Source of the DNA: Candidatus Acetocimmeria pyornia | Lineage (GTDB): Bacteria; Bacillota; Sulfobacillia; UBA3575 | Assembly: GCA_004367365.1 (NCBI GenBank) | Contig: SESX01000006.1 | Span: 1 to 35,106, forward strand | Direction of reading: 5' to 3' | Length of the DNA: 35,106 nt | In this document: positions 1 through 35,106 of the stretch, in pieces | Layout of the letters: each line of letters begins with the position of its first letter | Numbering within the stretch: position 1 is the first letter of the stretch | Notes under the pieces: model-generated | Database searches by the model: none | The model's input: only the letters and a program-made list of their open reading frames with translations | What the model was told of the DNA's origin: nothing | Position numbers and translations under genes: made by a program

Positions 1-148
1 ACATGGGGTCGCAGAGGCGGTTCAAAAGCCATGCGACGGCTTCGTCGAAGTCAGTCTCGATGGCCGTGCCCTCACGCAGCCGCCTGAAAGTGGCCTCGAG
101 CCCAAGCTCAACCCACAGCCGCCGGAAGGTAGATGAGCGCCGGCCCCC
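1..148 (-). pseudogene. Transposase fragment (IS1634/IS4-like N-terminal region), frameshifted and truncated at the window edge
   Basis: Reverse strand reads GPALIYL then, after a frame change, RRLWVELGLEATFRRLREGTAIETDFDEAVAWLLNRLCDPM. This resembles the N-terminal region of IS1634-type transposases (GPxLxxxRLWEELGL...ALxxxVLNRLxDP). Confidence 0.5.
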
Positions 149-163
149 ACGTCCTGGCCTACC

Positions 164-454
164 TGGCGGGACTATACCTACATCGAGGACATCATCGCCA
201 GCGTCCGCGCCGCCATCGACTACGACCCCACCCCCTACGAAGTCTTCAACCTGGGGAACTCCCAAACGGTGGAACTCCGCGAACTGATCCGCTTCCTGGG
301 AGAGACCCTGGGCAAAAAGGCCGTCATCGACCACCAGCCCCTTCCGCCCGGGGATGTGCCCCAAACCTGGGCGGACATCCAAAAAGCCAGCCGCCTGCTC
401 GGTTTCCGGCCCCGCACCCCCATCACCGAAGGTCTGGCCCGCTTCGTGGCCTAG
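164..454 (+). pseudogene. C-terminal fragment of NAD-dependent epimerase (UDP-glucuronate 4-epimerase-like)
   Basis: In-frame WRDYTYIEDIIASVRAAIDYDPTPYEVFNLGNSQTVELRELIRFLGETLGKKAVIDHQPLPPGDVPQTWADIQKASRLLGFRPRTPITEGLARFVA*. N-terminal Rossmann half is absent; sequence abuts the transposase fragment. Confidence 0.8.
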
Positions 455-588
455 CTGCGCATGTCCGAGCAGCCCGCCCCGGTTGATCAACAAACCGCAG
501 CGCTCCACGGCAATTGTCTTGCAGAGTACTCTACATTCGTCACCATTCTTTTGACTAGGGTCTCAATAGTAAACACCACTCTTTTTCC

Positions 589-1815
589 TTAGTCAAATTC
601 CAAGAAGAATCTTTGTACGTCAATTCCACTTATCGGTTTCTTGTTCTGTATATACTTTGATCTAATATTCGCCATACCGTCCTGCAAATGACGTGAAGTA
701 ACACCGTGCTTGATTGACTGATCCGCTTCAATAAAAGCTACAATTTCATCACAGACCTTAAGTAGCTTACCGTCAACCGGTGAATACTCATCATGATTGT
801 AGTCATTAATATTTTCATTCTCTGTCAATGGCCTTGGGGCACCATTCGCCATTATTCGGTCTGCAAACTCAGTACCGTTGCCTAGCAAGTACTTTAAATG
901 ATTAACAACGTATTCGGGAAATTTCGGGTAAAGTTCCGACTCGCAAACTTCTACTTCGATCTTTTTTATGATCGCTGGCAACTGGGCGGTGGCACGTTTA
1001 ACTGGCGATATAATATCTCTTACCACAGCCTCAGGAAGATCGTGAAACAGTCCAGCATAAAAGTTGTTGCAAAGCCTACTACTACACGCATCAAGTTGCC
1101 TTGACAAGAAAACCATAAGGCAAGCCACAAGCATGCAGTGTCCTAAAACTGTCGTCTTGGGTATTCTGGGTGTTTGACTCCAGCGGGTTTGAAATCGCAA
1201 CTGCTCAATCAAGCAAATACCCTCAAAGAAACTCCCCTCCAGCAACATTTGTTGAACTCCCTCAAGATCTTTGTACCTTTCAACTCCTTGTCGTACCTCC
1301 TTTTCTAGATCACTAAGTTGGGGAAAACTACTATTTGCAGCCTTGATAATCTCAAACTCTCTCAAGGTCGAAAACTTATGCGCAGCTCGAAGTATTCTCA
1401 GGTTAATATTAGATTCATCGTCATCGCTGTTCATGAACCGTTCAAACTCAGACAATAGTTCTTTGTCTTCAATGATTGGGTGATACTGTTCAACCACCCA
1501 CCCGTTTAATTCTTTAAAAGCATCATGATACTCGGTCTTTATCTTTCTAATTACTGGCGCTTTAATATCTGACAAAGCAACATTTTTTAATAGTGCAAAT
1601 AGTGAACCGTAGACCAGGTATTCCCAGTTGATTTCTTCCCCTTTTTCCTCTTCCAACTTGGCAAAGAAGTAGGTAAGAACTGATTTGAAGGCTTGCTTGT
1701 CCATTTCAGTAAGGTCAACCGATCGGATCCTATCATTCCATCGCTGGATTGAGTGCGCCTCAAACAGCCTCAAGGCAAGCAATCTGGAAAACAAACCCAA
1801 ACCCACTCCATTCAT
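589..1815 (-). CDS. HD-domain phosphohydrolase (YfbR-like/HD superfamily)
   Basis: 408-aa ORF; HD-type motifs VLGHCMLVACLMVFLS...FYAGLFHDLPEAVVRDIISPVKR and a later D (LLKVCDEIVAFIEAD). Confidence 0.75.
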   Translation of the reverse strand: MNGVGLGLFSRLLALRLFEAHSIQRWNDRIRSVDLTEMDKQAFKSVLTYFFAKLEEEKGEEINWEYLVYGSLFALLKNVALSDIKAPVIRKIKTEYHDAFKELNGWVVEQYHPIIEDKELLSEFERFMNSDDDESNINLRILRAAHKFSTLREFEIIKAANSSFPQLSDLEKEVRQGVERYKDLEGVQQMLLEGSFFEGICLIEQLRFQTRWSQTPRIPKTTVLGHCMLVACLMVFLSRQLDACSSRLCNNFYAGLFHDLPEAVVRDIISPVKRATAQLPAIIKKIEVEVCESELYPKFPEYVVNHLKYLLGNGTEFADRIMANGAPRPLTENENINDYNHDEYSPVDGKLLKVCDEIVAFIEADQSIKHGVTSRHLQDGMANIRSKYIQNKKPISGIDVQRFFLEFD

Positions 1816-1971
1816 TATACTTGGTGAGAGTGTAACCGATACCTCACGGGCAAGTATTGCAGGCCAAATACTCCTCGGCGCAACCCATTTCTATTATATA
1901 CTTGTATATACTTGCTCACCGTGCCCTAAGCCCGCACAGCATTAGCCGGACTCATCACGGCATCCCCTGGC

Positions 1972-2600
1972 CTATTTCCATTCACGCAACACTTCGTAAT
2001 AGACCTGTTTGGTTTTCGAAAGCATTTGCTGTAGGGTAAAATACTTGTTGAAACGCGCGTGACCGGCCACCCCCATACGGGCGCGCAACTCCGCATCCAA
2101 AAGCAGCCGCCGCAACCGGTCGCGCAACATTTCCGCATCTCCCCTGGCCACCAAAAAGCCGGTTTTTCCCTCTACCACCGCCTCCCGGCTACCGCCGACG
2201 TCGGAGGCGACCACCGGGAGCCCGGCACGCATAGCCCCCACAATGGTGAGGAGGAACCCCTCCCAACGCGAGGCCAGCACAAAAACCTGCGCCCGGGCGA
2301 GCAAGGTGGGCACGTCAGACCGGGTCCCGAGAAACCGCACCTGCGGGGCCAGCCCCAGCTTCTCCGCCGCCTCGCACACCCGCGGCTCCAGCTCTCCTTC
2401 CCCGGCAAACAGCACCTCAAAATCCGCCTCCGTCCCCAACCCGGCCAGCGCCCGGAGCAGCAAAAGCTGGTCTTTCGGTTCGGAAAAGCGGGCGACCATG
2501 ATCAACCGTGCCGGATCACCGTTACCGGGTGCCCGGTACTCATCGGGAAGCTCCGGCACGCCCACCGGCCAGCCGCGCCGCCTCGACCACCACCCGCACA
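1972..2600 (-). pseudogene. C-terminal half of a GT4-family glycosyltransferase (5' truncated)
   Basis: GVPELPDEYRAPGNGDPARLIMVARFSEPKDQLLLLRAL...VRFLGTRSDVPTLLARAQVFVLASRWEGFLLTIVGAMRAGLPVVASDVGGSREAVVEGKTGFLV: typical GT4 C-terminal domain. Upstream coding is in other frames and runs into DUF1848. Confidence 0.8.
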
Positions 2601-2635
2601 TCCCGCACCGGATCGATTCCGCCGCTGCCGCCACC

Positions 2636-3622
2636 TCAGTCCCAGGAAAACGACTCCTGCCTCCAGCCGGCTGTCGCCTGCTCGCCCGGTGCCTCCCACC
2701 TGTGCTCCGCTCCCTTTTTCGATCCCGCAATCAGCAAAGGACTTTCGGGGTTGTGACGCCGGTGGTTCTCAGCACACCTGGACCCGTTGTTGGCGTAGCA
2801 ATAAACACAGGCGTGGAGACAGGTGTCGTACATGCCAATATCCACGCTCTCGTAACAGCCGCATTCCCGCCGGGTCGGCCTCGGCCGATAAGCACTTGCC
2901 CCAACACCGGCCAACGCGGCCAACAAATTTGCGTCTACACAGTGCGCCTTTTTGACCAGGCCACCTACCAAATGGTCGTTGCAGCAGGCATAGACCTCGA
3001 TGCCGTGCCTTGCGGCGATCTCGGCCATGCGGGCCGCCAGCGCCGCCTGCTCCGGTTCCGTCAGTGTCACCGACTCGATACCCGCGCGCCGCAAGGACCG
3101 CAGTCTGCGCTTCACCTTCGGATAGAAGCTGGCAAAGCTGGTATAACAGCAGGTGGTGTAACCCTCAAGCTTCCGGCATAACTCCTCGAAGCGCCTTAGA
3201 TGATAATCCGCACTGGTGCGGTTGGTTACCACGATCGGGTCGTAGCGCCACAACAATCGCCGGGGCGAATACCGTCGAGACAGCCGCCTGAAGGTTTCCA
3301 CGGCGGTTTCGGTGTCCGGCACCCTGGGTTCGAACACCCGGGGCAAACCGGTGATGGTAAACATAAACACCGCCTGATAACCCCTGGCATCCAGCTCGTC
3401 CAAATGGCGCAGGAAGGGACGGTAATCCTTAGACCAAAAAACGAAGCCGATCACCGCCGAAGGAGCCAGCGCCACGCGCACCGCCTTGCGGTTGAAAGGA
3501 TTACAGCTCACCGCCCAGCCGGCCCGCACCCGGTTCATGAACCATTCACCGTAATAGGCGGGAATATCCGTCCGTCTGCTGGCCGAAACAATGCACCGGC
3601 CTTGTGCAAAACGCACTCTCAT
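2636..3622 (-). CDS. DUF1848 family protein (radical-SAM-like, C-terminal CX3CX2C)
   Basis: CIVSASRRTDIPAYYGEWFMNRVRAGWAVSCNPFNRK...VFWSKDYRPFLRHLDEL...CGCYESVDIGMYDTCLHACVYCYANNGS is the DUF1848 signature. ATG at 3622 preceded by GGGGGA; the ORF track extends to a TTG at 3643. Confidence 0.85.
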   Translation of the reverse strand: MRVRFAQGRCIVSASRRTDIPAYYGEWFMNRVRAGWAVSCNPFNRKAVRVALAPSAVIGFVFWSKDYRPFLRHLDELDARGYQAVFMFTITGLPRVFEPRVPDTETAVETFRRLSRRYSPRRLLWRYDPIVVTNRTSADYHLRRFEELCRKLEGYTTCCYTSFASFYPKVKRRLRSLRRAGIESVTLTEPEQAALAARMAEIAARHGIEVYACCNDHLVGGLVKKAHCVDANLLAALAGVGASAYRPRPTRRECGCYESVDIGMYDTCLHACVYCYANNGSRCAENHRRHNPESPLLIAGSKKGAEHRWEAPGEQATAGWRQESFSWD

Positions 3623-3632
3623 TCCCCCGGTA

Positions 3633-5396
3633 TCAACCCTCAAGCCGGTTCGCTTTCAAGAAGGCCTCCACCGTATTGAAGGCGTTGAAGAACAGCGGCG
3701 TCCCGGCGAAAGAGAGCGGGCTGACCGGCCCGATGGTCATAAAAGAATACTGCTTGCTGGCGACATCAAAAGCCGAGTGCGGATCCCGGAACAATTGGTA
3801 AAGATCAAGCGCCGTACCGGATGAGCCGACCAACTGGCGCAGCGCCTGGAACTCCTGTCCCAGACCCAGACCGAACCCGAAGAAGAAAATCCGCAGTTGC
3901 TGGATGATCTCACTGTGGATACTGGAAAGAGTCTGGCTGATGAAAAACCAGCCCAGCCCGTACTTGCGCGTGGTCCGGGCCGCATCCACAAGCACGTCCC
4001 GCACGCTGCGCGCGGCATTGTCCTCCCTGGAGAGTTCCCGCGGTGCCAGCCGGTGCGCCTCGTCGATGACCACCAATGTGTTCAGGCTCTGACCCTCTTT
4101 GAAAAAATACTCCGCGGCCTGAGTCAGCCCATCCAGCAAACGTTTGATGACCAGCGATTGGATCCGGTCGTTCCAGAAAAGTCCTTGCGCTTGCTCCTTG
4201 GAAAGATCGATCACTAAAACCGGCCGGCTCGGACTGTCGGGATTTAAGAGCCAGGCCAAAGCTCTGCTGACGGACCGGGCACCTGACCGATCCTCGCGAA
4301 AGAGTTCCGCTACCGGCCCCCAGTAATCCCGGAAAAACTCGTCCGGATCGGCTTCCTCCCAGGTCGCGTGGAAGCGCAGCCGCGGGGACTCCGACCGGTA
4401 GAACTGCTTTTGGACCCGTTCATCGCCTAAGAGCGCCCACGCCTTGTTGAAGGATTCCCGACGGCTGAGGTCGCTTAGTTTCACGCGTGCCTTCTCGAGC
4501 TTGTGCGATAGGATGCGGCAGGCAAGCTCCCGGTTCTCCGACTTAGGTATGGTCAAGCGTTCAAAAAAGGGTGATTCATACAATATCTGCTCGAAGAGCT
4601 CCCACCGGTCGAGGACCAGGTTGCGGACGGTGAGAACAAAGGTCTGCTTGCCGAGCCGTTTCAGGACGCCGCCCAGCGGCAGGGCGAACTCGCCAGCGGC
4701 GCTGCCCCCGCGCACATCCCTGGCAAATTCGCCCTGCGGGTCGATGACCAGGAGCGCCATCTTGGGATAGCGCGCATAGGCCAGCAGGATCATCTTGGCC
4801 AGGACCGATTTGCCCGACCCCGTCTTACCGAAGACGCCCAGGTGGTAGGCCTCACCGGCACCTTCCGGTCCCCGGTCGAAGTGCTTGAACCAGAGGGGGA
4901 GCTTGGGCTTGGATCCGTAAACGTGGCCCAGATAGAAAAGCTGGTCGCGGTAGGGCTGCAGGATTTCGCCCAAGACCTCATCGGTGACGAGGTGGATAGC
5001 CGTCCCCGTGGACGGAACCGTGCCGAGGATGCTCGGCTCGTATCCGGCCGGACCACCCTGCCGGAACACGGCGCTGATGACCATTTTGCCCTGGTGGGTG
5101 TCCTGCCGCTCACTGACGGCATCCACGCGGCCACGCTGGCGAATCAGGCTGCGCATAGTCGGATCCTCGTGCCACACATTGCGCAGCTGAACCTCAGTGA
5201 TTTGGCCTAAAGCGTAGTGTGCCGCCGCGTCTTGCAGGAAGCGAAAGAGAGCCAGTTCGCCTACCAGCTTGCGCGTTACGGCGGTGCCGAGAATGTCCAG
5301 AGCCAGCTCCGATGTAGACGAGGGCGAACCGATAACCCCCAGCCTCTCCGTGCGATCGATAAGCAGGTCGATGTCGTATCCGGCGCGCATTCTCAT
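3633..5396 (-). CDS. herA: HerA-type FtsK/HerA ATPase (DUF87, HAS-barrel)
   Basis: Walker A GVFGKTGSGKSVLAKM; Walker B LNTLVVIDEAHRLAP; ARTTRKYGLGWFFISQTLSSIHSEIIQQLRIFFFGFGLG typical of HerA. ATGA overlap with the upstream NurA gene. Confidence 0.9.
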   Translation of the reverse strand: MRMRAGYDIDLLIDRTERLGVIGSPSSTSELALDILGTAVTRKLVGELALFRFLQDAAAHYALGQITEVQLRNVWHEDPTMRSLIRQRGRVDAVSERQDTHQGKMVISAVFRQGGPAGYEPSILGTVPSTGTAIHLVTDEVLGEILQPYRDQLFYLGHVYGSKPKLPLWFKHFDRGPEGAGEAYHLGVFGKTGSGKSVLAKMILLAYARYPKMALLVIDPQGEFARDVRGGSAAGEFALPLGGVLKRLGKQTFVLTVRNLVLDRWELFEQILYESPFFERLTIPKSENRELACRILSHKLEKARVKLSDLSRRESFNKAWALLGDERVQKQFYRSESPRLRFHATWEEADPDEFFRDYWGPVAELFREDRSGARSVSRALAWLLNPDSPSRPVLVIDLSKEQAQGLFWNDRIQSLVIKRLLDGLTQAAEYFFKEGQSLNTLVVIDEAHRLAPRELSREDNAARSVRDVLVDAARTTRKYGLGWFFISQTLSSIHSEIIQQLRIFFFGFGLGLGQEFQALRQLVGSSGTALDLYQLFRDPHSAFDVASKQYSFMTIGPVSPLSFAGTPLFFNAFNTVEAFLKANRLEG

Positions 5397-6544
5397 CCCC
5401 CCGATTCAGTGCGGTAGCCGTGCATGGCGAGAAACACTTCCCCGATGTCCCCCTCGTACTCAGCGGCGATGCGCTGCGTCGTCACCTGGCGAAAAGCAGG
5501 AAGCGCACGGGTCACCGCCTTTACCGTCCGGTCGGCCAGGAAGAGGGGGTAGGGCTCCAGCATGGACGGCGTGGCGCACTGGTGCTTCAGCCCCTGGATG
5601 ACGACGGCGAGACGGTGGGAATTCAAAACCACCTCCCGGCTCGCTTCCACCCGTAGGGCAGGCAGCCATTTATGCGGTTTGTAATAAAAAACATAGACCT
5701 GTCCAAGCCCCTCCACGACGGCCTCCGCCAGTTCTTCGACCCGCCGGCGGGAAGCCCCGGTAAGCCGGTTCGCGTTGATATGCCACGGCTGCCCCGGTTG
5801 CTCGAGCGGTTGGGGCCTGGTCAGTTCGCCCGGCCGCAGCAGCAGGCTCAAAAGACCCCGGTCATCATGCGCGCCGGACCAGCCGGCCAGCCGGCCGATC
5901 TCCCGCCGGGTGGAATACTTGGGCAGGGCGATGAACTGCCGGTCCGACCGGGCCGGCCGCAGGATCACCCGGTAGGCCTCCAGATAGGCGTCGCAACGGG
6001 CGAGGAATTCCTGGGAACAGCGGAGCGCGGGTACGTGCGGCGCCGCGTTGATGGCCTGGTTGAAGTAAATGATGGGCAGTGTCACGGTGCCGTCCAACAT
6101 CACCAGGTCGTGCGGCGCCCGGGTAGCCAACAGGAGCTCGCGTCCCAGCATCACCGCACGCAGCACGGTGGCCGTTTTCTCGTGATGCACCTCCGCCGCC
6201 ACGAAGGTCATGTGGTGCGGCTGCTCCCAGTACCGCTTCTCGGACGGCGGCGTCAAGCCCTCGACCGCCACCGCCGCGGCGGCCGCCAGGTCCGCCGTAA
6301 GCAAGCGCTCGATCGCATAAGAACCATCGGTCGCACAGGTAGTGGGCACTTGACCGGGGTACCCCAGCTCAGATTCGTGCTGCACCAGACCCAGGGCCAG
6401 CAGCTTTTGGCGGTAGTCGGCCCGGAATTCCTGCGCCTGCCGCAAGGCGCCCAGAAGAAGTTCGCCCGCCCGGCCGGCCTCACGAAGCACATCTTCCACC
6501 AGCACCGTCGGCAGGTCTGCAAAAGGCGTGTTCTTCTCGGTCAT
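5393..6544 (-). CDS. nurA: NurA-domain 5'-3' nuclease
   Basis: Motifs ATDGSYAIERL, MLDGTVTLPIIYFNQAINA, YYKPHKWLPALRVEASREV and YPLFLADRTVKAV match the NurA layout. Adjacent to HerA with ATGA overlap. ATG at 6544 chosen over the upstream start at 6568 because it gives an ATGA overlap with the DUF4338 stop. Confidence 0.88.
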   Translation of the reverse strand: MTEKNTPFADLPTVLVEDVLREAGRAGELLLGALRQAQEFRADYRQKLLALGLVQHESELGYPGQVPTTCATDGSYAIERLLTADLAAAAAVAVEGLTPPSEKRYWEQPHHMTFVAAEVHHEKTATVLRAVMLGRELLLATRAPHDLVMLDGTVTLPIIYFNQAINAAPHVPALRCSQEFLARCDAYLEAYRVILRPARSDRQFIALPKYSTRREIGRLAGWSGAHDDRGLLSLLLRPGELTRPQPLEQPGQPWHINANRLTGASRRRVEELAEAVVEGLGQVYVFYYKPHKWLPALRVEASREVVLNSHRLAVVIQGLKHQCATPSMLEPYPLFLADRTVKAVTRALPAFRQVTTQRIAAEYEGDIGEVFLAMHGYRTESGG

Positions 6545-7680
6545 TCGGCGGCCCCCTTTCTCCCCCAAAGGCGCCAGGACTCGGGGTCGAAATCCCGGTA
6601 GCGCCGGTCACGCGCGGCCCGGGGTAGAAGCCAGCGCGCGCGGAAAAAGCGGAACAGGTCCTCCACGGACTGATCCCACCAGCGGACTTGTGCGTGCTCC
6701 CCCTGGAGGAACTCCCGCGCGTTTTCGGCCAGGGGAACAACGAAAACCTCCCGGCGGACGCCATGGTAGAGCAGATCCGGTGACAGGCCGAGACCCGCCA
6801 GACACTTCCTGACAATCTCGCGGCGGTTGCGAAAACCGCTCCCCCACTTTTCGTTCTTGGCCGTGGGCCGGCAGAACTCCGCTGCATACTGGGCAATGGC
6901 CTGATACAGTCCGTTGAAGAAGTGGAATTCCCCGGAACCGCGGGTGAAACCCACGCGGTGGTAGAGTAGACGGCCGTCATAGGCCACCCGGTTGTAAAGA
7001 GACGACCTTCCCAGAGCCGAAGTGGTCGTCACCAGCACCAGCCGGCCGTCGAGCGCCCGGCCCCGGATAACCGACTGACGCTTGGCGCCATACTTTTGCC
7101 TGAAAGTCCCTCGAACCTCGTTACTGGCTACCAGCATGGCCACCAACTTGCCGCAGAGGAGAAACGAATACGGCGGCACGGCCCCGAGCACAAACGCGTC
7201 CATCACGTGGTGCAGGCGCTCTTTGCGCGCCGCCACATCCCAGCCGATCCACCGGTCCCGCGCCCCCAGACCGAAAACCGGGTCGCCCAAACCAAAAATC
7301 CCGATCAGCTTGTCGTTTTGCTCATCGACCACCAGAAAGCGGAGCCGCCGCCCGTACCCGCTCGATACCGGAACGCTCCAGTGGAGCGCCGCGTAGCGGA
7401 AAAGAAGTTCCGCCTCCGTTCCCGCCCGCACCGCCACGAGCCGGGGTCGGATGCGCTCCGGCACCACCTCGCCGCCGGCCGCGATCCACCGGAGGAGGCG
7501 ATCCTCATGGCGCTCCAGGCGTGAGCGGGCGCGCGCCACCCGCTCGGCCACCGCCGCAGCGTGGAGGCGGCGTATTTGCTCCTTATCAAAAGCGGGGGGA
7601 AAAATGCGTTGGCCTTCGACGATGAAGCCCTGGTCCTCCAGTGACGCGATGATCGCTTTTCTCAGTTCTGCCGAAGTCAT
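6541..7680 (-). CDS. DUF4338-family protein (DruA-like, divergent)
   Basis: LRFLVVDEQNDKLIGIFGLGDPVFGLGARDRWIGWDVAARKERLHHVMDAFVLGAVPPYSFLLCGKLVAMLVASNEVRGTFRQKYG...LVLVTTTSALGRSSLYNRV resembles the DUF4338 core (LRYxV...GFxxxxWxxxxRDxxIGWxxxxRxxxLxxVxxxxRFLIxP). AGGAGG upstream of ATG. Confidence 0.7.
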   Translation of the reverse strand: MTSAELRKAIIASLEDQGFIVEGQRIFPPAFDKEQIRRLHAAAVAERVARARSRLERHEDRLLRWIAAGGEVVPERIRPRLVAVRAGTEAELLFRYAALHWSVPVSSGYGRRLRFLVVDEQNDKLIGIFGLGDPVFGLGARDRWIGWDVAARKERLHHVMDAFVLGAVPPYSFLLCGKLVAMLVASNEVRGTFRQKYGAKRQSVIRGRALDGRLVLVTTTSALGRSSLYNRVAYDGRLLYHRVGFTRGSGEFHFFNGLYQAIAQYAAEFCRPTAKNEKWGSGFRNRREIVRKCLAGLGLSPDLLYHGVRREVFVVPLAENAREFLQGEHAQVRWWDQSVEDLFRFFRARWLLPRAARDRRYRDFDPESWRLWGRKGAAE

Positions 7681-7748
7681 GGTATCCTCCTGCGGCAGCT
7701 GCCGGCCAGCCTTGCCTCTGGCGCATTAGATTTAATGCTGTCCACCTG

Positions 7749-8306
7749 CTAATGGGCTTCACGGGGAGCCGGTAAATCGTGCGCGTCTCCCGCCAACCAG
7801 CCCCATTCAACTAAACTACGGTACGCTTTACTTACTGTTGTGGGCGAAAACTTATCCCCTTTGGCTGCCAACACCTCATCCAGCACCTTTTGTTCACTGA
7901 CGCTACCGTATACCTCACGCAATGCCGTGGCGATAAAATGCACGGTGGCGTACAATTCCAGATTGATCGGAGCAAACCCGCCCAACCGTTGCAACACCTC
8001 TTCGATCTTTTCCCGATGCGCGGCCAGACCTTCCGCGTGCGCCGCCACAACCTTTTCACAGGCCAGACCGGGCTCAAATCGCACTCCGTCACCACCGACT
8101 TTGATAATCCCCTTGGCAATCGCCTCGCCTAATTCCTCGGCCACCTCGATGCTGTATGGTCCATAAATATGCATGCGAAAACTGGCCCGCACCGGCACAC
8201 CCGCCTCCTGGCAAAAGTATACCAGCTTTTGCAGAGCCTTCCTACCCTTTATCGGCACCCGCCTCGCCAAATAAGCTATAAGGACTTCCAATTCCATCAA
8301 GTCCAC
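7749..8306 (-). CDS. YwgA-like / Panacea(SocA)-like protein
   Basis: IKGRKALQKLVYFCQEAGVPVRASFRMHIYGPYSIEVAEELGEAIAKGII: LQKLVY...YGPYS motif. Located directly downstream of an HD-hydrolase remnant, the same pairing as ywfO-ywgA in Bacillus. Confidence 0.65.
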   Translation of the reverse strand: MDLMELEVLIAYLARRVPIKGRKALQKLVYFCQEAGVPVRASFRMHIYGPYSIEVAEELGEAIAKGIIKVGGDGVRFEPGLACEKVVAAHAEGLAAHREKIEEVLQRLGGFAPINLELYATVHFIATALREVYGSVSEQKVLDEVLAAKGDKFSPTTVSKAYRSLVEWGWLAGDAHDLPAPREAH

Positions 8307-9367
8307 CCCTGCTCGATATTATTCACCTCGGACTTTATCTGCAGATACTGTTCATTACACCAGCGTCCTGCCTCCTTCTTTTCCCGACTGACATAAAATT
8401 GGACCAAATTGACGTTTTTCCGCGATAATAGCCGCAATGGAAGCGAACAGTCAAAGATGGAATGGCACTGTGTGGGTACGTGTTTGTCCTGCACCATAAT
8501 ACTGACAAAGCGCCGGTCTTCCCGATCATCCTTTCCTTCCTCCTGTCTCCTCAGGCCAAAAAACGGGTTGGTAGGTAATTTTCGCGCCTTGTCGTCAACA
8601 TAAGCGGTAAATTGGTCATTGCCGTATTCTGCCTCAAACCGTTTCTTCATTTCCGAAAAGATCATATAAATGGCCAGACCGGTGTGCTGCGGCAGGCTGA
8701 CAAAAGCCTCCGAAAGATGATCCCGGTCATAAATCCGTCGCGCCCACTCATTCTTTTGCCGCATTTCCCGGATGGCGACCCACACCGTACAGTCATCCAG
8801 GAAGAGATAATCTTCCAGCCGGTCCAAACCGCCAGGCCAACCCCCGGACTGTCCAGCCGTACCCGCCGTTTCGCTGGTCGGCACCACGGTGACGGTATCC
8901 AATATCCGCTCCAAGTCGTACTTGCCGTACCGCACCCCGCAGTAATGCGAGTCCCGAAGCAGGTAATCCAGCTTGTCCGCGTCTATCTCCCCATCTAATG
9001 ATGTTTCCCAGAAAAACCCGGTCCCTTCCCAAAAAACCCTTGCCAATTAGAGCTATAACTTCTTCTCTTATGTCGGGGAAATACTTCTGAATAACCGGCG
9101 CATCCTTTCCCATTCCGGTTTATCAAAATGATTCCGCACCAAACCCCGCTTGTACAGCGCATCCATCATGCGGCCAGCTAAATGCATCACTCCCAAACTG
9201 TGTTCAAACCGCGTATGGGTAGCGCCGGGATAAACCAGGCAGGTCAATGCCAGTTAACGGATATCCCGCAGGCGCTGAAAGAACTCGTGGCGGACAATAG
9301 TCGCCTCACCGGCGCTCAGCTCGATCATACCGTGGATGGGATCCCTGATTTTTACCACCGGCTCCAC
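8297..9367 (-). pseudogene. YwfO-like HD superfamily dNTPase/phosphohydrolase, degraded
   Basis: [75 protein letters not shown] (in-frame TAA at 9254-9256), frame change near 9070-9110, then [15 protein letters not shown], another frame change, then LDGEIDADKLDYLLRDSHYCGVRYGKYDLERILDTV. The HD-dyad segment is missing. Confidence 0.85.
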
Positions 9368-9401
9368 TGCACAGGTCCTCCTCGTAATCAACCTCCGCCC
9401 T

Positions 9402-9929
9402 CTATTTTCGCGACAAAGCATACAGGTCCTCCGCCGGAGATTCCCGCACGTCGCTAACGTCCTTATTCCCGGGATCCACCCGTTCCGGCGAAAAGGTCAG
9501 GAAAAGTCCCGCCCCGCTTTCTCCAATGCCGGCCACACCAGTTCACCGGTCGTGCCCGGATAGGTAGTGCTCTCCAGGAACCAACTGCCCCTTTTGCGGG
9601 TGGTTCCCCACCTCGGAGACCGCCGCCATAACATAGGAAAGATCCGGATCCTTGGTCTTCCGCAAAGGGGTTGGTACGCAAATGCTGACTGCTTCCACCT
9701 CGGCCAGCGCGGCGTTACCGGTACCCGGCCGGATTCTGCCGTCTCTAACGGCCTCGGCCACTGCCGCGTGCGGCACATCAATACATAAAGACACACCGTC
9801 CAGCAGTTGTCCGATCTTCTGGGCATCTCGGCCGATCCCGTAAACCGTATACCCACACCGGACTATTCTCAGGGCCAGAGGCAATCCTACATACCCCAGC
9901 CCTAAAACGGCTGTTTTGGTTTGACCCAT
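9402..9929 (-). pseudogene. UDP-N-acetyl-D-glucosamine 6-dehydrogenase (WbpA/TviB-like) N-terminal remnant, two frameshifts
   Basis: MGQTKTAVLGLGYVGLPLALRIVRCGYTVYGIGRD...VSICVPTPLRKTKDPDLSYVMAA, then in a second frame LESTTYPGTTGELVWPALEKAGRDFS, then in a third frame FLTFSPERVDPGNKDVSDVRESPAEDLYALSRK*. Confidence 0.85.
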
Positions 9930-10109
9930 TTGTTGTTCCCCCCAACGATCTCCCTAACCCGGGAACTATCCGGTTTGCGCTGTCCGTTGGCCTTTACTTT
10001 TTCGATAATCTCCCGGTACGGTTCCTCATACAGTGAAACGACCGTTGGCAAGCTGAAGCGTTCCTCCATCCGCCGGTGGGCGGCGGCGCCCAGGCGGCGG
10101 TGACCGACG
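9902..10109 (-). pseudogene. Extreme C-terminal fragment of a GT4 glycosyltransferase
   Basis: Reverse strand [71 protein letters not shown]; matches the usual tail of GT4 enzymes. Upstream sequence switches to a + strand fragment. Confidence 0.6.
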
Positions 10110-10253
10110 GCCTCGGCCTGGAGTTCGAAAACTGGCGGTTCAACCTGCGCCCGCCGAACACCGAGCCCCTCATCCGGCTGAACGTGGAGTCCCCGGGGGG
10201 ATGCGGCGCTGGTGGCCCGGAAAACGCGCGAAATCCTGGCCAGCCGCGGCTGA
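10098..10253 (+). pseudogene. C-terminal fragment of phosphomannomutase/phosphoglucomutase
   Basis: [31 protein letters not shown] then, after a frameshift in [28 protein letters not shown]. This is the ManB/AlgC C-terminal phosphate-binding signature (DGL...WRFNLRPSNTEPLLRLNVE). Confidence 0.85.
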
Positions 10254-10265
10254 TCATTTTGTCCA

Positions 10266-11507
10266 TCAAAGCGCTTCTTTGTTCACCCGCTGACTGTCCA
10301 CCACACTCTTGATCAAGTCGGCGTATAACGCCAGCGCACTCTCCCTCGAAAAGGTGCTTTTATGCGCCGTCCGTGCCCGCTTTCCGCGCCGGACCACCTC
10401 GTCCGGCTGTTTGCTGGCAGCTTGAATAATCTCCGTCACCTCGGCGCTGTTTTGGGCCACCCACCCGCATTTCCACTGCCTTACCACCGCGGCGAGATCA
10501 TCATTCTCAGAGGCAAGCGCCAGAATCGCCCGGCCGGCGGCCAGAATCGAGTATGTTTTGGAGGGTACGGCCAAGCCGGCCGCCTTCGGTTCCAAAGCAA
10601 CCACGCAAATATCTGCGGCGCAAAGCATTGTGTTCAGCGTTTCCGCCTCTTGGTAAGGCAAAAACAGCACGTTGTCCAACCGCTTCTGCTCAGCCTGCTT
10701 CTCCAGGAAGAAACGCTTTTCACCCTCACCAACGAATACGAACTTGATATTCCGCCCCTTCAGTTCGGCCGCCGATTCTATCAACCATTCAAGATTATGC
10801 AGGATGCCCATGTTTCCGGCATAAAGAACCACCAGCGCGTCCCCCAGCTTATGAGTTTCACGGAACGAGTTCTGCCGGGGGAGGGGCTCGATCTCGCCTA
10901 AGGACCAGTTGGGTATCACGTAAATCTTCTCTTGCGGCACTCTTTTGTGCTTCCGCAGATGCTCGGCCATTCGCGGCCCTAAAACCACAACCGCATCGGC
11001 AAACCTAAAGATAAGCCGGTTAATGATCTCCCATAGCCCTGTAACCAGACCCTTTTTCAACCGACCGGTGCGAATCAAAATGTCCGGATGAATATCGTGC
11101 AACACACAAACATACCGCGCCCCCCTGAAACGCTTAACCCATGCTCCCAGTAACCCTACAAACGGGGGATTGGAAAGCGTAAGCACCACAGCGTACTTTT
11201 GATTTCGACTTTGACGGCGTACCGTCCCAAAAGCCGCAAGCAGGAACCCCAAGTAACCCCGGATTCTCTGTCGCATCCCCAGCCGACCTTTAACGCCCCC
11301 GGTCGCCACCCGACGCACAGTCAAATTCGGCTGCTCTTCGTAGGCCGGAGCGTCCGGAGCATCAGCGGTGTAACTGGGAAACCCGCACACCACGTCGATC
11401 TGGAAACCTCTCTCCGCCAAGCCTTCGCACAAAGAGGCCAGCAATTGCCCCGAGGCACATACGTCCGGCGCATAATACTGGTTCACGACTAGTAATTTCA
11501 TTCCCAA
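10266..11507 (-). CDS. GT4-family glycosyltransferase (WcaI/WbuB-like)
   Basis: [44 protein letters not shown]...[21 protein letters not shown]. Confidence 0.88.
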
Positions 11508-11587
11508 CCCAATCCTTGGTTTACAAGTATTTCTTTCCTCTGGCTTGTTTTCGACATTAAGCTTTGGAAGATATATCCTCGGCCCAT

Positions 11588-12757
11588 TTAGTACTTCTGC
11601 CTTTTCAGTGCTTCTTTATACAACCAGATCATCTGGCCGGCAATCTTAGCCCAGGTAAATTTTTCGTTCACCAGCCGCCGGCCGTTACTGCCCATCTCTT
11701 GCCGCAACTGCGGTTCACGCAGTAGCTTTTCCAACGCCGCAGCCAATTCCCCTACCTCCGGTTCGATGATCAACCCGGCTCCGGCCGCGGCCACCTCGGG
11801 GAAATGGCATTGGCGGGTGATGACTACCGGAAGACCGCAGGCCATCGCTTCCAAAATAGCGATACTAAAACCTTCGGAATATGAAGGAAGCACGAAAACA
11901 TCCGCCCCACCCAAAGCCGCCAGTTTTTCGCGCCCGGTCAACATCCCGGCAAAGACCACTTTGCCCAAAGCACCTTCCGCCTCCAAGATTTTCGCCACCT
12001 CGGCCCGGTAGCCCTCGCTATCCGGCCCCACCACCAGCAAACAAAGGTCGTCTCGCTCCCTGGCCACCTTGCCAAAAGCCCGGGCCAAAATGTCAAGCCC
12101 CTTTTTCGGGTGCAGGCGGCCTAGAAACAGCACTACCTGTTTCCCGACAAGTTGAGGGTAAAGCCGCTCCAGTTCCCGACGCGCAGGCAGCAGTTGAAAC
12201 TCCTGCGGGTTGATCCCGTTGGGAGTCATAAAGACTTCGTTATCCACCCCGAAAGCCCGGATATGCTTAACCTCCTCGGCGGTGATCGCGTGCAGCGCGG
12301 CCGCTTTTTGCAAAATACGCCGCTGGATCAGTGCCGAATATACCTTCTTCTTCAATGCTTTATGGTTTATCGCCCACGGCTCCAACTCCCCGTGAACGGT
12401 CACCACGTACGGCTTTTTTGCTTTTCTTGCCGCCCGGTAAGCCGCAAGATGCGGATGGCTCCACAGTTCATGGATATGCACCAGATCAAACTTACCCACC
12501 TCTTGTGCCACCGCCCGGGCCAAACCCGGTGAATAGCCGGACCACCAGCGAGCCAAAAAACCTTCTCTAAAAAGCTGCAAATTCACTCCTTTAGGCCGGG
12601 CAATCTCCGCCTCGCCCCCTCTTCGCACCGGGGCAAAAAGGGACACTTCCACGCCCTTTTCAACCAGGGCTTCGGTCAGCTCATGTACCACCTTTGTCGG
12701 CCCGCCCCATTCAGGTGCAAGACTGATTACCACGTGTAGTATCTTCATTTTTTTCAC
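11588..12757 (-). CDS. GT4-family glycosyltransferase
   Basis: MKILHVVISLAPEWGGPTKVVHELTEALVEKGVEV...VLFLGRLHPKKGLDILARAF...VFVLPSYSEGFSIAILEAMACGLPVVITRQ. Confidence 0.92.
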   Translation of the reverse strand: MKKMKILHVVISLAPEWGGPTKVVHELTEALVEKGVEVSLFAPVRRGGEAEIARPKGVNLQLFREGFLARWWSGYSPGLARAVAQEVGKFDLVHIHELWSHPHLAAYRAARKAKKPYVVTVHGELEPWAINHKALKKKVYSALIQRRILQKAAALHAITAEEVKHIRAFGVDNEVFMTPNGINPQEFQLLPARRELERLYPQLVGKQVVLFLGRLHPKKGLDILARAFGKVARERDDLCLLVVGPDSEGYRAEVAKILEAEGALGKVVFAGMLTGREKLAALGGADVFVLPSYSEGFSIAILEAMACGLPVVITRQCHFPEVAAAGAGLIIEPEVGELAAALEKLLREPQLRQEMGSNGRRLVNEKFTWAKIAGQMIWLYKEALKRQKY

Positions 12758-12839
12758 CCCGCCTGTTTCCCCTGAACCGGCTTTGGCGCACCCTCATTCC
12801 CTGGTAAACCAGTTTTTCATGGCCTAGCGAATCTACCCA

Positions 12840-14135
12840 CTACGCTCCACCGCGACCTACACCCTGATATCGAAACCCCAGTTCGATTAGCTTACGGCCG
12901 TCTAACGCATTGCGGCCATCGAAGATCAACCGGGGCGAAACCATAATCTGAACTACCTGCTCCCACGGCAACTCGCAAAATTCAGGCCATTCGGTAACCA
13001 GGACGGCGGCCTGCACCCCTTGCAAGGCTTCCAGGGCCGACGTCCGGAGATCAATCTCCCCTGGTAACAAGGGGTGTCCGTTCCCGGCCGCCACCTGGGG
13101 GTCGTAGGCCCGCACCTCGGCGCCCTCCTCGATCAGCAGCCGCCCGATGTCCAGGGCGGGAGCCTCCCGCAGGTCGTCGGTGCCGGGCTTGAAGGTCAGT
13201 CCGAGCAAGGCCACCTTTACTCCTTTGACCGTCCCGAAGACCCGGCGCAGGGCCTGCAGGGGCAGCAACCGCTGGCGGTTGTTGACGTTGATCACCGCCC
13301 GGAGCAGTTCGAAATTGTAGCCGTTGACCGCCGAGCAGAACTCAAGCGCCCGCACATCCTTGGGAAAGCACGAACCTCCGTACCCCAACCCGGCCCGCAG
13401 GAAACTCGGCCCGATACGCGGGTCAAGTCCGATCCCGTAAGCAACCTCGTCAATATCGGCCCCCACCCGGGCGCACAGACCGGCGACCTCGTTGATGAAC
13501 GAAATTTTGGTGGCCAGAAAGGCATTGGCCGCGTACTTGATCATTTCGGCACTCGTGATCCCAGTAACCAGAACGGGAGCTTTGATCCCGGCGAACATCT
13601 TTTTTACCAGGTCGATGGCCTCTTCGTCCTCTCCGCCGATCACGATCCGGTCGGGATGGAACCAATCGCGGACCGCTTGTCCCTCCCGCAAAAACTCCGG
13701 ATTGGCCACGTACCGTAGCCCGGTACCGGCTAATTCTTCGTCCACCAGGCGCCGGCCGGTCCCCGGCGGCACCGTACTTTTCATCACCAAAACCGCCGGC
13801 CCGGGCCGGCGCTGCCGGACCCACTGGATGGCCGCCCGGACCTGGGAAAGATCGGTCCCGCCGTACGGCCGGGAGGGTGTGCCCACCGCCACCAGGATGA
13901 TTTCCCCGAGGGGCACCGTCACCTCTTGGGGGTGCTGAAACCGAAGCCGGCCTGCGGCCAGGCCCGAAGAAAGCAAGCCCGGCAGCTCGGGCTCGTGAAA
14001 AGGGCAGATCCCCTGCTGAAAGGCAGCGACCTTTTCCCGATCCACATCCACGCCCAGCACCTCGTGACCACTATGCGCCAGGGCCACCGCCGCCACCGCC
14101 CCTACATATCCCAGACCCACCACGGTAATGTTCAT
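12840..14135 (-). CDS. ugd: UDP-glucose 6-dehydrogenase family protein
   Basis: MNITVVGLGYVGAVAAVALAHSGHEVLGVDVDREKV...KSTVPPGTGRRLVDEEL...GLGYGGSCFPKDVRAL...LLGLTFKPGTDDLREAPAL. Confidence 0.93.
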   Translation of the reverse strand: MNITVVGLGYVGAVAAVALAHSGHEVLGVDVDREKVAAFQQGICPFHEPELPGLLSSGLAAGRLRFQHPQEVTVPLGEIILVAVGTPSRPYGGTDLSQVRAAIQWVRQRRPGPAVLVMKSTVPPGTGRRLVDEELAGTGLRYVANPEFLREGQAVRDWFHPDRIVIGGEDEEAIDLVKKMFAGIKAPVLVTGITSAEMIKYAANAFLATKISFINEVAGLCARVGADIDEVAYGIGLDPRIGPSFLRAGLGYGGSCFPKDVRALEFCSAVNGYNFELLRAVINVNNRQRLLPLQALRRVFGTVKGVKVALLGLTFKPGTDDLREAPALDIGRLLIEEGAEVRAYDPQVAAGNGHPLLPGEIDLRTSALEALQGVQAAVLVTEWPEFCELPWEQVVQIMVSPRLIFDGRNALDGRKLIELGFRYQGVGRGGA

Positions 14136-14162
14136 CCTGCTTCATCATCCCCCTTATTCCAG

Positions 14163-15302
14163 TCACCCGAAAGATCCAACCGCCTCCAAAAAGACCTTGG
14201 CCGAACGCTCGATGCCGAACTCCCGACAGGCATGTTCGCTGATGGCCTCCCGCCGCGCGCGGATCTTTCCGAGCTGCTCCTTGGTTTCCCGAATCAGCAG
14301 CGCAAGCTTTCCGACATTATGCGGATCAAACAGCGCGCCGTTCCAACCCTCCTCAATAAGGTCATACGCCGCTCCGGCACGATCCGAACAAAGCACGTAC
14401 AGCCCGCCGGCCAAAGCTTCGTTGACTACCAGCCCCCACACCTCCTCGAAAGAAGGCATGAGCAATACATCGGAAAGGGCGTAGTATTTCGGAAGCCCGT
14501 CCTGCTGGTGGAAGCCTTCAAAGTAGACGTTCTTTAACTCCTGCTCCTGGCAGAAGCACCTAAGCTCTTTTTCCTGTGGCCCGCTACCGACAATCAGTAG
14601 ACCGATCTCGGGATCATTCAGTTCACCAAGCGCTTTGAGCACCTGGAAGAGCCCCTTTCGCTTGACTAATTGACCGACGTAAAGCAGCAGGAGTTTGGGG
14701 TAGGCGGCGCGCTCCTCTTGAAGAATCTTACTCTGGGCAAGCTTTTTTGTCTGTTCCCTGAACCAGTCCATATCTACCGTGTTAACCCCGACGTAGATAT
14801 GCCCCTCCGGAGCACCCATATGTACCAGATATTCGGCCGCTTTCGTCCCGTAAGCGATATATCGGTCGGCCCCTTTAATAATGACTCGCTTCATTCGACC
14901 GACAAGCCCGCCAGTCGTGCCCACACTCAGCAAAGTGGTCCCGTTCCAGAGGATGTAGTTTTTCTTGAAAAACTTGCAATACAGCAGCGCTTGCCAATAG
15001 GCCGGCGCGTCATACCCCGAGGTAATGATAATATCAGGCTTGTACTGACGCAACGCCCGCCACAGACCCCGGTTCAGGTGAAGCGGCAACTCCCTGCTGC
15101 GGATGAACCTATGAAACCCGGGCAATATCTGGTAATCGAACTTGATCTGCTCTTTCGCCACCCGCCACTCACGATTGGCCTCTTTCTCCGCCAGAGCAAC
15201 GACCTTAAAATCAAAATCCGCCACTTGGTGAAGATAATTCCAAAGAGGAATTCGGTATGGAGAAATGATATTGGTGATGAATAATACCTTCGTCTCTTTC
15301 AT
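14163..15302 (-). CDS. GT4-family glycosyltransferase
   Basis: LLLLYVGQLVKRKGLFQVLKALGEL...LLIVGSGPQEKEL...LSDVLLMPSFEEVWGLVVNEALAGGLYVLCSDRAGA. Confidence 0.9.
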   Translation of the reverse strand: MKETKVLFITNIISPYRIPLWNYLHQVADFDFKVVALAEKEANREWRVAKEQIKFDYQILPGFHRFIRSRELPLHLNRGLWRALRQYKPDIIITSGYDAPAYWQALLYCKFFKKNYILWNGTTLLSVGTTGGLVGRMKRVIIKGADRYIAYGTKAAEYLVHMGAPEGHIYVGVNTVDMDWFREQTKKLAQSKILQEERAAYPKLLLLYVGQLVKRKGLFQVLKALGELNDPEIGLLIVGSGPQEKELRCFCQEQELKNVYFEGFHQQDGLPKYYALSDVLLMPSFEEVWGLVVNEALAGGLYVLCSDRAGAAYDLIEEGWNGALFDPHNVGKLALLIRETKEQLGKIRARREAISEHACREFGIERSAKVFLEAVGSFG

Positions 15303-16027
15303 TTTTTCACGGCCTTAACAACCAAATCCCCGCACAAAAGAGCGGGCCACCAGTTCCGAAAAGGAGCAAGAAAACCGCTACCGCTCCTTTTTTCGATTTT
15401 AAAACCCTGGGATTCAAACAGCCAGCAAAACTTCTCCATCGTGAAATAGTGAATATGTCCTCCATCCCAGCCAATCTCTTCCCAATTGTGCGGCGAACTG
15501 GTGGCCGGTAGTTTCCCTAACAATAATGAAATTCGATACTTTAGATAGGCAATATTCGGAACCTGCGCGATGACGTAGCCGCCCGGCTTGAGCACTCGGT
15601 GCGCCTCTTTTACCAGGGAGAAAACGTCATAGACATGCTCAATGACCGCAATACAAGTGATAGCATCAAAATAACCGTCTGGAAAAGGGAGGCGCTCATC
15701 CGCATTGCCTTCGACAAAGCTGAATTTCGACATCCCGGCCGGACAGTGCTCTTTGACTTTTTGTTCTGCCTCCCGTAGACGGGAAGGAGCTACATCTAGG
15801 CCATAAAGCTCCTCGAACTTACCCCCAAGCCTTCTCAGCAGATAACCTTCTCCGCAACCGATGTCCAAAATCCTGCCCCCCCCTCGGCCAACAAGCTGCG
15901 CGGCGGCTGTATACCGATCCCAATCGTACTTTTTCAAGAGCTTTCGCAGCCCCCAAAACTGCCGTTGAGGAACATTTACCAGCTTCTTCTCTCCGTATTG
16001 CTTTTCATAGAGCTTTTTGTAATTCAT
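15299..16027 (-). CDS. Class I SAM-dependent methyltransferase
   Basis: GGGRILDIGCGEGYLLRRLG...LYGLDVAPSRL...FDAITCIAVIEHVYDVFSLVKEAHRVLKPGGYVIAQVPN. Start overlaps the next gene's... the stop of this ORF overlaps the 14163-15302 start. Confidence 0.9.
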   Translation of the reverse strand: MNYKKLYEKQYGEKKLVNVPQRQFWGLRKLLKKYDWDRYTAAAQLVGRGGGRILDIGCGEGYLLRRLGGKFEELYGLDVAPSRLREAEQKVKEHCPAGMSKFSFVEGNADERLPFPDGYFDAITCIAVIEHVYDVFSLVKEAHRVLKPGGYVIAQVPNIAYLKYRISLLLGKLPATSSPHNWEEIGWDGGHIHYFTMEKFCWLFESQGFKIEKRSGSGFLAPFRNWWPALLCGDLVVKAVKK

Positions 16028-16034
16028 CGGCAGC

Positions 16035-16904
16035 TCACTTTCGGTCGAGATTTTTCCTAAGCATCACAATCTTTCTAATTGTCCTTAAAGAAACCGCTTC
16101 CCTTCGCAGAAGCAGCCAGGGAAGTTTTAATACTACGACAACACATGCTCCTAAAGTGTAATGAAGCGCAAATTTTTTAACTCCAGCCCAATTCCAAATA
16201 AGAACCTTCCAGAGTACCGCCACCGGCACAAGAAACAATGGATATCGTCTAATTACTGTATAAAGCTCGTTCCGACACCCGTAAAACATAAAGAGCTTAT
16301 TGTTGCGATTGATGGGAACTCGCTCGTGATAGATAACAGCCTTGGGATAGCAAAGAATAGAATAACCTGCTTCAATAACCCGCAAAGCTAAATCGCCTTC
16401 TTCGGCCTGACGAAAAAAATCAGAAGGAAAGTAACCTGCCTTGCTTAAAACCTCTTTTCTAATTGCACAAGCACCTCCGCTAAAATGATAAGTATAGTAT
16501 TCTCTGACATTGGCTGGCCTATTTTCTTCCGGAGCCAAAACATGGCAAGCAATGATCCCCAAGTCCGGCTCTTTCTGAAACCGTTCCACACAAAGCTTCA
16601 ATGTGGCAGGAGAAAGCCAAGCGTCATCATCCAATGAGAAGATGATATCCCCAGAACAATTAGCCAACGCCACATTGCGACCTTCGGGACAACCAAGGTT
16701 TCTGTGCAATCGTATGATTTGCGCCTCCGGGTAGGCCTCTTTAATAGTCCCAACAGTGTCATCAAAAGACGCAGAATCTACAACTATGACTTCAACAGGG
16801 CGATAGGGTTGTTCAAAGACCGATTCAATTGCCCTGAGCACATATCGACGCCGGTTCCAGGTGACAATTGCCACACTAATCAGCGGATGCTGCATTTTCG
16901 TCAT
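16035..16904 (-). CDS. GT2-family glycosyltransferase
   Basis: ISVAIVTWNRRRYVLRAIESVFEQPYRPVEVIVVDSASFDDTVGTIKEAYPEAQIIRLHRNLGCPEGRNVAL...IIFSLDDDAWL. Confidence 0.92.
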   Translation of the reverse strand: MTKMQHPLISVAIVTWNRRRYVLRAIESVFEQPYRPVEVIVVDSASFDDTVGTIKEAYPEAQIIRLHRNLGCPEGRNVALANCSGDIIFSLDDDAWLSPATLKLCVERFQKEPDLGIIACHVLAPEENRPANVREYYTYHFSGGACAIRKEVLSKAGYFPSDFFRQAEEGDLALRVIEAGYSILCYPKAVIYHERVPINRNNKLFMFYGCRNELYTVIRRYPLFLVPVAVLWKVLIWNWAGVKKFALHYTLGACVVVVLKLPWLLLRREAVSLRTIRKIVMLRKNLDRK

Positions 16905-16953
16905 CGCTGCCCCCCTACTTTTTATCTTGGCTCACTGAGCACCATTGGCAGAT

Positions 16954-18300
16954 TTATGACAAAACTCGACCTCCTATCGCAACTCTGGATCGTTTAGCAT
17001 AATCAAAATAAATAGATAAGACAACAAAGAACCCCCAAAAATATTTATTTCCAAAGTCACTCAAGAAAAAAAGCATAATCATGAGATTGATAAAAGACAT
17101 CCCTAAGTAGAAGTAGAAATCGCTGTAACTTGACCTTTGATAATAGTGATATATATTTCTTCCTATTCGCACAAACAATCCCAGAAAGAAGATGAAACCT
17201 ATAAAGCCGGTCTCAGCCAATATTGATACAAAAGTATTATGGGCGTATTTGTAACCCCACGGTCCATACTCGCCGATCGCATAAGGGTAATTACCTAATC
17301 CTACTCCGGTTACAGCGTGGTCAGCAAACATTTTAAGTCCTATGAAAAAAATATCTATACGTTCAGCGATGGAAGCTTCAGTAGCCCCCCCTCCTATAGC
17401 TACAATGTGAATAGGTAGTTGCGTATATCGCATCATGAGGGCAGAAACTCGAGGCGAATCAATAATATGGTAACCACTCATAAGAACCAACAAACTTATA
17501 ATAAGAACTACCGACGCTGCACCAAAGACAGCCCGGGGTCTTAAAAATTGTCTTGTTTCCCTGAAAAGAAAAACCAAGGTGGACAAACCAGCAATCACTC
17601 CTCCCATCCTCGAACCTGTTAGAAACATAGCAATCAAAATGATAAATAAAGCAATGAGAGCAAGTGATGCTTTGATCAGTTTCCCACGATGATTATAATA
17701 CCGCCATAACAGGAATACAAACGGCAAAAAGATGCCCAATTTGCCAGCAGCAAAGTTCGCCTCTCCTAATATTCCGAACTGTCTTATTTCAGCTAGCCAT
17801 GCTCTATCAATGTACAAAGATGAGAAATTAGTAATCGCTAGATGGTCCGTAATGATTGAAAGTCCAGCAATAACTCCGCTCCAGAGCATTGTAGTGGAAA
17901 GATAAATCCAATATTCCTCTTTCCAAACATTCTTTAAGAAAAGAGACATAACAAAAGCTAAAGCAATGAATTGAGCCAGTCGAAAGGCTTCGAATAAGGA
18001 ATTATTGACATTAACTGAAAAAGGGCTAGAAGCAAGAATTATAAATAAAAAACCTATCAGTAGTAAAAAAGTAGGGTTATTCAAACTGAACTTTGGATTT
18101 CTATTTATTAAAAAAATAACGAGCATACACAAGATCACAATCTGCGCAGTCCTGTAAATTGAGACAGAAACGTCAGGATGCACCGATAAAAAATCGAACA
18201 TCATGAAGAACACTGACGCTGGGAAAAGCAATATAATCCATCTATGCCGACGTTTCATTTCGCACCATCCGGTCCAATTCAAATTTATCTGCAAAAGCAT
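16954..18300 (-). CDS. O-antigen ligase/polymerase family membrane protein (Wzy/WaaL-like)
   Basis: Multiple hydrophobic segments; TGSRMGG, GVGLGNYPYAIGEYGPWGYKYAHNTFVSILAETGFIGFIFFLGLF typical of the Wzy_C/O-antigen ligase family. Confidence 0.85.
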   Translation of the reverse strand: MLLQINLNWTGWCEMKRRHRWIILLFPASVFFMMFDFLSVHPDVSVSIYRTAQIVILCMLVIFLINRNPKFSLNNPTFLLLIGFLFIILASSPFSVNVNNSLFEAFRLAQFIALAFVMSLFLKNVWKEEYWIYLSTTMLWSGVIAGLSIITDHLAITNFSSLYIDRAWLAEIRQFGILGEANFAAGKLGIFLPFVFLLWRYYNHRGKLIKASLALIALFIILIAMFLTGSRMGGVIAGLSTLVFLFRETRQFLRPRAVFGAASVVLIISLLVLMSGYHIIDSPRVSALMMRYTQLPIHIVAIGGGATEASIAERIDIFFIGLKMFADHAVTGVGLGNYPYAIGEYGPWGYKYAHNTFVSILAETGFIGFIFFLGLFVRIGRNIYHYYQRSSYSDFYFYLGMSFINLMIMLFFLSDFGNKYFWGFFVVLSIYFDYAKRSRVAIGGRVLS

Positions 18301-18737
18301 CCTTCGGACAAATTGTTGCGGGAACCTTTGTCTAATTTCGTTAATTCAAGGAATTCCAAAAGATCTTGCCCGAACCTTGCCTGCACCATTATCCGCGGGC
18401 GACCATGGCCGACAAGGACCAGCCATAATGTTGTCCTTGACCGCTTTGTTCATTCCCAGTATTGCTCTATCTTGAATCCGTAATGCTTTTAGCACAAAGT
18501 GCTACCAGCTAACACAAGCTAGCCGTCGTTGTCAGCAATGCTAACTAATATCTGGTAAACAGCTCCTGGCTTGATCTACATCCGAATCATCAGGCTGTAC
18601 CTTCTGCCAATGCAGATGTTTAAAATGAAAAAAGAATACCACGAGCGAGCCTTGTGAAACACAGATTGCAAGGGACTATAGGTTCAGCAATCGGTCAGGT
18701 TAGTGCCACAAGGTGATTATCATATCTTTCCTAACCC

Positions 18738-19640
18738 TTACTTTACTCCACTTTTTATTTTATGTTGCTCTCTTTCTAAATTCTCTTTTTCCCACGCAGA
18801 AGGATGCCCGGCCAAACGACCCTCAATGATGGCCAAACGCCTGACTAGTTTTTCACCAAGCACTCGTTTTAAGTACGGACGTATAACAGCTTTCAAATAT
18901 GTCCTAATCCAAAGTACAGTAATAGGCCTTATTCCATTATTTCGCCGAGCCCGTGCATCTTCCAGCAAACCCTGTACTTTATTTGCCGGGTCAGAACTTA
19001 CACCGCCTACTTGCATTCCGACTACGGTTAAATTGTTTATAAAGTAAGCTTCTCTTGTTTTTAGCTCTCTCAGTAAAAACTCATAGTCCCCAGAAATACG
19101 AAAATTTTCATCGAATTTGCCATGTACTTCAAAAAGACTTTTATGGTGCATTAGCCCCGGATGAGGGATAATCATCCTCTGTAAAAACTGCTGCCGAATA
19201 TTTTCCCACCGTTCACCGGTAAGACAAACCACTTCGCCTAGTTCTGTCACTCTCGCTATTTGCCCGTATACCACCCTTATCCCGACAGATGCGGCCCTGA
19301 CTAAATGCTCTCTCATCCGCTCCAGCACATCCGGCTTCCAAAAGTAATCGTCTGACCCCAGAAAGCAGATCCAATCTCCTTTAGCATGCTCCAACGCCTT
19401 ATTCCAGGCGTGGTAGATGCCCCGGTCCGGCTCGGACTCCCAGTAAGTGATTTTATCGCTGTTGGCCCGCAAGATATCTACCGTGCCGTCCGTGGAGCCG
19501 CCATCCATGATGATCAGCTCCTTGTGGGGATGGGTCTGGCCGGCCACACTATCGATGCAGCGCTGCAAAGTTTGGGCACCGTTGAACACGGCCACGATGA
19601 CCGAGATTAGCGGTTCCTGATTCACTGTGTCTTGGTTCAC
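18738..19640 (-). CDS. GT2-family glycosyltransferase (GTG start)
   Basis: ISVIVAVFNGAQTLQRCIDSVAGQTHPHKELIIMDGGSTDGTVDILRANSDKITYWESEPDRGIYHAWNKALEHAKGDWICFLGSDDYF. Confidence 0.92.
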   Translation of the reverse strand: MNQDTVNQEPLISVIVAVFNGAQTLQRCIDSVAGQTHPHKELIIMDGGSTDGTVDILRANSDKITYWESEPDRGIYHAWNKALEHAKGDWICFLGSDDYFWKPDVLERMREHLVRAASVGIRVVYGQIARVTELGEVVCLTGERWENIRQQFLQRMIIPHPGLMHHKSLFEVHGKFDENFRISGDYEFLLRELKTREAYFINNLTVVGMQVGGVSSDPANKVQGLLEDARARRNNGIRPITVLWIRTYLKAVIRPYLKRVLGEKLVRRLAIIEGRLAGHPSAWEKENLEREQHKIKSGVK

Positions 19641-19646
19641 TTCTTA

Positions 19647-19656
19647 CCCCCCCCCC
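19647..19656. repeat. Homopolymeric C10/G10 tract upstream of the GT2 start codon
   Basis: ttcttaCCCCCCCCCCtaaaag. On the - strand a G10 run ends 6 nt before the GTG start (19638-19640). Confidence 0.85.
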
Positions 19657-19870
19657 TAAAAGTTGCGCCTTACACCTTAAACTTTACCTGGGTCTTTACC
19701 AGGCACAATTTGCCAACTCCGGGGCGCCTCTCGGGTTTCTTCCCCTTCTCCGCCCACCCGCCAAATCCTTTCCGGATCCTCCAGCACCTTAGCGCCCCGG
19801 TCCCGCTTGTCCGTACCGGGTCCCCCGTCACCGGTCTCTCTGGGAGTCGGGGATCTACCCCCGCCAAGCC

Positions 19871-20833
19871 TCACGCTCCCCCGGCCAAGTGCCGCCGGTA
19901 CCAGGCGTAAGTATCCCGGAGGCCCTCTTCAAGGTCGATTTCGGGCCGCCAGCCCAGGCTCCGGATGCGGGTCACGTCGAGCAGCTTCCGGGGCGTGCCG
20001 TCCGGTTTGCTCCGGTCATAGACTATCTCCCCCCGGTAGCCGACCACTTCTTTGATCATGGCGGCCAGCTCGGCTATCGGGAGATCCTCGCCCGTGCCGA
20101 CGTTGATCGGCTCGTTCTCGTCGTAGTGGGCCATCAGGAACAGGCAGGCCGCGGCCAGGTCATCGACGTGCAAAAATTCCCGGCGCGGGGTGCCGGTGCC
20201 CCAGACAGTGACGTAAGGCGCCCCTTCCTCCTTGGCCGTGTCGAATTTCCGGATCAGAGCCGGGATCACGTGGGCGGTCTCCAGGTCGAAGTTGTCGTTT
20301 GGGCCGTACAGGTTGGTCGGCATAAGGCTGATGAACCGGGTGCCGTACTGCCGGTTGTAGGCCTGGCACAGCTTGATCCCGGCGATCTTGGCCACCGCGT
20401 AGGGTTCGTTGGTCGGCTCCAGGGGGCCGGTCAGCAGGTACTCCTCCTTCATGGGTTGGGGAGCATGCTTCGGGTAGATACACGAGCTGCCCAGGAATAA
20501 AAGCTTCCTGACGGCTTGGCGGTAGGCGGCATGGATCACGTTGGCCTGGATCATTAAATTATCGTAGATGAACTGGGCCGGGTAGGTGCTGTTGGCCAGA
20601 ATGCCGCCGACCTTCGCCGCGGCCAAAAACACGTAGTCGGGCCGCTCCTTCTCAAAGAAACTCGCCACCGCCGCGCTGTCCCGCAGGTCCAGCTCGGCCG
20701 AGGTCCTCAAGATAAGATTCCGGTAGCCCCGGGCCTTGAGGGCCCGGACAATAGCACTGCCCACCAAGCCCCGGTGGCCGGCCACATACACCCGGGCGTC
20801 CAGTTCCTGGGCGAAACCACTCATTGACCACAC
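19871..20833 (-). CDS. fcl: GDP-L-fucose synthase
   Basis: [39 protein letters not shown]...[71 protein letters not shown]. Confidence 0.96.
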
Positions 20834-20846
20834 TCCCTCTCAACAC

Positions 20847-21938
20847 CTAATCTTCGTGGCGACCGAAAGCCGGGTAACCGTTTCTCCTGCACACCAGGTC
20901 TCTTTCGGCCAGCCGGAGGTCTTCCCGGACCATTTCGGCCACCAGTTCCCGAAAGGTGGTCCTCGGCCGCCAGCCCAGCTTGGCGCGGGCCTTGCTGGCG
21001 TCGCCCACCAGGGACTCCACTTCGGTCGGCCGGAAATAGCGGGGATCGACCGAAACGAGCACTTTACCGTCTGCAATTCCCACCTCGTCAAGTCCCCGCC
21101 CGCGCCACCTAATCTCAATACCCACTTCCCGGAAGGCCAGTTCGCAGAACTCCCGGACCGAGTGCTGCTCCCCGGTCGCGATCACGTAGTCCCCCGGTTC
21201 GTCCTGCTGCAGCATCAGCCACTGGGCCTCGACGAAGTCCCGGGCGTGGCCCCAGTCTCGCCTGGCGTCCAAGTTGCCAAGGTAGAGCCGCTCCTGCAGC
21301 CCGAGCTTGATCCGAGCCACCGCCCTGGTGATCTTCCGGGTCACAAAGGTCTCCCCCCGAATGGGGGACTCGTGGTTGAACAAGATGCCGTTGCAAGCGT
21401 AGATCCCGTATGCTTCCCGGTAGTTGACCGTGATCCAGTAGGCGTAGAGCTTGGCCGCCGCGTACGGCGATCGGGGGTAAAAGGGCGTGGTTTCCTTCTG
21501 CGGCGTCTCCTGGACCTTACCGAAAAGCTCGCTGGTGGAAGCCTGGTAAAAGCGGGTTTTCTTTTCCAACCCCAGGATCCGGATCGCCTCCAGGAGGCGC
21601 AGCGTCCCCAGGGCGTCCGCATTGGCGGTGTACTCCGGGGTCTCGAAAGAAACCTGTACGTGGCTTTGGGCCGCCAGGTTGTAGATCTCATCCGGCTGCA
21701 CTTCCTGGATGATTCGGATCAGGTTGGTGGAATCCGTCAGGTCGCCGTAGTGCAGGATGAAGTTGCGGTCGGGAACATCCGGGCCCTGATAAAGATGATC
21801 GATCCGGTCGGTGTTGAACAGCGAGGCGCGGCGTTTTACGCCGTGCACCTGGTAGCCCTTGGCCAGCAAGAATTCGGCCAGGTAGGCCCCGTCCTGCCCG
21901 GTAATGCCGGTGATGAGCGCGATGCGCTGGGATGTCAT
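20847..21938 (-). CDS. gmd: GDP-mannose 4,6-dehydratase
   Basis: [45 protein letters not shown]...[49 protein letters not shown]. Confidence 0.97.
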
Positions 21939-22079
21939 ATGTTAGCCCCTTCCAGCGGTCAGCATCTGGGAGCAATTTTGACTTGAGACGAATTACCTTT
22001 AATTGCTAGTACTAGAAAGAAAAATACCTTTAAGCTTTGTCCCTTGTCAAGAGCCGGCCCCCTTATTCTCATACCTGAC

Positions 22080-22724
22080 TTACTTGCTCATCTTAAACGC
22101 ATCAAGAGTAACAACTGAAGAAACAGGCGTTCCTTCCGGAAAAGGTGACTCCACTCCCTTTGGCACAATTCCAAGAAAGTACACATTAGTTTTCAAAGCA
22201 GCCGCATAGTCGGTTGTAGAATCGCCGATAAATAAGCAGTTTTTTGGCAAGTAGCCTTTTCTTTGCAAAATATCGTTAATAATCTCGTCCTTTTTCCTCG
22301 GCGAACCATGTATTTCGTTAAAATAGGATTCCAAGCGCTTGGCCTTTACTATATATTGAATTTCATCATTCGGCGTCCCCGTTACTATATAAGCAGGCAG
22401 GTTTTGGGATTTAATTACTTTTAGTGTTTCTAAAGCCCCTTCTTTGAATGGAGCATCAATCATTTTTTTTAGTACCAACTTAGAAAATTGTCGCGATAAC
22501 TCTTTTATTTGTCTTTCATCTATAGAGCGGTTCAACAGTGTCTGGTACCAGTAGCGAAATTTCTCATATCTGGATACTCCCCCGTTAGCTAAGTGATAGG
22601 CCACAACTTTGGCTTCTATTTCAGGTCCGTACTTCCTGAACATTTCAGCAAAAGCTTCAGTTTTAATATTTACAGAATCTACTATTACTCCATCAAAATC
22701 GAAAAAAATAGCTTCCCACTTCAT
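22080..22724 (-). CDS. HAD-superfamily hydrolase (phosphatase, beta-PGM/GPH-like)
   Basis: WEAIFFDFDGVIVDSVNIKTEAF...IVTGTPNDEI...NCLFIGDSTTDYAAALK. Confidence 0.9.
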   Translation of the reverse strand: MKWEAIFFDFDGVIVDSVNIKTEAFAEMFRKYGPEIEAKVVAYHLANGGVSRYEKFRYWYQTLLNRSIDERQIKELSRQFSKLVLKKMIDAPFKEGALETLKVIKSQNLPAYIVTGTPNDEIQYIVKAKRLESYFNEIHGSPRKKDEIINDILQRKGYLPKNCLFIGDSTTDYAAALKTNVYFLGIVPKGVESPFPEGTPVSSVVTLDAFKMSK

Positions 22725-23392
22725 CAGTCTACCTCCGCCAATACTGTACAGGGAGAACCATCTGCCTCGGCCACGCTCAGCGGACTAACCACCACCTGCC
22801 TAAATACCGTCGTCTCATCAACCGCTGCCAGATTCATGTCCTCTAGTGGTAGAATGGGACGAGAATGATCTAAGAACGCCCTGTGCGCTTTCCTGCCCAA
22901 ACTACGGTCGAGCCATGACGATAGCGAAATCGAGTCAAAACCCATTACTCTTAAAACAGGGCAATGTTCACGAAGAGCGCCAGCCAGTTCGGGTGAAAAG
23001 GCAGGGTTGGACTCCCAATACATACGTTCTTGCCGCAGCGATCCAAAGCCAGTCTTCACAAGCAACAATTCAGTATCTTTTGGGATAGAAGATGCCTTCA
23101 AATCTTCCGTTCCGATTATCCGTCCAGGTTCTACCCCTGGGATATAAATTAAATAAACATTTCGAAAATACCAAAACGAGGCAGGATAGTCTCTCAGTCT
23201 TTTCCCATTACTGACAAAATGACGAGGAAAGTCTATGTGTGTACCTATATGGTTTGGAAAACTTAAGTATGCTGTATTGCAAGCATCCCCTTTTTCCATA
23301 CAACGCTCAGCTTTATACGAAAAAGTTTTCCCATTTCCATAAACAGGCGTTTTGTCATCTAACATATAAGACAAATAAATCCACCGACTCAT
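22724..23392 (-). CDS. Cyclase family protein (kynurenine formamidase fold)
   Basis: SFPNHIGTHIDFPRHFVSNGKRL matches the HxGTHxDxPxHF metal-binding signature; start overlaps the stop of the upstream gene. Confidence 0.85.
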   Translation of the reverse strand: MSRWIYLSYMLDDKTPVYGNGKTFSYKAERCMEKGDACNTAYLSFPNHIGTHIDFPRHFVSNGKRLRDYPASFWYFRNVYLIYIPGVEPGRIIGTEDLKASSIPKDTELLLVKTGFGSLRQERMYWESNPAFSPELAGALREHCPVLRVMGFDSISLSSWLDRSLGRKAHRAFLDHSRPILPLEDMNLAAVDETTVFRQVVVSPLSVAEADGSPCTVLAEVD

Positions 23393-24303
23393 GATGACCT
23401 CTCTATGAACATTCCAAATTTATCGTCCTTTTTGTTATAAACTTTTTCATAAATTTCAGCCATACAAGCCAGCAAACCCTGACCCATGTCAATATGCGGG
23501 TTATTTACCAATTTTTGCCCCAGCTTGGGGCTAAAATTGTAAGGAGTAATTTTATAATGAGCCTTACGATCCGTTGGCACAATTTCAATTTCAATTCGAT
23601 TGCCAAGCATCTCACGAATCATTTCAAGCAGTTCTCTATACCTGATAGCCTGATTGCCGGTTAAAATGATGTTTTGGTTTTCAAACTCAGGAGCTAGAAT
23701 TTTTACACTGCTTTGGGCAGCATCTCGTACATGAATATACTCTCTTAGTTCATCACCAGTACCTTTGTAGGTAATTTTCCCTTCCGTTATTGCCTGCTTA
23801 ATTAACCGGTAAATGCTATTGCGGTCATCAGACCTCTCGCCGTAAAGGGACCCATATCTTAAAATAGTATACTTCAAGCCATACAATTCCCAATAGTTCT
23901 CGATGAATGCCTCGCATGCTTGTTTACTGGTCCGGTAAAAATAACCTGAGTCGCTGTACACATAAACAGAACTGGCAAACACAAATCGCTCAATCTTAGA
24001 TTTGCGACACGCCTCCAACAACTGCACCGTGCCTAATATGTTGTATTTCACGGTATCCACTGGCCTATAAACGCACTCATCGATGTCGGCAATTCCGGCC
24101 AAATGATATACCACCTGCTGCTGAGAAACCACCTCAGTAACAAGTCTATCATCCAGGATATCCCCTACCACCATAGTTTGGTCCGGCCTTAAATAAGGGG
24201 ATTTCCTGATATCAAAAATGGTAACCTCATGCCCGGCATCGCTCAAGGCATCGGCTACATGGCTCCCTAAAAAACCTGAACCGCCAAATATTACTATCTT
24301 CAC
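23389..24303 (-). CDS. NAD-dependent epimerase/dehydratase (extended SDR)
   Basis: MKIVIFGGSGFLGSHVADALSDAGHEVTIFDI...FVFASSVYVYSDSGYFYRTSKQACEAFIENYWELYGLKYTILRYGSLYGERSD. Confidence 0.9.
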   Translation of the reverse strand: MKIVIFGGSGFLGSHVADALSDAGHEVTIFDIRKSPYLRPDQTMVVGDILDDRLVTEVVSQQQVVYHLAGIADIDECVYRPVDTVKYNILGTVQLLEACRKSKIERFVFASSVYVYSDSGYFYRTSKQACEAFIENYWELYGLKYTILRYGSLYGERSDDRNSIYRLIKQAITEGKITYKGTGDELREYIHVRDAAQSSVKILAPEFENQNIILTGNQAIRYRELLEMIREMLGNRIEIEIVPTDRKAHYKITPYNFSPKLGQKLVNNPHIDMGQGLLACMAEIYEKVYNKKDDKFGMFIERSS

Positions 24304-25208
24304 TGAACCACCCCCTGACGTTGCAACTCTCTAACAAGATTCTCTACTGCTTGCTGTTCCATCAGTGTTCTTGCTTCCTTGGCATAAGATCCTATATGAG
24401 CCGTCAACAATACATTAGGCAATTCTTTTAATGGCCCGGTATAAGGTTCTTTTTCAAAGCAATCTATTGCTGCACCGCCCAGATGCCCGGACTTAACCGC
24501 TTCATACAAAGCTTGTTCGTCCACCAGCCCGCCACGCGCAGCATTTATTAATATAGCTCCAGGCTTCATCAAAGCAAGCTGCGTTGTACTAATTAGATGA
24601 TGATTATCTGCCGAGTAAGGAATATGCAATGAAACAATATCGGACTGTGCCAGCAGTGTATCTAGGGAAACAAGTTTGCAATATTGGTGTGTTTGTAAAT
24701 ACGGATCACAACCTAGTACCCGGCACCCAAACGCCGATACCAACTTAGCTACATAAGAGCCGATTCGGCCGCAACCCACGATGCCAACAGTTTTTCCATG
24801 AAGCAACCTTCCCATAGGTCGCTCCCACTTTCCCCGCCGGATTCCCGCATCGATGATATGCAGATGCCGCATAAGATTCAAGATCATACCTAGTGTTAGT
24901 TCAGCCACCGGAATCGTCGGCGCATCAGGAGTATTGGTAACAACAATTCCCAATGCTCTGGCTGCCTCCAGGTCAACCGAATCCAACCCAATACCACAGC
25001 GAGAAATCACTTTAAGATTTTTTGCCTTTTTCAACACCGCCCTTGTCAATGGCTCTACCCCGGCAATCATTCCCACCGGTTGGTGTTCTTCAATAAGGGT
25101 GGCTACCTCAGCTTCTGTAAGCTTGCGCTTAAAGGGATTTTTGATTACCTTCAAGCCGGCTGGAAAATTATCAGCAGTAAAATTAGATGTTGTGCAAAGT
25201 ATTATCAT
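24300..25208 (-). CDS. D-isomer-specific 2-hydroxyacid dehydrogenase (phosphoglycerate dehydrogenase-like)
   Basis: LKVISRCGIGLDSVDLEAARALGIVVTNTPDAPTIPVAELTLGMILNLMRH...GKTVGIVGCGRIGSYVAKLV...ALMKPGAILINAARGGLVDEQAL...LTAHIGSYAKEAR. Confidence 0.93.
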   Translation of the reverse strand: MIILCTTSNFTADNFPAGLKVIKNPFKRKLTEAEVATLIEEHQPVGMIAGVEPLTRAVLKKAKNLKVISRCGIGLDSVDLEAARALGIVVTNTPDAPTIPVAELTLGMILNLMRHLHIIDAGIRRGKWERPMGRLLHGKTVGIVGCGRIGSYVAKLVSAFGCRVLGCDPYLQTHQYCKLVSLDTLLAQSDIVSLHIPYSADNHHLISTTQLALMKPGAILINAARGGLVDEQALYEAVKSGHLGGAAIDCFEKEPYTGPLKELPNVLLTAHIGSYAKEARTLMEQQAVENLVRELQRQGVVQ

Positions 25209-26245
25209 TTTCGCATTCCTCTCAGCTTTCCATAAATTGCGGTCTTTAATCGATTAACAAGCCTTTTATTTGGATTTTTTGATTGGTAGTAACTCAACTT
25301 TTCTTCCAAGTCTTTCAGGTAGCGCATAATTTCAACATAACTTTCGCACACATCCAGCGCAGATTGCTGCTCGACATCCTCAAAAACAAATACTGCTTCT
25401 ATTTTTTCGTTACCATGCATCATCTTTAAACCAAATCGCGCCAGGGTACTTTTCAATGTGCTTTGAGAAAAATTGAAAACATGGGCATGCGTAAGGTACT
25501 TCAAAAAATCACAATCATAAACATATCTATATTTGAGATCGAGCACACCCGGAACCTCTACATACACCAATGCATCATTTTTTGATATTTTCCTGATGAA
25601 CCCAATATTGCTTTCTATATCAGTAAAATGTTCAAGAACATGCGACAATATTATTACGTCAAATTTTTCCCTCGCGTTCTGGGCATATTGTGCCAGCGGC
25701 AAACAACTTAACGAAATCCCTCGCCTTTTTCCGCTTTCAACATACTTTTCATTATACTCAAGACCAAACAGAACCGTTTTTACCCCTTGAGCCTCAGCTT
25801 CTCTAGAAAACTCAATCAAATTGCTTCCTGTACCAGCTCCAAGCTCAAAAACAGAAATTTTTTCTTTGGTTATGTATGGGTATAACAACCTAAATATTTT
25901 TCTTCCTTGCCCTCTTTCAAAGAGACTGTCCACCGGTTTCACGCTTCCAAATGTTAGCGGATGGTAATATTCGGAATAGTATTTAACCAATGAATCTTCA
26001 TGTATATACGGAGAAGTAAAAATCAAGCCGCACTCCCTGCAAATATATGAATTAAAAGGCAGACCAAAACGGTCAATTTTCGCTAAAATTTCGGTACTGC
26101 TGGAACCACACAGACAGCTATCCCTTTCTGCTAATTTTATGCTTTTACCAAGCTCTTTCAAAAGTAAATCTCTATATTCCTTTTGGATTGTATTTAAACT
26201 CCAAGGTGTTTGACCACTATTTAAATACCTCTGCATTCTTATCAC
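25205..26245 (-). CDS. Class I SAM-dependent methyltransferase with N-terminal Cys-rich (zinc-ribbon-like) segment
   Basis: DSCLCGSSSTEILAKIDRFGLPFNSYICRECGLIFTSPYI...ISVFELGAGTGSNLIEFSREAEAQG...FDVIILSHVLEHFTDIESNIGFIRKI. Confidence 0.88.
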   Translation of the reverse strand: MIRMQRYLNSGQTPWSLNTIQKEYRDLLLKELGKSIKLAERDSCLCGSSSTEILAKIDRFGLPFNSYICRECGLIFTSPYIHEDSLVKYYSEYYHPLTFGSVKPVDSLFERGQGRKIFRLLYPYITKEKISVFELGAGTGSNLIEFSREAEAQGVKTVLFGLEYNEKYVESGKRRGISLSCLPLAQYAQNAREKFDVIILSHVLEHFTDIESNIGFIRKISKNDALVYVEVPGVLDLKYRYVYDCDFLKYLTHAHVFNFSQSTLKSTLARFGLKMMHGNEKIEAVFVFEDVEQQSALDVCESYVEIMRYLKDLEEKLSYYQSKNPNKRLVNRLKTAIYGKLRGMRK

Positions 26246-27527
26246 CTTTTTTTAAATTTAACCAAGGCATTGGATAAAACCTGTACGCAAAGAAAAACAT
26301 TAAACAGAACTGTGCTGCAAAAGCTAATACCGTAGCGTACGCAGCACCTAATGAGCCAAAGCAGCTAATTAAAAAATAGTTAGCAATTGCATTCACTATT
26401 AAGCTAAGAAAGGTGATAATCGCAATTATTTTCGTCTTGCCAACATGATAAATATATCCTGTTACCGTTTTCGTAAGACCATTAAACGTATAGGCCAGCA
26501 AAATCCACGGTATATATTTAACTGCATCTAGAAAGTTTTTGCCAACCAACAATGGAAACATCATATCTATAATAATTGCGAATGTAACAAAACAAACAAA
26601 CGACAATGCCCAGTAGATATAGGTGTATTTAACCATTATTTTTTTGGTTCTTTCAGAGGCATCTTTAATTTTTTGATAAAACACCGGGCTCCAAGCTTTA
26701 AGAAGCGCATCATGAATAATTCCAATAATCATTCCAAAAGAATATGCTACTGTGTACTTACCCGCTTCTTCAAGAGTCACCATTGACACCAAAAAAAAAC
26801 GATCAATTGAATTTATGCCCCACAGCCCCAAAGTGTGAAATATAAGAGGCAAACAATACTCAAGTATCTCTTTCAGCTTCCGCTTAGATATTTTAAATAC
26901 AACGTATTTTCTTAAATAAAAAAATGAAATTAACCCTGTTAGCAGCCCTGCCAGCAAACTGCCTAATACTTTACCCTCCCAATTTTGCCACCACAAAAGA
27001 ACAAATCCCAAGGGAATGATCCCGGCAAGTACAGCTTGAAGACCCTGTAATAACCCATAACGGACTGCTTTGCGTTCCATTTGCAGCATTGACAAATAAA
27101 GATTCATTATGCTGCCTGTTACGCCCAGCATAACCGCGGCCACTAGCGTCCAAGCTGGAAGATCCTGAAAGAAAAGCGCCTTTATTAAAAACAAAATCCC
27201 AAACGAAAGCAATGCACTTAGTCCAATAATTAAAAGCGAGTTTGCATTGTATTGGTATAACTCCCTTCTTTCGAATTGATGGTACTTAACGATTGTAAAT
27301 ATAAAAGTGTTGACACCGATGACAATGCTTAAAATACCAACGACTGCATTAAAAATTCCCAAGAACCCGTAATCTTCCGGCGTTAAGTACCTCGTAAAAA
27401 TTGGGATTAATAGAAAAGGTACCGCCTTAACAACAATGCTTGATCCGACATAAATTCCGGCATCAGCCAAAAATTTATTTAGAAAGACATTTGGTTTTAA
27501 AGATCCTAAGATCATTTCTGCACGCAT
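26217..27527 (-). CDS. Wzx-like polysaccharide flippase (MATE/MOP superfamily)
   Basis: AVPFLLIPIFTRYLTPEDYGFLGIFNAVVGILSIVIGVNTFIFTIVKYH with about 12 hydrophobic stretches; the likely true start is M5 (about 27515). Confidence 0.88.
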   Translation of the reverse strand: MRAEMILGSLKPNVFLNKFLADAGIYVGSSIVVKAVPFLLIPIFTRYLTPEDYGFLGIFNAVVGILSIVIGVNTFIFTIVKYHQFERRELYQYNANSLLIIGLSALLSFGILFLIKALFFQDLPAWTLVAAVMLGVTGSIMNLYLSMLQMERKAVRYGLLQGLQAVLAGIIPLGFVLLWWQNWEGKVLGSLLAGLLTGLISFFYLRKYVVFKISKRKLKEILEYCLPLIFHTLGLWGINSIDRFFLVSMVTLEEAGKYTVAYSFGMIIGIIHDALLKAWSPVFYQKIKDASERTKKIMVKYTYIYWALSFVCFVTFAIIIDMMFPLLVGKNFLDAVKYIPWILLAYTFNGLTKTVTGYIYHVGKTKIIAIITFLSLIVNAIANYFLISCFGSLGAAYATVLAFAAQFCLMFFFAYRFYPMPWLNLKKGDKNAEVFK

Positions 27528-28266
27528 TTCCTAAAAATAAAATATCCAAACTGTAAGCAACAAACCGGTAACCCTGCTCTATTGCATTTTCCAAAGCCTC
27601 TATCTCCGGTTGTATTACATGAAGCCCTGAAAGGGCGTTAAGCCTTTTGCTTATATATTTAATCCTTTTTAACGCATCTACTACATCCCGATGTTCAAAA
27701 TCCCCGGGAACACCAAGCGAACCTGAAATATCATACGGTCCAATAATAAAGGCATCTACTCCGTTCACGGTCAGTATGCCTTCCAAATTGTTTACGGCAT
27801 CAATGTGCTCAATTTGAACTACAACAACACTTTCCTGTTCTACCCATTCTTTATATGCTTCAAAAGCAGCCCCGTAGCCCTGTGCCCGGGCAAGCCCGAC
27901 CCCCCTTGTTCCGATTGGAGGATACTTAACCGCACTTACAGCCCTTTCAGCATCTTCCTTACTGTTCACCATGGGAACAATTACACCATGTGCCCCTGCA
28001 TCCATCACTCTCTTAATTAAGTTAGCATCATTTTTTCCTACCCGCACCAGTGGTACACAACCGGCAAGCTCTATAACTTGAATCAAATGCTGGGCTTGAT
28101 GTAGGGTAATAGCACTGTGCTCCATATCTACCGTCAGCCAATCAAAACCGGCTTTAGCCATGATTTCTGCAATTACAGGGTGGCCAATGGTTATCCATGA
28201 GCCAATAGTTACTTCTCTATTGCGTAATTTAGTTTTCAAGCTTTTCATTTTTTTCTCCTTTAGCAA
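27475..28266 (-). CDS. HpcH/HpaI aldolase/citrate lyase family protein
   Basis: IGSWITIGHPVIAEIMAKAGFDWLTVDMEHSAITLHQAQHLIQ...VPLVRVGKNDANLIKRVMDAGAHGVIVPMVNSKEDAERAVSAVKYPPIGTRGVG...QIEHIDAVNNLEGILTVNGVDAFIIGPYDISGSLG. The likely start is M7 (about 28248). Confidence 0.93.
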   Translation of the reverse strand: MLKEKKMKSLKTKLRNREVTIGSWITIGHPVIAEIMAKAGFDWLTVDMEHSAITLHQAQHLIQVIELAGCVPLVRVGKNDANLIKRVMDAGAHGVIVPMVNSKEDAERAVSAVKYPPIGTRGVGLARAQGYGAAFEAYKEWVEQESVVVVQIEHIDAVNNLEGILTVNGVDAFIIGPYDISGSLGVPGDFEHRDVVDALKRIKYISKRLNALSGLHVIQPEIEALENAIEQGYRFVAYSLDILFLGNACRNDLRIFKTKCLSK

Positions 28267-29530
28267 GCCTGCATTCTAAAGCAGGAATATAAGATGGTGT
28301 AAGAGTATAATATTTCTTTCCCAACCTCTCGCCATAGTGAATTAAACCTTCGAGAAAATCACAGTGCTGCTTATAATAGTCTGTGTAAACCCGGTCTCTA
28401 AAAAATGACGGGTGAGTATCAAACACCGATTGCATAAGATCGTCAAATTGGGACGACGAACTATGTTTCCAGAAGTATTTTTCATCAGGCTTTCTTCCAT
28501 CTGCCCCGATAATATAAATCTCTTCGGCCACCGCTGATGCAACCGGAAGCATAAATAATGTTAAAATATTGGCCGAACCTCGAACATAAAATTTTTCACA
28601 ACTGGGGAAATTATAATTCCCTCCGCATACCGGCATACCAATAATTTTATTTTCCAGCTCAGGGTAATGAGCTAGGTATAACGGTACACTGCGTTCCGGT
28701 AACATGATATAGCAATCAAATTCTTTTATCGCCTCTAACATTAGCTTTCTAAATTCCGCAGAATAAAGGCATGGGCTAAAATGAAATACCGGATCAGCAA
28801 AAACCAGTAATTGCGGTTTTATATGCTGTAACAATGCCTTGTTTTTAACTATGCTGTTACAAACTACACAAAAACCGTCACTATAGCTAAATTCCACCGC
28901 CTGGTCAAGTGAAGGGCCGGTTCCGAATATGTAAGCCTTGTCATACCCACTATTCTTATTTATTAAGCTTTGATAATTCACTTTAGACAGTTCAACGATT
29001 AACCTCTTTTCTTCTTGCTCTAATGCGCGATAACATAAACTTCTATATACTTCACTTTCAACAGTAGAATAATATGTTGGATCTACTATTTCTGTTCTGG
29101 CAATGTGCGGCAAAACCTGCATGTCAAAAAGTTTATTTTTATCCCACACTAGAATAATGTCTGCTAGTCTTAAGCTTAAATCCTCTTCGCTTACCAGTTT
29201 GATATTAGTCAACCGTTTAATATACCTCTGCTGCTCGGCAGGAGCTCGCAAAAATGCAACATCTCTTTTTGTTATCCTGACATCCACAGGAATCACAATT
29301 TCAACCTGGGAGAAAGCGAAGTCAGGCAGATACCAGGCAGCCCTATTCACCAAGTCTGCGAGAACTTTTTCATCAGTAACTACAGGATAATAAATAACAC
29401 GCCTAATGACCTTTTCTTCATACTTGGTTACCACTTTAGCTGTTTTTCTAACACTCCGGTAGAAAAAATCTATCCCTTTCCTGACATTAATTTTGAGGTG
29501 TTCCCTGGGGGCAGTGGCTATACTCACCAA
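28229..29530 (-). CDS. DUF115 / MptE-like (6-hydroxymethylpterin pyrophosphokinase MptE-like fold) protein, candidate glycosyltransferase
   Basis: AYIFGTGPSLDQAVEFSYSDGFCVVCNSIVKNKALLQHIKPQLLVFADPVFHFSPC...EEIYIIGADGR: GxGPSL and GxDG motifs of DUF115/Maf-like and CstII-like proteins. Confidence 0.6.
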   Translation of the reverse strand: MVSIATAPREHLKINVRKGIDFFYRSVRKTAKVVTKYEEKVIRRVIYYPVVTDEKVLADLVNRAAWYLPDFAFSQVEIVIPVDVRITKRDVAFLRAPAEQQRYIKRLTNIKLVSEEDLSLRLADIILVWDKNKLFDMQVLPHIARTEIVDPTYYSTVESEVYRSLCYRALEQEEKRLIVELSKVNYQSLINKNSGYDKAYIFGTGPSLDQAVEFSYSDGFCVVCNSIVKNKALLQHIKPQLLVFADPVFHFSPCLYSAEFRKLMLEAIKEFDCYIMLPERSVPLYLAHYPELENKIIGMPVCGGNYNFPSCEKFYVRGSANILTLFMLPVASAVAEEIYIIGADGRKPDEKYFWKHSSSSQFDDLMQSVFDTHPSFFRDRVYTDYYKQHCDFLEGLIHYGERLGKKYYTLTPSYIPALECRLAKGEKNEKLEN

Positions 29531-30240
29531 TTATCGCCTACTCCCGCATCATTTTTTCTTCGGTATACCCGGTACAGCATTTCGGCCAAAATGAAATCAT
29601 GTTCTTCGTCTATATCTACCGCTTCCAATTTATCCATTTCAAACATTACCGGTCTCAAGCCAATGCGTCTGTTTCCACTCCGGCAAAAAGATGTCCTGGA
29701 AAAAATATATATATTAGAGTTTTCTTCATAAACGGGTTCCAGATCCTGTGTTCTGAGTAATTCTTGCGGGTTATGGTTAATAGGAGTACCATTTTTCCAA
29801 TAAAGCCGGGTTTGATAGCGAGTAACAGAAAATAGAGAGTCATGACTTCCTAGATTGGCAAAATAACATTCTATTGCTTTATTTATTGTTGTTGTCGTAA
29901 GTAGCGGGTTTGTGCTGTGGGTTTGCAAAAAATGCTCTTCTTCGCATTGTGAAATATCATAGGCAATGATATCATTCATCGGTACCATATCGCCTCTGAT
30001 AAATTCTGGCCTGTTTACTATCTTCACTCTATCGAAATTATTTAACGCATCTTCCGCAATACGCTCGCTATCCGTGTTAATAAGCACCTCTGAAACAAAC
30101 CTGGATGCAAGCAAACTCTCCATAACCCAATGATAAAGGGGTCTTCCACAAAAATCTCGTATGTTCTTGTTTGGAACACGTTCCGAGTGTTCTTTCATAG
30201 GAAGTAACGCGATAATTTTTGGTCTTTCTTCTTCTGCCAT
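29524..30240 (-). CDS. Acylneuraminate/CMP-sugar cytidylyltransferase family protein
   Basis: IIALLPMKEHSERVPNKNIRDFCGRPLYHWVMESLLASRFVSEVLINTDSERIAEDAL...CEEEHFLQTHSTNPLLTTTTINKAIECYF: NeuA/KdsB-like nucleotidyltransferase signature. Confidence 0.9.
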   Translation of the reverse strand: MAEEERPKIIALLPMKEHSERVPNKNIRDFCGRPLYHWVMESLLASRFVSEVLINTDSERIAEDALNNFDRVKIVNRPEFIRGDMVPMNDIIAYDISQCEEEHFLQTHSTNPLLTTTTINKAIECYFANLGSHDSLFSVTRYQTRLYWKNGTPINHNPQELLRTQDLEPVYEENSNIYIFSRTSFCRSGNRRIGLRPVMFEMDKLEAVDIDEEHDFILAEMLYRVYRRKNDAGVGDNW

Positions 30241-30389
30241 TATACTTCATACTTCCTCCTTTGTGTAAACACTACAACGAGCGCGCCCGCGCCGAGTCAA
30301 ATATTGCATCCCGTGTTACCAGAAAGTTCCGGCGTTCACCAGCTTGTATATGCCGTTTTAGACCATGTCCTTTATTTGCCAAATTAGGT

Positions 30390-30745
30390 GCCGAGCAGGT
30401 GTTGTCCCGGCCGGGGTCGCAGCAGCAGTCCCGGCCCCAATCCCGGAAGGAGGTTACCAGTTGCTTGAGCTGGGGGTCGTTGGTGATCACCGCGCCGCCT
30501 TCGCCCATGGTGATGTGGTGCGCCGGGTAGAAGCTCTAGGTGCCGAGATGGCCGAAGGTACCGGTGTACTGCCCGTCTCACTTCGCGCCCAGGGCGTCGC
30601 AGTTATCCTCGATGAGCCACAGGTTGTGCCGGCGGGCAAGCGCCGCCACCTGCTCCAGATCAAAGGGAACGCCCAAGGTGTGGGCGAGGAAAATGGCCCT
30701 TGTCTTCTCCGAAATCGCCGCCTCCAGTTGAGATAGTCATCCAAA
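30390..30745 (-). pseudogene. RfbH-like (CDP-4-keto-6-deoxyglucose 3-dehydrase; DegT/DnrJ family) internal fragment with two nonsense codons
   Basis: [112 protein letters not shown] at 30578-30580, TAG at 30536-30538, both in the same frame. Confidence 0.88.
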
Positions 30746-30830
30746 TAGTCGCCCAACAACCACCCCTGGCCTCAATTTCCACCCAAACCGATCTGTAAAT
30801 TCGGCTTTTACAATCACCAAATCGCCAATA

Positions 30831-31103
30831 TTACACGTCAAAGACGTCCTCCGCCGCGGTATCATCGTCCTTAAAAGCGCCCCTCTTGCTCAATCGGTTG
30901 AAATCCTCATCTGTCCAGTCTGCCACCCGGTACTCTGTCCCATTTTCGGCAATACATTCAACATACTGTATGGCCTCGCTCTCTACTTGATCAGGAGCAG
31001 CAGGGAAAACCAAGATCTCAACCCTTTCCCCCAATTCTTTAGGGATATGAATCGTCACCACACCATCCTTATTAACGCTTTTTATCATGCGTAGTGCCTG
31101 CAT
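30831..31103 (-). CDS. Small acidic protein, antitoxin-like (possible partner of a PIN toxin)
   Basis: 90 aa: MIKSVNKDGVVTIHIPKELGERVEILVFPAAPDQVESEAIQYVECIAENGTEYRVADWTDEDFNRLSKRGAFKDDDTAAEDVFDV. Short beta-rich N-terminus and acidic tail resemble VapB-type antitoxins; weak evidence. Confidence 0.45.
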   Translation of the reverse strand: MQALRMIKSVNKDGVVTIHIPKELGERVEILVFPAAPDQVESEAIQYVECIAENGTEYRVADWTDEDFNRLSKRGAFKDDDTAAEDVFDV

Positions 31104-31121
31104 TTCACACTTCAGTAATTC

Positions 31122-31241
31122 TTACAATAGCATGTGCCAGAGGATCGGCTTGCCGCCGATCTCGACCAGCGGTTTGGGCCGGATTGTGGTCTCTTCGGCC
31201 AGCCGGGTACCCAAGCCGCCGGCCAGGATGACGGTTTTCAT
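31122..31241 (-). pseudogene. Glucose-1-phosphate cytidylyltransferase (RfbF) N-terminal fragment
   Basis: [39 protein letters not shown]: near-diagnostic RfbF N-terminus, truncated after 39 codons. Confidence 0.88.
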
Positions 31242-31429
31242 CAATAATAGCCCCCTTGATTCAAGACACACAGCTCCGCCGGGGAAGAGCGTTTTTCCCT
31301 TACCGTGCGCTCCCCCTGGAAGGCGCTATTCCTTTGTAGTCGCCGTCTTAACATCACTCAGCAGCCTGGGGCGCGCCGCGGTTACGCCCCCGGCACACGC
31401 CGCAAGTGGCTTGGTTCCTTCATAATTTA

Positions 31430-31981
31430 TTACAGTGCTTCCAGGATGTTCACCCGGGGGATTCCGACCGGAACCGCTCCGGCATCCGCACTGTCCCAGG
31501 TGACCACCAAACAGTCGCCGGCAAACTGGCGGTCGCCGGCGGTAAATGGCGCTGGTTCACCCGGGGAGACGACCGTGTACGGCAAGTTCAGACTGGCGGC
31601 GGCGAGCTTCAGCATCTCCAGAACCTCGTCCGGCGGGCCGCAGAAGACCAGGCGCGGGGGCGCGCCGGTCAGGAGTGTGTGCCGGGACACCACCCGTTCC
31701 AAGGCCTGGTTGACCCGGATGATCCGCTGGTAGGAGGCCTTCAGGTACTGGTAGGCCAGCCTGGTCTTTTCGGCCATGCCCTGGGGCGTGAGCACGTACC
31801 GCAGGGTGCGGCCGTTCACCCGCTCGAGTTTCACCAGGCCCTTGCGGACCATTTTTTTGAGCAGGAGGTTGACGGTGCCCACGGAGAGACCGGTGCCCCT
31901 GGCGATCTGGCGCTGGGAGGTCCGGTCGGTGCGGGCGAGATGTGCCAAAATTTGGTACTCGCTTTGCACGCTCGCTACCAC
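31430..31981 (-). CDS. MarR/winged-helix transcriptional regulator (EPS-associated type), GTG start
   Basis: VQSEYQILAHLARTDRTSQRQIARGTGLSVGTVNLLLKKMVRKGLVKLERVNGRTLRYVLTPQGMAEKTRLAYQYLKASY: wHTH; unassigned C-terminal domain of about 80 aa. Confidence 0.82.
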   Translation of the reverse strand: MVASVQSEYQILAHLARTDRTSQRQIARGTGLSVGTVNLLLKKMVRKGLVKLERVNGRTLRYVLTPQGMAEKTRLAYQYLKASYQRIIRVNQALERVVSRHTLLTGAPPRLVFCGPPDEVLEMLKLAAASLNLPYTVVSPGEPAPFTAGDRQFAGDCLVVTWDSADAGAVPVGIPRVNILEAL

Positions 31982-31986
31982 CGTTC

Positions 31987-32008
31987 ACCAATTAAACGTT
32001 CAATTGGT
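31987..32008. promoter_or_regulatory. 22-bp palindrome, candidate regulator operator
   Basis: ACCAATTaAACGTTcAATTGGT: symmetrical at 20 of 22 positions. It lies between the -10 box and the GTG start of the wHTH gene. Confidence 0.65.
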
Positions 32009-32012
32009 AATT

Positions 32013-32041
32013 ACTATAGGGGGAAATGGAAAGGTTGTCAA
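32013..32041 (-). promoter_or_regulatory. Sigma-70/SigA-type promoter for the wHTH regulator
   Basis: Reverse strand TTGACA (32041-32036), 17-nt spacer, TATAGT (32018-32013). Confidence 0.75.
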
Positions 32042-32076
32042 CAGTAACCGGACCCGTCTGGATAATGATGACAGGA

Positions 32077-32098
32077 ATTTGCCACCGCGGTGGCAAAT
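32077..32098. promoter_or_regulatory. Perfect 22-bp palindrome upstream of the YdcF-family gene
   Basis: ATTTGCCACCGCGGTGGCAAAT, perfect dyad; ends 11 nt before the ATG at 32110. Confidence 0.6.
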
Positions 32099-32109
32099 AT
32101 CATTATTTT

Positions 32110-32715
32110 ATGAACACGAACACCCGGCGCAATCGAATCCTAATCCTTATCGCCGCGGTCCTCGGGTTGCTCCTACCGGCGGTCACCCTCGCGGCGGGAC
32201 ATCTCTTGGTCTACGACGAGGAGCCCCAGCCTGCCGATGTTATCGTCATCCTCGCCGGTGACCGTGGTACCCGAACCGAACGCGGCGCCGAACTTTTCCA
32301 CGCCGGTTACGCCCCGCGCATCATCGTCTCCGGCGGCCAGATCTACCACACCACCACCCAGGCCGGGCTCATGTGCGCCCACGCCGTCGAACTGGGCGTG
32401 CCGGCCGAAGCCATAATCAAAGAAGAGCGGGCCGACAGCACCGGGGAGAACGCGGTCTTCGTCCGGGAATTGATGGAGAGACACGGTTTCGATTCGGCCC
32501 TGGTGGTCTCTTCCAACTATCATATGCGCCGCGTCAAATTCATCTTTGACCGCGAGTTTCGGGACAGCGGCATCACCCTCACTTACTGCGCCGCCGCGGA
32601 CCCGCACTTCGACCCGGCCCGCTGGTGGGCAAACAACAAAAGCATTATGTACACCTTCACCGAGTACGTGAAGCTCATCGGTTATGCCCTGGGGCTGGAC
32701 AAGCGCTCTTCGTGA
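32110..32715 (+). CDS. YdcF/ElyC family protein (DUF218)
   Basis: PADVIVILAGDRGTRTERGAELFHAGYAPRIIVSGGQIYHTTTQAGLMCAHAVELGVPAEAIIKEERADSTGENAVFVRELMERHGFDSALVVSSNYHMRRV is the DUF218 signature; N-terminal TM segment. Confidence 0.92.
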   Translation: MNTNTRRNRILILIAAVLGLLLPAVTLAAGHLLVYDEEPQPADVIVILAGDRGTRTERGAELFHAGYAPRIIVSGGQIYHTTTQAGLMCAHAVELGVPAEAIIKEERADSTGENAVFVRELMERHGFDSALVVSSNYHMRRVKFIFDREFRDSGITLTYCAAADPHFDPARWWANNKSIMYTFTEYVKLIGYALGLDKRSS

Positions 32716-33227
32716 TGAATGTTGTATTTGGCGGCCAATCCGAGAGCCCGAGCCGTCAGATGGGGCGAACTGGGAACATCTTCCGCCGCGCAGTCCAAGA
32801 CTTCCTGCATAAACTCGACTTCTTCCAGTCGATTAAGGAATATCGGCTTGGGTAACACCTCCAGCCGGAGATAATCGCTAACGACCAACTCTCGCTCCGG
32901 ATCATCCAGTATTTCCATTGCCCGGCGTGAGGTAAGTTCATCACCCTGAAACGCCGCAATCAAAACACTGGCGTCAATATACGTGCGGACAGGCACCTGG
33001 CCAGCTTCCCGCGCCCAGCGCCAGAGGGTCTGCCAGTTTACCTCCCACGCGGCGGCTGTGGGTCGGTAACCCTTGTCCCCTTCAGCATAAGCAAAAAGCG
33101 CCTCCTGGCGCAAGATCCAGGGGTAGGGCGAATGGCGAGGCATGAAGTGCGGGACGAGGGCCTCGGTGCGCTTGCAACGGGGGCACTTGAGCGTAGGATG
33201 AAGAGCAGTTCTTGTCGTAGCCACCAT
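32682..33227 (-). pseudogene. Chimeric ORF: DUF6431-like N-terminal segment joined in frame to a PIN (VapC-like) domain lacking its C-terminus
   Basis: LKCPRCKRTEALVPHFMPRHSPYPWILRQEALFAYAEGDKGYRPTAAAWEVNWQTLWRWAREAGQ joined to RTYIDASVLIAAFQGDELTSRRAMEILDDPERELVVSDYLRLEVLPKPIFLNRLEEVEFM...LTARALGLAAKYN. The C-terminal PIN acidic motif is missing. Confidence 0.6.
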
Positions 33228-33387
33228 GGCGGTGGCGTAAGGAGTGCCCGCAAGAAAAAGGGCGCACGGTTAGGGGCAACTCATTCACAAACGCCCTGTA
33301 CAAGTCAATCAGGATTTTGACGGCGGCCCGGACCTGGAGTATCCTCATCTTGACGTCCGAGACGGCTCAGAGCCGTTCTGGCGGGGT

Positions 33388-33427
33388 GAGTTCCCAGGAG
33401 GGTCCCGAAACCGTAACCTGGGAACTC
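33388..33427. repeat. Stem-loop, 11-bp perfect arms, 18-nt loop
   Basis: GAGTTCCCAGG (33388-33398) ... CCTGGGAACTC (33417-33427), followed by TTTAATTTT. Confidence 0.6.
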
Positions 33428-33541
33428 TTTAATTTTGCCTGCAAAAAAGCCGCCCATGCTTACTTTCGGGACGGCTGACCGTAGTCCTTCCGAATAATCG
33501 GCCAGAGAAAGCGAGTAAGGCCACAGAATGTGAACAGAACG

Positions 33542-33630
33542 TTGGCCATACCATTCGAGAAAAACACGAGAAATTCGCGCAGGAAAACAAGGATGCGCAG
33601 GGAACAATTGGCCATACCATTCGAAAAAAA
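33542..33630. repeat. Two direct repeats TTGGCCATACCATTCGA(G/A)AAAAA(C), 66 bp apart
   Basis: Copies begin at 33542 and 33608; 17 nt identical then near-identical A-rich extension. Confidence 0.75.
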
Positions 33631-33748
33631 CCCTATCGTTTGCGGTCAACGAAAGTGAGACCTAACATCATTGACCACCAAACAAGAATTATTGTGAAGC
33701 TGGCATGGGTTCTATGCCCAGTATAGATAATCGACTGAATTTTAAAGC

Positions 33749-33786
33749 AAAAAGGGGCCCGCGTTCAGGCAGGCCCCCCTTTTTTT
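33749..33786 (-). terminator. Rho-independent terminator (possibly bidirectional) for the SLH gene
   Basis: Reverse strand AAAAAAAGGGGGGCCTGCCTGAACGCGGGCCCCTTTTTTGC: GC-rich stem with a T-run, 3' of the stop codon at 33798. Confidence 0.8.
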
Positions 33787-33797
33787 GAACCTTAAAA

Positions 33798-35106
33798 TTA
33801 AACCGGTTTGACGGAAAGCACCCGTATGAGCGGACCGCGCATGTAGATGTTCGGACCAGTCTCGAGGTAGCCGGTCACGGTAACCGTACGGCCTGCATAG
33901 CGTTTGAGTAAGAGCGGCGTAGCCTTGTCCCGGGGATACACTAACAACACATAGTTTTTCTCCCCGGTCGCGAGTTCCCAGTGCGGCTTCTCCACGGTGC
34001 TCCATACCGGCGTGCCGGTAACCGTCACGATAACCTCGAAGAGGCCCATCCTTTCCGCCAGCCTGGCTATGACCGCCGCCGCCTGGGCGCGCGTCACCGG
34101 CATCTGCGGCGCGAACAGGCTCTCAGAAACGCCGCACACCAGCCCCGAGGCGTACGCGGACACTACTGCTCCTTCCGCCCAAGGCGAGACCTCGTGGAGG
34201 TCGGTGAAAGGCAACGCGACCGTGACCGTTGTCTCACCCGTTAAGCGTACCGCTAAAGCAGCAAGCTGCTCGCGGGTAAGCGGGTCGTTAGGCCGAAAGG
34301 CGCCGTCGCCGTATCCTTTGAGCAGTCCGGCCTTGGACGCCCCCTCCACCGCGCCGTAATACCAGGCGCCGGGAGCTACGTCGGTAAAGGTCGGCATCGC
34401 CGGGCTGAGCTCCGTGTTGCCGGTGAGGCGCAGGAGGAGCGCGGCCATCTCTGCGCGCGTTACTGCTCGTTCCGGTGCGAACCGCCCGGCAGCATCGCCT
34501 TTGATGAAACCTCGGGCTGCCAAGAGTTCAACCGGGTCTTTAGCCCAGTGGCCGGTGATGTCCGCGAAGCTCTTCGGCGTGGCAAAGAGGGTGTAGTTGG
34601 AGAAGCCGGTAAGCTCTGTCACGACAGCCTGTGCGGCGCGGTCAAGCCTCCCGCCTATCCTTTGCCAGGTGCCGTCCGGGTTCTCCCGAAACACCATCAG
34701 CAGCCGCGGGTCAAGTCCTGCTATTTTTTCCGGGTCGTAGCGGAGGGAGACTGTTACCGGTTTATCGAGCGGTTCACTACTCGCGAAACGGAAGACCGCG
34801 CTTGCTCCTTTTGCTCCAGGCGGGACCTTCTCCGGCGCTTCTGCCGCAAGCTCTACCGTAATGACCGCGTCCTGCGGCAAGGCACCCGCCGGAATAGCGA
34901 GCGTCACCTGCCCGTCAAAGAAGGTCGCCTGCTGCTCTTTGCCGGTAGCCTTAACCTTAGCAGCACCAGGCTCAGGCTCTTCCTCCTCAGATGGCGGAGG
35001 GGCACCACCGCCGCCGGCACTAACCGACCCGGCCGCTGGTGCTGGCGTTTCACCCACCTGAAACACCAGGGGAGTGACCGGAACATCCGTCAAGTCGATG
35101 AGAGCA
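33798..35106 (-). CDS. S-layer homology (SLH) domain protein, 5' end outside the window
   Basis: Three SLH repeats (FADITGHWAKDPVELLAARGFIKGDAAGRFAPERAVTRAEMAALLLRL; FTDVAPGAWYYGAVEGASKAGLLKGYGDGAFRPNDPLTREQLAALAVRL; FTDLHEVSPWAEGAVVSAYASGLVCGVSESLFAPQMPVTRAQAAAVIARL). Frame stays open to the edge (ALIDLTDVPVTP). Confidence 0.93.
   Translation of the reverse strand, partial: ALIDLTDVPVTPLVFQVGETPAPAAGSVSAGGGGAPPPSEEEEPEPGAAKVKATGKEQQATFFDGQVTLAIPAGALPQDAVITVELAAEAPEKVPPGAKGASAVFRFASSEPLDKPVTVSLRYDPEKIAGLDPRLLMVFRENPDGTWQRIGGRLDRAAQAVVTELTGFSNYTLFATPKSFADITGHWAKDPVELLAARGFIKGDAAGRFAPERAVTRAEMAALLLRLTGNTELSPAMPTFTDVAPGAWYYGAVEGASKAGLLKGYGDGAFRPNDPLTREQLAALAVRLTGETTVTVALPFTDLHEVSPWAEGAVVSAYASGLVCGVSESLFAPQMPVTRAQAAAVIARLAERMGLFEVIVTVTGTPVWSTVEKPHWELATGEKNYVLLVYPRDKATPLLLKRYAGRTVTVTGYLETGPNIYMRGPLIRVLSVKPV

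Follow-up and report, generated by a model that had tools for sequence, protein, structure and literature searches.

The window (the whole stretch of DNA that was analyzed, 35,106 nucleotides from Candidatus Acetocimmeria pyornia) contains three consecutive genes which code for DruA, NurA and HerA, followed by a gene for a DUF1848 protein. Their coordinates are given in Table 1. The initial annotation had described four minus-strand genes with two ATGA overlaps and a 10-nt gap, and all these features are correctly placed. The druA TGA is found at 6541–6543 and the nurA ATG starts from 6544; similarly, nurA ends at 5393 and the herA ATG starts from 5396. The herA gene ends at 3633, and the DUF1848 gene starts either with ATG at 3622, which leaves the 10-nt gap, or with TTG at 3643, which gives an 11-nt overlap. 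The CX3CX2C motif reported for DUF1848 is also present, as CLHACVYC. The cassette is found within a glycan locus, with no obvious defence island.

Table 1. Genes and sequence features of the druA-nurA-herA locus.
Feature	Position	Strand	Evidence
druA (core gene 1): 379-aa protein of the DUF4338/DruA family	6541..7680	-	Pfam PF14236 E=1.9e-118; PADLOC DruA PDLC00002 E=7e-117
AGGAGG, ribosome-binding-like site ahead of druA	7686..7691	-	Sequence inspection
nurA (core gene 2): 383-aa RNase H-like nuclease of the NurA family	5393..6544	-	Pfam NurA PF09376 and fold
NurA D73-G74-S75 (DGS motif), whose Asp is predicted to be catalytic and to bind metal	6320..6328	-	Homologue alignment
herA (core gene 3): 587-aa ATPase of the HerA/FtsK superfamily	3633..5396	-	DUF87 E=8.8e-11
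HerA Walker A GKTGSGKS, residues 190-197	4806..4829	-	Alignment of 21 homologues
HerA Walker B D445-E446 (IDEAH)	4059..4064	-	Alignment of 21 homologues
DUF1848 gene, radical-SAM-like CX3CX2C; adjacent passenger, outside the module	2636..3643	-	PF08902 E=4.7e-92
DarG-C-terminal/Panacea-like protein, upstream; neighbour, outside the module	7749..8306	-	NCBIfam DarG, PADLOC DarG

The three genes form a unit which is found in many other genomes. In public genomes we have detected 58 NurA loci: 55 of them contain HerA and 52 contain DruA, in the same strand and usually at most 30 nt apart. Among the junctions with pairable ORFs, 43 of 47 for DruA-NurA and 49 of 50 for NurA-HerA are within this distance. 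Five loci have NurA-HerA with no DruA nearby. The three-gene order is seen again at about 50 loci, which belong to distant organisms: It is above chance and not confined to this genome. It is nearly certain that druA-nurA-herA is a conserved module, with the appearance of a co-transcribed one.

The initial annotation had proposed a four-gene DUF4338-NurA-HerA-DUF1848 module. The first three members stand, while the fourth has to be rejected: DUF1848 is missing at 56 of the 57 other loci, including L129, the cassette of the nearest relative, where it was among the queries. The exception is L015, in which DUF1848 is found about 3 kb from DruA, adjoining a UG25-type reverse transcriptase, and PADLOC classes DUF1848 as RT-associated. 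It is also common independently, in 62 of 200 phylum genomes (31%). In spite of the short gap after herA and of the L015 case, a four-gene module is almost certainly not the correct description. The HD/Panacea genes upstream have also been rejected as members, as they recur near one other cassette only (L015 again). The DarG-like protein in this region reaches 46 bits with NCBIfam DarG, whose cut-off is 250, and E=1.4e-14 with PADLOC DarG.

The AF2 model of DruA has a pLDDT of 90.6. Its best PDB matches are mostly acetyltransferases, although they are weak (E 0.019–0.1, TM about 0.25/0.45); DUF4338 has been called a GNAT domain in the literature (PMC10853773). The loop which follows the 159–167 strand, placed by reading of the model, is PPYSFLLCGKLVA. 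L174, found in 49 of 50 sequences, occupies the position of the R/Q expected in a canonical CoA-binding R/Q-x-x-G-x-G/A loop. No transposase fold match was found when the model was compared with the PDB, nor any sign of a recombinase. The initial annotation had assigned recognition or recombination to DUF4338, and such a role is at most putative.

NurA is recognized by Pfam PF09376 with E=7.9e-6 (26.0 bits, with a cut-off of 21). Its AF2 model has a pLDDT of 92.1, and the ten best PDB fold matches are all NurA proteins, with E values from 1.9e-11 to 1.2e-6. Residues D73, G74, E136 and D151 are invariant, D73 and G74 across 35 homologues. This protein has the RNase H-like NurA fold with its catalytic residues intact. 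The D49A mutation abolishes the nuclease activity of Thermococcus kodakarensis NurA (PMC12977600), and D73 would be the equivalent residue here. In HerA, the GKTGSGK of Walker A and the DEA of Walker B are invariant in 21 homologues, and S197 is nearly invariant. The best PDB matches of the HerA profile are other HerA-family ATPases, anti-phage ones included.

Trees and distances indicate that DruA and the NurA-HerA pair have not always traveled together. The distance correlation is 0.89 for NurA-HerA versus 0.36 for DruA-NurA and 0.28 for DruA-HerA. One example is the comparison of L021 and L072, with identities of 83% for DruA, 36% for NurA and 40% for HerA. The DruA trees are in conflict with the NurA and HerA trees, and well-supported branches of the DruA tree force at least three changes of NurA-HerA clade B. 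Partners have therefore been exchanged: DruA has been swapped between NurA-HerA lineages. A distant second NurA-HerA lineage also adjoins DruA (L103, L108). Comparing A4 by profile with the distant NurA candidates at these two loci gave no match, but this comparison is insensitive, because Pfam recognizes the L108 candidate, and the L103 and L108 candidates are related to each other.

The cassette is rare and its distribution is patchy. It is found in seven of 399 phylum genomes, in two of 41 nearest relatives (the window's own genome included), and across approximately 18 phyla, with one Thermoplasmata archaeon among the carriers. Tepidimonas alkaliphilus (L029) and Methylococcus capsulatus (L025) are carriers in culture. 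It has spread horizontally between distantly related bacteria and archaea. The initial annotation had considered that NurA-HerA might be the vertically inherited housekeeping pair. Both this distribution and the equivalog scores of HerA, 18.6 bits for NF040819 (cut-off 970) and 20 for NF040937 (cut-off 800), speak against it: The window's HerA is outside the housekeeping family.

These results also bear on a possible role in DNA repair. The cassette could be a horizontally acquired end-resection operon, with NurA-HerA acting on broken ends of the host and DruA as an accessory repair factor. Classical NurA-HerA is described as the end-resection machine in two papers (PMC9960219, PMC8910471), and many carriers appear to come from hot environments, judging by the names of the records. 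On the other hand, the small number of carriers in the phylum and among the nearest relatives, the low equivalog scores of HerA and the swapping of DruA, which is otherwise known from Druantia defence, make this reading rather unlikely. Resection has been questioned even for archaeal HerA-NurA by recent biochemistry (PMC12977600).

The spread between phyla would also agree with a mobile-element module, in which DruA and NurA-HerA serve the DNA processing of an element that integrates or transposes. Two cassette loci are on predicted viral contigs, and some DruA genes are found among transposases, as in a Meiothermus plasmid and in P. putida, where IS66 lies beside DruA. Nevertheless, of 72,556 plasmid records searched with NurA, none carries the cassette, the sole match being a 26% partial NurA, and a phage search with DruA only gave distant DUF4338 proteins, so we have rejected plasmid or phage cargo as an explanation. 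No integrase or transposase cluster is common to the surroundings of the cassettes. Taking into account the lack of a transposase fold match for DruA, a mobile-element module appears very unlikely.

The DruE protein, a large DUF1998 helicase, is the hallmark of Druantia. The cassette and Druantia type I (DruA-DruB-DruC-DruD-DruE) share a DruA of the same family: Our DruA is 40–42% identical to copies found beside DruE. However, the cassette lacks DruB, DruC, DruD and DruE and has NurA-HerA in their place, and its DruAs branch apart from those of Druantia I, in their own part of the tree. It might be argued that DruA still works with a DruE supplied from elsewhere in the genome. DruE is directly upstream of the cassette at L018, the only such case among the neighbours probed. 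There is no DruE within the window, although this genome carries one in another contig (C13), where it overlaps its own 1310-aa partner gene. A DruE-like match (E<=1e-20) is present in only seven of 33 carrier genomes, and at this threshold DruE was not detected in Methylococcus, Tepidimonas or Thermogemmatispora, all of which have the full cassette. A Druantia variant with a missing DruE is thus disfavoured, and we consider it highly improbable.

Several cassettes have defence genes beside them: DruE, type I, IIG and III restriction, HmaC and RT_UG25. A score of 200 bits is reached by 8 of 30 cassette neighbours and by none of 20 random large ORFs (p=0.011), with a cut picked after inspection of the data and neighbours selected by size. 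At E<=1e-20 the enrichment is modest, 13 of 30 neighbours versus 4 of 20 random ORFs (p=0.08). A plain count of PADLOC matches has been rejected as a measure of defence: The E-value alone does not discriminate, because housekeeping-like FtsK, FtsH and ABC ATPases also score. About half of the loci probed have no known defence gene as an immediate neighbour.

The combination of druA, nurA and herA does not match any PADLOC 2.0 system, nor did we find it in the open-access literature searched, in agreement with the initial annotation, which knew of no named system of such composition. Related systems are known. In HerA-effector anti-phage systems (DUF4297-HerA, Sir2-HerA), a HerA-superfamily ATPase, like ours with intact Walker A and B, is encoded together with a DNA-cutting or effector partner; in the cassette this partner is the RNase H-like NurA instead of DUF4297 or Sir2, with DruA as an additional, third gene. 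The similarity to the anti-phage HerAs of PADLOC and NCBIfam is weak and partial. The housekeeping HerA-NurA of archaea and Deinococcus shares with the cassette the NurA fold, the catalytic acids, the nurA-herA pair and probably a HerA6-NurA2 assembly, but the cassette is patchy, falls under the HerA equivalog cut-off and includes DruA in the operon. The CRISPR-linked nurA-csm6-herA cluster of Thermoproteales also combines NurA-HerA with an extra gene at an immunity locus (PMC3396285). There the extra gene is csm6 and inheritance is vertical, while in the cassette it is DruA and the spread is horizontal.

We suggest that druA-nurA-herA is probably a self-contained, horizontally spreading anti-invader system, and defence against phages or mobile DNA is its likeliest, putative function. 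Protection against phages has been proven for HerA paired with a DUF4297 nuclease (PMC11291478). In T. kodakarensis, HerA-NurA cleaves the two strands of DNA, and the authors of that study propose that it acts against viruses (PMC12977600). A HerA6-NurA2 assembly which degrades double-stranded DNA would be expected in the cassette, because characterized relatives behave in this way. HerA would act as an ATP-driven hexameric DNA translocase, and a NurA dimer docked on it would cut the DNA fed through, so that invading double-stranded DNA would be degraded. DruA, with a putative GNAT-like fold, would be an exchangeable partner which sets when, or on which DNA, NurA-HerA acts. It might be a sensor, a target marker or a self-protection factor.

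A more general suggestion, which we consider unlikely, is that DruA, as a GNAT-like enzyme or a reader of DNA marks, is portable between unrelated DNA motors: Druantia I would use it with DruE, an SF2/DUF1998 helicase, and the cassette with HerA-NurA. In its strongest form, DruA would put a chemical mark on the DNA of the host, like Mom, and NurA-HerA would degrade unmarked DNA. If true, this would be a system similar to restriction-modification, in which both the modifier and the restriction machine would be new. In jumbo phages, a Mom-type GNAT DNA modifier is fused to a nuclease (PMC7824862), a coupling to a DNA nuclease which a putatively GNAT-like DruA would share. This is only an analogy: DruA would be a putative enzyme at most, and it does not have the canonical R/Q-x-x-G-x-G/A loop residue.

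In the sampled phylum, full-length DruA is found in 11 genomes. It adjoins a NurA-HerA-type pair in eight of them, which include two distant relatives, and DruE in one. Proteins labelled automatically as "Druantia anti-phage system protein DruA" thus often belong to a different system. If the proposed anti-invader function is true, HerA-NurA, long seen mainly as a repair machine, would gain a widespread role outside repair, and DruA, a Druantia protein, would gain a small and tractable partner complex.

The conserved unit consists of three genes, druA, nurA and herA. With the window NurA as query, NurA of this type was found in 7 of 399 genomes (7 of 268 genera) of the host phylum, and DruA and HerA already adjoined it in these matches. 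We have compared 58 loci: 55 from a search of 84,980 species with a NurA alignment, two from viral contigs and L015, an earlier phylum match. Two of the 58 (L067 and L070) are contigs of a single genome. When flanking ORFs are clustered, NurA is present in 55 loci, HerA in 52 and DruA in 50, the next cluster in only 6. By tblastn, which also recovers frames missed by the ORF caller, the counts are 58, 55 and 52 of 58. The order is DruA-NurA-HerA, on a single strand, in nearly all loci; L051 and L052 have NurA-HerA-DruA instead. Junctions of at most 30 nt are found in 43 of 47 cases for DruA-NurA and in 49 of 50 for NurA-HerA, approximate distances measured from the nearest possible start codons. 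About 18 phyla, as labelled in the records, carry this cassette in a patchy distribution, one archaeon included. The nearest relative, L129, is identical to the window in 79% of HerA, 59% of NurA and 62% of DruA.

The initial annotation had proposed a four-gene module ending in DUF1848. Its first three members recur together well beyond the genome of the window, the fourth does not: tblastn detects DUF1848 near only one other of the 58 cassettes (L015), it was not found at L129, and it is present in 62 of 200 host-phylum genomes irrespective of the cassette. We have rejected it as a module member: DUF1848 is a passenger. The gene next to it at L015 encodes a reverse transcriptase of UG25 type, which agrees with the listing of DUF1848 as RT-associated in PADLOC. 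The L015 island also holds an HD-associated gene, a Panacea/DarG-C-like gene, a DrmD-like helicase and, at the contig end, DruA-NurA; three of its flank families recur in the window.

All four genes lie in the window as annotated, with both ATGA overlaps, and Pfam matches all four families. The 10-nt gap between HerA and DUF1848 holds if DUF1848 starts at ATG 3622, the alternative TTG 3643 gives an 11-nt overlap. The cassette has a GC content of 0.60–0.66 and a GC skew near 0, while its flanks have mostly lower GC and a skew of about -0.2. This contrast is compatible with a separate origin, not proof of it. Other features are shown in the table. The HD-type phosphohydrolase gene, apparently broken across at least two frames, is followed by a Panacea/DarG-C-like gene: the two probably represent an HD-Panacea pair in decay, unless the assembly is in error. 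The truncated glycosyltransferase may mark an insertion edge, and the HD_3/YfbR-like gene, flanked by GC-rich stretches, is likely another acquired gene.

Features of the window and of other loci (L numbers, single genomic loci gathered for comparison)
Feature	Location	Strand	Remarks
druA	window 6541-7680	-	shares ATGA 6541-6544 with nurA
nurA	window 5393-6544	-	shares ATGA 5393-5396 with herA
herA	window 3633-5396	-	next gene DUF1848
AGGAGG	window 7686-7691	-	precedes druA
HD-type phosphohydrolase gene	window 8297-9250		C-terminal part 8297-9046
Glycosyltransferase, C-terminal half	window 1972-2730		directly after DUF1848
HD_3/YfbR-like gene	window 589-1815		408 aa, GC about 0.42
Frameshifted NurA	L054:9977-11126		Thermovorax subterraneus
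MkoA/MkoC-like gene	L026:4947-7988		1013 aa, directly downstream of cassette; contig shared with L011
DruE-DruA-NurA-HerA	L018:934-10092
Strong DruE	L081:5730-14472		contig C13 of the window's genome
Island with DruA-NurA	L015:201-16086
NurA-HerA-DruA	L108:5864-10069		distant lineage
DruA-NurA-like-HerA	L103:5796-10152		distant lineage; NurA-like protein unrecognised by Pfam

In L054, a frameshift divides NurA into two overlapping frames, whereas DruA and HerA on either side are intact. The two predicted viral contigs (L071 and L072, IMG/VR) carry the cassette. L072 may be a provirus, or a host contig with the wrong label, because its DruA and HerA share 92% and 97% identity with those of a Thermoguttaceae genome (L064).

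In 36 complete loci the distance correlation is 0.89 for NurA-HerA, 0.36 for DruA-NurA and 0.28 for DruA-HerA. Loci of the two main NurA-HerA clades are intermixed in the DruA tree, whose well-supported branches (quick tree method) force at least three changes of NurA-HerA clade B. A recent re-pairing is clear from L021 and L072, with 83% identity in DruA, 36% in NurA and 40% in HerA. A second, distant NurA-HerA lineage, with HerA about 23% identical to that of the window, is also accompanied by DruA. DruA and NurA-HerA have thus repeatedly been joined or paired anew, an argument for a joint function.

The same DruA family is a component of Druantia I. Three plasmid DruAs, 40–42% identical, each lie near a DruE-type helicase, two of them also with unnamed genes where DruB-D would lie. 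DruE (E≤1e-20) is matched in 7 of 33 carrier genomes, and was not found at this threshold in Methylococcus, Tepidimonas or Thermogemmatispora. In L018, DruE precedes DruA by 17 nt, and this locus may be a hybrid between Druantia and the cassette. The one strong DruE of the window's genome (1612 aa, PADLOC DruE1 E=1.3e-186) is on another contig. It overlaps its own 1310-aa partner gene, which has no match in Pfam or PADLOC, so that the pair resembles an independent type III-like Druantia of two genes whose DruH would have diverged. Full-length DruA is found in 11 of the sampled host-phylum genomes: six with window-type NurA-HerA, two with the distant type, one in Druantia I and two alone.

To our knowledge, no PADLOC system has this gene set. 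No NurA model of PADLOC 2.0 (2023) clearly matches the window NurA (best E=0.018). Among 5.39 million open-access papers the three names appear together only in an unrelated review, and open-access papers on DUF4338 or Druantia with HerA do not describe the combination. The suggestion that no named system has this composition thus holds within PADLOC 2.0 and the open-access papers searched.

The NurA model (AF2, pLDDT 92) has only NurA among its best ten PDB matches, headed by T. kodakarensis HerA-NurA, and residues D73, E136 and D151 do not vary among 35 homologues. The Walker A and B motifs of HerA are invariant in the homologue alignment; in profile comparison the PDB entries closest to it are ATPases of the HerA family, several of which come from anti-phage complexes. 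A housekeeping pair, the alternative considered initially, does not fit the HerA score (18.6 bits, against a cut-off of 970) or the patchy spread.

The DruA model (AF2, pLDDT 91) matches mostly GNAT acetyltransferases in the PDB, weakly (E 0.02–0.1), in agreement with a published remark which calls DUF4338 a GNAT domain (PMC10853773). At the GNAT R/Q-x-x-G-x-G/A site, as we infer its placement, the loop is PPYSFLLCGKLVA, with Leu at the R/Q position in 49 of 50 sequences; that the usual residue of the CoA loop is missing argues against DruA being an ordinary acetyltransferase. In a viral fold library, DruA-like folds are found in some phage and giant-virus proteins (Faunusvirus, E=2.6e-16, TM 0.66; also Yasminevirus and Dasosvirus). 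A few marine phages have DUF4338 proteins.

Several lines speak for a defence role. Genes near cassettes include DruE, type I, IIG and III restriction genes, HmaC and RT_UG25. Defence models are matched at 200 bits or more, a cut chosen afterwards, by 8 of 30 neighbours and 0 of 20 random large ORFs (p=0.011), and at E≤1e-20 by 13 of 30 and 4 of 20 (p=0.08). By analogy, DUF4297-HerA breaks down dsDNA and confers protection from phage lambda (PMC11291478), T. kodakarensis HerA-NurA cleaves both strands, with an antiviral role put forward by its authors (PMC12977600), and NurA-HerA adjoins CRISPR in Thermoproteales (PMC3396285). A less likely variant, in which DruA would be a GNAT-like modifier that marks DNA, with NurA-HerA as nuclease, has an analogy in the Mom-nuclease fusions of jumbo phages (PMC7824862). 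We favour a mechanism in which, as in characterised relatives, a HerA hexamer would drive dsDNA into a NurA dimer, which would degrade it. DruA may set when, or on which DNA, NurA-HerA acts.
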